NCBI GenBank assembly: GCA_016867715.1
Contig: VGIW01000019.1
Location: forward strand, 1-46,375
Length of the DNA stretch: 46,375 nt
Reading direction: 5' to 3'
DNA from: Candidatus Eisenbacteria bacterium
Lineage (GTDB): Bacteria > Orphanbacterota > Orphanbacteria > Orphanbacterales > Orphanbacteraceae
Shown: one piece after another, positions 1 through 46,375 of the stretch
How the letters are laid out: each line of letters opens with the position of its first letter
How positions within the stretch are numbered: the stretch's first letter is position 1
Made by a program: the position numbers and the translations under genes
The notes under the pieces: generated by a model
Database searches by the model: none
What the model saw: only the letters and a program-made list of their open reading frames with translations
What the model was told of the DNA's origin: nothing

Positions 1-1740
1 AAAGAGATCCGCGGGCTGATGGTGCACAGCGGGGGAAGCTGGTTCCGCTCCGGGCGGTACCGGCCGCGCTGGCTCGAGAAGGACTTGGAGCAGGTCATCC
101 ACCGCTACGGAAACCTGGGCCACCTCGAGGCGCGGGTCGCGGAGAAGCAGGTGACCTGGAGCGGCGACCGCCGCACCGTCGACATCCGCGTCGTGCTCGA
201 CGAAGGAGCTCGGACGATCCTCGATTCGATTCGACTCGAAGGGCTTCCCGACATTCCGGCGGAGGAGATCCTCGCGCGCCTCTCTCTCGCCGAGGGAAAG
301 GCGTACAACCGGGAGCTTCTCAGCCGAGACCGCGCCCGTATCCAGACGCTTCTCGCCGAACGCGGCTATGCAGAGGCGAGCGTCGAGGAGGAGGAGACGA
401 TCGAGGGAGCGCGAGCGCGCCTTCTCTTCCGCGTCGATCCGGGACCCCGCGTTTGGGTCGGTGCGATCACCGTCGCCGGAACCGAAACGACGCGGGAGCA
501 CTTCGTGCGCCGAGAGCTGGTCTTTCGGGAGGGGGATTGGTTTCGGCGGGGGAGCCTCCTCGACAGCCGCGACCGGATCTTCCGGACCGGGTTCTATGCG
601 AACGTCGCGATCTTCCGCGAGCCGCTCACCGAGGAGAACACGGTCCCGATCCGGGTCGAAGTGCGAGAGAAGAACGTCCGCTCGTTCGGGTTTGGAGGCG
701 GCTTCGGAACGGAGGATCGCTTCCGAGCGTCGCTCGACTGGAGCAACCGGAACTGGCTTCGCAGCGGCAAGCGTCTCGCCTTCGAGGTGGTCTTCTCCGA
801 CCTCTACTCGGACCGGCCGATCGAGCAAAAACACGAGGTCAGCTTGATCGAACCGTGGATGTTTCGCACGCGGACCGTCGGCCTCTGGAAAGTGTCCCAC
901 GAGCGTTTGAACATCGAGAACTTCACGATCCGGGAGGAGGGGACGGCGGACCGCGTGGTCGCGCGCTATCGATTGAACGAGACGACCGCGAGCTTCTCCC
1001 TTTCGAGGGAGTTCAGCCGGATCGCGAAGGGATCGGTGGTCTACTCCTTCGAGTACGCCGAGGCGGCGGATCCGACCGAACCGGTCGACCCGGAGCTCCT
1101 CGAGCCGGACGTGACCCGAAGCCTCGGGATCGTGTTGGAGCGGGACGGACGCGATCACCTTCTCGACCCGTCGCGCGGAACGCGCGCTCACGCGAACGTC
1201 GAGCTCGCCGGGAGCGTGCTCGGCGGGGACAATGAGCTCGTCAAGGGGGTGTTTGGCGGAACCGCCTATCGGAAGCTCGGCGAGAGGGTCGTTCTCGCGG
1301 GACGCCTGCAGGCCGGGTCGATCCGCTCTCTCGCCGGGGACGGCGCGCTCCCCGACTACAAGCGCTTCCGTTCCGGCGGCGCGAACACGATCCGGGGCTA
1401 CCGAGAGGACACGATCGGTCCGGGGAACCATCTGCTTCTGTCCAGCGTCGAGCTCCGGCTCCGGCTCTTCTGGCGCCTGGGATGCGTTCTTTTCGCGGAC
1501 GGAGGAAACGCCTGGGAGGATCTGGGCAGAATCCGCGGGAACGACTGGCGCGTTCGCGCGGCCGAGTCGGAGGTCGCCGTCGACGATTTCCGCTACGGCG
1601 TCGGCGCGGGCATCCGTCTCTACACGCCGGTCGGGCCGCTTCGGATGGACTACGGGCGCAAGGTGAAGCCGCGCATCACCGAAACGGGGAAGCGCGAATC
1701 GGATTCGGTCCTACACTTCAGCATCGGGCAGGCGTTCTGA
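1..1740 (+). CDS. Omp85-family outer-membrane assembly protein (BamA/TamA-like), 5' end missing
   Basis: The frame is open at the left edge, so the protein is cut; 579 residues are visible. An internal ATG lies at 19, but the residues before it continue the same POTRA-like fold, so I treat the gene as partial. Visible residues 1 to about 220 look like POTRA repeats (alternating beta strands and Y-x-x-x-G-like helices), followed by a beta-barrel. The barrel carries the Omp85 hallmark RGYR at residues 465-468 and ends in Phe (SIGQAF), the usual C-terminal signal for insertion by BAM. Known role: insertion of barrel proteins into the outer membrane. The next gene, one base after the stop, is TamB-like, which favours a TamA-like partner over the housekeeping BamA, but the domain count needed to decide lies partly outside the window. 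Confidence 0.9.
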   Translation, partial: KEIRGLMVHSGGSWFRSGRYRPRWLEKDLEQVIHRYGNLGHLEARVAEKQVTWSGDRRTVDIRVVLDEGARTILDSIRLEGLPDIPAEEILARLSLAEGKAYNRELLSRDRARIQTLLAERGYAEASVEEEETIEGARARLLFRVDPGPRVWVGAITVAGTETTREHFVRRELVFREGDWFRRGSLLDSRDRIFRTGFYANVAIFREPLTEENTVPIRVEVREKNVRSFGFGGGFGTEDRFRASLDWSNRNWLRSGKRLAFEVVFSDLYSDRPIEQKHEVSLIEPWMFRTRTVGLWKVSHERLNIENFTIREEGTADRVVARYRLNETTASFSLSREFSRIAKGSVVYSFEYAEAADPTEPVDPELLEPDVTRSLGIVLERDGRDHLLDPSRGTRAHANVELAGSVLGGDNELVKGVFGGTAYRKLGERVVLAGRLQAGSIRSLAGDGALPDYKRFRSGGANTIRGYREDTIGPGNHLLLSSVELRLRLFWRLGCVLFADGGNAWEDLGRIRGNDWRVRAAESEVAVDDFRYGVGAGIRLYTPVGPLRMDYGRKVKPRITETGKRESDSVLHFSIGQAF

Positions 1741-1741
1741 G

Positions 1742-4700
1742 ATGGCGCAAGGTCGAAAGATTCTTCATACGGCAATCGTCGCGGTCCTTCTGATCGGAGG
1801 GCTCGCCGTCGTCGGGACGCTTCGCCGCTCGTACATCGCCGAGACGGCGCATGGGACCCTCGAGCGCAAGGTCTCGGGGGCGCTCGGCGCCGACGTGCGG
1901 ATCGGGCGGCTCGGGGGTCCCATCGTGAGCGGGATCGTCCTCGAGAACGTCACGGTGCGGACGGAGGGAGGAACCGAAATCCGCCTCGCCCGCGTCGAGG
2001 CGCGCTACTCCCCGTGGGAGCTCGTCCGCGCGCCGCGGATGCTGCGGGAGCTCCGCGTCGAGCGGCCGCGCGTCCGCATCGTCCGCGGCGAAGGCGAGGG
2101 CGAGCGGGCGGGAACTCGGTTTCCTGCGCTCCCCGTCGGCGCCGAACGCGTCGTCATCGAGGGCGGGGAGATCGAGGACCGTGCCTTCACGGCGGACGGC
2201 CTTGCGCTCGAGGGGTCCCTTCGCCCGGAGGGAGGGAGCGCGCATCTCGCGATCGATTCTCTCCGCGCGGCGATCGCCCTCCCCTCGCGGCGACCGATCC
2301 CGCTTCGCGCGGAGGGGACGGCGGTCCTCGGGCCCGCTGAGGCCTGCTCGCTTCGGATCGCGATCGAAGCCGCGGGAAGTCTCGTCCGCCTCGCGGGTGA
2401 CTTCGCGCTCCTTTCTCCCGTTCGCGGGGAAGGCGAGGTCGCTTTCTCGCCGCTCGACGCGGGGGAGCTTCTCCGTTCGCTGGGGGCGGCCGACGAGGTC
2501 GAGGAGAGCCGCTGGGAAGGGAGCCTTCGGTTCGATGGAACGCCGGGCGCGCTCGCGTTCGAGCTGCAGGCATCGGGAGCGCTGCGCGGCCTCCCCATCG
2601 AGAACCTGCGCGCGAGGGGAAGGCTTCAAGAACGACGCATCGAGCTCGCGAGCTTGCGCGCGGAGACGAACGGCGCCGCGATCGAGGGGGAAGGGTTCCT
2701 CGACCTCGCGAACGGCGGGGAAAGCCGGATCGCGCTCTCCTTCACGCACATCGATCCGGCCCGTTTCGTGGACGCGCTTGCGGAACGCCCCCCGTCGGAT
2801 CTCAACGGATCCTTGCTCTGGACCGGGAGCGGGCAGGATCTCGGGAGCCTCAAGGGCCGGATCGCGCTTCGTCTTGGAGAATCCCTCGCCGCGGGCGCGC
2901 GCGTGAGGGAAGCGAGCGTCGCGGGGAACGTCGTGAAGGGGGGGGTCTCGATCGACGAGAGCGTCGTCCGGATGACCGCGGCGGAGATCCGCTTCGGCGG
3001 GTTCGCCGGCTTCGACGGCGCGCTCGAGGGGCGGGTCGATGCGTCGATCCCCTCGCTCGGCGAGTTCCGCGCGTGGTCGGGGCTCGATTCTCTCGCCGGC
3101 TCGGCGCGCGCCTCCGTTCGAGTGGGGGGGAGCGCGGCGAGGATCCGCGCAGAGGGCTCTCTCGAGGTTGCGGACGGAGCGGTCGGCCCGCTCGGCTTCC
3201 GCGATCTCGTCTTGGACGGGTGGGTGTCGAACCAAAGCGGGAAGCTCGAGGGACGGTTCGCGGCGATCGTGCGCGAGGGATCCGTGGGGGATCGAGCCTT
3301 CGACTCGACGACGGCGACGGTCCGAATCGAAGAGGCGACGCTCCGCCTCGAGGAGATGATCGCCTCACGGGGAACGTGGGAGATCCGCACCTCGGGTCTT
3401 TTGGCGCGCGAAGGAACATCCGAGCTTCTCCTTCTGGAGGAGACGGCCCTGCTTCATGAGGACACGGTCCTCGTCGAGCCGGAACGCCTCGCCGTGCGAA
3501 GAGAGAGAGGATCGATCGTTCTTGAGCCGGTTCGCTTCGCGTTCGGCGGGGGCTTCGTCTCCGCGCGCGCGACGAGGGACGAGAAGGGGGCGATCGACGC
3601 GGAGCTCCGGGTGGAACACGCGGCGTGCGGCCGCCTCGCCGGCTTTCTTCCCGTGCCGGCGGAGCTTCTCGCATCGCTCGACCTCGAAGCGGCCTACTCG
3701 AAGTCGGACAACGCGCGCGAGGCTTCGCTCCGCTTCCGTTCGCGTCCACCCGGAACTCCCGATTTCCCGTTCGTCGAGGTCGAGGGGGCGGCGCGGCTCC
3801 TCGGGGCGGATGTCTTCATCGACTCGGCTCTCGCGCGAGGGTTGGGCGGGGAATCGACCCTCCGCGCCGAGGGGGTGATTCGCGGGCTGGGCGGCGGCGA
3901 GGAGAGCCTTTCGCTCGCGTTTCGGGCGGGCGGGCTTCCGATGCGCGATCTCCGTTTTCTATCGGAGGGACTTGATGACCTGGAAGGAAACCTCGACGCG
4001 GAAATCCGGATCGAGGGCGCGATCCGACGCCCAACGATCGATGCGGTTCTCTCGGCCGAGGGGATGTCCTTCCGCGGGTACCCGCTCGGCGCGGTCTTCG
4101 CCGACTCGGCGCGACTCGATGAGGACGGTCTTTCCTTCTCGCTCCGGTTCGACTCGAATCGAGGCGAGGCGAACCGGGCGCGAGGGCGCATCCCGCTGCG
4201 GGTCTCGTTCCATCCGGCGTCGGTCGTGTTTCCGGAGAGCGAGCCGATTGAGATCGAGCTTCGCGTTCCCCGCGGGGACCTTCGATCGCTCGCGCTTCTC
4301 GCGGGACGCGGGGACGAGGCGATCGGCGAGTTCTCGCTCGATGGGAGGTTCTCGGGTACGCGCGCGAACCCGAAGCTGGACGGCGTGTTCGAGATCCGCG
4401 ACGGGCTCATCTTTCCTGCGGGGATGTCCCTCTCGCTCGACCGCGTGAACGCCCGCTGCCTTCTCGACGAGGGTTTCCTCACGATCACGTCCTTCGAGGC
4501 CCGGTCGGGGGATCGGGGGCGCTTGAACGCATGGGGGACGATCGATCTGGTCGGGTTCCTGCCGGCGGCCTACGAGGTCCGATTCCACGCGAGCGAGTAC
4601 GACGTCGTTCTGGCCGACGAGGTGGAGATGACGTTCGACGGGGATCTTCTTCTCGTTCCCGATCCCGCGATCCTCAAGAGGCCCGTTCCCCACGTCTCGG

Positions 4701-5551
4701 GGGAGATCTCCGTTCGGGGAGCGCTCATCGGGACCGAGTTCGGCTCGGAGGCCGAGGGGGCCCCGTCGATCCTCGATGCGACGGACGACCCGGAATGGAC
4801 CTGCGACGTGGTCCTGCACGTGCCTCGAAACCTTTGGATACGAAACAACCTCGTGGATATCGAGCTCGAGGGAGAGGCCGCGGTGCGGCGCTCCGATCAG
4901 GGCCTCGGCGCGCTCGGACGGTTCGAGATCTTGCGGGGGAGCTACTACATCTATCCGAACGAGTTCCGTATCGAGACGGGAGAGATCAGCCTCGCCAACC
5001 CGGACGACCTTCGCGAGGCGACGATCGACATCACCGCCCGAACGGAGGTGATGGGAGAGAAGATCCGCATCCGGGCGTACGGCACGGCGGAGGATCTCCG
5101 CGTGGAGCCGACGTCCGAATCCGGCTACACGGAAGGGGAGATTCTCGCCATGCTCGCCCTCCGCGCGCGCCCGGAGGAGGAGGTCCGCTCGGGCGACGTC
5201 CTCTCCTCGTGGGCCCGGACGCTCGCCGGCCGCGTGAGCCGAGAGATGACGCGCGGGCTCGGCGACATCGGAACGATCGAGATCGGGACGAGCGAGGAGC
5301 TTCCGGAGCTTCGCTACGGGAACTACGTATCGAGCGACCTCTACGTCGGCTTCTCGCAGAAGATCGATACGGGGTTCTATCGTCCCGAGAAAGAGAGAAG
5401 CCCGACGCGTGAGTATCTCGCGATTCCGGATCGCGAGGTCCGCGTCGAGTATCGGGTCCGCCGCTCGCTCCTCGTCGAGGGCGAGGTGGGAACGCTTCGC
5501 AACGGAAACCGCTTCTTGAACCTCGACCTCAAGGTGCGCGTCCCTTACTAA
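1742..5551 (+). CDS. tamB: TamB-like translocation and assembly module protein (DUF490/AsmA-like)
   Basis: A 1269-residue protein with a single N-terminal membrane anchor (about residues 7-27) followed by a very long stretch of repetitive beta-strand sequence and a C-terminal DUF490/TamB-type region (about 900-1269). TamB-type proteins span the periplasm as a hydrophobic beta-groove, act with an Omp85 partner in outer-membrane biogenesis and are implicated in phospholipid transport. The start ATG lies one base after the stop of the Omp85 gene, so the two are surely co-transcribed, the classic tamA-tamB arrangement. The length is close to proteobacterial TamB (about 1250 residues). The function is inferred from architecture and neighbour; sequence in the middle of such proteins is poorly conserved. 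Confidence 0.88.
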   Translation: MAQGRKILHTAIVAVLLIGGLAVVGTLRRSYIAETAHGTLERKVSGALGADVRIGRLGGPIVSGIVLENVTVRTEGGTEIRLARVEARYSPWELVRAPRMLRELRVERPRVRIVRGEGEGERAGTRFPALPVGAERVVIEGGEIEDRAFTADGLALEGSLRPEGGSAHLAIDSLRAAIALPSRRPIPLRAEGTAVLGPAEACSLRIAIEAAGSLVRLAGDFALLSPVRGEGEVAFSPLDAGELLRSLGAADEVEESRWEGSLRFDGTPGALAFELQASGALRGLPIENLRARGRLQERRIELASLRAETNGAAIEGEGFLDLANGGESRIALSFTHIDPARFVDALAERPPSDLNGSLLWTGSGQDLGSLKGRIALRLGESLAAGARVREASVAGNVVKGGVSIDESVVRMTAAEIRFGGFAGFDGALEGRVDASIPSLGEFRAWSGLDSLAGSARASVRVGGSAARIRAEGSLEVADGAVGPLGFRDLVLDGWVSNQSGKLEGRFAAIVREGSVGDRAFDSTTATVRIEEATLRLEEMIASRGTWEIRTSGLLAREGTSELLLLEETALLHEDTVLVEPERLAVRRERGSIVLEPVRFAFGGGFVSARATRDEKGAIDAELRVEHAACGRLAGFLPVPAELLASLDLEAAYSKSDNAREASLRFRSRPPGTPDFPFVEVEGAARLLGADVFIDSALARGLGGESTLRAEGVIRGLGGGEESLSLAFRAGGLPMRDLRFLSEGLDDLEGNLDAEIRIEGAIRRPTIDAVLSAEGMSFRGYPLGAVFADSARLDEDGLSFSLRFDSNRGEANRARGRIPLRVSFHPASVVFPESEPIEIELRVPRGDLRSLALLAGRGDEAIGEFSLDGRFSGTRANPKLDGVFEIRDGLIFPAGMSLSLDRVNARCLLDEGFLTITSFEARSGDRGRLNAWGTIDLVGFLPAAYEVRFHASEYDVVLADEVEMTFDGDLLLVPDPAILKRPVPHVSGEISVRGALIGTEFGSEAEGAPSILDATDDPEWTCDVVLHVPRNLWIRNNLVDIELEGEAAVRRSDQGLGALGRFEILRGSYYIYPNEFRIETGEISLANPDDLREATIDITARTEVMGEKIRIRAYGTAEDLRVEPTSESGYTEGEILAMLALRARPEEEVRSGDVLSSWARTLAGRVSREMTRGLGDIGTIEIGTSEELPELRYGNYVSSDLYVGFSQKIDTGFYRPEKERSPTREYLAIPDREVRVEYRVRRSLLVEGEVGTLRNGNRFLNLDLKVRVPY

Positions 5552-5564
5552 GCGAAACGGACGA

Positions 5565-7757
5565 ATGAGCAAGGACGCCCTCGAGAAGGACCTGAACCCC
5601 GAGCAGCTCGAGGCGGTGCGCCACGAGGGAGGGCCCCTTCTCGTTCTCGCGGGGGCGGGGAGCGGAAAGACCCGTGTCCTTACGCATCGCTTCGCTCGCC
5701 TCGCCGGCGCCGGCGGAGTCCCGCCGGGACGCATCCTCGCGGTGACGTTCACGAACAAAGCGGCGGGGGAGATGCGCGAGCGGATCGAGAAGCTCATCGG
5801 CCCGCTCCCCTATCGTCTTTGGGTCGGGACGTTCCACTCGATCGGGGTTCGGATTCTCCGGCGAAGCGGCGAGGCGCTCGGCATTCGTTCCGACTTCGCG
5901 ATCCTGGACGCGGAGGATCAAAGGCGGCTCGTGAAAGCGGTCTGCCGGGAGCAGGGACTCGATCCGAGCGCCGAGCGCGTGGAGAGCGCCCTCGCGACGA
6001 TCCGAAGGCGAAAGGGGTGCTTCCCTCGGGAAGAAGGGGAGAACCGGAGGGGCAGGCGCGCGTCGGACGGGGATTTCCTCTTCCCTTTCTACGAGTCGGC
6101 CCTCAGGCGCCTGAATGCTTTGGACTTCGATGATCTCCTCGCGTGGCCGGTCCGGCTCTTCCTCGAAAGAGAGGACGTGCTCCGCCTTCACGCCTCCCGC
6201 TTCGAGCACGTGCTCGTCGACGAGTTCCAGGACACGAATCGGATCCAGAACGAGATGATCCGGCTTCTCTCCTCGGTTCACGGGAACGTCTGCGCGGTCG
6301 GGGACGACGATCAATCGATCTACGGATGGAGGGGGGCGGATGTCGGGAACATCCTTCGGTTCGAGGAGAGCTTCCCCGGGGCGCGCGTGATCCGCCTCGA
6401 GAGGAACTATCGGTCGACCTCGGCGATCTTGGAGGCGGCGCACGCGGTCATCCGGAACAACCGCGGGCGGCGCGGAAAGAAGCTTTGGACCGAAAGGAAG
6501 GGGGGAGAGCCGGTCGGGCTCTTCCGCCTCCGGAGCGAGCGGGAGGAGGGGCTTTTCATCGCGGAGGATGTGGGGGCGCGCCTCCGCGCGGGACTCGGCC
6601 GGCCCGGCGACTTCGCGGTCTTCTACCGGACGAACGCGCAGTCGCGCGCGATCGAGGACGCGTTTCGCGCCCTCGCCATTCCGTACACGATCGTGGGCGG
6701 AACGCGTTTCTACGAGCGGAAGGAAGTGAAGGACGTTCTCGCCTACCTCCGCCTCCTCGTGAACCGGAGGGACGACCTCTCTTTCGAACGGGTGCTGAAC
6801 GTCCCGCCTCGCGGCATCGGCGAGAGAACGCGCGAACGATTGAAGGCGTTCGCGGCGGCTCACGGGCTTCCCCTTCTCGATGCGTGCGAGCGCGCCGGCG
6901 CGATCGACGGGCTCGCGAAGCGCGGGGCGGATCTTCTCGAGGAGTTCGCGCGGCGGCTCGCCCGTTTCCGGAGGAGAAGCGAGGAGGCGGCGCCCCACGT
7001 CGCGGCGCGGGAGATCGTCGAGGAACTCGGTCTCGACGCGATGCACGAGGAGAAGGACGAGCTTCGTGGGGAAGCGCGCGCGGAGAACGTGCGCGAGTTC
7101 ATCTCGGCGATCGCCGACTACGAGGCGCGGAATCCCGAGGGGACGCTCGCCGACTTTCTTGGCGAGGTCTCGCTCCTCACCGATCTCGACTCGTGGGAGG
7201 AGAGCCGGGACGCGGTCACCCTCATGACGCTTCATAACTCAAAGGGTCTCGAGTTTCGCCGCGTCTACATTGCGGGGGTCGAGGAAGGGCTCCTTCCGCA
7301 TCTCCTCTCGACCGAGCGGGACGAGCACGTGGAGGAGGAGCGGAGGCTATTCTATGTCGGCCTCACGCGCGCGAAGGACCGGGTCACGCTCACGCACGCG
7401 TCGAGCCGCCTTCGATTCGGGGAGATCGCTCCGTGTTCCTCCTCGCGCTTCCTCGAGGAGATCCCGTCCCACATGATCGACGGGCACCGGCTCGCCGGCA
7501 AAGGAAGCGCGCGCGCCCGGACGAATCGCAGCGATCGCGACACGAGCGAAGAGGTCTTTCCCGAGTACGAGAACGAGTCGCAGGAGGCGGTTCCGTTCCG
7601 GGCCGGCGACCGGATCCGGCACGCCGTCTGGGGGGAGGGGCGGGTCACGGGCGTCCAAGGATGCGGGGCCGACACGAAGCTCACGATTCGGTTCGCGCCG
7701 GGGTTCTCGAAGAAGATCCTCGTCCGCTTCGCGAGTATCGAGAGGATCGGGCGGTGA
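5565..7757 (+). CDS. UvrD/PcrA-type superfamily 1 DNA helicase
   Basis: A 730-residue 3'-5' DNA helicase. Visible motifs are Walker A AGSGKT (31-36), motif Ia TFTNKAAGEM (61-70), motif II VDEFQDTN (218-225), motif III GDDDQSIYGWRG (246-257), and late motifs TLMTLHNSKGLEF and YVGLTRAKDR. The last 55 residues (about 676-730) form the small Tudor-like domain (H-x-x-W-G-E-G-x-V) that binds RNA polymerase in PcrA/UvrD. The protein is therefore a PcrA/UvrD-type enzyme of repair and transcription-coupled functions rather than Rep, which lacks this tail. The ATG is 13 bases after tamB, so it may share that transcript although its role is unrelated. The stop is followed by a gap with a palindrome and then the riboflavin promoter. 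Confidence 0.95.
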   Translation: MSKDALEKDLNPEQLEAVRHEGGPLLVLAGAGSGKTRVLTHRFARLAGAGGVPPGRILAVTFTNKAAGEMRERIEKLIGPLPYRLWVGTFHSIGVRILRRSGEALGIRSDFAILDAEDQRRLVKAVCREQGLDPSAERVESALATIRRRKGCFPREEGENRRGRRASDGDFLFPFYESALRRLNALDFDDLLAWPVRLFLEREDVLRLHASRFEHVLVDEFQDTNRIQNEMIRLLSSVHGNVCAVGDDDQSIYGWRGADVGNILRFEESFPGARVIRLERNYRSTSAILEAAHAVIRNNRGRRGKKLWTERKGGEPVGLFRLRSEREEGLFIAEDVGARLRAGLGRPGDFAVFYRTNAQSRAIEDAFRALAIPYTIVGGTRFYERKEVKDVLAYLRLLVNRRDDLSFERVLNVPPRGIGERTRERLKAFAAAHGLPLLDACERAGAIDGLAKRGADLLEEFARRLARFRRRSEEAAPHVAAREIVEELGLDAMHEEKDELRGEARAENVREFISAIADYEARNPEGTLADFLGEVSLLTDLDSWEESRDAVTLMTLHNSKGLEFRRVYIAGVEEGLLPHLLSTERDEHVEEERRLFYVGLTRAKDRVTLTHASSRLRFGEIAPCSSSRFLEEIPSHMIDGHRLAGKGSARARTNRSDRDTSEEVFPEYENESQEAVPFRAGDRIRHAVWGEGRVTGVQGCGADTKLTIRFAPGFSKKILVRFASIERIGR

Positions 7758-7781
7758 TCCGGCGCGAAGAATGGGATGTAA

Positions 7782-7805
7782 TGGGGACCCGTAACTTGTT
7801 CCCCA
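7782..7805. repeat. Short REP-like palindrome downstream of the helicase gene
   Basis: TGGGGA (7782-7787) and TCCCCA (7800-7805) form a 6-bp stem around a 12-base loop, followed by a run of A rather than T. It therefore does not look like an intrinsic terminator on either strand. Its lower-GC, GGGGAC...TTCCCC style resembles REP-type palindromes spread by REP-associated transposases, but only one copy is in this window, so the class is uncertain. Confidence 0.3.
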
Positions 7806-7856
7806 AAAACTACGTACAGCGAGCGTCTCGGGTGCTTTCGAGCGGGCGGAATCCCC

Positions 7857-7885
7857 TTGCGGAGGATGCGCGGGGTGTGTAGAAT
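7857..7885 (+). promoter_or_regulatory. Sigma70-type promoter of the riboflavin operon
   Basis: TTGCGG (7857-7862) and TAGAAT (7880-7885) are separated by exactly 17 bases. The -10 box matches five of six consensus positions; the -35 box keeps the TTG. Transcription would start near 7892, about 14 bases before the first paired base of the FMN riboswitch, which is the expected arrangement. Confidence 0.65.
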
Positions 7886-7905
7886 CGAACCGAAAGAAAA
7901 GGCGA

Positions 7906-8024
7906 GTCCTTCGGGGCGGGGTGCAAGTCCCCACCGGCGGTGACAGCCCGCGAACGGAGATTCTCTCTCCGCCGATCCGGTGAAAATCCGGGGCCGACCG
8001 TGAGAGTCGGGATGGGAGAAGGAC
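7906..8024 (+). promoter_or_regulatory. FMN riboswitch (RFN element)
   Basis: The conserved FMN aptamer core is plain: GGGGCGGGGTG near 7913, CCCACCGGCGGT near 7930, the GAAAATCCGG segment near 7982, GCCGACCGTGAGAGTCGGGATG (in pieces) from about 7993, and the closing GGAGAAGGA-type end. Closing stem P1 is GTCCTTC (7906-7912) with GAAGGAC (8018-8024), a perfect 7-bp pairing. FMN binding would repress the downstream riboflavin genes. A strong terminator hairpin follows 36 bases later, so control is most likely by premature transcription termination. Confidence 0.96.
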
Positions 8025-8060
8025 GGCGTGCGCCGCGCGTCGGCGCGCGCGTCGTGTCGT

Positions 8061-8092
8061 GCCCCGTGGGAGACCGCCCGCGGGGCGTTTTG
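8061..8092 (+). terminator. Intrinsic terminator of the FMN riboswitch expression platform
   Basis: GCCCCGTGGG (8061-8070) pairs with CCCGCGGGGC (8077-8086) over ten base pairs with one G-U, with a six-base loop, followed by GTTTTGT. It sits between the aptamer and ribD, so it is the expected OFF structure. I could not define a single clear antiterminator; the GC-rich segment 8025-8060 is the likely partner. Confidence 0.85.
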
Positions 8093-8156
8093 TATGGGTG
8101 GAAATGCGCGCACGAGAAGCTTCGGTACTACCGGAGGATCGGCGACGAGCCCCTGG

Positions 8157-9230
8157 ATGAACGAAGCGCTTCGGCTCGCGCGAAAGGGGCGCGGGACGAC
8201 CTCCCCGAACCCGATGGTCGGCGCGGTCGTGGTCCGGAGCGGGCGGATCGTGGGGCGCGGCTATCACCGGCGCGCGGGAGGCCCGCACGCGGAAGTCTTC
8301 GCCCTCGAGGAGGCCGGTCCGCGCGCGCGCGGGGCGGATCTCTACGTGACGCTCGAGCCGTGCTGCCACCAGGGGCGGACCGGCCCGTGCACAGAGAGGA
8401 TTCGCGCGGCGGGGATCGCGCGCGTCCAAGCCGCGATCCTCGATCCGGCGCCGCAGGTGAACGGCCGCGGCGTTCGCATTCTTCGGAGGGCGGGGATTCC
8501 GGTCGCGGTCGGCGACGGAGCGGCGGAAGCTTCACGGCTCAACGAAGCGTATCTTCTTCGCGTCGCCCTGAGACGGCCTTGGGTCGACCTCAAGATGGCG
8601 GCGACGCTCGACGGGAAGACGGCGGACGCGCGCGGGCGGTCGCGGTGGATCACGGGCGAGGAGGCCCGCCTGCGCGTCCACGAGCTCCGCTGGGGAACGG
8701 ACGCGGTCCTCGTCGGCGCGGGCACCGTGCGCGCCGACGATCCTCTTCTCACCGCGCGGCTCGGAAAGAGAACGCGCGAGCCGCTCCGCGTGGTGCTGGA
8801 CGGCGATCTCCGGCTCCGCGTCGGAGCGCGTGTTCTCGCAGCGGGCGATCCCTCGCGCGTCCGGATCTTCGCGGCGAGGGGCGCGCCGGCGGCGAAGAGG
8901 CGGGCGCTGGAAACGCGCGGCGCGGTCGTTCGGACCCTCCCGGCGCTCGCCTCGGGTCGCGTTTCTCTCCTCCGCGTCCTTCGGGCGCTCGCGGCGGAGG
9001 GGGTGAACCGAGTGCTGGTCGAGGGGGGGAGCACGGTCGCGGGCGGCTTTCTCCGCGAGGGGCTCGTCGATCGCCTGCATCTCTTCCTCGCGCCCAAGGC
9101 GATCGGACGAGGCAAGGGTCTCTTCGAAAGCCTCGGTTCGATTCCGCTCGAGCGCGCTCTCCGCTTCTCGATCGAGGAGACGAGGCGCGCGGGGGAGGAT
9201 CTCGAGATTCGCCTCGTGAGGAGTGAGTGA
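8157..9230 (+). CDS. ribD: Bifunctional diaminohydroxyphosphoribosylaminopyrimidine deaminase / 5-amino-6-(5-phosphoribosylamino)uracil reductase
   Basis: Catalyses the second and third steps from GTP to riboflavin. The N-terminal deaminase has the zinc ligands H44 (in PHAE, with catalytic E46), C69 and C78 (PCCHQGRTGPC). The C-terminal reductase begins about residue 145 (DLKMAATLDGK) and keeps the NADPH-type GAGTVRADDP segment. I chose ATG 8157 (357 residues) because MNEALRLA matches the usual RibD start and length; there is no good Shine-Dalgarno within ten bases. An in-frame ATG at 8094 would add 21 residues but begins directly at the terminator U-tract. The gene is first in the FMN-riboswitch operon and its stop overlaps the ribE start by one base. 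Confidence 0.94.
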   Translation: MNEALRLARKGRGTTSPNPMVGAVVVRSGRIVGRGYHRRAGGPHAEVFALEEAGPRARGADLYVTLEPCCHQGRTGPCTERIRAAGIARVQAAILDPAPQVNGRGVRILRRAGIPVAVGDGAAEASRLNEAYLLRVALRRPWVDLKMAATLDGKTADARGRSRWITGEEARLRVHELRWGTDAVLVGAGTVRADDPLLTARLGKRTREPLRVVLDGDLRLRVGARVLAAGDPSRVRIFAARGAPAAKRRALETRGAVVRTLPALASGRVSLLRVLRALAAEGVNRVLVEGGSTVAGGFLREGLVDRLHLFLAPKAIGRGKGLFESLGSIPLERALRFSIEETRRAGEDLEIRLVRSE

Positions 9231-9856
9231 TGTTCACCGGCCTCATCGAGGAGGTGGGACGCATCCGCCGCACGGCGCGGCGGGGCGGCGCCCTCCGCCT
9301 GGAGATCGAGGCCTCGTTCGGCGAAGGCCTCGCGATCGGCGAATCGGTCGCGGTGAGCGGCGTCTGCCTCACGGTGCACGAGAAGGGTCCCGGCTTCTTT
9401 CGGGCGGACGTCGTGCGGGAGACGGTCGAGCGCACCTATCTCGGAAGGCTCCGCGAGGGGGCCCCGGTCAATCTCGAGCGCGCTCTCCGCGCGGGAGACC
9501 GTCTTGGAGGCCACATCGTGCAGGGACACGTCGACGGCGTCGGAACGATCGTCTCGCTCCGCGACGAGGGAGAAGGGAAGCGGATGACGATCCGCCACCC
9601 GGACGGCCTCGCGAGATACTTCGTGTCGAAAGGTTCGGTCGCCCTCGACGGAGCGAGCCTCACGATCGCCGCGGCAAAGAACGGTCTTCTCGAGGTCGCC
9701 CTCGTCCCCTTCACCCTCGAAAGGACCGTGTTCGGACGGAAGCGCCGGGGGGATCCGGTGCATGTGGAAGCGGACGTGATCGGCAAGTACGTTGAACGGA
9801 TGGCGCGGCCCGAGAGCCGCGCCCGGAAACGTTTGTGGGAGAACGGCGATGCGTGA
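9230..9856 (+). CDS. ribE: Riboflavin synthase alpha subunit
   Basis: A 208-residue enzyme that dismutates two 6,7-dimethyl-8-ribityllumazine molecules to riboflavin. It starts with the family signature [10 protein letters not shown] and has two lumazine-binding barrels; the second begins at the [13 protein letters not shown] segment about residue 88. The length is typical (about 200-215). The ATG overlaps the ribD stop (TGATG), with GAGGAG-like bases just upstream; a GTG three bases earlier is possible but less likely. The stop lies inside the start of ribBA, so the order of translation is coupled. Confidence 0.95.
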
Positions 9857-11105
9857 ACGGAAGGACGAGGGGATCTTCGCCTCGATCCCCGAGGCGGTCG
9901 AGACGATCCGGCGCGGCGGGATGGTGATCGTCGTCGACGACGAGGCCCGGGAGAACGAGGGGGATCTCATCATGGCGGCGGAGAAGGTGACGCCTGAGGC
10001 GATCAACTTCTTCTCGAAGGAGGCGCGCGGCCTCATCTGCGTCCCCCTCACGGAGAAGCGGTGCGAGGAGCTCCATCTCGAACCGATGGTGAACCGGAAC
10101 ACGGCCAAGCACGGGACGCGGTTTTCGGTCTCCGTGGACGCGCTCCACGGAACGACGACCGGAATCTCCGCGTTCGACCGGGCGCGGACGGTGGAGATTC
10201 TCGTCGATCCCGCGAGCCGTCCGGAGGACCTCGCGAGGCCGGGGCACATCTTTCCTCTCACCGCGGCGGACGGGGGCGTTCTTCGACGGGCCGGGCACAC
10301 GGAGGCGGCGGTCGATCTCCCGCGCCTCGCCGGCCTCTCGCCCGCGGGGATTCTCTGCGAGATCCTCGCCCCGGACGGAACGATGGCGCGCGTCCCCGAT
10401 CTCGCTGAGATGGCGCGCCGCCACCGTCTCCCGCTCGTCACGATCGCCGACCTCATCGAGTACCGCCTGGGGCTGGATTCGCTCGTCGAGGAGGTCGAGA
10501 GCACCATCCTTCCGACGGCGAACGGGTCCTTTCAGCTGCATTTGTTCGAAGATCAAGTGAACTTCCAGACGCATCCGGCCCTTGTGCTCGGCGACGTCGA
10601 CGGAGACGAGCCGGTCCTCGTCCGCGTCCACTCGGAGTGCCTGACGGGGGACGTCTTCGGTTCTCTCCGCTGCGACTGCGGCGAGCAGATGCGGGCCGCG
10701 CTCGCCCGGATCGGGCGCGAAGGGCGCGGGGTCTTCCTCTACATGAGGCAGGAGGGGAGGGGGATCGGGCTCAAGGAGAAGGTGCGCGCGTATCACTTGC
10801 AGGATAAAGGGTTCGACACGGTCGAGGCGAACGAGAAGCTCGGGTTCCCGCCGGACCTCCGGAACTACGGTTTCGGCGCGCAGATCCTCCGGCGTCTCGG
10901 GGTCCGCAAGATCCGTCTTCTCACGAACAACCCGCGGAAGATCGTCGGCCTTCAGGCGTACGGGCTCGAGGTGGTGGAGAGGCTCCCGATCGAGATCGAG
11001 CCGAACGATCTGAACCGGCGCTATCTTCAAGCGAAAAAGACGAAGCTGGGGCATCTCTTGGACTCCGCCGGCGAGGCGGGGGCGAAGAGCGCGAGCCCTG
11101 GATGA
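9849..11105 (+). CDS. ribBA: Bifunctional 3,4-dihydroxy-2-butanone 4-phosphate synthase / GTP cyclohydrolase II
   Basis: A 418-residue fusion making both precursors of the lumazine. The N-terminal DHBP synthase (about 1-205) has [10 protein letters not shown] at its acidic active site, and the GHTEAAVDL segment. The C-terminal GTP cyclohydrolase II (about 210-405) has the zinc triad in [20 protein letters not shown], the GRGIGL loop and the LTNNPRK motif. The ATG at 9849 overlaps the end of ribE by eight bases and is preceded by GGGAG. The last four codons and the stop lie inside the 5' arm of a long inverted repeat that reaches the ribH ribosome binding site, an unusual feature described separately. 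Confidence 0.96.
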
Positions 11106-11275
11106 TGCACGCGTTTTCGTCGCGAGGACGCGGAGCGCGTGCCGAGAGGCCGACCTGGACGAGCCGCTCCCGGAAACGTAGTCTCGGCACTACGCTCTAG
11201 GAAGCGGCGACGGAAGGAAGGCCTCCCCGGCCGGGATCCGCGTCCGCAGTAGGAAATGCGTGCATCATCCAGGGC
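11095..11275 (+). ncRNA. Candidate structured RNA element between ribBA and ribH
   Basis: Arms 11095-11118 and 11252-11275 are complementary over 24 bases: 18 perfect pairs and then six more including two G-U. Inside, GGACGCGGA (11126-11134) pairs with TCCGCGTCC (11237-11245). Then GTGCCGAGA (11139-11147) pairs with TCTCGGCAC (11182-11190), and a second internal arm CGGC/GCCG (11205-11208, 11230-11233) can complete a junction. The element begins inside the last codons of ribBA and ends one base before the ribH Shine-Dalgarno AAGGAGGG (11276-11283). No flanking target duplication was found, so it does not look like a simple MITE. It may couple ribBA termination to ribH initiation, or be an RNase III site; its function is unknown. 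Confidence 0.6.
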
Positions 11276-11287
11276 AAGGAGGGAAAA

Positions 11288-11758
11288 ATGCCGCGCATGG
11301 TGGAAGGCCGGCTGGACGGCTCAGGGAAGAAGTTCGGGGTCGTCGTGAGCCGGTTCAACGATTTCGTGGGAAGGCGACTCGTGGACGGCGCCGTCGATTG
11401 CTTTCTTCGGCACGGAACCGCGAGCGACGCCGTCACGGTGGTTCGGGTTCCCGGCTCGTTCGAGATCCCGTTTCAGGCGAAGCGCCTCGCGGAATCCGGG
11501 AAGTTCGACGCGGTCATCTGCCTCGGCGCGGTGATCCGCGGGGAGACGCCCCATTTCGATTATGTGGCGGGAGAGGTCGCGAAGGGGATCGCGCGGGTCG
11601 GGCTCGAGACCGGCGTGCCGGTCATCTTCGGCATCGTGACGGCCGAGTCGATCGAGCAGGCGATCGAGCGGGCCGGCGCGAAGGAAGGGAACCGGGGCTG
11701 GGACGCGGCGCTCGCCGCGATCGAGATGGCGAACCTCGCGGGGGAAGGTCTCGGATAG
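11288..11758 (+). CDS. ribH: 6,7-dimethyl-8-ribityllumazine synthase
   Basis: A 156-residue enzyme that condenses the pyrimidine and butanone products of RibD and RibBA into lumazine, the substrate of RibE. Family marks are VVSRFND near residue 18, VPGSFEIP, and the [14 protein letters not shown] active-site segment with its catalytic His. The length is typical; the family forms 60-mers or pentamers. A strong AAGGAGGG lies four bases before the ATG. The start is separated from ribBA by the structured element 11095-11275, the only sizeable gap in the operon. The stop TAG overlaps the GTG of nusB. Confidence 0.96.
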
Positions 11759-12216
11759 TGGGGAAGCGTCGTCGCGGGCGCGAGCTGGCGCTCAAGATCC
11801 TCTATCGCCTCGACGTGACGGGAGAGGGATGGGAGGAGGTGAGGGATCGGCTCGAGGAGTACGAGAAGCCGGAGACGGTGCGCCTCTTCGGCATGCGTCT
11901 CATCGAAGCGGTCCTCCTTCACCGCGAGGCGATCGATCGGATCCTCGGCGAGGCGGCGGTCAACTGGGACGTTCGACGGATGGCGCATATCGACCGGAAC
12001 ATCCTGCGGGTCGCGCTCGCGGAGTACCTCGTGCTCGGCGAGACGCCGGCGCCGGTCGTGATCGACGAGGCGATCGAGATCGCTGCGCGCTACTCGACCG
12101 ATGATTCCGGCGCGTTCGTGAACGGGATCCTGGACCGGATCGTGCGCGCGCTTTCGCCCGGCTCGCTCGCCGCGCCGGCGCCCGAGAAGGAAACGCCTCG
12201 CCCGCGGCCCGATTGA
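11758..12216 (+). CDS. nusB: Transcription antitermination factor NusB
   Basis: A 152-residue all-helical protein of the NusB family, which with NusE (S10) binds boxA RNA and supports rRNA antitermination. Visible family features are the basic start GKRRRGRELALKILY, the NWDVRRMAHIDRNILRVALAE segment (in pieces) and the PAPVVIDEAIEIAARYS and GAFVNGILDRI ends. The start is GTG at 11758, sharing one base with the ribH stop. The ribH-nusB pair is common across bacteria; here it places nusB downstream of an FMN riboswitch. About 15 residues at the C-terminus are a Pro/Glu/Arg-rich tail beyond the family core. Confidence 0.93.
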   Translation: MGKRRRGRELALKILYRLDVTGEGWEEVRDRLEEYEKPETVRLFGMRLIEAVLLHREAIDRILGEAAVNWDVRRMAHIDRNILRVALAEYLVLGETPAPVVIDEAIEIAARYSTDDSGAFVNGILDRIVRALSPGSLAAPAPEKETPRPRPD

Positions 12217-12258
12217 CCCCCTTTCGGCGCGTGTGCTATTTTCCGGCGGGTCCGAGTC

Positions 12259-13410
12259 GTGCGCCGGAACGGGGACGGGATCGCCATCGGCAACCTTCGC
12301 ATTCTCGTGGTCAACTGGCGCGACTGGAAGAACCCGGAGGCGGGCGGCGCCGAGGTGCATCTCCAGGAGATCTTCGGGCGGATCGCCGCGCGCGGGCACG
12401 AGGTGACGGTTCTCGCCCACCGGTTCGCGGGGAGCGCCGCGGAGGAGACCGCGGACGGCATGCGCGTGCTCCGGATCGGCGGGAAGTTCGACTTCAACTT
12501 CCACGTGATCCCGTTCGTTCGACGGCGGCGATCGATGGGCCGTTACGATGTCGTGGTCGAGGACCTGAACAAGCTCCCCTTCTTTCTCCCCTTCGCCGCG
12601 AGGGAACCGGTGGGCGCGATCCTCCATCACTTTTTCGGAAGCTCGATCTGGAAGGAGACGAATCCCCTCTTCGCGAGCTATGTCTCGCTCGGCGAACGGT
12701 TGGTGCGCCGGCTCTATCGCAGCGTTCCTTTCTGCGCGGTGAGCGAATCGACGGCCGCCGAGCTGGAGGCCGGGGGAGTCCCACGCTCCCGAATCCGCGT
12801 GATCCACAACGCGGTCGATCACGAGACGTGCTTCCCCGATCCGAATGTTTCGCGCGTGAAGGGGCGGATCGCCTACCTCGGGCGTGTGAAGAGATACAAG
12901 GGGATCGATCACCTTCTCGCCGCGCTCGCCCGCATCCGCGAGGAGATCCCCGAGGCGCACCTTGTGATTGTGGGGCGGGGGGACGACACGCCGCGCCTCA
13001 TCCGGATGACGCGCCGGCTCGGCCTCGAGAAACGAGTGACGTTCGCCGGCTTCGTCGACACGGAGACGAAGGTGAGGCACCTTCGCGAGGCGGAGGTCGT
13101 CGTAACGCCGTCGCCGAAGGAGGGATGGGGCGTCACCACGATCGAGGCGAACGCGTGCGGGACCCCGGTCGTCGCGAGCGACGCGCCGGGGCTTCGGGAT
13201 GCGGTGAGGGACGGGGTGACCGGGCTTCTCTTCCCCTACGGAGACGCGTCGGCGCTCGCGGACCGGCTCCGCCGAATCCTTCGGGACGATGCGCTCCGCG
13301 AGAGGCTCTCGCGCGCCGCGATCGATTGGGCGGCCCGCTTCCGCTGGGAGCGCTCCGCCGAGGAGATGACGGATTGGCTCGAAAGCGTGGCGGCCCTCGG
13401 CCGCCGGTAG
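12259..13410 (+). CDS. GT4-family glycosyltransferase
   Basis: A 383-residue GT-B fold transferase. The N-terminal Rossmann half (LRILVVNWRDW, then EAGGAEVHLQEI for the acceptor site) and the C-terminal half with the GT4 E-x7-E-like signature EGWGVTTIEANACGTPVVAS (about residues 290-310) are clear. It would transfer a sugar from a nucleotide donor to a lipid-linked or polysaccharide acceptor at the cytoplasmic membrane face; the sugar cannot be told. The start is GTG 12259, 42 bases after nusB with no terminator between, so it may be read through from the riboflavin operon. It opens the glycan gene run. Confidence 0.88.
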   Translation: MRRNGDGIAIGNLRILVVNWRDWKNPEAGGAEVHLQEIFGRIAARGHEVTVLAHRFAGSAAEETADGMRVLRIGGKFDFNFHVIPFVRRRRSMGRYDVVVEDLNKLPFFLPFAAREPVGAILHHFFGSSIWKETNPLFASYVSLGERLVRRLYRSVPFCAVSESTAAELEAGGVPRSRIRVIHNAVDHETCFPDPNVSRVKGRIAYLGRVKRYKGIDHLLAALARIREEIPEAHLVIVGRGDDTPRLIRMTRRLGLEKRVTFAGFVDTETKVRHLREAEVVVTPSPKEGWGVTTIEANACGTPVVASDAPGLRDAVRDGVTGLLFPYGDASALADRLRRILRDDALRERLSRAAIDWAARFRWERSAEEMTDWLESVAALGRR

Positions 13411-15716
13411 GCGCTGCGCCGAGCCGCGCGGGGCGGGGAGCGCTCCTCGCCCTTCTCGTGATCGGCGGTCTTCTTCTCGCGTTCTACTCGAGAAACCTCG
13501 TCGGGTTCCCGGGAGAACGGACCTTCTTCTGGGAGGACTTCCTCGAGCAGAACTACCCGTACCGGGCGTTCCACGCCGAGGAGCTCCGCGCCGGGCGCTT
13601 CCCCTTCTGGAACCCGTACCAGTTCGGCGGCATGCCTTTCGCCGCGGACGTTCAGGCGTCGGTCTTCTATCCATTAAACGTTCTTCTCGCCCTCTTCGTG
13701 ACGAGCGGACGGCTCGCGCCGGTCTGGGTGGAGGCGCTGAGCGTCTTTCATGCTCTCCTCGGGGGGTTCTTCCTGTATCTCTTGGTCCGCTTTCGAACCT
13801 CGTGCACGTATGCCTCGATCGTCGCGGGGGTGAGCTGGGCGCTCTCCGGCTTCTTCGTCGTGCGGATGATCCATCTGAACGTCCTCTCGGTCGTCGTGTG
13901 GCTTCCCCTTCTTCTCCTCCTTCTCCTCGTCGCGATCGAAAGGCGCTCGCTCGCCGCCGCGCTCCTCGCGGGGGTCGTTCTCGGGATCTCGTTCCTCGGG
14001 GGATCGCCCCAGTTCTCGCTTTTCATTCTTCTCGCGCTCCTCCTCCTCGCCGCGCACGAGACGGTCGTTCCGCGCGCGGGAAGAGGCGCGGCCCGGTTCG
14101 CTCCGTTCGGGTTTCTCGCGGTCGCGGCCCTCGTCGGCCTCGGCCTCGCCGCCGTGCAGCTCCTCCCTTCCGCGGAGCTCGCCGGGCTCTCGCTTCGGAC
14201 CGAGCTCACGTACGAGAAGGCGAGCGAGTGCAGCTTCGGACCCGCGAGCTTCGCGACGCTTCTCGTCCCTCACGTGTACGGGCGCTACTTCGGCGGCGCC
14301 GGGAGCGGCTACTGGGGACCGGGGCGCTACTACGACTACTGGGAACTGTGCGCCTACGCGGGGAGCGTCGTTCTTCTTCTCGCGGCGTGCGCGATCATCT
14401 ATCGCCCGCGCGATCGGAGCACGGTCTTCTTCGTTCTCCTCGCCCTCTTCGGACTTCTTCTCGCTCTCGGACGATACGGTCCTCTTCATCCTTTGTTCTT
14501 CAAGCTTCTCCCGGTGTACGACCGGTTCCGCTGCCCCGGGCGGGTGATCTTCCTCTCCGGTCTCGCCCTTTCCTTTCTCGCGGGACAGGGAGCGCGCCTT
14601 CTCGGAGAAGTCCCCGTCCGAGGGCGCCGGTGGGCGCTCGCGGGCGTCGCGGGTTTCCTCGCCGCCGCGGGGACGATCGGATACCTCACCGGGCGCCCGG
14701 ACGGTGGCGCGATCGGAACGAGGATTCCCTCCGATGCGGGGTCGACCGCGCTCCGCTCGTACGCGCTCTTCCTCGCCTTCTTCGTTCCCGCAGCCCTCCT
14801 CGTCCTTCGATGGGCGTTTGGAAGAAGTCCCCTGTCGCGGCGGGCGAGAGGGGCGCTTCTTCTCCTTCTCGCGGCGGAGCTCTTCGCGCTCGGCTACGGG
14901 TTCAACGACGGGAAGACCGATCCCGATCGGTACTACCGGGGCGAGACCGCGATGCTCGATCTCCTCCGAACGGAATCCGAGGGAGGCCTCTACCGCGTGA
15001 AGACCCGCGCGGACGAGGGGATGGTCCTTCCGAGAAACATGGGGAGCGTGAACCGAATCCCGAGCGCCGACGGGTACAACCAGCTCAAGCTGCAGCGTTA
15101 CGAAGACCTCCAGGTGGGCGGGCATGTTTCCCTCGCACGCTTCTTGGATCTTCTCGGCATCCGGATCTACGCGTCCTACGATCGAGACGCGCGCACGCTG
15201 CGCCTCGCGCGGAACGAGGACTGTCTTGCGAAAGCGTGGTTCGTTGGCGAGGCGGAGGTTCACGAGAACCCGCGCGCTCTTCTCGATCGGCTTGGAGCGG
15301 AGGCGTTCGATCCGCGCCGGACGGTCCTTCTCGAGGAAGAGATGGACGCGCCGGGCGGAGGGAGCGGTTCTGCGACGGTGACCGCGTGGGGCCCGAATCG
15401 AATCGAGGTGGAGGCGACGGCCGACGGTCCCGGCTACCTCGTTCTCGGAGAGATCGCGTACCCGGCGTGGCGCGCGCGCGTGGACGGCGACGAGCGGCCC
15501 GTTCTTGCCGCGAACCGCGCCCTCCGCGCGGTGCGGCTCGAGGAAGGGCGCTCGACCGTCGTCTGGGAGTATCGCTCGGCGAGCTTCCGCACGGGCGTAG
15601 TCGTCGCGCTGGCGACGCTCCTCACCGCCGCCGTTGTTCTCTTTGCCTTCTGCCCGCGCCGGAAAGACGGAATCCGCGCGGTGTGGAGAGCGCTGAACCG
15701 GGGAGGAGCCGAGTGA
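13374..15716 (+). CDS. YfhO-family integral membrane protein (GT-C-like), first copy
   Basis: About 780 residues with roughly a dozen membrane helices in the first two thirds and a C-terminal soluble beta-rich domain (about 590-740) followed by one more helix. Family features are the early periplasmic-loop acidic segment WEDFLEQNYPYR with G-R-F-P-F-W-N-P-Y, and the late YPAWRARVDG segment with the final Y-R-S sequence. YfhO-like proteins are GT-C-fold candidates that add sugars from polyprenyl phosphate donors, e.g. to lipoteichoic acid. The likely start is TTG 13374, because GAGGAG lies eight bases upstream and there is no ATG in frame; GTG 13458 is the alternative. It overlaps the GT4 gene by 37 bases. 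A second, divergent copy is at 30032. Confidence 0.82.
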   Translation: MARKRGGPRPPVGAAPSRAGRGALLALLVIGGLLLAFYSRNLVGFPGERTFFWEDFLEQNYPYRAFHAEELRAGRFPFWNPYQFGGMPFAADVQASVFYPLNVLLALFVTSGRLAPVWVEALSVFHALLGGFFLYLLVRFRTSCTYASIVAGVSWALSGFFVVRMIHLNVLSVVVWLPLLLLLLLVAIERRSLAAALLAGVVLGISFLGGSPQFSLFILLALLLLAAHETVVPRAGRGAARFAPFGFLAVAALVGLGLAAVQLLPSAELAGLSLRTELTYEKASECSFGPASFATLLVPHVYGRYFGGAGSGYWGPGRYYDYWELCAYAGSVVLLLAACAIIYRPRDRSTVFFVLLALFGLLLALGRYGPLHPLFFKLLPVYDRFRCPGRVIFLSGLALSFLAGQGARLLGEVPVRGRRWALAGVAGFLAAAGTIGYLTGRPDGGAIGTRIPSDAGSTALRSYALFLAFFVPAALLVLRWAFGRSPLSRRARGALLLLLAAELFALGYGFNDGKTDPDRYYRGETAMLDLLRTESEGGLYRVKTRADEGMVLPRNMGSVNRIPSADGYNQLKLQRYEDLQVGGHVSLARFLDLLGIRIYASYDRDARTLRLARNEDCLAKAWFVGEAEVHENPRALLDRLGAEAFDPRRTVLLEEEMDAPGGGSGSATVTAWGPNRIEVEATADGPGYLVLGEIAYPAWRARVDGDERPVLAANRALRAVRLEEGRSTVVWEYRSASFRTGVVVALATLLTAAVVLFAFCPRRKDGIRAVWRALNRGGAE

Positions 15717-16720
15717 TGGCGGGTGCGAGGCGGGCGCTCCTCTTTCTCGCGAAGGCGGTCTTCAGCTTTCTTCTCCTCTACCTTCTTCTTCGAGGAGGAA
15801 CGTGGGAGCGGGTCGTCGCGCTCGCGCGGGAGAATTTCCTCGCGGGACCCCTCGTCGTCGCACTCGTCGCTTTCGCGATCAGCAACGTCCTCGGCGGCCT
15901 CCAGTGGCACATCCTCCTCCGCGGGCAAGGGATACGCATCGGCTTTTCTCGAGCCGTAAACCTTTATTTCGTCGGTCTTTTCTTCTCGAACTTCCTCCCG
16001 GCGAACATCGGGGGGGATGTGGTGAAGATCGTCGACGTCTATCGCTCGACCGGTAGGGGCGGGGGAGCGGTCGCGGCGACGATGATGGACCGCGCGATCG
16101 GCCTGGCCACGCTCGCCGCCATGTCGTGCGCGGCCGGCGCGGCCGTTCTTCCCGCGCTCGGTCCGCGTCCGGTCCTTCTTCTCGTCCCTCTCTTCTTTCT
16201 CTTCTTCGTCGGCCTTTGCCTCATGTTCCTCAGCCGGCGGGTGGGAGCGCTCCTCCTCAAGCTCGTGCGGCTTCTTCCGGCGGCGTCGGTGCGGACGAAG
16301 GGGGAGTCGATTCTCGCGGCGGTGATCCAGTACCGGGAGAAGCGCCGGGCGCTCATCGACGCGCTCGCTGTCTCGATTCCGGTGCAGGCGCTTCGCATTC
16401 TCGTCCACTACTGGGCGGCCCTCTCCCTCGGCATCCACGTTCCTCCGGTCTACTTCTTCCTCTTCATCCCGATGATCGCCGTCCTCATCGCCCTTCCGAT
16501 CTCGATCAACGGGATCGGCGTGCGCGAAGGATTCACCGTCCTCTTCTTCGCGATGGCGGGGATCGACCGGGAGCAGGCCTTCTCGATCTCGTTCCTCGCG
16601 TTCCTCGTCGGGGTCGCCGTGAGCCTCGCGGGGGGCGTTCTCTATCTCGTGCGGACTTTTCAGAAGGGCCCGCGCGGCGGGAGAGGCGCGGGGTTGCGCG
16701 GGGACGGCGAATCGGTCTAA
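15716..16720 (+). CDS. UPF0104 / lysylphosphatidylglycerol synthase-type membrane protein, first copy
   Basis: A 334-residue polytopic protein with about eight membrane helices and no soluble catalytic domain. It shows the family's SNFLPANIGGDVVK segment (about residues 84-98) and a late ISINGIGVREG loop. Such proteins are the membrane half of MprF and stand-alone UPF0104/AglD proteins, thought to flip or modify lipids, often beside glycosyltransferases. The ATG shares a base with the stop of the YfhO-like gene and has GGGAGGAG upstream. The substrate is unknown; in this context a polyprenyl-linked sugar is a reasonable guess. A paralogue is at 29091. Confidence 0.85.
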   Translation: MAGARRALLFLAKAVFSFLLLYLLLRGGTWERVVALARENFLAGPLVVALVAFAISNVLGGLQWHILLRGQGIRIGFSRAVNLYFVGLFFSNFLPANIGGDVVKIVDVYRSTGRGGGAVAATMMDRAIGLATLAAMSCAAGAAVLPALGPRPVLLLVPLFFLFFVGLCLMFLSRRVGALLLKLVRLLPAASVRTKGESILAAVIQYREKRRALIDALAVSIPVQALRILVHYWAALSLGIHVPPVYFFLFIPMIAVLIALPISINGIGVREGFTVLFFAMAGIDREQAFSISFLAFLVGVAVSLAGGVLYLVRTFQKGPRGGRGAGLRGDGESV

Positions 16721-16777
16721 ACTTCGGCGTTTCGAAGGGAAGCGCCGGGGAATCCCCTCTGTCGTGGAGAGCGCGCC

Positions 16778-19108
16778 TTGGAGAGCGTCTTCGGAGAGCG
16801 GAAATCGGGGGGCGCGCCGGAGGGGGCCCGGGCGGACCGGATCGTCGGCCTTCTCCTCTTCGTGTTCGTGCTCGCCGTCTACACGATCACGCTCGCCCCG
16901 ACCGTTGCCTTTTGGGACACGGGCGAGTTCATCGCCGCCTCCTCCATCCTCGCGGTTCCCCACCCCCCGGGGACCCCGCTCTACATCCTGCTGGGACGCC
17001 TCTTCTCGCTCGTGCCCGCGTCTTCCGTCGCGGTTCGCGTCAACATGCTCTCGGCGATCCCAGGTGCCCTCGCGATCCTTTTTCTTTATCTCGCGCTTCT
17101 CATCATCGGGAAGAGCCTTCTCCCGCGGGAGCCGGATTCCGCCGATCGCTGGCGGCTCCGATTCGGCGCGGCGGGGGGAGGGCTCTTCGCCGCGTTCGGG
17201 AAGACCTGTTGGATCAACGCGACCGAAGCCGAGGTCTACGCGCCGAGCCTCTTCTTCATTGCCCTCGGCATGTGGATGCTCCTCCGGTGGTCCGAAAGAC
17301 GGCCGGAAGAACGGGGAAAGGGGGGCCTTCTCCTCCTCGCTTACCTGCTCTCCCTTTCGATCGGCGTTCACCTCGGCACGTACCTCGCGCTCCCCGCCTT
17401 CGTCCTCTTCGTCTTGGCAGTCGATCGGCGCGTGCTTCTCGACGCGCGGTTCCTCGCCCTCGCGGCCTTCGTGACGCTTCTCGGCCTCACGGCGCATTTC
17501 TATCTTCCGATCCGCTCGACGCTGAACCCGGTCATCGACGAGGCGAACCCGGAGACGGGAACGGCGTTTCTCGATTTCCTCCTTCGCAAGCAGTACAAGC
17601 CGAACAACCCCTTCGTGCGCCAGGCGGCGTGGGTCTTTCAGCTTCGCATGTACGGCGAGTACTTCCTTCAGCAGTACGGCCCCTTCCTCGCGGGGCTTGG
17701 GGCGGTCGGCGCCTTCTGGCACGCGCGGCGGGAGCGCCGCTCGTTTCTCCTCTACGGCGGCCTCTTCGTTCTCACGAGCGCGTTTCTCGTTTTCTACATG
17801 AACTTCACGGACCACGAGGTTCGAGACCGAGACTATTTCTTCACGCCGTCCTTCTTCCTGTGGGGGGGCTGGATGGGGCTCGGCGGCGCGGCGCTCCTCG
17901 GGCGGTTTCGCTCGCTTCTTTCGCTCGGCCGCGAAGGAGACCGGATGTTCCACGGAATCCTTGCCGCGGTTCTTCTCGTCGCGCCGCTCGGCTTCTTCGC
18001 CAGTCGATTCGACGCCCACGATCGCCGCGGGAACTACATCGCGGCCGACTACGCCTGGAACATCCTCACCTGCCTCGAGGAGAACGCGGTCCTCTTCACG
18101 AACGGGGACAACGACACCTTTCCTCTTTGGTATCTCCAGGAGGTCGAGGGAGTGCGGAAGGATGTGCGGGTCGCGAACCTGGCGCTCCTCAACACGTCCT
18201 GGTACATTTGGCAGCTGAAACATCTCGAACCGAAGGTCCCCATCGGGTATTCGGACGCCGAGATCGAGGATCTTCGCGCGTTCCGCACGCGGGACGGGAG
18301 CATCGTCGCCATCAAGGATCAGGCGGTCTTCGAGATCATCCGGGCGAACGCCTGGGAAAGACCCCTCTACTTCGCGGTCACGGTCCCGGAGCTGATGGGG
18401 CTCGACGAACGGAGGGTGCTCCGCCTCGAAGGGCTCGTCTACCGGATCGTGCCCGAGCCGCAAACCAAGTACGTGGACACGAGACGAACGGAGGAGAACC
18501 TCTGGGAGCGCTACCGGTACCGGGGGGTTCTCACGAAGGATGGGGTCCGCGACGATTCGGTGGTGAAGGACTCGAACGAGGAAAAGCTCGTGGCGAACTA
18601 TGCCGCGGCCTTCAGCCGTCTCGCCATCCAGCTTCGAAACGACGGGGAGTTCGAGCGGGCGATCCGGGCGATGGAGATGACGCGGCGGATCGTCCCGCGC
18701 TATCGTGTCTACGAGGGGCTGATGGGGCCCCTCTACGCGGAGGCGGAGCGCTACGAGGACGCGGAGAGCCTGTTCGTCCGCCAGATCGGGGACTATCCCG
18801 ACTCGCTTTCCCCGTATCTTGGGCTGGCGTTCGTACGCGACAAGCGGGGAAGGCAGGATGAGGCGGACAGCCTGTATCGCGAGGGGATCCGCGTTTCCCC
18901 CGCGCACCAGGAAGGGTACCTGAGGCTCTGCCGGCTGCGCCTCCAGCGGGGCGACCTCACAGGGGCGCGCGAGGTCCTTCTCGCGTGGATCGTGGCCCGG
19001 CCGGACGACGCGGCCGCGCGCGCGCAGCTTCGCGAGGTGGAGGACGCGCTGGCCCGCGGCGCGGCCGGGGATCCACCCGACGGCGAGGAGGAAACGGATG
19101 AAGGGTAG
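16778..19108 (+). CDS. DUF2723 membrane glycosyltransferase (TMEM260-like) with C-terminal TPR repeats
   Basis: 776 residues. The N-terminal two thirds is a GT-C membrane domain with the DUF2723 signature FWDTGEFIAAS (D47 and E50) and VPHPPGTPLY in the first external loop, where GT-C enzymes hold their catalytic acid. The last 180 residues are tetratricopeptide-like repeats (about 600-760). Relatives include TMEM260, a protein O-mannosyltransferase, so a protein or glycan mannosylation role from a polyprenyl donor is plausible. No ATG exists near the start; TTG 16778 with GGAGAG six bases upstream is the best choice. The end overlaps the epimerase gene by 11 bases. Confidence 0.87.
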   Translation: MESVFGERKSGGAPEGARADRIVGLLLFVFVLAVYTITLAPTVAFWDTGEFIAASSILAVPHPPGTPLYILLGRLFSLVPASSVAVRVNMLSAIPGALAILFLYLALLIIGKSLLPREPDSADRWRLRFGAAGGGLFAAFGKTCWINATEAEVYAPSLFFIALGMWMLLRWSERRPEERGKGGLLLLAYLLSLSIGVHLGTYLALPAFVLFVLAVDRRVLLDARFLALAAFVTLLGLTAHFYLPIRSTLNPVIDEANPETGTAFLDFLLRKQYKPNNPFVRQAAWVFQLRMYGEYFLQQYGPFLAGLGAVGAFWHARRERRSFLLYGGLFVLTSAFLVFYMNFTDHEVRDRDYFFTPSFFLWGGWMGLGGAALLGRFRSLLSLGREGDRMFHGILAAVLLVAPLGFFASRFDAHDRRGNYIAADYAWNILTCLEENAVLFTNGDNDTFPLWYLQEVEGVRKDVRVANLALLNTSWYIWQLKHLEPKVPIGYSDAEIEDLRAFRTRDGSIVAIKDQAVFEIIRANAWERPLYFAVTVPELMGLDERRVLRLEGLVYRIVPEPQTKYVDTRRTEENLWERYRYRGVLTKDGVRDDSVVKDSNEEKLVANYAAAFSRLAIQLRNDGEFERAIRAMEMTRRIVPRYRVYEGLMGPLYAEAERYEDAESLFVRQIGDYPDSLSPYLGLAFVRDKRGRQDEADSLYREGIRVSPAHQEGYLRLCRLRLQRGDLTGAREVLLAWIVARPDDAAARAQLREVEDALARGAAGDPPDGEEETDEG

Positions 19109-20054
19109 AGCGCTCGTCACCGGCGCGGCGGGGTTCGTCGGGTCGCACGTCGTGGAGATGCTTCTCGCGTCAGGCGCCGAGGTGGTCGGTGTCGACGCGT
19201 TCACCGATGCCTACGACCCGCGAATGAAGGAGGAGAACCTGAGGGAGGCGCGATCGGCGGCCGGCTTTCGTCTCGTCCGTGAGGATCTGAACGCGATCGA
19301 CCTCAATCGTCTTCTCGAAGGGATCGACGTCGTCTTCCATCTGGCCGCGCAGGCGGGGGTCCGGGCGAGTTGGGGGCGCGATTTCGAGCGCTATGTGAAC
19401 GCCAACATCCTTGCGACGCAGAGACTCCTCGAGGCGGCCCGCGAACAACCGATCCGCCGGTTCGTCTTCGCGTCGTCGTCGTCCGTCTACGGAGAGACCG
19501 ACCGCCTCCCGGTGCGCGAGGACGCGCCCAAGAGGCCCCATTCCCCCTACGGGGTCACTAAGCTCGCCGCCGAGAACCTCGGGCACCTCTACCGGCGGAA
19601 TCACGGCGTCCCTTTCGTCGCGCTACGCTACTTTACGGTGATCGGGCCGCGCCAGCGCCCGGACATGGCCCCCTATCGGCTCGTGGAGGCGGCGTTCGGC
19701 GGGGAACCGTTCCCGATCTTCGGCACGGGCGAGCAGACCCGCGACTTCACGTTCGTCGAGGATGCGGCGCGAGCCACGATCCGCGCCGGCGAACGGGAGA
19801 CGGAATCCGGCGTCTTCAACATCGGCGGCGGCGCCCGGATCACGCTGAACGAAGCGATCCGTCTCGTGGAGGAGAGCGCCGGGCGTGCCGTGGCGCGCCG
19901 GAGCGCGGACTGGCAGAAGGGGGACGTGCGCGACACGTGGGCGGACTGCGCCGCGGCCGCGAGGGAGCTCGAGTTCGGCGCCTCGGTCAGCGTAAAGGAG
20001 GCGATCGAGAGGCTCGTGCGCTGGTACCGGAAGAACCGAATGCATGAGAGATAA
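19098..20054 (+). CDS. NAD-dependent nucleotide-sugar epimerase/dehydratase (GalE/UDP-glucuronate epimerase-like)
   Basis: A 318-residue extended short-chain dehydrogenase/reductase. The cofactor loop GAAGFVGSH is at residues 9-17, the SSSSVYG segment and the catalytic Tyr-Lys pair SPYGVTK follow, and the RQRPDMAPYRLVEA region is the sugar-nucleotide side. The RxDMA-type motif is typical of UDP-glucuronate 4-epimerase-like enzymes, but substrate cannot be read safely. It would supply an epimerised UDP-sugar to the neighbouring transferases. The ATG follows GAGGAGG within the tail of the DUF2723 gene. Confidence 0.9.
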   Translation: MKGRALVTGAAGFVGSHVVEMLLASGAEVVGVDAFTDAYDPRMKEENLREARSAAGFRLVREDLNAIDLNRLLEGIDVVFHLAAQAGVRASWGRDFERYVNANILATQRLLEAAREQPIRRFVFASSSSVYGETDRLPVREDAPKRPHSPYGVTKLAAENLGHLYRRNHGVPFVALRYFTVIGPRQRPDMAPYRLVEAAFGGEPFPIFGTGEQTRDFTFVEDAARATIRAGERETESGVFNIGGGARITLNEAIRLVEESAGRAVARRSADWQKGDVRDTWADCAAAARELEFGASVSVKEAIERLVRWYRKNRMHER

Positions 20055-20057
20055 ACG

Positions 20058-21050
20058 ATGGATGGCCGAAGCGTTTCCGTCGTGATCCCCGCGTGGAACG
20101 CGGCCGGGCGCGTCGGCCGGGCCGTACGCGCGTCCCTCGCGCAGGATGGGATCTCTCCAGCGCCCGAGGTCGTCGTCGTGGACGACGGCTCCTCCGACCG
20201 AACGGCGGAGGAGGCGGAAGGGGCGGGAGCGCGGGTCGTTTGTCAGGAGAACCGGGGGCCCGCGGCGGCGCGGAACGCAGGATGGCGCGCGGCGGGGGGG
20301 GAGACGATCCTCTTCACCGACGCGGACTGCATCCCCTGCGCGGACTGGGCGGCGCGTCTCGTGAATCTCCTCGGCGAGGAACGCGCGGGAGCGGCGGGGG
20401 GATCGTACGACATCGCGAACCCGGAATCGCTCCTCGCGCGCTGCGTCCAAGAGGAGATCGCGCTCCGCCATCGCCGCATGAAGAGGAACGTCCGGTTCCT
20501 CGGGTCGTACAACCTGGCGGTGAGAAGGCGCGTGCTCGAGGAGACGGGCGGCTTCGACGAATCCTACCGCCGAGCGAGCGGCGAGGACAACGACCTCTCC
20601 TATCGGATCCGGAAGCGCGGTTACCGCCTTCTCTTCGATCCCGAGGCGCGCGTGCGTCACGTTCACCCGGAGCGTCTCGGACGGTATCTTCTCGAGCAGG
20701 CCCGGCACGGGTATTGGAGGATGAAGCTCTACCGCGATCATCCGGAGCGGATGCGGGGGGACGATTACAGCGGTCTCGTCGACTTCCTCGAGCCGCCGGC
20801 CGCCCTCGCGGCGGTTCTCCTTCTTCCGTTCGCGCGGACCGCGCCCGCGCGCCTCGCCGCGGCGATCGCGCTCCTCTTTCTCCTTCTCGCGGCGCTCGGG
20901 GCGACGGTCCGCATGGCGCGCCGCGGAGGGCCTTCGCTTCTCTTCTTCTTCCCGGTTCGGCTCGCGCGGGCCTTCGCGCGCGGAGGAGGCCTCGCGGCCG
21001 GGGTCTGGAGCTTCTGGATTGCGGCCGCCCTGCGGGGGGAAACGCGGTGA
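20058..21050 (+). CDS. GT2-family glycosyltransferase with C-terminal membrane helices
   Basis: A 330-residue GT-A enzyme. SVVIPAWN starts the nucleotide fold, VDDGSSDRT (41-49) binds the donor, and FTDADC (DAD at 88-90) holds the metal. An acceptor-side GEDNDLSYRIRKRG segment follows. The last 80 residues include two or three hydrophobic helices. The protein probably transfers a sugar at the inner face of the membrane. It lies three bases after the epimerase gene and its stop overlaps the GTG of the next GT2. Confidence 0.9.
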   Translation: MDGRSVSVVIPAWNAAGRVGRAVRASLAQDGISPAPEVVVVDDGSSDRTAEEAEGAGARVVCQENRGPAAARNAGWRAAGGETILFTDADCIPCADWAARLVNLLGEERAGAAGGSYDIANPESLLARCVQEEIALRHRRMKRNVRFLGSYNLAVRRRVLEETGGFDESYRRASGEDNDLSYRIRKRGYRLLFDPEARVRHVHPERLGRYLLEQARHGYWRMKLYRDHPERMRGDDYSGLVDFLEPPAALAAVLLLPFARTAPARLAAAIALLFLLLAALGATVRMARRGGPSLLFFFPVRLARAFARGGGLAAGVWSFWIAAALRGETR

Positions 21051-21766
21051 GCGGAAGGGGGAAGGGGATCGTCGTTCTCGTTCCCGCCTTCAACGAGGAG
21101 GAAACGGTCGGCCGGGTGGTCCGAGAAGTTTACGAGGCGCTTCCCGAAGCGGCGGTCGTCGTTCTGAACGACGGGTCGGCCGATCGGACCGGCCAGGAGG
21201 CGCGGCGCGCGGGCGCGCGCGTCGTCGATCTTCCTGTCAATCTCGGGATCGGGGCGGCGATGCAGACCGGATACCGCTATGCCGCCGCCCGAGGTTTTCG
21301 CGCCGCCGTCCAGGTCGACGGGGACGGCCAACACATCCCTTCGGAAATCCCGGTCCTCCTTGGCGCGCTGGAGGAGGGGGCGGACCTCGCGGTGGGATCC
21401 CGCTTCCTCGATCGGGGTTCGTACCGCGCGCCGGCCCTTCGGCGCCTTGGGATCGTCTTCTTCGGAGCGGTCGTCACGCTCCTCACGGGGAAGCGGTTCC
21501 GCGACACGACGAGCGGCTTCCGCGCGGCGAACCGCCGGGTGATCGAGTTCTTCGCACGCCATTACCCGAGCGACTACCCGGAGCCGGAGGCGATCCTCCT
21601 TCTTTGCCGCGCCGGCTTTCACGTGCGGGAGGTCGCGGCGCGTCTTCGCGAGAGAGGGGGTGGCCACTCGTCGATCACCGCCCTCCGCGGATTGTTTTAT
21701 ATCTTCAAGGTTTTTCTCGCCCTCGTGATGGGAACCGTGCGGCGGCCGCCGAGGGCGGAGGAGTAG
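21047..21766 (+). CDS. GT2-family glycosyltransferase, dolichyl-phosphate-mannose-synthase type
   Basis: A 239-residue compact GT2 lacking membrane helices. LVPAFNEEETVGRVV opens the fold, LNDGSADRT is the donor loop, and VDGDGQHIP (DGDGQH at 91-96) is the catalytic acid cluster typical of polyprenyl-phosphate hexose synthases. Such enzymes make polyprenyl-P-sugars that feed GT-C transferases, which are abundant here. The start is GTG 21047, overlapping the previous stop, with a GGGGGG run ahead. It is followed by a DUF2304 protein, a pairing commonly seen with this GT2 subtype. Confidence 0.9.
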   Translation: MSGRGKGIVVLVPAFNEEETVGRVVREVYEALPEAAVVVLNDGSADRTGQEARRAGARVVDLPVNLGIGAAMQTGYRYAAARGFRAAVQVDGDGQHIPSEIPVLLGALEEGADLAVGSRFLDRGSYRAPALRRLGIVFFGAVVTLLTGKRFRDTTSGFRAANRRVIEFFARHYPSDYPEPEAILLLCRAGFHVREVAARLRERGGGHSSITALRGLFYIFKVFLALVMGTVRRPPRAEE

Positions 21767-21773
21767 AGTCGCG

Positions 21774-22127
21774 ATGTTCAGCCAAGTCCAGACCGTGTCC
21801 GTTCTCGGTTCGCTGGCGCTCCTTCTTGTCATCCTCGAGCTCGTTCGGAAGGGGAGGCTCGCGGAGGAGTTCAGCCTCCTCTGGATCCTGACGGCGGGGG
21901 TTCTCCTCCTTCTTTCGCTTTGGAGGGGCGTTCTCGACCTCCTCGCGGCGGCGCTCGGCATCTTCTATCCGCCGTCGGCTCTCTTTCTCGTCGCCTTCGG
22001 GTTCGTGCTCCTCCTGATACTTCACTTCTCGATCATCGTCTCGCGCCTCTCGCGGCAGAACCGGGAGTTGGCGCAAGCTCTCGCGCTTCTCCGCACGGAG
22101 ATCGAGGAAGCGAAAGAGGAGAAGTGA
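21774..22127 (+). CDS. DUF2304 small membrane protein
   Basis: A 117-residue protein with three predicted membrane helices (about 8-24, 33-52, 63-88) and a charged, probably helical C-terminal tail rich in Arg, Glu and Lys. It fits DUF2304, whose members sit next to polyprenyl-phosphate-type GT2 genes as here. No catalytic motif is visible; it may anchor the soluble GT2 at 21047 to the membrane, which is inference from the pairing. It starts seven bases after that gene. Confidence 0.8.
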   Translation: MFSQVQTVSVLGSLALLLVILELVRKGRLAEEFSLLWILTAGVLLLLSLWRGVLDLLAAALGIFYPPSALFLVAFGFVLLLILHFSIIVSRLSRQNRELAQALALLRTEIEEAKEEK

Positions 22128-22128
22128 G

Positions 22129-24303
22129 ATGGCGACCGCGGATCGGAAGACGGAACGGAAGCGGGCGGCGGCGCCGTCTCCGTGGGAACGGACGGAGCGG
22201 TACATCCTTCTCGTCGCGGGGATTCTCGCGGTCGGGTGGGGACTGCGCGCGGCGTTTCTCTCGGCCGATCCGCCCGACACGCTCTCCTGGAGCCAGGGCC
22301 CGTTCACCGACGGGGCGGTCGTCGTTCACAACGCGAGGAGCAAGGTCATCTCTGGTTCATGGTTCGTCGATTACACGAAAGACATCCTTCTCTTCCCCCT
22401 CTCGAACCTCGCCGCGTATCCGGTCTTCCGCGCCGCGGGGGTCGGGCGTTGGCAAGCGGCCTTCACGAACACCCTCTTCGCCGTCCTCTCGCTCTTGGTG
22501 ATGGGAGCGGGGCTCGCGGCGGCGCTCGGAAGACCGCTCGCGCTTCTCTGGCTGCTCGTCGCGTCGTTCAGCTATTTCCTCATCATGTTTCAACGAATCC
22601 CTCTCGCCGAGCCGGCGATGATCCTTCTCCTCTCTCTGTCCTTCTACTACTTCTGCACCGCCGAAAGAGGGAGATGGCGCCCGGCGGCGAGCGGCTTCTT
22701 CGCGGCCGCCGCTCCCTTCTTCGGCAAGGCGCACGCGTACTACTTCCCTCTCGTTCTCCTCGCGGCCCTGTGGATCATGCGGCGGCGCGAGAAAGGGGAA
22801 CGGCCGGGCTCTCGTCTTCCGCTTCTCGGGATGGGGGCGGCCGCGCTCCTCTGGATTGCCGTTCTCTTCGCCCCTCACGCGAAGCACATCTTCTCGCACC
22901 TCGCGCATGAGTCGTATCAGAAGCACCTGGGCGGCCTGTTCGGCTTTTTCAAAGAGTGGCTTCAGAACGTGGTCGGCATGGGAACCTACACGAAGATGTT
23001 CCAGAGAGAGCCGATCCCCTGCTCGCTCGGCTTCGTCGGTTTCGCCGCCCTCCTCGCCAAGGGACGCGCCGGTTGGAGGGAGGAGAAGCCGGCGATCGTT
23101 CTCCTCGCGCTTTGGGTGGTTATGGGTTGGATCGCCCTCTCGCTGATCCGCATGCCGGCTCCCCGTTATCTCACCGCGCTTCATTTCCCCCTTCTCGGGC
23201 TCGCGGCGATGACCCTCGGCGCCCTTGCTCGAGGGGGAACGCTCGCGTGGAAGATGCCCCGGAGTGTGGGAGGGAGGATCGTGTTCGCCGCGCTTCTCTT
23301 CTTCGCGCTCTACCAGCCCCTCTCGGCGGTTGGGACGCCGATCCTTCAGGTCTTGAGGAACTCGGCGTGGGGGATCGGGATCTACGGTCTCTTCGTTCGA
23401 AGGGAACAGTTCAGCGAGCTGGTCTTCTTCTGCTCGGTCCTTTCGGCGATCCTGACGCTCCTCCTTCTCGCGGGTCTTTTCTGGCGCGGCGCGGAGAAGC
23501 CTTGGCGAGCGTCCTTCTCCCCGAGAACCGGGCGCCGGCTCGCGCTCGCTCTGGTTCTCCTGACGCTCGCCGTGAACGCCAACAACTGGGTCGCGTGGGC
23601 GGCGAACCGGACGTACTACCTCCGCGACGCCTCGAGGGACCTCGCCGACTGGCTCCCCCCGGGGGCCCGCCTCATGGGAAGCTACGCGCCCACGCTCGGG
23701 CTCGACAACCGTCTGCCGGTCTATGCGTACTTCGGGGAGATCGGCGAGACCGACGTCTTCCGCAAGCACGGCATCAGCCACGTCGTGATCGTGAGCCAGG
23801 GGGATCACGCGGAGATCAAGGAGAAGTACCCGGAGATCTTCGCGAAATGGGACATGGTCCTCTCCTACCCGCTCCGCTGCCGGTATTCGGACACGATGGG
23901 GATCTTCCGCTTGCCGGAGGAGGTGGACGGCGCGCGCATCCATTCGTGCGAGGTCTCGCTCTTCGAGCGGGCGGTCGAGGTCGCCTCGCAGATGAAATGG
24001 GCGGAAGCCCTCGCGCTTCTCCAGGAGTTCACGCAGGAGAAGCCGGGGAACGCGGACGGCCATTACCTCGTCGGGTTCATGTACAATGAGCTGGGGCGCC
24101 GGGAGGAGGCGGTCCGGTCGATTCGAAAGGCGATCGACATTCGGCCGCAGAGGCCTTACTACTATTACAAGCTCGGCGAGATCTACGCGGACCTCGGGCA
24201 ACCCGTGGAGGCGAAGCGTCTGCTCGAGATCGCGAACCGTCTGAACCCGCGGGACCGGGACGTGAAGGAAGCCCTCGACGGCCTCCAGCCCCGCGGGCAC
24301 TGA
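22129..24303 (+). CDS. GT39/PMT-like membrane glycosyltransferase with C-terminal TPR repeats
   Basis: 724 residues. About eleven membrane helices precede a soluble tail. The first external loop carries FTDGAVVVHNARS with an Asp where GT-C enzymes place the catalytic acid. From about residue 605 two tetratricopeptide repeats are visible (EALALLQEFTQEKPGNADGH and the following ELGRREEAVRSIRKAIDIRP segment). The fold predicts sugar transfer from a polyprenyl-phosphate donor on the outer membrane face. The ATG is one base after the DUF2304 stop. A separate GT-C/TPR fusion is at 16778, so this layout recurs in the cluster. Confidence 0.82.
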   Translation: MATADRKTERKRAAAPSPWERTERYILLVAGILAVGWGLRAAFLSADPPDTLSWSQGPFTDGAVVVHNARSKVISGSWFVDYTKDILLFPLSNLAAYPVFRAAGVGRWQAAFTNTLFAVLSLLVMGAGLAAALGRPLALLWLLVASFSYFLIMFQRIPLAEPAMILLLSLSFYYFCTAERGRWRPAASGFFAAAAPFFGKAHAYYFPLVLLAALWIMRRREKGERPGSRLPLLGMGAAALLWIAVLFAPHAKHIFSHLAHESYQKHLGGLFGFFKEWLQNVVGMGTYTKMFQREPIPCSLGFVGFAALLAKGRAGWREEKPAIVLLALWVVMGWIALSLIRMPAPRYLTALHFPLLGLAAMTLGALARGGTLAWKMPRSVGGRIVFAALLFFALYQPLSAVGTPILQVLRNSAWGIGIYGLFVRREQFSELVFFCSVLSAILTLLLLAGLFWRGAEKPWRASFSPRTGRRLALALVLLTLAVNANNWVAWAANRTYYLRDASRDLADWLPPGARLMGSYAPTLGLDNRLPVYAYFGEIGETDVFRKHGISHVVIVSQGDHAEIKEKYPEIFAKWDMVLSYPLRCRYSDTMGIFRLPEEVDGARIHSCEVSLFERAVEVASQMKWAEALALLQEFTQEKPGNADGHYLVGFMYNELGRREEAVRSIRKAIDIRPQRPYYYYKLGEIYADLGQPVEAKRLLEIANRLNPRDRDVKEALDGLQPRGH

Positions 24304-24314
24304 GGAAGGACCGG

Positions 24315-25313
24315 ATGATGCCGTCCGCGACCGAGGGAGAAACGAGGATGGAAGGTCCCGACCGCGCGATGGGAGAAGAGGTGGATGTCTCGGTCGTCGT
24401 TCCGCTCTTCAACGAGGCGGCCTCCCTTCGGGAGCTGAAGGCGAGAATCTCCGAGGTGCTCGACCGACACGCGTACTCGGGCGAGATCCTCTTCGTCGAC
24501 GACGGTTCGCGCGACGGATCCTTCGGCGTCATCGAGGAGATGGCGGCGGCGGACGAGCGCGTGCGGGCGCTCCGCTTCCGGAACAACTTCGGCAAGGCGG
24601 CGGCACTTTCCGCCGGCTTCCGCGAGGTGCGCGGACGAATCGTGGTGACGATGGACGCCGACCTCCAAGACGACCCGGCGGAGATCCCCCGGCTTCTCGC
24701 AAAGATCGACGAGGGGTTCGACGTCGTCTCCGGGTGGAAGAAGAAGCGGCGGGACCCGTGGAGCAAGACCGTTCCCTCGTGGTTCTTCAACAAGGTAACT
24801 GCCTTGGTTACAGGCATTCCGATCCATGACTTCAACTGCGGCCTGAAGGCGTATCGAGGCGAGGCGGTCCGCGAGATCGAGGTGTACGGCGAGCTGCACC
24901 GCTACATTCCGGCCCTCGCCGCCTGGAAGGGTTTCCGCATCGGCGAAATCGAGGTCACGCACCATCCGAGGAAGCACGGGCGCTCGAAGTACGGGCCGCG
25001 GCGATTCCTCTCGGGTTTTCTCGATCTCCTCACCGTGATGCTCCTCACGAAGTTCACGCCGAAGCCGCTCCACCTCTTCGGGTTCGTGGGGGCCGCGCTC
25101 GGGCTCGTCGGCTTCTTGATCTCGCTCTATCTCGTGACGCTGAAGCTTCGCTTCGGGAACATCCAGGGCCGCGTTCCTCTTCTTTCCCTCGGCGTGCTCC
25201 TCGTCATCATGGGGATGCAATTCCTCTCGACCGGGCTTCTCGCGGAGATGATCGCGAGCCATCGGGCCTCGCAAGCGCGGGACTACTCGGTGGAAAGGAA
25301 GATCCGGCTTTGA
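24315..25313 (+). CDS. GT2-family polyprenyl-phosphate glycosyltransferase (GtrB/ArnC-like)
   Basis: A 332-residue protein with a GT-A domain (VVVPLFNEA, VDDGSRDGS, MDADLQDD with DAD at 114-116) followed by two C-terminal membrane helices (about 250-275 and 285-305), the hallmark of GtrB/ArnC-type synthases. The HPRKHGRSKYG loop near residue 218 is typical. Product: a polyprenyl-P-sugar for export. GAGGAAGG lies about five bases before ATG 24315; ATGs at 24318, 24348 and 24369 are alternatives that would trim up to 18 residues. It overlaps the next gene by four bases. Confidence 0.92.
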   Translation: MMPSATEGETRMEGPDRAMGEEVDVSVVVPLFNEAASLRELKARISEVLDRHAYSGEILFVDDGSRDGSFGVIEEMAAADERVRALRFRNNFGKAAALSAGFREVRGRIVVTMDADLQDDPAEIPRLLAKIDEGFDVVSGWKKKRRDPWSKTVPSWFFNKVTALVTGIPIHDFNCGLKAYRGEAVREIEVYGELHRYIPALAAWKGFRIGEIEVTHHPRKHGRSKYGPRRFLSGFLDLLTVMLLTKFTPKPLHLFGFVGAALGLVGFLISLYLVTLKLRFGNIQGRVPLLSLGVLLVIMGMQFLSTGLLAEMIASHRASQARDYSVERKIRL

Positions 25314-26863
25314 CGCGGCGGAAGCCCCCAAGAAAGGAAGCGGGTTCCGTCCGACTTCTCCGCGGAGCCCGGGTCCTCCGCTGGCTTCCGGTGGGAGCGG
25401 CGATTCTCTTCCTTGGCGGAAGCCTCGCGCGCTTCGACCCGAAGCTCTCGATGAACGGAGACGACGCCGAGTTCCTCATCCTCGGCCGCGCGATCGCCGA
25501 GGGGAAAGGAATGACGAACATCAACGAGGCGGAGCCGACCCCCCACACGAAGTACCCGTTCCTCTTCCCGGCCCTCCTCGCTCTTCTTCATCGCGCGGCG
25601 CCGGACTCGATCCTCCTCCCAAAGATCGTCGGGATTCTTCTCGGGTGCGCGTCCGCGTCCTTCTTCGCCATGCTCCTTCTTCGCGTCGCGACGCCCGGAG
25701 TCGCCGCGGCCGGCTCGCTTCTCTACGCGACGAACCCCTTTCTTCTCGATTTCGGGCAGCTCATCCTCTCCGAGACCCCGTTTCTCTTTCTCGCGCTTCT
25801 CGCTCTCTTGCTCTTTCTCCGATGGGAGGAGAGGGGAGGGCGCCTCTTCCCGGTCGGAGCGGCGGCAGCGGCGATCGCGGCGTACTTCACGCGGAGCGCG
25901 GGAGTTGCTCTTCTCGGCGCCGTCTTCCTCGCCCTCCTTCTCGGACGGCGCCCCCGCGCCGCGGTGGTTTTCGCGCTCATCGCCGTCGCCGCGGCCGTCC
26001 CGTGGTCCGTCCGGAACCAAAGGGTCGGCGGAAGCGCATACATGAATCAATTTTTGGTCAAGAACCCGTACGATCCGGATGCGGGGAAGCTCGACTTCGG
26101 CACGTTCGTGAGCGCGCGCCTCGCGGGGAACCTTGAAACGTACGGGACCTACGAGATTGGCCGGGGGATCGCGGCGGGAGCGTACGCGGGAGGGAAGGCA
26201 AGGGAGTCCGCGGCTGGCCGCGCGATCGCGCTCGCCGCATCGCTCGCCGCCCTCGCGGGTCTTGCCGCGAGGATCCGAAAGGCCGCCGGCATCCTTGAGG
26301 GCTATACCGTTCTCTATCTCGGCGTGTGCCTCCTCTGGCCGGAGGTCTGGGGGAGCATCCGATTCCTTCTCCCGGTTCTTCCGCTCCTTCTCTTCTACGC
26401 GCTCTTTGCGGGAGCGCGGGTTCTCGCGGCGGCGCCGGCGGCGGCGCGACCGGCGGCGTTCCTTGGGGTCGTCCTCCTTCTCGGATCGAACGTCTACGCG
26501 AATGCGAAGGAGAGGGGCGCTTCGGCATATCCGCCCGCGTGGCGGAACTACCACGGGGCGGCGCTCTGGGCGAGGGAGAACACGCCCGAGGAGAGCGTCT
26601 TCGTCTGCCGAAAGCCGGGGCTCTTCTATGTCTGGTCGGGGCGGCGCGCGGCGGCGTACCTCTGGTCCGAGGATCGCCGGGCGGTCTTCGAGAAGATGCT
26701 CGCCGATCGGGCGGATTACGTGGTGGTCGCTCCTCTCTCGGGAACGACACCCCGCTATCTCATCCCGGCGATCGAAGAGCATCGAGGCCGCTTCGAGGTC
26801 GTGTTCCATCTTTCCGAGCCGGACACCTATGTGCTCCGGCTCCTGCCGGAGAATGCGCCGTGA
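25310..26863 (+). CDS. GT39-like membrane glycosyltransferase (PMT-2 fold)
   Basis: 517 residues with a basic N-terminus, about ten membrane helices and a short soluble end. The first external loop has MNGDDAEFLILGRA, with adjacent Asp residues and a Glu at the GT-C catalytic position, followed by HTKYPFLFPAL, a usual GT39/ArnT-like stretch. It would transfer a sugar from a polyprenyl donor, for which the GtrB-like gene just upstream is a natural supplier. The start is TTG 25310, overlapping the upstream stop. Its last bases overlap the GTG of the GT4 gene. Confidence 0.84.
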   Translation: MTRRKPPRKEAGSVRLLRGARVLRWLPVGAAILFLGGSLARFDPKLSMNGDDAEFLILGRAIAEGKGMTNINEAEPTPHTKYPFLFPALLALLHRAAPDSILLPKIVGILLGCASASFFAMLLLRVATPGVAAAGSLLYATNPFLLDFGQLILSETPFLFLALLALLLFLRWEERGGRLFPVGAAAAAIAAYFTRSAGVALLGAVFLALLLGRRPRAAVVFALIAVAAAVPWSVRNQRVGGSAYMNQFLVKNPYDPDAGKLDFGTFVSARLAGNLETYGTYEIGRGIAAGAYAGGKARESAAGRAIALAASLAALAGLAARIRKAAGILEGYTVLYLGVCLLWPEVWGSIRFLLPVLPLLLFYALFAGARVLAAAPAAARPAAFLGVVLLLGSNVYANAKERGASAYPPAWRNYHGAALWARENTPEESVFVCRKPGLFYVWSGRRAAAYLWSEDRRAVFEKMLADRADYVVVAPLSGTTPRYLIPAIEEHRGRFEVVFHLSEPDTYVLRLLPENAP

Positions 26864-27981
26864 GGATCTTTGTCCAGTCGATCTACTACCCGCCCCGATT
26901 GGGAGGGATCGAGAACCACGTGTTCAACCTATGCGTCGGGCTCGCCGCGCGCGGGCACCAAGTGACGGTGGCCGCCTCCCGAACGGAGCGGGACGCTCCG
27001 GCTCTCGAGCGGCTCGGAAACCTCACCGTGCGGCGGACGCCGATCCCGGGACGGCATTTCTTCGGATGGACGGCGAACGCGGTTCTCTCGCTCCCCGTCG
27101 CGATCCGGCACGGGTGGGACGCGGAGGTTCTTCATGCCCATACCTTTCAGGCGGTCCTGCCGCTTCTCCCGGTCCGTCTTCTCCGAGGAACCCCGCTCGT
27201 CGTCACCCTGCACTGCTCGCATTTCCTTCGGATGGTGAAGAAGCCGATCTGGCGAGCCGTCTTCCGTCTGCTCTTCGCCCCCGCCGATTTCTTCTTGGCG
27301 ACGAGCGTGGAGCTCGCGGACGCGGGCCGACGGGTCGTCCCGTCGAAACCGATCGAGGAGGTGGTGAACGGGATCGACACGGATCTCTTCCGGCCGGTGT
27401 CGCCGTCGGTTCCTCGGCGGGAAGGGCGGGCGGTTCTCGTCGCGACGCGGCGGTTCGTTCCGAAGAACGGCGTTCGCTACCTGATCGACGCGCTCCCCGC
27501 GATACTGGAAAAGATCCCGTGTGACCTGTATCTTGCGGGGATCGGGCCGGAGCAGCGCGATCTCGAGGAGCGGACGGCGCGCCACGGAATCCGGGAGTGC
27601 GTCCACTTTCTCGGTGGGGTTGCGAACCGGGATCTGCCGCCGCTTCTCTCGTCGGCGGACGCGGTGGTGGTCCCGTCGCTCGTCGAGGCGACCTCGCTCT
27701 CCGCTCTCGAGGCGATGGCGTGCGAGCGGCCGGTCGCGGCCTCGAGGGTTGGCGGTCTCCCCGAGATCATCGACGAGACGTGCGGGACGCTCTTTCGGAG
27801 CGGCGACCCGGACGACCTCGCGGAGAAGTTGGTCGCGCTTCTTCGCCGCCCCCGCGAGGAGCGGGCCGCGCAGGGAGCGGAGGGGAGGCGGCGCGTCGTC
27901 GAGCGCTGGAGCCTGTCGTCGTTCGTCGATCGCCACGAGGCGCTCTACCGGCGTCTTCGGGAGGCGAGGCATGGCGCGTGA
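26860..27981 (+). CDS. GT4-family glycosyltransferase
   Basis: A 373-residue GT-B transferase. VQSIYYPPRLGGIENHV is the N-terminal glycine-rich acceptor region, VVNGIDTDLF closes the linker, and the donor-binding SLVEATSLSALEAMA segment with ERPVAASRVGG (about residues 270-300) is the GT4 signature. Start GTG 26860, with its G and T used by the upstream stop. It overlaps wecB by 11 bases. The acceptor and sugar are unknown; genes on both sides point to a surface polysaccharide. Confidence 0.9.
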   Translation: MRIFVQSIYYPPRLGGIENHVFNLCVGLAARGHQVTVAASRTERDAPALERLGNLTVRRTPIPGRHFFGWTANAVLSLPVAIRHGWDAEVLHAHTFQAVLPLLPVRLLRGTPLVVTLHCSHFLRMVKKPIWRAVFRLLFAPADFFLATSVELADAGRRVVPSKPIEEVVNGIDTDLFRPVSPSVPRREGRAVLVATRRFVPKNGVRYLIDALPAILEKIPCDLYLAGIGPEQRDLEERTARHGIRECVHFLGGVANRDLPPLLSSADAVVVPSLVEATSLSALEAMACERPVAASRVGGLPEIIDETCGTLFRSGDPDDLAEKLVALLRRPREERAAQGAEGRRRVVERWSLSSFVDRHEALYRRLREARHGA

Positions 27982-29104
27982 AGGGCCGCGGGTTCTCGCG
28001 GTGATCGGGACGAGACCCGAGGCGATCAAGATGGCGCCGGTCGTGCTCGAGCTCCGCGCGCGAGCGGAGGGTTCGGTCCGCACGGTTCTCACCGCGCAGC
28101 ATCGGGAGATGTCGGACGAAGTTCTCGCCCTCTTCGGCATCGAGCCGGACCACGACCTCGATATCATGCGCCCCGGCCAATCGCTCTTCGAGACGAGCGC
28201 GCGTCTCCTTCCGGGGCTCGAGTCGGTCTACCGGAAGGAAAGCCCGGACCTCGTTCTCGTGCAGGGAGACACGACCACGACCTTCATCGGCGCGCTGTCG
28301 GCCTATTACCTCGGCATCGCGGTCGGCCACGTGGAGGCCGGTCTTCGCACCGACGACAAGAGGAACCCGTTTCCGGAGGAGATCAACCGAAGGCTCACCT
28401 CGTCCCTCGCGGACCTCCACTTCGCTCCGACGGAGAGGGCGAGGGGGGCGCTTCTCGCCGAGGGGATCCCGGAACGCCGGATCCGCGTGACGGGAAACAC
28501 CGTGATCGACGCGCTCTTCCGCATTCTGGAGAAGAAGGGGCCGGAGAGCGAGCGGCTTCCCGAGGGGCCGGATCCGTCGCGGCGATGGATCGTGGTGACG
28601 AGCCACCGCCGCGAGAACTGGGGCGCGCCGCTCGAGTCGATCGCTTGGGCGCTTCGCGATCTCGTCGAGCGCTACGACGATGTCGAGGTGATCTATCCCG
28701 TGCACCCGAACCCGAACGTGCGGAAGACGACCGACGCGCTCCTCCGGGGACGCGCGCGCATCCACCTTCTCGAACCGCTCGACTATGTCCGGTTCGTGCG
28801 TCTCATGAACGCATGCCGCCTTCTCATCACCGATTCGGGCGGCGTGCAGGAGGAGGCGCCCTCGCTCGGCAAGCCGGTTCTCGTGATTCGCGAGAAGACG
28901 GAGAGACCTGAGGCGGTCGAGGCGGGGACGGTGCTTCTCGTCGGAACCGATCGCGAGCGGATCGTGAGAGAGGCTTCGCGTCTTCTCGATTCCGACGAGG
29001 AGTACGATGCGATGGCGCGCCGGCACAACCCGTACGGCGACGGAAAGGCGTCGGGGAGGATCGCGGACGCGATCGCCCGATGGTGGCGAGATGGAACGGC
29101 CTAG
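27971..29104 (+). CDS. wecB: UDP-N-acetylglucosamine 2-epimerase (non-hydrolysing)
   Basis: A 377-residue enzyme interconverting UDP-GlcNAc and UDP-ManNAc. The start VLAVIGTRPEAIKMAPVV is diagnostic, and the catalytic positions known in E. coli align closely by number: D100 (QGDTTTT), E122 (HVEAGLRT), E136/E137 (FPEEINRR) and H212 (TSHRRENWG). The presence of ManNAc-type precursor supply implies an aminosugar in the exported glycan. ATG 27971 is inside the end of the GT4 gene; the stop lies inside the start of the following UPF0104 gene. Confidence 0.95.
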   Translation: MAREGPRVLAVIGTRPEAIKMAPVVLELRARAEGSVRTVLTAQHREMSDEVLALFGIEPDHDLDIMRPGQSLFETSARLLPGLESVYRKESPDLVLVQGDTTTTFIGALSAYYLGIAVGHVEAGLRTDDKRNPFPEEINRRLTSSLADLHFAPTERARGALLAEGIPERRIRVTGNTVIDALFRILEKKGPESERLPEGPDPSRRWIVVTSHRRENWGAPLESIAWALRDLVERYDDVEVIYPVHPNPNVRKTTDALLRGRARIHLLEPLDYVRFVRLMNACRLLITDSGGVQEEAPSLGKPVLVIREKTERPEAVEAGTVLLVGTDRERIVREASRLLDSDEEYDAMARRHNPYGDGKASGRIADAIARWWRDGTA

Positions 29105-30035
29105 CCGGTTCAGCATCCTCCGCGTGCTTCTCTCGTCGGCGCTCGTCGCGGCGATTCTCTTCTTTCTTGCGAGGCTCCTCGCGAGAAGCTGGCGCGAGGC
29201 GGGCGTCTATGATTGGAACGTGAACGGTTGGTGGATCGCAGCCTCGTTCGCCGTGCTCGCCCTCTACTTTCCGTTCGTCGCGTGGATCTGGGCGGGGCTC
29301 GCGAGGTCCGTGGGTGGGGAGATCTCCTTCCGCGGGGCCTGCCGCGTTTGGTTTCTTTCGCAGATGGGCAAGTACGTTCCCGGAAAGGTCTGGTACGCGA
29401 TGGGACGGCTCTACCTGAGCCGCGAGTCGGGGCTCGGCATCGTTCCGGCCACGGCGAGCACGCTTCTCGAGATCCTTCTCGTCCTTCTCTCGGCCGGCGC
29501 GGTCTTTCTCGTGTCACTTCCCTTGTGGCCGTCCCCCGCGCGAGGCGAGCTTGTGTGGATCCCGATCGCGGTGGTTCTCCTCGCGCTTCTCGTGCACCCA
29601 AAGATCTTCGCGCTTCTTCTTGGCCTCGCCGCGCGCGCGCTCCGCCGGGAAGTTCCCCCGGTTCGGCTTACGTGGAGCGGCCTTGCGTGGAACACGGCGC
29701 GCTACGCGGGGAGCTGGATCCTCTACGGCGCCGGGATCGACTTCCTTCTCCGCGGCATCCGCATGGATGGCGCTTCGGCGGAGATCGCGCTCGGCGCGCC
29801 GGGACGGATTCTCTTCATCGCGGGGTCGGCGGCCGTCGCGTGGTCGCTCGGGTTTCTCAGCCTCTTCGCCCCCGGCGGGCTCGGGGTCCGCGAAGCATCC
29901 TTCGCCTATTGTCTCTCGATGCATCTCGCGGCGCCGCTCCCGGTTCTCCTCGCGCTCGTCGCGCGGCTCTGGATCGTCGTGGGGGAAGTCGGGTCGGCCG
30001 CGGTCGGATGGCGCCTCGGAGGAGGAGCTCGGTGA
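29091..30035 (+). CDS. UPF0104 / lysylphosphatidylglycerol synthase-type membrane protein, second copy
   Basis: A 314-residue polytopic protein with about eight helices. Family marks are SQMGKYVPGKVWYAMGRL (about residues 86-103), similar in place to the NFLPANIGGD segment of the first copy, and the FAPGGLGVREAS loop near the end. The probable role is lipid flipping or lipid-head modification linked to glycan transfer; the substrate is not visible. It starts inside wecB (14-base overlap) and ends overlapping the GTG of the second YfhO-like gene, the same UPF0104/YfhO pairing as at 13374-16720 but in reversed order. Confidence 0.82.
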   Translation: MERPSRFSILRVLLSSALVAAILFFLARLLARSWREAGVYDWNVNGWWIAASFAVLALYFPFVAWIWAGLARSVGGEISFRGACRVWFLSQMGKYVPGKVWYAMGRLYLSRESGLGIVPATASTLLEILLVLLSAGAVFLVSLPLWPSPARGELVWIPIAVVLLALLVHPKIFALLLGLAARALRREVPPVRLTWSGLAWNTARYAGSWILYGAGIDFLLRGIRMDGASAEIALGAPGRILFIAGSAAVAWSLGFLSLFAPGGLGVREASFAYCLSMHLAAPLPVLLALVARLWIVVGEVGSAAVGWRLGGGAR

Positions 30036-32392
30036 AAACGCGCATGAACAAACCCCGGCGCGATGAAACGAAGAAGACCCGGGCGATTCCTCCCGCGGCG
30101 CGGCTCGGCGACCCGGGGTGGGACCGCGCGGCGCCCCTCCTCTACGCGATCCTCACCGTCCTCTTCTTCGCCGGCTTTCTTTTCACAAGTAAAATGCTTT
30201 TTGGGACGGACACGCTTCCGATGGGATACGCGGCCAGGAAGGTCTACGCCGATCTTCTTCGCTCGACCGGGTCGTTTCCGCTCTGGAATCCGTACATCAT
30301 GGGCGGGATCCCGATGGTGGACGGGCTCGTCGGGGGGGAGATGTTCTACCCGACGACCCTTCTCCAGTTCATCCTTCCCGTGCACCGGGCGCTCGGCCTG
30401 AAGCTCGTGATCCACATCTTCCTTGCGGGGTGGTTCTTCTATCTCTTCGCGCGGGGGCGCGAGGCTTCGCGGGCCGCCGCTCTCGCCGGCGGGGCGTCGT
30501 ACATGTTCGCCCCGTACCTCATCTCGCTCATCTACGCGGGGCACGACGGAAAGCTCTTCGTCGCCTCGCTTCTCCCCTTCGGCTTCTTCGCCCTCGACCG
30601 TCTGATCCGGCGCGCGCGCTTCGAGGACGGTCTTCTCTTCGCTCTCGTCGTGGGCCTCCTCATCCTGACAGCACATCTCCAGCTCGCCTTCTTCGCCTGC
30701 GGCGCCTTCGGCTTCCTCTTCATCTGGGAAGGCGTCTCCGCCTGGAAACGGGGGGAGAAGCGCCGGGTCGTTCGCGCGGCTCTCCTCTTCGCGGGAGCGG
30801 CGCTTCTCGGCGCGGCTCTCGGCGCCGTCCAAACCTATCCTGCTTACCGCTACACGAGCCGCTTTTCTCCGCGCGCGGGGGGTGTCACCTACGAGTTCGC
30901 CACCTCCTGGTCGATTCACTGGGAGGAGGCGGTCTCGCTCGTCGTGCCGGAATTCGGGCACTACCTGGATGACTACTGGGGGAAGAACCCGTTCAAGCTG
31001 AACTGCGAATCCCCCGGGTTCGTCGCGATGCTCCTCGTGGCGGCAGGGCTCTTCCTCCTCCGTCGAGACCGCGGTCTTCTCTTCTGGTACATCGTCCTCC
31101 TCGCGTCGTTCATCTACGCGCTCGGCGCGGAGACGCCGTTCTTCCGGATCATCTATCATCTCGTGCCGAAGTTCTTCCGCGCGCCGAGCACGATCCTCTT
31201 CTTGTTCTCGTTTGCCGCCTCGTGGATCGCCGTTCGGGTGCTCGACGCCTATTGGCAGGGACGCGACCTTCGCAGGATTCGCATCGGGTTCGCGGCGGCC
31301 GGGGCGCTTCTCCTTCTTCTCCTTCTCTTCGTTTCATCGGGTGAGGGCTTCTTCCGCGCGTGGTCGTCGGTCTTTCACAAAAACATCTCCGCGGAGAATC
31401 TTCGAACGGCCGTGCGCAACATCCCGAACGCGCAAGCGGGCATTCTCGCGAGCCTTCTCATCGGGGGCCTGTTCATCGCGGTCGCGGAGGGGGCGAGGAA
31501 GAAGCGCTGGGCTCTCGAATGGACCGCTGCGGCGACGGTTCTCCTCGTTTTCGCCGCGAACGCGCGGACTTCGCGCGATTTCGTCAAGGCGGTCCCGCTC
31601 GAGGATTACGTCCGCGAGGACGCGCTCATCCGGCGCATGAAGAGCGATCCGGAGGTTTTCCGGGCGCTTTCCACGATCCCGAACCTCCACGACAACTACT
31701 TCTCGATTTTCGGGATCGAAGGAGCGCGAGGGTTCTTCGATAACCGGATCCGGTGGTACGACGAGGTCTCCTCTCCGGAGAACCTCCAGAGTCCGAATGT
31801 TCTCAACCTTCTAAACGTGAAGTATATCGTCTCCGGCGCGGGACTCCGGCATCCGTCGTTCGTTCAGGAGACGACCGAGGGAGAGCGCGCCCTCTATCGA
31901 AACCTGCAGGTCCTACCGCGCGCGTTCTTGGCCGAGAGCTTCGAGATCGTCGATCGTTCCCGAATGATCGTGCGCATGAAGGATCCGGATTTCGCGCCGC
32001 GCAGGACGATCCTTCTCGAGGAGGACCCCGGCTTCGCTCCGGACTCCGGGGAATCGGGGGGAGAGCCGCCGCCGGCCGTCTGGATCGCGTACACCCCCAA
32101 CCGCCTTCGACTGCGGGTGACGGCGGCGCGGCCGTCGCTCCTCTTCGTTGCGAACCCGTGGCTGCCGTATTGGCGCGCGCGGGTCGACGGAAGCGAGGCC
32201 CGGCTCCTCCGCGCGCACTACGCCTTCCAAGCGATCCCCGTTCCGGCGGGGGAGCGCGAGGTGACGCTCGAGTTTCATTCCGATCCCTTGCGGGCCGCGG
32301 TCGCCGTGAGCGGCGCGGCGGCCGCCTTTCTCGTCGCCGGCGCCCTCTTCACCATCGCGAGGCGGCGGAAGGGAGGGGGAGATGGCGCCTAG
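30032..32392 (+). CDS. YfhO-family integral membrane protein (GT-C-like), second copy
   Basis: 786 residues with about a dozen helices, then a periplasmic beta-rich domain and a last helix. The first loop carries GTDTLPMGYAARKVYADLLR, and F-P-L-W-N-P-Y-I-M-G-G-I-P; near the end NPWLPYWRARVDGSEA and HYAFQAIPVPAGE correspond to the C-terminal module of the first copy. The role is as for that copy: a candidate sugar transferase using polyprenyl donors. GTG 30032 is preferred (GGAGGAG upstream); ATG 30044 is an alternative. It overlaps the next GT2 by 11 bases. The loop sequences of the two copies differ, so they probably act on different sugars or acceptors. Confidence 0.84.
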   Translation: MKTRMNKPRRDETKKTRAIPPAARLGDPGWDRAAPLLYAILTVLFFAGFLFTSKMLFGTDTLPMGYAARKVYADLLRSTGSFPLWNPYIMGGIPMVDGLVGGEMFYPTTLLQFILPVHRALGLKLVIHIFLAGWFFYLFARGREASRAAALAGGASYMFAPYLISLIYAGHDGKLFVASLLPFGFFALDRLIRRARFEDGLLFALVVGLLILTAHLQLAFFACGAFGFLFIWEGVSAWKRGEKRRVVRAALLFAGAALLGAALGAVQTYPAYRYTSRFSPRAGGVTYEFATSWSIHWEEAVSLVVPEFGHYLDDYWGKNPFKLNCESPGFVAMLLVAAGLFLLRRDRGLLFWYIVLLASFIYALGAETPFFRIIYHLVPKFFRAPSTILFLFSFAASWIAVRVLDAYWQGRDLRRIRIGFAAAGALLLLLLLFVSSGEGFFRAWSSVFHKNISAENLRTAVRNIPNAQAGILASLLIGGLFIAVAEGARKKRWALEWTAAATVLLVFAANARTSRDFVKAVPLEDYVREDALIRRMKSDPEVFRALSTIPNLHDNYFSIFGIEGARGFFDNRIRWYDEVSSPENLQSPNVLNLLNVKYIVSGAGLRHPSFVQETTEGERALYRNLQVLPRAFLAESFEIVDRSRMIVRMKDPDFAPRRTILLEEDPGFAPDSGESGGEPPPAVWIAYTPNRLRLRVTAARPSLLFVANPWLPYWRARVDGSEARLLRAHYAFQAIPVPAGEREVTLEFHSDPLRAAVAVSGAAAAFLVAGALFTIARRRKGGGDGA

Positions 32393-33122
32393 TTCGGACG
32401 CGAAGACAATCGTCGTGATTCCGACATACAACGAGAGGGAGAACATCCGAAAGCTCCTTCCGGAGATCCTCGCGATCGGCGAAACGATCGAGGTCCTCGT
32501 GGTGGACGACAACTCCCCCGACGGGACCGGCGCCGTCGTGAAAGAGCTCGCTGCGAAAAACCCGAGGGTCCACCTTCGCGAGCGTCCGGGGAAGATGGGG
32601 CTCGGCTCCGCGTACGTGAAGGGGTTCCGCGAGGCGCTCGATCTGGGCGCGCGGCTCGTGGTCGAAATGGACGCCGACCTCTCGCACGATCCCAAGTATC
32701 TCCCCGACTTCCTCCAGCTCGCGCGGACGGCGGACGTCGTGATTGGATCGCGCTACGTGCGGGGCGTGAACGTGATCAACTGGCCGATGTCGCGGCTCAT
32801 CCTTTCGTACGGGGCGAATGTCTACACGCGGATCATCACGGGGATGCCGATTCGAGACGCGACCGGCGGTTTCAAGTGCTTCCGGAGTGAAGTTCTCGAG
32901 GCGATCGATTTCGAATCGGCGCGATCCGACGGCTATTCGTTCCAGATCGAGATCAACTTCCGGTGCTGGAAGAAGGGCTTCCTCATTCGGGAGATCCCGA
33001 TCGTGTTCGTCGATCGCCATTCCGGGACCTCGAAGATGTCCAAGCGAATCATCTGGGAAGCGGTCTGGATGGTCTGGCGTCTTCGTTTCGGGAGTCTCTT
33101 CCGTGTCGGGAGAAAAGGATGA
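32382..33122 (+). CDS. Polyprenyl-phosphate mannose synthase-like GT2 (DPM1-type)
   Basis: A 246-residue GT2 with no membrane helices. VVIPTYNERENI, VDDNSPDGT (41-49) and EMDADLSHDP (DAD at 97-99) are the DPM1-type signatures, and ATGGFKCFRSE with SDGYSFQIE complete the active site. It should make polyprenyl-P-mannose (or a related hexose) for the GT-C transferases encoded nearby. It begins within the YfhO-like gene and its stop overlaps the next ATG, so it is translationally coupled on both sides. Confidence 0.93.
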   Translation: MAPSSDAKTIVVIPTYNERENIRKLLPEILAIGETIEVLVVDDNSPDGTGAVVKELAAKNPRVHLRERPGKMGLGSAYVKGFREALDLGARLVVEMDADLSHDPKYLPDFLQLARTADVVIGSRYVRGVNVINWPMSRLILSYGANVYTRIITGMPIRDATGGFKCFRSEVLEAIDFESARSDGYSFQIEINFRCWKKGFLIREIPIVFVDRHSGTSKMSKRIIWEAVWMVWRLRFGSLFRVGRKG

Positions 33123-35290
33123 GCGGGCCGGACGCCGAACGGAAGGTTTGGCTCTCGATCATCTTCGTAAGCTATAACACGCGCGAGCTTCTCGTGGAGG
33201 CGCTCCGGTCTCTCCAGACGAACCCTTCCGCATACGAGACGGAAGTCCTCGTCGTCGACAACGCATCCACGGACGGAAGCGCCGATGAGATCGCGCGGCT
33301 CTTCCCGCGGGTGCGGATCCTCGCCAACGAGAAGAACCTTGGCTATTCGAAGGGGGTCAACGAGGGAATCCGCGCCTCGAAGGGGGAGTTCTGTCTCGTC
33401 CTCAACCCGGATATCCGCGCGCGCCCGGGGAGCCTCGACCGCCTTCTGGAGTACGCGATCGAGAACCCGGACGTAGGCGTCGCGGGGGCGAAGCTGCTGA
33501 ACCCGGACGGGTCGCTCCAATACTCGAGCCGGAGCTTCTACACATGGAAGACGATCCTCTTTCGGCGGACGCCGCTCGGAAAGATCTTCCCGAACGCGGG
33601 CGCTCTCCGCGAGCATCTCATGCTCGACTGGGATCACCGGACGACGCGCGATGTCGATTGGATGCTCGGCGCATGTCTTCTCGTTCGACGAAGCGCAGTC
33701 GACGACGTCGGCCTGATGGACGAGCGTTTCTTCCTCTACTTCGAGGACGTGGATTGGTGCTACCGCATGAAAGCGCACGGGTGGCGAGTAGTCTACGTTG
33801 CGGACGCGGTGATGGAGCATCACCACCGGCGGGAATCGGCCCGCGGCCTTCTCACGCGGCAGAAGGCGTCCCACGTCGGCAGCATGTTCCGTTTCTTCGA
33901 CAAGTGGAGCCAGTCGTGGTACCGCCTGAAGACGAGGCGTCATTGGGCGCGCTTCATCCTCCACGCCGCGGCCGACATCCTCGTCGTGAACCTTTCCTTC
34001 TTCGCCGCCTACGGGATCCGCGTCTTCCTCGGGGAGGTCTTCACGAAACCGGTTTTCCCGATCGCGACGTACGGGACCTTTCTCCTCTTCGTCAACCTGA
34101 CCACCCTGCTCAGCCTCGCGGCCACCGGCTTCTACCGCGAGACCGACCGCCCGGTCGGCGCCGGTCTCTTCGTCGATATGTTTCTTCGAGCGCTCCGAGC
34201 GGCCGGCATCGCGTACTTGGTGGCGACAGCGGCGACCTTCCTCGTGCAGGCGCGGATCTATTCGCGCTTTCTCGTCACGATCTTCTTTCTCCTGCTCGTC
34301 GTGCTTCTTCCGCTCGGGCGCGTCGCCCTTCACGCGATGTACCGGGCCCTCCGGCGGAACGCGTATGATCTTCGCCGCGCGATCGTCGTCGGATCGAACG
34401 ATTTGGCGCGGAGCCTCGCCGAGCAGATGCGGGCGTTTCCCGCGCTCGGATACGACGTGGTCGGGTTCGTGACGGAGCCGGACGAGACTTTCAGCGGGAA
34501 GGGCTTCCTCGGGACGACCGAGGATCTTCCGCGGCTCGTGCGGAGGCACCGGGTGACGGACGTGTTCTGCGCGGGGAGCCGCGACCCCCTTCCGCTCGTG
34601 TCGCGACTTCTGCTCGCGCTCGCGGACGCGCCGGTGTCGGTGCGCGTCGTCTCGGATCTCGCGGCGATCACGATCTCCCGCGGGGAGGCGGAGGAGTTCC
34701 TGAACCTTCCGATGCTCCGGTTCGAGCGGCGGAGCCTGGTCCGCTACCGCCCGGGGCGGAAGCGCCTGTTCGACCTCCTCTTCGCGTTCGCGGGGATCGT
34801 CCTCGGCCTTCCCCTCTTTCTGCTCCTCTTCTCGGCGGGGCTCGCGGGCGCCCGGCCGGTCTTCGCCGTGGAGACGCGGCCCCACATCCGCGGCGCGAAG
34901 GTGCGCGTGCGGAAGCTCCGCGTGCCCGGACCGGAAGAACGAGGGATGATCCGATCGACGCTTCGCGGCTTCTACCGCGCCCTCCCTTTCGCGGCGTTCT
35001 ATCCGGCCCTTTTCTCGGTTCTCGCCGGCCGGCTCTCGTTCATCGGTCCAAGCGTCGGCGAGGCGGAGAAGGGACGCTTTCTCGACGAGTGGCAGCGGCT
35101 CGTCGCGACGATGCGTCCCGGTCTCTGGACGTCGGCGGCCGTCGCGGGGTATCCTTGGGTTCCGTTCCGGGATCCGGTCGGGCTGAACCTGTACTATCTC
35201 CAGCACTGGTCGGTGGGGCTGGACCTCCACATCGTGCTCCGCGAGATGCTCCGTTCGGCGCGAGGAGGAGGAGAAACTTTTGATGATTAA
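33119..35290 (+). CDS. Fusion: GT2 rhamnosyltransferase-like domain + membrane region + degenerate phosphoglycosyl transferase-like domain
   Basis: 723 residues. Residues 1-235 form a WbbL-like GT2 (SIIFVSYNT, VDNASTDGS, NPDIRARPG, FFLYFEDVDWCYR). Residues 278-405 hold about four membrane helices. Residues 418-545 resemble the nucleotide-binding CoA_binding_3 part of CapD/WbaP-type proteins (AIVVGSNDLARSLAEQ). Residues 548-714 match the bacterial sugar transferase end (KRLFDLLFAFAGIV, LSFIGPS, MRPGLW, NLYYLQHWSVGLDL). The catalytic Asp-Glu of the L-D-E-L-P-Q motif is replaced by Ala-Ala (RALPFAAF, 620-627), and the K-F-R-S-M segment reads KLRVP. The second domain is probably not an active transferase. 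ATG 33119 overlaps the previous stop. Confidence 0.86.
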   Translation: MSGPDAERKVWLSIIFVSYNTRELLVEALRSLQTNPSAYETEVLVVDNASTDGSADEIARLFPRVRILANEKNLGYSKGVNEGIRASKGEFCLVLNPDIRARPGSLDRLLEYAIENPDVGVAGAKLLNPDGSLQYSSRSFYTWKTILFRRTPLGKIFPNAGALREHLMLDWDHRTTRDVDWMLGACLLVRRSAVDDVGLMDERFFLYFEDVDWCYRMKAHGWRVVYVADAVMEHHHRRESARGLLTRQKASHVGSMFRFFDKWSQSWYRLKTRRHWARFILHAAADILVVNLSFFAAYGIRVFLGEVFTKPVFPIATYGTFLLFVNLTTLLSLAATGFYRETDRPVGAGLFVDMFLRALRAAGIAYLVATAATFLVQARIYSRFLVTIFFLLLVVLLPLGRVALHAMYRALRRNAYDLRRAIVVGSNDLARSLAEQMRAFPALGYDVVGFVTEPDETFSGKGFLGTTEDLPRLVRRHRVTDVFCAGSRDPLPLVSRLLLALADAPVSVRVVSDLAAITISRGEAEEFLNLPMLRFERRSLVRYRPGRKRLFDLLFAFAGIVLGLPLFLLLFSAGLAGARPVFAVETRPHIRGAKVRVRKLRVPGPEERGMIRSTLRGFYRALPFAAFYPALFSVLAGRLSFIGPSVGEAEKGRFLDEWQRLVATMRPGLWTSAAVAGYPWVPFRDPVGLNLYYLQHWSVGLDLHIVLREMLRSARGGGETFDD

Positions 35291-37634
35291 ATGGATCCTT
35301 CTCGGGTGGTCGCTCGTCCTTCTCCCTCTCCGCGCCGGAGCGGAGGACGTGTGGGACGTGCACGTCAACCAGCGGAACGGATACGATCTCGCGCGCGACG
35401 ACCGGTACGTGTATCTCGCAACGGCCGGAGGGGTGCTCAGGCTCGAGGTCCAAACCGGCGAGCTCAGTCCGATTCTCCCGCTGGACGGCCTCGCGAGCGT
35501 CAACGTTCCATGCGTCGCCGTCGACCGCCGGGGGAACAAGTGGTTCGGGCACGGGGATCCCGACTTGGGCGTCTCGCTTCTCGACTCGGCGGGGAACTGG
35601 TCCCTCGTCTCGTCCTTCGAAGGACTGCGACTGAATCGCGGAAAGAAGGTGAACACGATCCACGCCGCAGGGGACTCCGTTTGGATCGGGACCGAGAGCG
35701 GAGCGACCCTCTTCGAGAACCGCGCGCGGAGGATCGTTCTCTCCCAGGAGAAGGAGGGGATCGTCTCGGACGACATCCACGCGATTCTCTCGACCGAAGG
35801 GAAGATCTGGCTCGGGACGAACCTCGGCCTTTCCGTGTACAGCGCGGGGACGGTTCGGAACTACACGGTGGAGACGGATTCCCTTCCGGTTCCGGAAGTG
35901 CTCGCCCTCGCGGTCGACCGGAGCGCTCGGATCTGGGGGGGGACGTCGCGGGGTGTCTTCCGAGTCGAAAACGGAGAGGTGAGAATCCCCTCCGAGTTTC
36001 TCCTTCTCCAGAATCGGCGAATCCGAGCGATCGCGTTCGAGGACTCCTCGGGAACGGACATCCCCTGGTTCGCAACGGACAACGGCCCGTACCGCAAGGT
36101 TGCGCGCAAGACGAGAAGGGACACCGGAACCGAGATGGGCGACCCGGAAGACGCCATGAAGGTCTTCGTCGACCGTCAAGGAGATATCTGGCTCGCCAAC
36201 AACCAGCGATGGCTGTTCCGGTGGGTTCCGACCGCGGATGGCTGGAAGGAATACACGCAGCGCGGCACGATCCCTCTCAATCATCTCGCGGACGTTGCGG
36301 TCGATCGAAGCGGCCTCGTCTGGTGCCCGCTGGTCGGGAACCTCGAGGGGCCGAACAACTCGCCCGGCAACCGTATGCTCGTGTACGACCAGCTCACGTG
36401 GACCTCCGTCGGGCAAGCGCTCGGTTCGCAGCACTCCTCGGTGTCGAGCGTCGCGATCGACAGCCTGGGGAATCGTTGGTTCGGCGTCCGCGCAGGAGGG
36501 ATCGTCCCGCAAGGGACTCTCCTCAAGATCGGCGCGAACGTCGGCGCGGTGGTCGCCGCAAGCGACATTAAGTACTTCTCGATCAACGCGCCCGATTTCG
36601 CCGAGCAGACCCGCGCCGTCTACAACATCGAGGTCGGCCCCGACAACACAAAATGGATCGCGGTGACCTCCGAGGGAGTCGCCGCGCTCGATTCGGCGGA
36701 AAATGAGACCGCTTGGGGCGGCTGGTCCCACGAGAACGGGTGCTTCGGGAACGAAGGGCCATCGCTTCCGGTGTCCGCGCTGGACGTATCGATCGGAAAG
36801 GACGGAAGGATCTGGTGCGCGACCGAGAAAGCCTACGCGGTCGCCATCGACTACCGAGGCACGCTGACGAACCGAACGGACGACCTGTGCACGCGCTACA
36901 ACGCTCCGAGCTCGCCGTTCCCCTCGAACCTCATCTACACCGTCCGCGTGGATCCCGCGGGAATCGTCTGGTTCGGCACGCAGGGCGGGATGGTCCGCTA
37001 CGATCCCCTCTCCCGCCAATGGAAGGTCTACACCGCTCAGAACACGGGCGGTGGGCTCCCTGACAACCGGGTGCGCGCGATCGCCTTCGACCGCCTGGGG
37101 AACACGTGGGCCGGCACGTTCGGCGGCGGGGTGGGCGTTCTTCTCCGCGACGGCGACACGTGGCTAGAGCCTTACACCCTCGCGAACAACCAGAGAAGAG
37201 GAAGCGGGCTCACTTCGAACGAGATCACCTCGTTCTTCGTTCGGGTCAACAGCATGAACGAGGAAGAGATCTGGATGGCGACGTGGGGAGGAGGGCTCAT
37301 CCGGTTCGTGAAGGACTGGAGCGACCGTCCGGTGATTGGGGATCCGGAGAGGCTTCTTCCGGTCCTTGCGTACCCGAATCCTTATCGGGAGGGAGAGGAG
37401 ACCGGGGGGGAGATCCGTTTCGCGCGCGTGCCGGTGGGAGCGAATCTGTCGATTTACAGCCTCGCGGGCGATCTCATCCGAATTCTCGACGGTCCCGCGG
37501 CCGAGGACGCCGCCGATCCGATCTGGGATCTTCGGAATGGGGAGAGGATCCCGATCGCATCAGGAATCTACCTTTTTATCGTGAAGAAGAACGGCGAGGT
37601 CGTCCACTCGGGGAAGATCGCGTATGTGCGGTAG
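35283..37634 (+). CDS. Secreted Reg_prop beta-propeller protein with FlgD-like C-terminal domain
   Basis: 783 residues. Residues 1-20 look like a signal peptide ending AGA. About ten repeats of the two-component-regulator propeller type follow (for example GNKWFGHG, GKIWLGTN, ARIWGGTS, GIVWFGTQGG, GNTWAGTFGGG, EIWMATWGGG). The last 95 residues (LAYPNPYREGEET...SGIYLFIVKK) are a FlgD-like beta-sandwich, common in surface proteins of FCB-group bacteria. There is no kinase domain, so it is a secreted propeller, not a sensor. Start: ATG 35283 after GAGGAG, overlapping the fusion gene by eight bases; TTG 35280 adds one residue. It may be a surface ligand-binding or scaffold protein; function is unknown. 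Confidence 0.85.
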   Translation: MIKWILLGWSLVLLPLRAGAEDVWDVHVNQRNGYDLARDDRYVYLATAGGVLRLEVQTGELSPILPLDGLASVNVPCVAVDRRGNKWFGHGDPDLGVSLLDSAGNWSLVSSFEGLRLNRGKKVNTIHAAGDSVWIGTESGATLFENRARRIVLSQEKEGIVSDDIHAILSTEGKIWLGTNLGLSVYSAGTVRNYTVETDSLPVPEVLALAVDRSARIWGGTSRGVFRVENGEVRIPSEFLLLQNRRIRAIAFEDSSGTDIPWFATDNGPYRKVARKTRRDTGTEMGDPEDAMKVFVDRQGDIWLANNQRWLFRWVPTADGWKEYTQRGTIPLNHLADVAVDRSGLVWCPLVGNLEGPNNSPGNRMLVYDQLTWTSVGQALGSQHSSVSSVAIDSLGNRWFGVRAGGIVPQGTLLKIGANVGAVVAASDIKYFSINAPDFAEQTRAVYNIEVGPDNTKWIAVTSEGVAALDSAENETAWGGWSHENGCFGNEGPSLPVSALDVSIGKDGRIWCATEKAYAVAIDYRGTLTNRTDDLCTRYNAPSSPFPSNLIYTVRVDPAGIVWFGTQGGMVRYDPLSRQWKVYTAQNTGGGLPDNRVRAIAFDRLGNTWAGTFGGGVGVLLRDGDTWLEPYTLANNQRRGSGLTSNEITSFFVRVNSMNEEEIWMATWGGGLIRFVKDWSDRPVIGDPERLLPVLAYPNPYREGEETGGEIRFARVPVGANLSIYSLAGDLIRILDGPAAEDAADPIWDLRNGERIPIASGIYLFIVKKNGEVVHSGKIAYVR

Positions 37635-37736
37635 GCGCCGGGAGGAGGCCCGTTCTCCGCGGGCGAGCCGCGGGCGGTTCGGCCGAAGAAGGAGCCCGTC
37701 CCCGGCCTCCAGCTCCCGCGGGAGGCGCCGCGCCGA

Positions 37737-38177
37737 ATGAAGATCCCGACCGCTTCGCTCCGCCGGTTGCTCGGCCCGAGGCTCTGGCTCCGCCAGTTCG
37801 TCAAGTTCTGCATTGTGGGCCTTTCCGGGCTCGCCGTCGATACGTCGGTTCTCGCCCTCTTTACGGAGATCGCTCGCCTGGATCCGCGCGCGGCGGCGGT
37901 GCCCGCTTTCGCCGTGGCGGTGAGCTGGACCTACACGATGAACCGGTGGTGGACGTTCCGTGCCGGGGGCGCGCGGGGCGTGGGTGTGTCGTACGCGAGC
38001 TTCGTCGGGGTCTGCCTCGCGGGCCTCGGGCTCCGCCTGCTCACGATGCACCTACTCATGGAGTACGGCGGCCTCGGAGCGGGCCGCCGCTACTACCTCG
38101 CGAGCCTCGCCGGCATCTTCGTCGCCACCTTCTGGAACTTCGCGGGAAGCAAGTTCGTGGCCTTTCGCAAGCGATAG
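37737..38177 (+). CDS. GtrA-family small membrane protein
   Basis: 146 residues with four predicted helices in the GtrA layout: FVKFCIVGLSGLAVDTSVL, a second helix with TYTMNRWWTFR (the usual N-R-x-W-T-F loop), and a C-terminal FWNFAGSKFVAFRK. GtrA proteins are thought to flip or assist polyprenyl-phosphate sugars made by GtrB-like GT2 enzymes, several of which are encoded upstream. A 102-base gap separates it from the propeller gene; that gap is very GC-rich with a CCGCGGGC direct repeat but no clear terminator. Upstream of the ATG the ribosome site is weak. Confidence 0.88.
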   Translation: MKIPTASLRRLLGPRLWLRQFVKFCIVGLSGLAVDTSVLALFTEIARLDPRAAAVPAFAVAVSWTYTMNRWWTFRAGGARGVGVSYASFVGVCLAGLGLRLLTMHLLMEYGGLGAGRRYYLASLAGIFVATFWNFAGSKFVAFRKR

Positions 38178-38188
38178 CTCGGGTTGCT

Positions 38189-38248
38189 TCTCGCGCGCGG
38201 GCCCACTGCTCCGCTTTGTCGCAGAACGCGACGGAAGCCCGCGCGAGA
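38189..38248. repeat. Nested hairpin after the GtrA gene
   Basis: Arms 38189-38202 and 38237-38248 pair over 12 bp with a two-base CG bulge; inside the loop GTCGC (38218-38222) pairs with GCGAC (38228-38232). No T-run follows, so an intrinsic terminator is doubtful. It may protect or separate transcripts between the GtrA gene and the activator. The rest of 38178-38414 shows no gene or promoter I can defend. Confidence 0.35.
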
Positions 38249-38414
38249 CGCAGCGTTTCCCGCAGCAAGATCCCTCGGTTCCCTTCCAAGGAAAGGCGTC
38301 GGATGGCGCGGATGGACCTGTGTTCCTCTCGTCTTCCCATGCGCCGCTTCTGAGCAGAAGCCGGTACAAGGTTTGCTCACCTCCCCTCGTGCGGTCGGCG
38401 GGGAGGGCACCCAA

Positions 38415-39881
38415 CTGAAGAAGATCACGATCATCGATCGAAGGCGCGAGTCGATCCTCCGGCTTTCAGACGATCTCGAGAGACGCGGTTACGAGGTGCG
38501 CACGTACGCCGACGAGCGCGAGGCGCTTGGAGAGATCGCGGCGTCGCGCCCCGACCTCGTGATCTCGGAAATCGCCCTTCGAGGCGTGTCCGGACTGCAG
38601 GTCCTCGCGGAGATCCGCGGAATCGATCCCCGCATTCCGGTCATCATCGTGACCGAGCACGAGAACACGCAAGACGCCATCGACGCGATGAGCGGCGGCG
38701 CCTACGACTATTTCCCGAAGCCGGTCGATGTGGAGAAGGCGCTCAAAGCGATCGAGAAGGCGCTCGAGCTCGGCCTACCCGAGGCGCGGCGCTCCCCGCC
38801 GGGAGAGAGCGTCGAGGTCGGCGCCGCCGCGGCTCGCCTCATCGGGAAGAGTCCGGAGATGGTGGAGATCTACAAAAGGATCGGGCAAGTCGCGGTGTCC
38901 GATGCGGCGATCCTGATCCAGGGAGAGAGCGGAACCGGAAAGGAGCTCGTCGCCCAGGCGATCCATCGGAACAGCCGGCGCCGGAACGGGCCGTTCCTCG
39001 CGGTCAACTGCGCCGCGATTCCCGAGACGCTTCTCGAGAGCGAGTTGTTCGGATACGAGCGCGGGGCGTTCACCGGCGCCGTCGCGCGCAAAGCCGGGAA
39101 ATTCGAACAGGCCGACGGCGGGACGATCTTCCTCGACGAGATCGGAGACATGAGCCTCAGCATTCAGGCGAAGGTGCTCCGAGTCCTTCAGGACAGAAGC
39201 TTCGAGAGGGTGGGCGGACGCGAGACAATCTCCGCCGACACGCGCGTGGTTGCGGCCACGAACAAGAGCCTCGTCGAGTGCATGAAGAGGGGCACCTTCC
39301 GGGTCGATCTCTTCTATCGGCTGAAGGTCGTGTCGATCTTCCTCCCGCCTCTCCGCGAGCGCGGAGACGATGTTCTCCTTCTCGCCGAGTACTTCATTCA
39401 AAAGTTTAACTATCAACTGGTGAAGTCGGTCCGCGGGCTCTCGCCGGAGGCGACCGAGCTGCTCCGAACCTTCGATTGGCCGGGAAACGTGCGCGAGCTG
39501 GAGAACAACATCCAGACCGCGGTCCTCCTGAACAAGACCGGGGTGCTGATCCCCGAGGACTTCCCGATCTATCTCGAAAGGAAGGACGGCGGGACCCGCC
39601 TGGGGCCGGGCGCGAGAAGCCGCGACCTGGCGGGAGCCTTCCGAACGGTCCTCGAGCCGGTGTTCGGGTCGCTCTCGATTGAGCAGCGCGGCTCCGTCTA
39701 CGACCGGATGATCCGCGATTTCGAGAAGGCTCTCCTCCGGCTCGCCTTGGAGAAGGTCGAGGGGAACCAGGTCCGGGCGTCGCGTCTCCTCGGGATCAGC
39801 CGGAACACCCTGCGCGGCCGGCTCGAGCGGTTTCGGGAGGATGAAGAGGCCGGGAGCGGCCGCTCCGAGCATCAGGTCTAG
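38415..39881 (+). CDS. Sigma54-interacting response regulator (NtrC/PrsR-like) with Glu at the phosphorylation site
   Basis: 488 residues from the chosen start. Receiver (1-115), AAA+ (about 135-370) and Fis-type helix-turn-helix (about 440-480) domains are all present. The AAA+ part has GESGTGKE, the sigma54-contact loop GAFTGA, Walker B TIFLDEIGD and ATNKSL. In the receiver, T80 and K102 are kept, but the phospho-acceptor is E52 (VISEIA; codon 38568-38570), and the acidic pair is D8-R9. Asp-to-Glu in NtrC is known to give phosphorylation-independent activity. Start: CTG 38415, with GGGGAGG nine bases upstream, places Met at the receiver's first strand; TTG 38373 is the alternative. It precedes the export genes and is a likely regulator of them or of linked loci. 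Confidence 0.87.
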   Translation: MKKITIIDRRRESILRLSDDLERRGYEVRTYADEREALGEIAASRPDLVISEIALRGVSGLQVLAEIRGIDPRIPVIIVTEHENTQDAIDAMSGGAYDYFPKPVDVEKALKAIEKALELGLPEARRSPPGESVEVGAAAARLIGKSPEMVEIYKRIGQVAVSDAAILIQGESGTGKELVAQAIHRNSRRRNGPFLAVNCAAIPETLLESELFGYERGAFTGAVARKAGKFEQADGGTIFLDEIGDMSLSIQAKVLRVLQDRSFERVGGRETISADTRVVAATNKSLVECMKRGTFRVDLFYRLKVVSIFLPPLRERGDDVLLLAEYFIQKFNYQLVKSVRGLSPEATELLRTFDWPGNVRELENNIQTAVLLNKTGVLIPEDFPIYLERKDGGTRLGPGARSRDLAGAFRTVLEPVFGSLSIEQRGSVYDRMIRDFEKALLRLALEKVEGNQVRASRLLGISRNTLRGRLERFREDEEAGSGRSEHQV

Positions 39882-39925
39882 AGGCGGAGGTTGCGTAACA
39901 GCAAGGAGATACGGCGGGATCCGTC

Positions 39926-39954
39926 TTGACACCCCTCCCCGCGCGGTGTACGTT
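39926..39954 (+). promoter_or_regulatory. Sigma70-type promoter of the polysaccharide export operon
   Basis: A perfect TTGACA (39926-39931), a 17-base spacer and TACGTT (39949-39954). The start would be near 39961. The leader then contains a small hairpin, CCGGGA (39970-39975) with TCCCGG (39983-39988), before the Shine-Dalgarno GGAAGGA of the export gene. No sigma54 box (GG-N10-GC) was found in this gap. Confidence 0.7.
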
Positions 39955-40008
39955 GAGGCGGACAAGGAGCCGGGAGATGGGATCCCGGTTCGGCCCGGAA
40001 GGATAATC

Positions 40009-40980
40009 ATGAACCGAACGACGAGAACTTTCGTTCGAGCGATCCTCCTCCTCGGCGTCGCGGCCGGGGGGAGCTTCGCGCAGGTCGAGACGGAGCGCGT
40101 GTACACCATCGGCGTGGGGGACCTCCTGAGGGTTTCGGTTTGGCAGGAGCCGACCCTCAACCGGGAGGTCGAGGTCGGGATCGACGGCCTGGTTGTGCTC
40201 CCGCTGGTCGGATCGATCCGCGCGGCGGGCCACACGCCCTCCGCCCTCGCCGCGATCCTCACCGACCGCTACTCCCTCTACAAGAGAGACATCTCGCAGG
40301 TCGAGGTCGTGGTGATCGAGTTCAACAGCCGGGAGATCTTCGTGATCGGCGAGATCGGGCAGCCGGGGCGCTACACGTTTCAAGAGATCCCCGATCTGTG
40401 GACGGTGATCATGGAGGCGGGCGGGCCGACGACGAGCGCCTTCCTGAGCGAGGTCCGAATCCTCCGCGGGGAGGGCGAATCGATGCGGACGATCACGATC
40501 GACCTCAACGCCTATCTTCTCGGCGGAGATCGAGAGGCCCTTCCGCGACTGCAGCCGGGGGACACGGTGTACATCCCAAGGACGAGCGTGCTTGGAGCCG
40601 ACTTCCTCGCCGACCGGGTCGTGTACGTGTTCGGAGAAGTCGTGCGGCCGGGCACGTACCTCGTCGGCGCCAACGAGAACCTGGTCGGAGCGCTCCTCCT
40701 CGCGGGGGGCATCACGCCTACCGGTGATCGCGGCCGCGTCCGGATCGTCCGCGACGAGTCGGGCCAGCGCGTGGTGACCGAGGTGAACATCGAGGACTAC
40801 ACGAAGCGGGGCGATCTCCGTGGGAACCCGATCCTGCGGGCGGGGGATACGATCGAGGTGGCGCGAGACTCCGAAACGAGGCTCCGCACCTTCTTCGACT
40901 CGTACGGCGCCGGCCTTCGAATGGTCTCGACCGTGCTCACGTTTGTGTATCTCTATGACCGCCTGGTGGACAACCGCTGA
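40009..40980 (+). CDS. Polysaccharide export protein (Wza/Poly_export family)
   Basis: 323 residues. A Sec signal peptide ends near residue 24 (SFA|Q) with no lipobox Cys, unlike lipoprotein Wza. The Poly_export domain (YTIGVGDLLRVSVW, about 31-110) is followed by two SLBB domains (IFVIGEIGQPGRYTF and VYVFGEVVRPGTYLV). The end has a hydrophobic helix-like stretch. It would form the periplasmic/outer-membrane channel of the export machine with the following Wzz-like protein. It begins the unit 40009-45359, has its own promoter, and follows the sigma54-type activator. The start ATG has GGAAGGA ahead. A frame-internal ATG at 39841 would remove the signal peptide position and is rejected. Confidence 0.92.
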   Translation: MNRTTRTFVRAILLLGVAAGGSFAQVETERVYTIGVGDLLRVSVWQEPTLNREVEVGIDGLVVLPLVGSIRAAGHTPSALAAILTDRYSLYKRDISQVEVVVIEFNSREIFVIGEIGQPGRYTFQEIPDLWTVIMEAGGPTTSAFLSEVRILRGEGESMRTITIDLNAYLLGGDREALPRLQPGDTVYIPRTSVLGADFLADRVVYVFGEVVRPGTYLVGANENLVGALLLAGGITPTGDRGRVRIVRDESGQRVVTEVNIEDYTKRGDLRGNPILRAGDTIEVARDSETRLRTFFDSYGAGLRMVSTVLTFVYLYDRLVDNR

Positions 40981-40998
40981 GTGAATCGAAAGGACGCG

Positions 40999-42693
40999 AT
41001 GGACGACTCCCGGCAATCCTTCGATCCGCGGGCCTTTCAGGGGACGCTCGCGAAGAGGAAGTGGCACCTTCTCGTGCCGCTCGTTCTCGCGACCGCGACC
41101 TCGTTCGTCGTGGTCGAGCGGATGCCGGAGATCTACGCCATCGAGTCGGTTCTTCTCTTCGAGACGGCCGCCCCGCTCACCGGCGAGGTGGAGCGCCATC
41201 TCCTTCCGGGCACGAGCCCGTCCCGCGGACGCGAGGAGGACCGGAGGATCGAGGCGAACCTTCTGCGGATCAAGGTCAGCTCTCCCGATTTCCTCGGCGA
41301 GCTGGCGGAAGAGATGGGTTTCCTGAACGATCCGGCCGGTCTCGAGCGAGCCGCCCTGAAGAAGGCGGATAGCGGGGACCCGAAATCGCCCGAGGAGATC
41401 TTCCGCCAGGATGTCACCACGTGGCTGGCGAGCATGATCGAGGTCAACCTGGCGGGATCGAACATCTATCAGATCACGATGAAGGGGAACGATCGCGATC
41501 TCCTCTTCCGCATGTCGAACCTGATCAACACGAAGCTCCTCGAGATGGTGCAGAACGAACAGCTCGGCCGCCTGCGTGCGGCAAGCGTCTTCACCGACGA
41601 GCAGATCACGATCTACAAGGCGAAGCTCGACGAAGCGAGGCGGGATCTCGACCGTTTTCTCGCCTCTCAGCCGCTCTCGAGAAGCGAGCCGACCTTCTCG
41701 CGAATCGACGCCGCGGCGGTGGTCCGGCTCGTGGACGAGACCGGCTACGAGATCCTCCGCATCACCGAGCGCGAGCAGGAGTCGAGCGCGATGTTGACCC
41801 AAATGTACGGGTTCAACATCGATGCGTTCTTGGACGGCGCGATGCCTTCGGTCTCGCTCCTCGCGGAGAAGCTGGTGTCGCTCGAGAAGCAGCTCGGCTT
41901 CCTCCTCCTCGAACGGTCCTGGAACGATCCGACCGTGATCGCGCACAACACGAGGATCGGGGAGGCGCGCGCCGAGATCGAGGACGCCGGGCGTCGCCTC
42001 GCGCGCTCTCTTCTTCTGAACCAACCCTCGCGCGTGCAAGAACTGGCCGGGGATGTCCTCCGCGACCGCATCCTTCTGGACGCCCTTGCGTCGCGGAGGG
42101 GGGCGCTCGAGCAGCAAACCGTCGTGCCGTCCGTTCAGGGCCCCAGCCCCGCGGTCTTGAGTCGCCGGGCGCAGGAGCTCTCATTCCTCGAGGAGCAGGT
42201 CCGCATCAACGAGGGGATCTACAACTCCTTCCTTCGCCAAGCTACCTCCGCGAAGATCTCCGAAGCGGTCGAGACCGAGCAGCTCATGCGCAGCGTGCGG
42301 GTGATCCGCGCTCCCCAATGGCCCGCGAAGCCGGCCAGCCCGAACCGCCCGCAGGTGATCGGCCTCGGGATCTTGATCGGCCTTGCGCTCGGGGCGGCGG
42401 GGATGATGTTCGGCGAGTACTTCGATACCTCCGTGAAGGATGTCCGCCAGGCGGAGGAGATCGTCGGCGTGCCGATTCTCGGGACCATTCCGCTCATCGA
42501 ATACCGCTTCCAACCCAGGACGCGCGGGGGCTTCTGGAGAAGAGGAACGGTGGCGCGGTGGGCAGGGGGGATCCTCGTCGCGATTCTCGTCGGCTTTCTC
42601 TTCTACCGAAGTCGGGCGGGTGTGGCCGAAGAGAGCGCGGAACCGGAGAACGAGGCGGGCGGGGGGATCGTGAACGAGGAGGTTGCGCGATGA
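40999..42693 (+). CDS. Wzz/GumC-like chain-length determinant (polysaccharide co-polymerase)
   Basis: 564 residues. Helix 1 is at about 22-40, then a long coiled-coil periplasmic region (about 50-440), helix 2 (PQVIGLGILIGLALGAAG) and the GVPILGTIPLI cytoplasmic segment. A third hydrophobic helix (GGILVAILVGFLFY) follows, putting the acidic tail on the periplasmic side. This extra helix is known in exosortase-linked chain-length proteins and is absent from standard Wzz. There is no fused kinase; it is the separate next gene. ATG 40999 has AAAGGA five bases upstream; GTG 40981 is a weaker alternative and would start directly at the export gene stop. Confidence 0.9.
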   Translation: MDDSRQSFDPRAFQGTLAKRKWHLLVPLVLATATSFVVVERMPEIYAIESVLLFETAAPLTGEVERHLLPGTSPSRGREEDRRIEANLLRIKVSSPDFLGELAEEMGFLNDPAGLERAALKKADSGDPKSPEEIFRQDVTTWLASMIEVNLAGSNIYQITMKGNDRDLLFRMSNLINTKLLEMVQNEQLGRLRAASVFTDEQITIYKAKLDEARRDLDRFLASQPLSRSEPTFSRIDAAAVVRLVDETGYEILRITEREQESSAMLTQMYGFNIDAFLDGAMPSVSLLAEKLVSLEKQLGFLLLERSWNDPTVIAHNTRIGEARAEIEDAGRRLARSLLLNQPSRVQELAGDVLRDRILLDALASRRGALEQQTVVPSVQGPSPAVLSRRAQELSFLEEQVRINEGIYNSFLRQATSAKISEAVETEQLMRSVRVIRAPQWPAKPASPNRPQVIGLGILIGLALGAAGMMFGEYFDTSVKDVRQAEEIVGVPILGTIPLIEYRFQPRTRGGFWRRGTVARWAGGILVAILVGFLFYRSRAGVAEESAEPENEAGGGIVNEEVAR

Positions 42694-43382
42694 ACGGGAA
42701 CGGCGTGCCGATCCTCGACCGGTACGATCCCGAGGCGCCGAGCGCGATCGAGTTTCGCAGACTTTATTCACGCCTCAAGTATAGGATGGGGGAGAAGCCG
42801 GTTTTTCCCCTGATGATGACGAGCTCGAAGCACGAAGAGGGGAAGACGACGACCGCGGCTTTCCTCGCGCTCACGATCGCGCGAAGCGAGGAAGGGCGTG
42901 TGCTTCTCGTCGACATGGATCTTCATCGCCCGCGCATCCACCGCCTCTACGGTCTCCCGATGCAAGGAGGCGTCAGCGAGTTCCTCCAGGGGGCGGAGCC
43001 GTTCGATCGGCTTCCGAAGAGCACGCCCCTCCCCAACCTGGACATCCTGACGAGCGGGCGAATGGTGCGTTCCCCATCCGCTCTCTTCGATCCTCCGCTT
43101 CTCCGCGGCTTCCTCGAGGAGCTGTCGAGGCGTTATCCGGTCGTGATCATCGACTCTCCGCCTCTCCTTCCCGTGAGCGACACGATGGTCCTCAGCACGC
43201 TCGTCGCGTCGATACTCTTGGTGGTGATGGCGGGGAAGACGCCGCGGGAAGTGGTCGCGCGGGGGACGGAGATCCTGAGGGACGTGAACGCCCCTCTCGC
43301 GGGCGTCGTTATCAACAACTCGAGGGGTGTCCTGCCATACTACTACAACTACAAGTACTACGGCTATCGCCGGAAGGAATAG
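42690..43382 (+). CDS. CpsD/CapB-like tyrosine autokinase (BY-kinase)
   Basis: 230 residues. Motifs are Walker A SSKHEEGKT (45-53), Walker A' LLVDMD (73-78), Walker B VVIIDSPP (about 148-155), and a C-terminal tyrosine-rich cluster (YYYNYKYYGY, last 16 residues) that is the autophosphorylation site. It works with the Wzz-like protein encoded directly before it to control polymer length and export. The split Wzz + kinase layout is typical of CapA/CapB-like and exosortase-linked systems. ATG 42690 shares a base with the previous stop. Confidence 0.94.
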   Translation: MNGNGVPILDRYDPEAPSAIEFRRLYSRLKYRMGEKPVFPLMMTSSKHEEGKTTTAAFLALTIARSEEGRVLLVDMDLHRPRIHRLYGLPMQGGVSEFLQGAEPFDRLPKSTPLPNLDILTSGRMVRSPSALFDPPLLRGFLEELSRRYPVVIIDSPPLLPVSDTMVLSTLVASILLVVMAGKTPREVVARGTEILRDVNAPLAGVVINNSRGVLPYYYNYKYYGYRRKE

Positions 43383-43437
43383 CCTTGCCCGATCGCTGAA
43401 TCGGAGTCGAGAACCTGCGCCACAAGAGGAGCGACCC

Positions 43438-44403
43438 GTGCCGACCGTCCCTGTAGCCGCCCGTCCCGTCGACCTCTCGATTCTCGTTCCGGTCTACAAC
43501 GAGAAGGAGAACGTCGGCGCTCTCCACGCGGAGACCGTTCCGGTTCTCGATCGGCTCGGGCTCACATGGGAGATGGTCTTCGTGGACGACGGATCGATCG
43601 ACGGGACGCACGAGGCGCTCGCGGCGATCCGGCGCGAGGACGCGAGGGTGCGCGTCGTCCGACTTCGCAGGAACTTCGGGCAGACAACGGCGCTCGCCGC
43701 GGGCTTCGATTACGCGAGGGGGGATCGGGTCGTCACCCTCGACGGGGATCTCCAGAATGACCCGCGCGACATCCCGCTTCTTCTCGAGAAGATGAACGAG
43801 GGATACGAGGTCGTGAGCGGCTGGCGGCGCGATCGGAAGGAGCCGTTCCTGACGCGCCGATTCCCTTCCGCCGCCGCCAACCGACTGATCGCCTATCTTT
43901 CGGGAGTGCCGATCCACGATTTCGGATGCACGCTGAAGGCATACGACCGGAGCGTGTTCGAACGGCTTCCGCTCTACGCCGAGACGCATCGTTTCCTCCC
44001 CGCGCTCGCCTCTCTCTCCGGGGCGCGCATGACGGAGACGGTCGTGCGCCACCATCCGCGCCGTTCCGGGCGTTCGAAGTACGGGCTCTCCCGCGTCGGC
44101 AAGGTGCTCGTCGATCTCCTCGCGCTCCAGATGATCCTGCACTTCTCGACGCGCCCGCGCCGCTGGTTCGGCGCTCTCGCCCTCCCGTTCGCGGTCTCAG
44201 GCACCGTATGCGGCGCATGGGCGGCGGCGGCCTATCTTGCTGAACCGGAAGGCCCGCCGGCGATCGTGCTGCCGGGCGCGACGTTTCTCCTCTTCTTCCT
44301 GTCGTTCTTCCTTCTCTCGCTCGGGTGGTTCGCGGAGCTCGTCACGGCGACCGGCATCCGCGAGAAGAGGCTCGCGCGCGTTCTCGGAGGGCCCGGACGA
44401 TGA
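43438..44403 (+). CDS. GT2-family polyprenyl-phosphate glycosyltransferase (intact)
   Basis: 321 residues. ILVPVYNEKENV, VDDGSIDGT (49-57), LDGDLQND (DGD at 102-104), HDFGCTLKAY and HHPRRSGRSKYG are all kept, followed by two C-terminal helices with the FAELVT motif. It is a GtrB/ArnC/DPM-type synthase. GTG 43438 has AGAGGAG six bases upstream; the 55-base gap after the kinase has no terminator. The next gene is a shortened and altered copy of this one, so the pair probably arose by duplication and could form a heterodimer. Confidence 0.92.
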   Translation: MPTVPVAARPVDLSILVPVYNEKENVGALHAETVPVLDRLGLTWEMVFVDDGSIDGTHEALAAIRREDARVRVVRLRRNFGQTTALAAGFDYARGDRVVTLDGDLQNDPRDIPLLLEKMNEGYEVVSGWRRDRKEPFLTRRFPSAAANRLIAYLSGVPIHDFGCTLKAYDRSVFERLPLYAETHRFLPALASLSGARMTETVVRHHPRRSGRSKYGLSRVGKVLVDLLALQMILHFSTRPRRWFGALALPFAVSGTVCGAWAAAAYLAEPEGPPAIVLPGATFLLFFLSFFLLSLGWFAELVTATGIREKRLARVLGGPGR

Positions 44404-45359
44404 ACGAATCGGCGATTCCCGCGGCGCGCGCCGGCTGTTCGGTTCTCGTGTACCTTCCGTACGCGACCGCCCGCCTCGGGGAGATCCTCTCGTCGATCCA
44501 CGAGGGAATGCGCGGCGAGGAGTACGAGGTACTTCTCCTCGACGACGGGACGGGGCGAGGCGCGGAGTGGAAGGAGACGTTCGGCGAGGGGCCGGCTCCC
44601 GTTCGCGTCGTGCGGCTCGCGCGGCGCTTCGGCGAAGCGGTCGCCCTCGACGCGGCGCTTCCGCACGCGCGCGGCGCAACGCTTCTCACGATCCCTGCCG
44701 GAACACCGGTCACCGCGGAGGAGATCCTCTCGCTCCTTGCCGAGATCCGGCGGGGATCCGACCTCGTGGTCGGCTGCCGTTCCGGACAGACCGGTTCCTT
44801 TTTCGAGCGCATCCCGCTTTCGATTTACCGGGGCATGGCGCGCCGCGCGACCGGAATCGCGTTTCGCGATTTCGCGAGCGGCGTGCGCGCCTTCCGACGC
44901 GAGGTGGCGGAAGAGATCGCCCTCTACGGCGAGATGGTCCGGTTCCTTCCGATCTTGGCGGCGGGGCGCGGGTATCGGGTCGCGCAGATCGGCATTGCCG
45001 GAAAGTGGCCGCGCCCGGCAGGCGGCGCGCGCGCCCGCTTCCAGCCGATGACCTATGTCCACCGCATGCTCGATGTCCTGACGCTCTATTTTCTGCTGCG
45101 CTTCACAAAGAAGCCGCTCCGGTTCTTCGGGCTTCTCGGCATGCTTCTCCTCCTCCCCGGGGTGTTGATCATTCTCTATCTCTTCCTCGTCCGCATCCTC
45201 CTCCACCAAGGGATCGCCGGCCGCCCGCTTCTCCTCCTCGGCATCCTGCTCATGGTCCTCGGCGTGCAGACGATCTCGATCGGCCTGATCGGTGAGATGA
45301 TCATCTTTACGCACTCGCGCGAGACCCGGGACTACAGCGTTCTCGAGGTCCTCGAATGA
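44400..45359 (+). CDS. Degenerate GT2-family protein, probable pseudo-glycosyltransferase
   Basis: 319 residues with the same layout as the gene before it: a GT-A-like domain and two C-terminal helices (FFGLLGMLLLLPGV and the LIGEM end). The LLDDGTGRG donor loop is partly kept, but the catalytic D-x-D segment (residues 98-102) reads IPAGT, and the HHPRRSGRSKY loop is replaced by KWPRPAGGARA. It is therefore unlikely to transfer sugar. The reading frame is intact and overlaps its neighbours by four bases, so it is probably not a decaying gene. Possible roles are a binding partner or allosteric subunit of the intact GT2. Confidence 0.8.
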   Translation: MNESAIPAARAGCSVLVYLPYATARLGEILSSIHEGMRGEEYEVLLLDDGTGRGAEWKETFGEGPAPVRVVRLARRFGEAVALDAALPHARGATLLTIPAGTPVTAEEILSLLAEIRRGSDLVVGCRSGQTGSFFERIPLSIYRGMARRATGIAFRDFASGVRAFRREVAEEIALYGEMVRFLPILAAGRGYRVAQIGIAGKWPRPAGGARARFQPMTYVHRMLDVLTLYFLLRFTKKPLRFFGLLGMLLLLPGVLIILYLFLVRILLHQGIAGRPLLLLGILLMVLGVQTISIGLIGEMIIFTHSRETRDYSVLEVLE

Positions 45360-46375
45360 TGAAGGTCCGCCTTCTCGAGCACGGCGAGGAGGAGGCATGG
45401 AACCGTTTCGTCGACGAGCGCCGGGAGAGCCTGCTCGGTCATCGTGCGGAGTGGCGGGAGATCCTCGCGGAGAGCCTTGGCCACGAGCCGCGCCATCTCG
45501 TCGCCGAGGAATCGGGCGCGATCCGCGGGGTTCTCCCGCTCGTCCGGGTCGCGGGGATCGTAGGCGGAAGGGCTCTCGTGTCGCTCCCGTGGCTCGACGC
45601 GGCCGGCCCTCTCGCGGCCGACGAGCAGGCGAGGGATGCGCTCGTTCGCCGAGCGGTCGAGATGGGACGCGAGACACGCTGTTCCTACGTCGAGATTCGA
45701 TCGTTGAAGGAACTTCCGGAACCCCGGCCGGTTCGCGGGTCGAAGGCGGTCCTCATCCTCCCGCTCGACGAACCGGAGAGTATGTGGAAGGCGTTCGACG
45801 CGAAGGTGCGGAACCAGATTCGCAAGGCGGAGAGAGAAGGACTCGTGGGGGAGATCGCGGGGGAAGAGGGGATCGGCCCTTTCTACCGGGTCTTCTCGCG
45901 AAACATGCGGGATCTCGGTGTTCCTGTCTGGGGGGAGCGCTTCTTCCTGAGCATCCTTCGGCGCTTCGAGGGGCGTGCGCGGGTCGTCCTCGTTCGGCGG
46001 GACGGCCGAGCCGTGGGCGGAGCCCTTCTTCTCCGGCACGGGGAGACCGCCGTCGTCCCGAGCGCCTCCTCGCTTCGGAGCTACTTCTCCCTTTGCCCGA
46101 ACCACCTTCTCTACTGGACGGCGCTTCGCGAAGCGCGGGCTCTCGGCGCGACCGTCTTCGATTTCGGCCGATCGACGCCGGGGAGCGGGACGTTTCGGTT
46201 CAAGGCTCAGTGGGGGGCCGAGCCGAGAACGTGTTTCTGGCACTACGCCCTTCTTCGGATCCGCGAGGTGCCGGAGAAGAACACCGATAGCCCGCGCCTC
46301 CGGTGGGCGGTCGCGGCGTGGAAGAGGCTTCCCGTCCCGATCGCGAACCGGATCGGGCCGATGATCGTGCGGAGG
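45356..46375 (+). CDS. FemAB-family acyltransferase (XrtA/PEP-CTERM-associated type), 3' end missing
   Basis: 340 codons are read without a stop to the window edge. Translation from ATG 45356 (overlapping the GT2-like stop) gives two GNAT-like halves. The features are SLPWLDAAGPL, VRNQIRKAEREGL (about residue 152), DLGVPVWGERFF, and FDFGRSTPGSGTFRFKAQWG near residue 270, with the GPFYRVFSRNM segment between. This is the arrangement of the FemAB-like proteins found in exosortase (XrtA) exopolysaccharide loci. They probably transfer an aminoacyl or acyl group to sugar or peptide; the true substrate is unknown. The full family length is about 340-350, so only a few residues are missing. Confidence 0.82.
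   Translation, partial: MMKVRLLEHGEEEAWNRFVDERRESLLGHRAEWREILAESLGHEPRHLVAEESGAIRGVLPLVRVAGIVGGRALVSLPWLDAAGPLAADEQARDALVRRAVEMGRETRCSYVEIRSLKELPEPRPVRGSKAVLILPLDEPESMWKAFDAKVRNQIRKAEREGLVGEIAGEEGIGPFYRVFSRNMRDLGVPVWGERFFLSILRRFEGRARVVLVRRDGRAVGGALLLRHGETAVVPSASSLRSYFSLCPNHLLYWTALREARALGATVFDFGRSTPGSGTFRFKAQWGAEPRTCFWHYALLRIREVPEKNTDSPRLRWAVAAWKRLPVPIANRIGPMIVRR

Follow-up and report, generated by a model that had tools for sequence, protein, structure and literature searches.

What does a glycosyltransferase do when it is fused to an initiating phosphoglycosyl transferase (PGT), the enzyme that normally begins surface-sugar synthesis, and the latter appears to have lost its catalytic residues? 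The question is raised by a gene found in the stretch of 46,375 nucleotides of Candidatus Eisenbacteria DNA analysed here at its full length (hereafter the window). The ORF occupies positions 33119-35290 of the plus strand (ATG at 33119, stop at 35290) and encodes 723 amino acids; the coordinates given in the original prediction, which described a GT2 joined to a catalytically empty PGT domain, correspond to its C-terminal quarter. We consider it rather likely that this protein is a membrane-scaffolded GT2, i.e. the leftover of a disarmed bifunctional PGT-GT2, standing beside a polyprenyl-monophosphate-sugar pathway.

The product was divided into successive segments, all encoded on the plus strand. 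The GT2 domain (residues 12-265, positions 33152-33913) is supported by PF00535, family motifs and dN/dS. It is followed by the four-transmembrane bundle of Lg-PGTs (residues 275-415, 33941-34363), for which AF2 gave helices at residues 276-303, 315-335, 348-376 and 383-415, and by a Rossmann-like DUF (PF13727; residues 416-515, 34364-34663) supported by Pfam, AF2 and dN/dS. A linker forming a beta-hairpin (FLNLPMLRF; residues 516-545, 34664-34753), equivalent to the dimer-swap hairpin of WbaP, leads to the pseudo-PGT. The latter comprises a basic KRxxD motif with a predicted re-entrant membrane helix (residues 546-590, 34754-34888; AF2 and alignment), the shortened former active-site segment (residues 591-634, 34889-35020; dN/dS and alignment) and a C-terminal part carrying LSFIGP, PGLW and YYLQHWS (residues 635-712, 35021-35254; dN/dS).

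Pfam profiles matched residues 13-152 (PF00535, E 1.8e-24), 352-511 (PF13727, E 1e-18) and 548-710 (PF02397, E 7e-14, above Pfam's cut-off), and TIGR03025 covered residues 285-708 with an E-value of 3e-48, yet below that model's own cut-off. The PF02397 match agrees with a GT2 fused to a PGT domain as first described, but the fusion partner is a complete Lg-PGT, since residues ~275-515 consist of the four-transmembrane bundle and the Rossmann DUF, placed in the usual order before the PF02397 domain. An assembly or frameshift artefact was ruled out, as a 95% identical gene and relatives at 55-62% have the same form in other assemblies. Chance can likewise be excluded, because the dyad-less architecture recurs in >100 genomes from several phyla.

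The N-terminal GT2 had been described as looking intact, and the catalytic positions proved invariant in the family. VVDNASTDG (residues 45-53), LNPD (95-98) and YFEDVDWC (207-214) were invariant or nearly so across the fusion family, with D47, N96-P97-D98 and E209-D210 identical in all 12 fusions compared, and GT-A structures were among the top Foldseek matches. Judged from its sequence, this domain is a GT-A-type GT2 with conserved donor and base motifs.

For the PGT half, the hallmarks considered were the basic motif, the helix-break-helix, the DE dyad and PRP (PMC10653937). The family frame is kept (KRLFD at residues 548-552, LSFIGPS at 639-645, PGLW at 667-670, YYLQHWS at 692-698), and KRLFD is accompanied by a helix spanning residues 545-577, whose break is not resolved by the AF2 model. 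Alignment with 28 canonical Lg-PGTs placed PFAAFYPAL (residues 623-631) opposite TSLDELPQL, so that Asp becomes Ala626 and Glu becomes Phe627 (codons at 34994-34999); the loss of the catalytic pair thus stands, although the replacement is Ala-Phe and not Ala-Ala, which had been read one residue off. KFRSM reads KLRVP (residues 599-603), as previously noted, the uridine-binding PRP is PSV, and most of the loop between KFRSM and LDELP is missing. The only nearby Asp-Glu pair, LDEW at residues 655-658, was rejected as a displaced dyad since it aligns with the stretch that normally follows the dyad, reading YDEW, for instance, in L052, an intact fusion. Because both catalytic hallmarks are missing, we filed the window protein under neither the PGTs nor the bifunctional PGTs, but its fold and its descent make it a derivative of the Lg-PGTs.

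Its predicted fold agrees with this descent. A full-length AF2 model (20 alignment rows, pLDDT 66, pTM 0.39) was left out of any claim on the fold. A second model, restricted to residues 275-723 and built on an alignment of 15 relatives and 28 canonical Lg-PGTs, reached a pLDDT of 76 and a pTM of 0.59 for this C-terminal half. The superposition on WbaP- or PglC-type enzymes that had been suggested as a check gave WbaP (8T53; E 1.4e-14, TM 0.59 on the target) and Campylobacter PglC (TM 0.65) as the best PDB matches, a result partly built in by the canonical sequences of the alignment. These matches suggest that the PGT fold has outlasted its active site.

Selection was assessed segment by segment from dN/dS between the window gene and its 95% relative. 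The ratio was 0.057 for the GT2 domain, 0.12 for the transmembrane bundle, 0.018 for the Rossmann DUF, 0.21 for the re-entrant helix and 0.07 for the C-terminal part of the PGT, the last indicating purifying selection, and the hairpin showed a dN of 0 with no amino-acid difference. GT2, DUF, hairpin and PGT C-terminus are strongly constrained. The former active-site segment reached 0.62, a value resting on 13 differences, whereas the same segment gave 0.16 and 0.06 when two intact paralogues were compared between these two genomes (Fisher tests on small counts: 0.002 versus the rest of the gene, 0.05 versus the paralogues). This pattern indicates that the fusion gene is alive and that the old active site alone appears released; together with the wide distribution of the family, it rules out a one-off pseudogene. 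With dyad and PRP lost, the loop deleted and selection relaxed over the active-site segment, the claim of a catalytically dead PGT domain beside an intact-looking GT2 is strongly supported by the sequence data.

A domain that still transfers phosphosugars by means of other residues seems very improbable. The predicted retention of the fold would speak for it, as would the Asp that persists in some relatives (LDRFP in L099 and its relatives, LDLLP in L329), but selection on the segment is relaxed, and no other acidic residue has taken the place of the dyad in a conserved manner, the letters found there varying freely (AF, SV, SR, DR, RY, HR, ER or deletions). The near-neutral active site and the deletion of the PGT domain in several relatives could also mean that the remnant is debris without any role, GT2, bundle and DUF alone being of importance. 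This we regard as distinctly doubtful, as purifying selection acts strongly on the C-terminal 78 residues in the lineage of the window, and motifs such as PFRDPxGLNxYYLQ persist throughout the phylum.

The prevalence of the fusion was assessed among 386 genomes spread over bacteria, where it occurred in some 25-30 families. All six well-assembled genomes of the window's phylum carry it, and a seventh contains a fragment at a contig edge. It was matched in 48 of the 49 high-quality genomes of another phylum (that of G051; E<=1e-120) and in 67 of 94 in that of G060, and named relatives include Candidatus Eisenbacteria, Effluviviacota and MAGs filed as Gemmatimonadetes. Since the fusion is near-universal in whole phyla, it is probably part of the basic machinery of envelope construction in these groups. 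The survey of the dyad proposed with the original prediction showed that its loss is not universal. In a first sample, the dyad was absent from 36 of 41 distinct fusions and intact in five, and about nine further relatives with GT2, bundle and DUF lacked the whole PGT domain; PR was kept in about five of the 36 dead fusions, whereas the KRxxD that opens the re-entrant helix was retained in the dead fusions of this sample. A second, independent sample gave 76 dyad-less fusions out of 81, the other five being intact. Ten fusions thus keep Asp-Glu (L052, L053, L063-L065, and members of L275-L287); L282 was counted as dead, the DE pattern match there falling in the hairpin.

Complete standalone Lg-PGTs kept the dyad in 71 of 74 cases. 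In the remaining three, the dyad is YK, and each is the gene immediately upstream of a dead fusion (in G080, G221 and G350). At these loci (L058, L059 and L060, minus strand), the Tyr-Lys Lg-PGT and the dead fusion form two adjacent disarmed scaffolds, which are perhaps heterodimer partners. Four other candidates for dyad-less standalone genes (L095, L016, L105 and L108) were discarded as contig-edge or broken-frame fusions. Other, strong PF02397 genes were present in 34 of 35 dead-fusion genomes. In G334 (L051 and L189; 98% complete), a dead fusion is found with no other monotopic PGT match.

A single tree comprised 129 fusions, i.e. 119 without the dyad (some of them without the whole PGT domain) and ten with it, and the dyad state changes four times on it. 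In the tree of the TM-DUF region, intact L052 and L053 form the sister group of the clade that contains the window (100/99), while a second large dead clade stands apart (99/96). A single dead clade was rejected on the DUF/TM tree (AU p 0.011), whereas a single origin of all fusions was compatible with it (AU p 0.197); we accordingly claim repeated loss of catalysis and not repeated fusion. The position of intact fusions next to the window's clade means that catalysis was lost, at least twice. Homologues with a restored dyad had been named as evidence that would overturn the dead-domain claim. Such homologues exist, but they form sister lineages, and thus document loss and not an active domain in the window protein. 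At L285 (G465:C7), two GT2-Lg-PGT fusions stand in tandem, one with LDEFP and one with LEKIP, the dyad having apparently been lost recently, after duplication. Within an otherwise intact sister phylum, L329 (G386:C19) combines LDLLP with a PRP that is still there, and its Glu loss is apparently recent.

What, then, is the disarmed half kept for? According to the original proposal, the dead domain may be a lipid-binding module that takes up a polyprenyl-linked intermediate, such as a polyprenyl-(P)P-sugar, and passes it to the GT2 of its own chain. The KRxxD kept by the dead fusions of the first sample, the purifying selection on the C-terminal part and the PGT fold predicted around the lost loop would suit such a role, and the kept re-entrant helix and C-terminal part would fit a membrane or lipid contact. 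We nevertheless find lipid presentation unlikely, since the protein no longer has the nucleotide-binding motif or the loop of the pocket. Moreover, about nine relatives that share GT2, bundle and DUF have dispensed with the PGT domain altogether, so that it cannot be essential to the function they have in common, and L234 lacks the membrane bundle as well.

The genomic context was then considered. The fusion belongs to an operon of overlapping or closely spaced plus-strand genes, in the order YfhO, DPMS-like GT2, fusion, beta-propeller and GtrA. The first encodes a YfhO-type membrane protein of GT-C class (29213-32392; PF09586, E 1.7e-10), whose true start is uncertain and lies downstream of the ORF start given here. 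The second (32382-33122), a conserved partner, encodes a soluble DPM-synthase-like GT2 of 246 aa lying directly upstream of the fusion, whose ATG overlaps its stop (4-bp overlap); this protein has no TM segment, its highest 19-residue hydropathy being 1.2. The beta-propeller gene (Reg_prop; 35283-37634) starts with an ATG overlapping the fusion's stop, and the last gene (37737-38177) encodes a small GtrA-family membrane protein, a putative polyprenyl-P-sugar flippase (PF04138, E 2e-23, 37803-38165). Lying between the propeller gene and that of a sigma-54 regulator, the GtrA gene is readily overlooked, as the ORFs there overlap. On the 3' side, the operon is followed by the sigma-54 regulator, Wza- and Wzc-like proteins, GT2s and a FemAB-like protein; on the 5' side lie a UDP-GlcNAc 2-epimerase, other GT2s and a second YfhO-type gene (12213-15716). 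By gene content, the polyprenyl-P-sugar synthase-like, GtrA and YfhO genes gathered within 29213-38177 make up a predicted multi-component transmembrane glycosylation set. The idea that the fusion supplies the missing flippase of the DPMS/YfhO set is weakened by the GtrA gene already present in the window, but less so for other genomes, as 26 of 37 with a fusion gave no GtrA match.

In Eisenbacteria-type loci, the DPMS-like gene is the most conserved member. The DPMS-fusion pair is kept in every one of these loci that covers enough sequence, and YfhO precedes it wherever the contig extends that far. A DPMS-like gene lies directly upstream of the fusion in both large dead clades, and overall in 96 of 118 dead fusions versus none of ten intact ones; in G452 and G453, the dead copy has such a neighbour and the intact copy has none. 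This association was not significant after phylogenetic correction (two pairs for, none against, two uninformative), the weak statistics being due to the only four dyad-state transitions on the tree. In one phylum, about half of the sampled dead fusions have no DPMS-like neighbour. At L252, L265 and L258 of the same phylum, our reading of the upstream ORFs placed the dead fusion 3' of rlmH- or nadD-like housekeeping genes, with no glycan locus.

These data bear on a further possible role for the bundle, DUF and pseudo-PGT, as tether and activator of the soluble DPMS-like enzyme, the two GT2s then forming one complex acting on polyprenyl monophosphate sugars. DPM3 serves DPM1 in a comparable manner. 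Separate membrane partners are also known in GacJ for GacI (PMC8035078) and in Ppm2 for Ppm1 (PMC3460810), and the lack of a TM segment in the DPMS-like protein, the conserved pair of the Eisenbacteria-type loci and the contrast between dead and intact fusions are in line with tethering. Besides the non-significant corrected association and the many dead fusions of one phylum without this neighbour, however, in four of the 20 fusion-free genomes examined (L230, L232, L233 and L240), the gene after the DPMS-like one encodes a GT2 of the same family that is soluble and stands alone, so the scaffold is dispensable for the pair, and we deem tethering improbable. At L234 (G061:C38), likewise in a fusion-free genome, the gene 3' of the DPMS-like one encodes a GT2 of 401 aa, which carries a degenerate and soluble Lg-PGT DUF but has neither membrane bundle nor PGT domain. 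Judging from the lone GT2s and L234, the pairing of DPMS and GT2 may predate the scaffold or be independent of it. A broader version, in which a module spanning phyla would use the disarmed PGT to dock a soluble polyprenyl-phosphate-mannose synthase while the fused GT2 extends the polyprenyl-monophosphate sugar, strikes us as quite improbable; if true, glycan assembly would have passed from pyrophosphate- to monophosphate-linked intermediates by killing one enzyme and recruiting its neighbour.

The membrane-scaffolded GT2 that we favour would have arisen as follows. A bifunctional GT2-Lg-PGT ancestor could have made a polyprenyl-PP-sugar and then added the next sugar. The PGT active site was lost in the lineage of the window and, on separate occasions, in other lineages. 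These proteins retained the four-helix bundle, the Rossmann DUF together with the dimer hairpin and, mostly, the membrane-hugging PGT remnants. The remaining protein would hold the GT2 at the cytoplasmic face of the membrane, where it may transfer a sugar onto a lipid-linked acceptor that a different enzyme produces. In the window, this enzyme most likely either comes from the same operon or is provided in trans. The DPMS-like GT2 (polyprenyl-phosphate-mannose-synthase-like), GtrA and YfhO would constitute a transmembrane glycosylation set beside a Wza/Wzc-type polysaccharide locus. We infer a functional coupling of the fusion to the DPMS-like enzyme, and a pathway using polyprenyl-monophosphate sugars by analogy with CsbB-GtcA-YfhO (PMC8035078). 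As the DUF of WbaP forms a dimer via its hairpin and binds UMP/UDP (PMC10942596), the scaffolded GT2 is probably dimeric and possibly responds to nucleotides through its DUF.

Domain annotation would call such genes sugar transferases or PGTs, and hence create a false glycan-initiating step. The family also offers a natural series, running from separate genes through intact and dead fusions to forms that have lost the PGT domain or the membrane part. With such a series, one may ask which role the 4TM-DUF half of Lg-PGTs, conserved but little understood, plays once catalysis is gone. The family further points to a specific, testable partner, i.e. the adjoining DPM-synthase-like enzyme. In the literature searched, which left the main sequence-network study of monotopic PGTs aside, we found no earlier description of a dead GT2-Lg-PGT fusion.

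Several known systems can be compared with the window protein. It shares the GT2 fold and the conserved positions of WbbL/rhamnosyltransferase-like GT2s (PF00535, TIGR01556), a family in which the second sugar is often added to a lipid-PP-sugar, but differs from them in bearing an Lg-PGT-derived membrane scaffold of ~450 residues. With Lg-PGTs (WbaP, PDB 8T53; WcaJ; TIGR03025/TIGR03023, PF13727+PF02397), it has in common the bundle, DUF, hairpin, a predicted re-entrant helix and the C-terminal part, in this order, and a predicted fold matching that of WbaP; unlike them, it has an N-terminal GT2 and lacks Asp-Glu, PRP and the KFRSM-LDELP loop. Like the Bi-PGTs, in which a PGT domain is fused to another functional domain (PMC10942596), it unites a PGT and another enzyme of glycoconjugate synthesis within a single polypeptide. 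Fusions of GT2 and Lg-PGT with an intact dyad would be Bi-PGTs, whereas the PGT half of the window protein appears dead, with one predicted catalytic function left. Finally, the operon resembles CsbB-GtcA-YfhO and GacI-GacJ-GacK-GacL (PMC8035078) in combining a DPMS-type GT2, YfhO and GtrA, and is distinguished from these multi-component systems by its extra GT2/pseudo-PGT protein.

Follow-up and report, generated by a model that had tools for sequence, protein, structure and literature searches.

A conserved pseudo-glycosyltransferase encoded beside an intact polyprenyl-phosphate glycosyltransferase-like protein: a candidate non-catalytic subunit

Background

Why should a bacterial genome keep, directly behind an intact glycosyltransferase gene and overlapping it by four bases, a second gene for a protein of the same fold that lacks the metal-binding motif? 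The question is raised by two genes near the end of the window, by which we mean the whole stretch of DNA analysed (46,375 nucleotides of contig VGIW01000019.1, assembly GCA_016867715.1, Candidatus Eisenbacteria bacterium); the window features discussed here all lie on its forward strand. Gene A (43438..44403) encodes an intact GT2 protein of 321 aa that resembles polyprenyl-phosphate glycosyltransferases of the GtrB/ArnC type and is the putative catalytic partner; gene B (44400..45359) encodes a pseudo-GT2 of 319 aa with an A-like fold. Both match Pfam Glycos_transf_2 (PF00535), A at 6.4e-30 and B at 1.6e-10. The sequence ATGA at 44400-44403 holds the TGA of A and the ATG of B, and at 45356-45359 the TGA of B overlaps the ATG of the next gene by four bases in the same way. 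A first-pass annotation of these genes had described B as lacking the D-x-D and the HHPRRSGRSKY loop of its intact paralogue while keeping its frame, membrane helices and four-base overlaps, and had proposed that it is retained as a non-catalytic partner, for example in a heterodimer.

The natural reference point is GtrB (Synechocystis sll0501), a polyisoprenyl-phosphate glucosyltransferase with a GT-A domain, a juxtamembrane region, two TM helices and a C-terminal hairpin, all of which recall A and B. Its structural description states that the metal depends on D94 and D96 and the acceptor phosphate on R122 and R200, that activity requires R200, and that the protein is a tetramer in which the C-terminal hairpin bridges neighbouring subunits; how PI-GTs bring the phosphate of a membrane-bound lipid to an active site lying 15 A from it is there described as open (PMC4728340).

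Results

Across the metal-site columns A reads LDGDLQNDP and B reads IPAGTPVTA, so that P99-A100-G101 (44694..44702) stand where the D-x-D has been lost. A D-x-D concealed elsewhere in B was sought by profile-profile alignment and the idea rejected, since the alignment is ungapped at this point, sets P-A-G on D-G-D and leaves no Asp close by. Neither Asp of the motif occurs in any of the 42 readable B rows (from 44 rows, namely 42 loci, the G004 locus and the window), while DGD is kept in 39/39 readable A rows and GxSKY in 41/41. The substitutes differ by lineage: [TSA]xR in KSB1/Calditrichota-type copies, which carry Arg at the position of the second Asp; P[AG]x in the window's family; and PAY or PPY in Nitrospirae-type and G605 copies. 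The acceptor-phosphate loop HHPRxxGxSKY has likewise gone from residues 201-214 of B (45000..45041), where HHPRRSGRSKY in A faces GKWPRPAGGARARF in B. Read without gaps, the loop of the window copy keeps P-R and G, but its relatives do not, and GxSKY is gone from most B copies. Both motif losses reported in the first-pass annotation are thus borne out.

Other parts of the site persist. The nucleotide-site DDG is retained in B (first Asp 20/23, second Asp 23/23, Gly 20/23), as is the Arg equivalent to R122 of GtrB (23/23). All 23/23 copies also conserve an Asp close to the catalytic region; the catalytic D157 of GtrB aligns three columns off the Asp conserved in A and B, and its equivalence is uncertain. 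Equivalents of both R122 and R200 are present in 23/23 A proteins, whereas the R200 column in B holds Arg in 2/23 and Gly in 15/23. After F-G, B has an invariant Glu (23/23) where A and the intact relatives have Gln or Lys (Glu 0/56). Set against the features of a PI-GT, A has them all: GT-A domain, membrane helices, ArnC/GtrB-like fold, D-x-D, R122 and R200 equivalents, and GxSKY. B has the GT-A domain and the two membrane helices and lacks the D-x-D and R200/GxSKY; it therefore does not qualify as an active member, and it is probably without catalytic activity.

Structure models of both proteins are of good confidence (pLDDT 84.5 for A and 83.8 for B) and show two long helices after a GT-A domain; for both models the best Foldseek matches are ArnC and GtrB. 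The PDB entries of ArnC and those of the 5eke/5ekp type contain four chains each. The two predicted membrane helices of B, taken by DSSP from the model, span residues 239-268 and 275-305 (45114..45314). They lead into a C-terminal tail, GLIGEMIIFTHSRETRDYSVLEVLE (45282..45356), which occupies the place of the GtrB/ArnC C-terminal hairpin and is modelled with low confidence; it is nearly invariant in B and divergent in A. A conserved Tyr in this tail is present in 23/23 B proteins and 30/33 intact relatives but in only 6/23 A proteins. The frame, helices and overlaps of B are accordingly as first described: an open reading frame of 319 aa, ATGA at both ends and two long helices in the model.

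The description of A as the 'intact paralogue' of B holds as to intactness; close kinship does not. The window encodes one more intact GT2 of this family (24315..25313, also matching PF00535), to which B has 37% identity, against about 29% to the adjoining A. In a tree of 79 proteins, chosen by hand for spread (23 A, 23 B and 33 intact relatives), the B proteins occupy one side of a branch with SH-aLRT support of 99 and the A proteins likewise with 98; removal of the motif, loop and tail columns leaves 97 for B and 82 for A. Since A and B fall in different parts of the family tree, B did not arise as a tandem copy of A. An origin of B by recent duplication and decay of A was rejected on the same grounds, B grouping away from A and nearer the 24315-25313 copy and having a low dN/dS. 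The A and B subtrees have 13/20 splits in common, against a mean of 0.34 and a maximum of 4 when names are shuffled. Two alignments, A1 and A2, contain 41 B and 38 A proteins respectively; L037, L048 and L076 were excluded from the B set and L053, L063 and L076 from the A set, being partial or chimeric sequences or belonging to a genome divided between two contigs. One of these, L048 (39-1010), has the C-terminal half of B fused in frame to another N-terminus, which we take to be glycerophosphodiesterase-like; its contig (4,099 bases, coverage 0.7) is probably chimeric, and the locus was disregarded. As B forms one clade, has lost the D-x-D throughout and shares 13/20 splits with A, the loss is most simply read as a single ancient event, after which A and B were inherited together over a long time or transferred as a unit.

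B is encoded at all 42 loci recovered in one scan of the collection. Whole-genome searches with a B profile found it in 7/7 genomes of its own phylum (one copy split over two contigs), 72/82 of the KSB1/Calditrichota-type phylum, 2/148 sampled genomes of G141's phylum (Nitrospirae group) and 1/5 of G605's phylum; among 386 genomes over many families, matches outside the B-bearing groups keep an intact D-x-D wherever examined. The co-occurrence of A and B, a check proposed at first pass, was followed through the 82 KSB1/Calditrichota-type genomes. By score, 68 have both, 8 have neither and 6 apparently have one only (G066, G070, G109, G116, G118 and G126). Genuine lone copies were rejected, as in all six the absent gene is truncated by, or lies beyond, a contig end (inspected at L094, L108 and L148-L151). 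The two genes therefore occur together or not at all: 74 pairs, 6 of them cut by contig ends, and 8 genomes with neither. At 30 B loci inspected in this phylum, A adjoins on the same strand in 29 (two of them cut), and the remaining locus is at the edge of a contig; in G122 some 1.5 kb separates A and B, judging from coordinates alone. In G101 (L154:5263-6239) A is found in two overlapping frames beside an intact B, possibly through a sequencing frameshift.

Relaxed selection or disruption of the frame would have told against retention of B, and neither was seen: the reading frame is open across the lineages read, and dN/dS for B is 0.08-0.14 in two genome pairs. By the NG86 method, comparison of the window with its nearest relative yields 0.15 for A and, in the two parts of B that are available, 0.09 and 0.14; for G003 against G006 the values are 0.04 (A) and 0.08 (B). 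As far as these two comparisons by a simple method show, purifying selection acts on both genes, somewhat more weakly on B in G003/G006.

Where that constraint falls is a new point that goes beyond the first-pass annotation. Over 22 genomes with both genes, hand-picked for spread (L040 was omitted as near-identical to L041), A proteins are on average 59% identical to one another in the GT domain, 32% in the membrane part and 31% in the C-terminal tail; the corresponding mean pairwise identities among B proteins are 37%, 57% and 66%. A exceeds B in the GT domain in 231/231 genome pairs and in the membrane part and tail in 0/231 each; the genome pairs are interdependent, yet all point the same way, and jackknife standard errors are 0.010-0.025 on A-B differences of 0.22-0.35. 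The 33 intact, unpaired relatives lie between A and B in the GT domain (51%) and membrane part (44%) and near A in the tail (33%). Constraint on A falls on the catalytic domain, its membrane helices and tail being loose, and in B the pattern is inverted.

Flanking genes differ between lineages, so that A and B form the constant core. In the window a CpsD-like P-loop ATPase (42690..43382; PF13614/PF10609) lies just upstream of A, its context suggesting exopolysaccharide regulation, and is conserved in L076 and L081-L085. The gene after B, joined to it by the second ATGA, is FemAB/GNAT-like (45356..46375; PF13480, 1.1e-20) and runs off the contig end; it is conserved in the Eisenbacteria-type cassette (L080-L085), and in the Nitrospirae-type loci L042 and L118/L152 (27-29% identity). 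About 5.3 kb upstream of A, on the same strand, is a GtrA/DPMS-TM domain protein (PF04138; 37737-38177). KSB1-type neighbours of A and B comprise a YdjM-like protein, a third intact GT2, a GT1 and an epimerase. The YdjM-like membrane protein gene directly precedes A in many of these cassettes (L044, L054, L059, L067, L072, L075 and L078; its PF04307 match was tested in L072). The third GT2, of DPM type, follows B (e.g., L072:3786-4799) in a recurrent A-B-third GT2 order; it was considered as another dead copy and rejected, having DADNQY or DGDNQY in most copies.

Discussion

Our preferred explanation, to which we assign a probability of roughly 0.6, is that B, a pseudo-glycosyltransferase both ancient and conserved, serves as an obligate non-catalytic subunit of A in an A-B hetero-oligomer. 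It is favoured by the combination of clade-wide motif loss, co-occurrence, adjacency, purifying selection and opposite regional constraint, and the original suggestion of a non-catalytic partner is well supported by the same observations. B has, moreover, what is expected of a pseudoenzyme partner, its catalytic residues having been lost from a gene that is under purifying selection and an active homologue always accompanying it across the 82 genomes. In the proposed mechanism the D-x-D of A would serve to bind the metal and the nucleotide sugar, and A would move the sugar onto undecaprenyl phosphate at the cytoplasmic face of the membrane. B, having given up catalysis, would provide the juxtamembrane and membrane stalk together with the C-terminal tail, for which we take as a model the tail that bridges neighbouring subunits in GtrB. 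Since the homologues are tetrameric, analogy makes a heterotetramer more likely than the heterodimer first suggested; the working enzyme would most simply be an A2B2 tetramer in place of the GtrB/ArnC homotetramer. The proposed contact between A and B, its stoichiometry, the sugar specificity and the inactivity of B are inferred.

We also need to explain why B retains DDG, the R122-equivalent Arg and a conserved Asp, which a pure scaffold need not keep. These residues argue for the view that B is still an enzyme, a polyprenyl-phosphate glycosyltransferase that is metal-independent or of altered chemistry, in which the place of the metal is taken by other residues, for example the Arg of the KSB1-type TxR, and A and B act sequentially in one pathway. 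Metal-independent GT-A enzymes do exist, and the KSB1-type Arg sits at the second Asp of the D-x-D. Yet the substitute varies by lineage (TxR, P[AG]x, PPY/PAY), which is unlike a new active site; the R200-equivalent Arg, which GtrB requires for activity, has disappeared with the GxSKY loop from most copies; an invariant Glu replaces Gln or Lys after F-G in 23/23; and the GT domain is the least conserved part of B. An active B is, on balance, unlikely.

A non-catalytic B need not be bound to A. It could instead be a lipid- or nucleotide-binding factor in the pathway of A, acting in carrier handling or allosteric control without a stable complex, and the tight conservation of its membrane part and tail could reflect some other partner. 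That these are its best conserved regions, and that A and B are co-transcribed to judge by gene layout, would suit such a factor. Strict one-to-one co-occurrence and adjacency over several phyla, while the flanking genes change, would not, and the relaxation of the same regions in A fits a shared assembly; we consider a free-standing factor rather improbable. Least credible by far is that B is a decaying duplicate heading for loss. Its catalytic motifs have gone and its GT domain diverges faster than that of A, but it is open in the lineages read, has a dN/dS of about 0.1 and carries a tail that is nearly invariant across phyla, so that selection and phylogenetic depth refute decay in substance.

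The assembly that we favour, an A-B hetero-oligomer, has partial analogues among known systems. ArnC is the best match of both proteins in sequence and fold, yet it is a single active enzyme, each PDB entry containing one sequence in four copies. GtrB differs similarly, being one catalytic polypeptide in a homotetramer (PMC4728340), while B is without the equivalents of D94/D96 and R200. In yeast Mnn9-Van1 (M-Pol I), one of two homologous glycosyltransferases activates its partner in a way that does not depend on its own catalysis (PMC3787745); these are, however, GT62 Golgi enzymes and Mnn9 is itself active. VldE and ValL share with B only the word 'pseudo-glycosyltransferase', being active enzymes that form non-glycosidic bonds and are unrelated in mechanism and partner. 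In eukaryotes DPM2 and DPM3 are small membrane proteins and not, like B, dead glycosyltransferases. The dolichol-phosphate mannose synthase DPM1-DPM2-DPM3 to which they belong nevertheless resembles the proposed arrangement in dividing a catalytic subunit from separate membrane subunits (PMC4728340). We found no report of a dead-subunit (pseudo-PI-GT) partner in bacteria in the open-licence PMC literature, which is weak evidence of absence.

Conclusions

There is perhaps an even chance that a homotetramer was split once, long ago, into a catalytic subunit whose membrane part has drifted and a dead subunit that has kept its stalk and tail and lost its active site, giving an obligate heteromeric sugar-carrier enzyme in several bacterial phyla. 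If so, catalysis and membrane attachment or assembly would reside on separate homologous chains, and each could be mutated and tested alone. As B passes the PF00535 cut-off, members of its clade are probably annotated as active 'glycosyltransferase family 2' proteins, and pathway reconstructions in these uncultured phyla would therefore count one enzyme too many.
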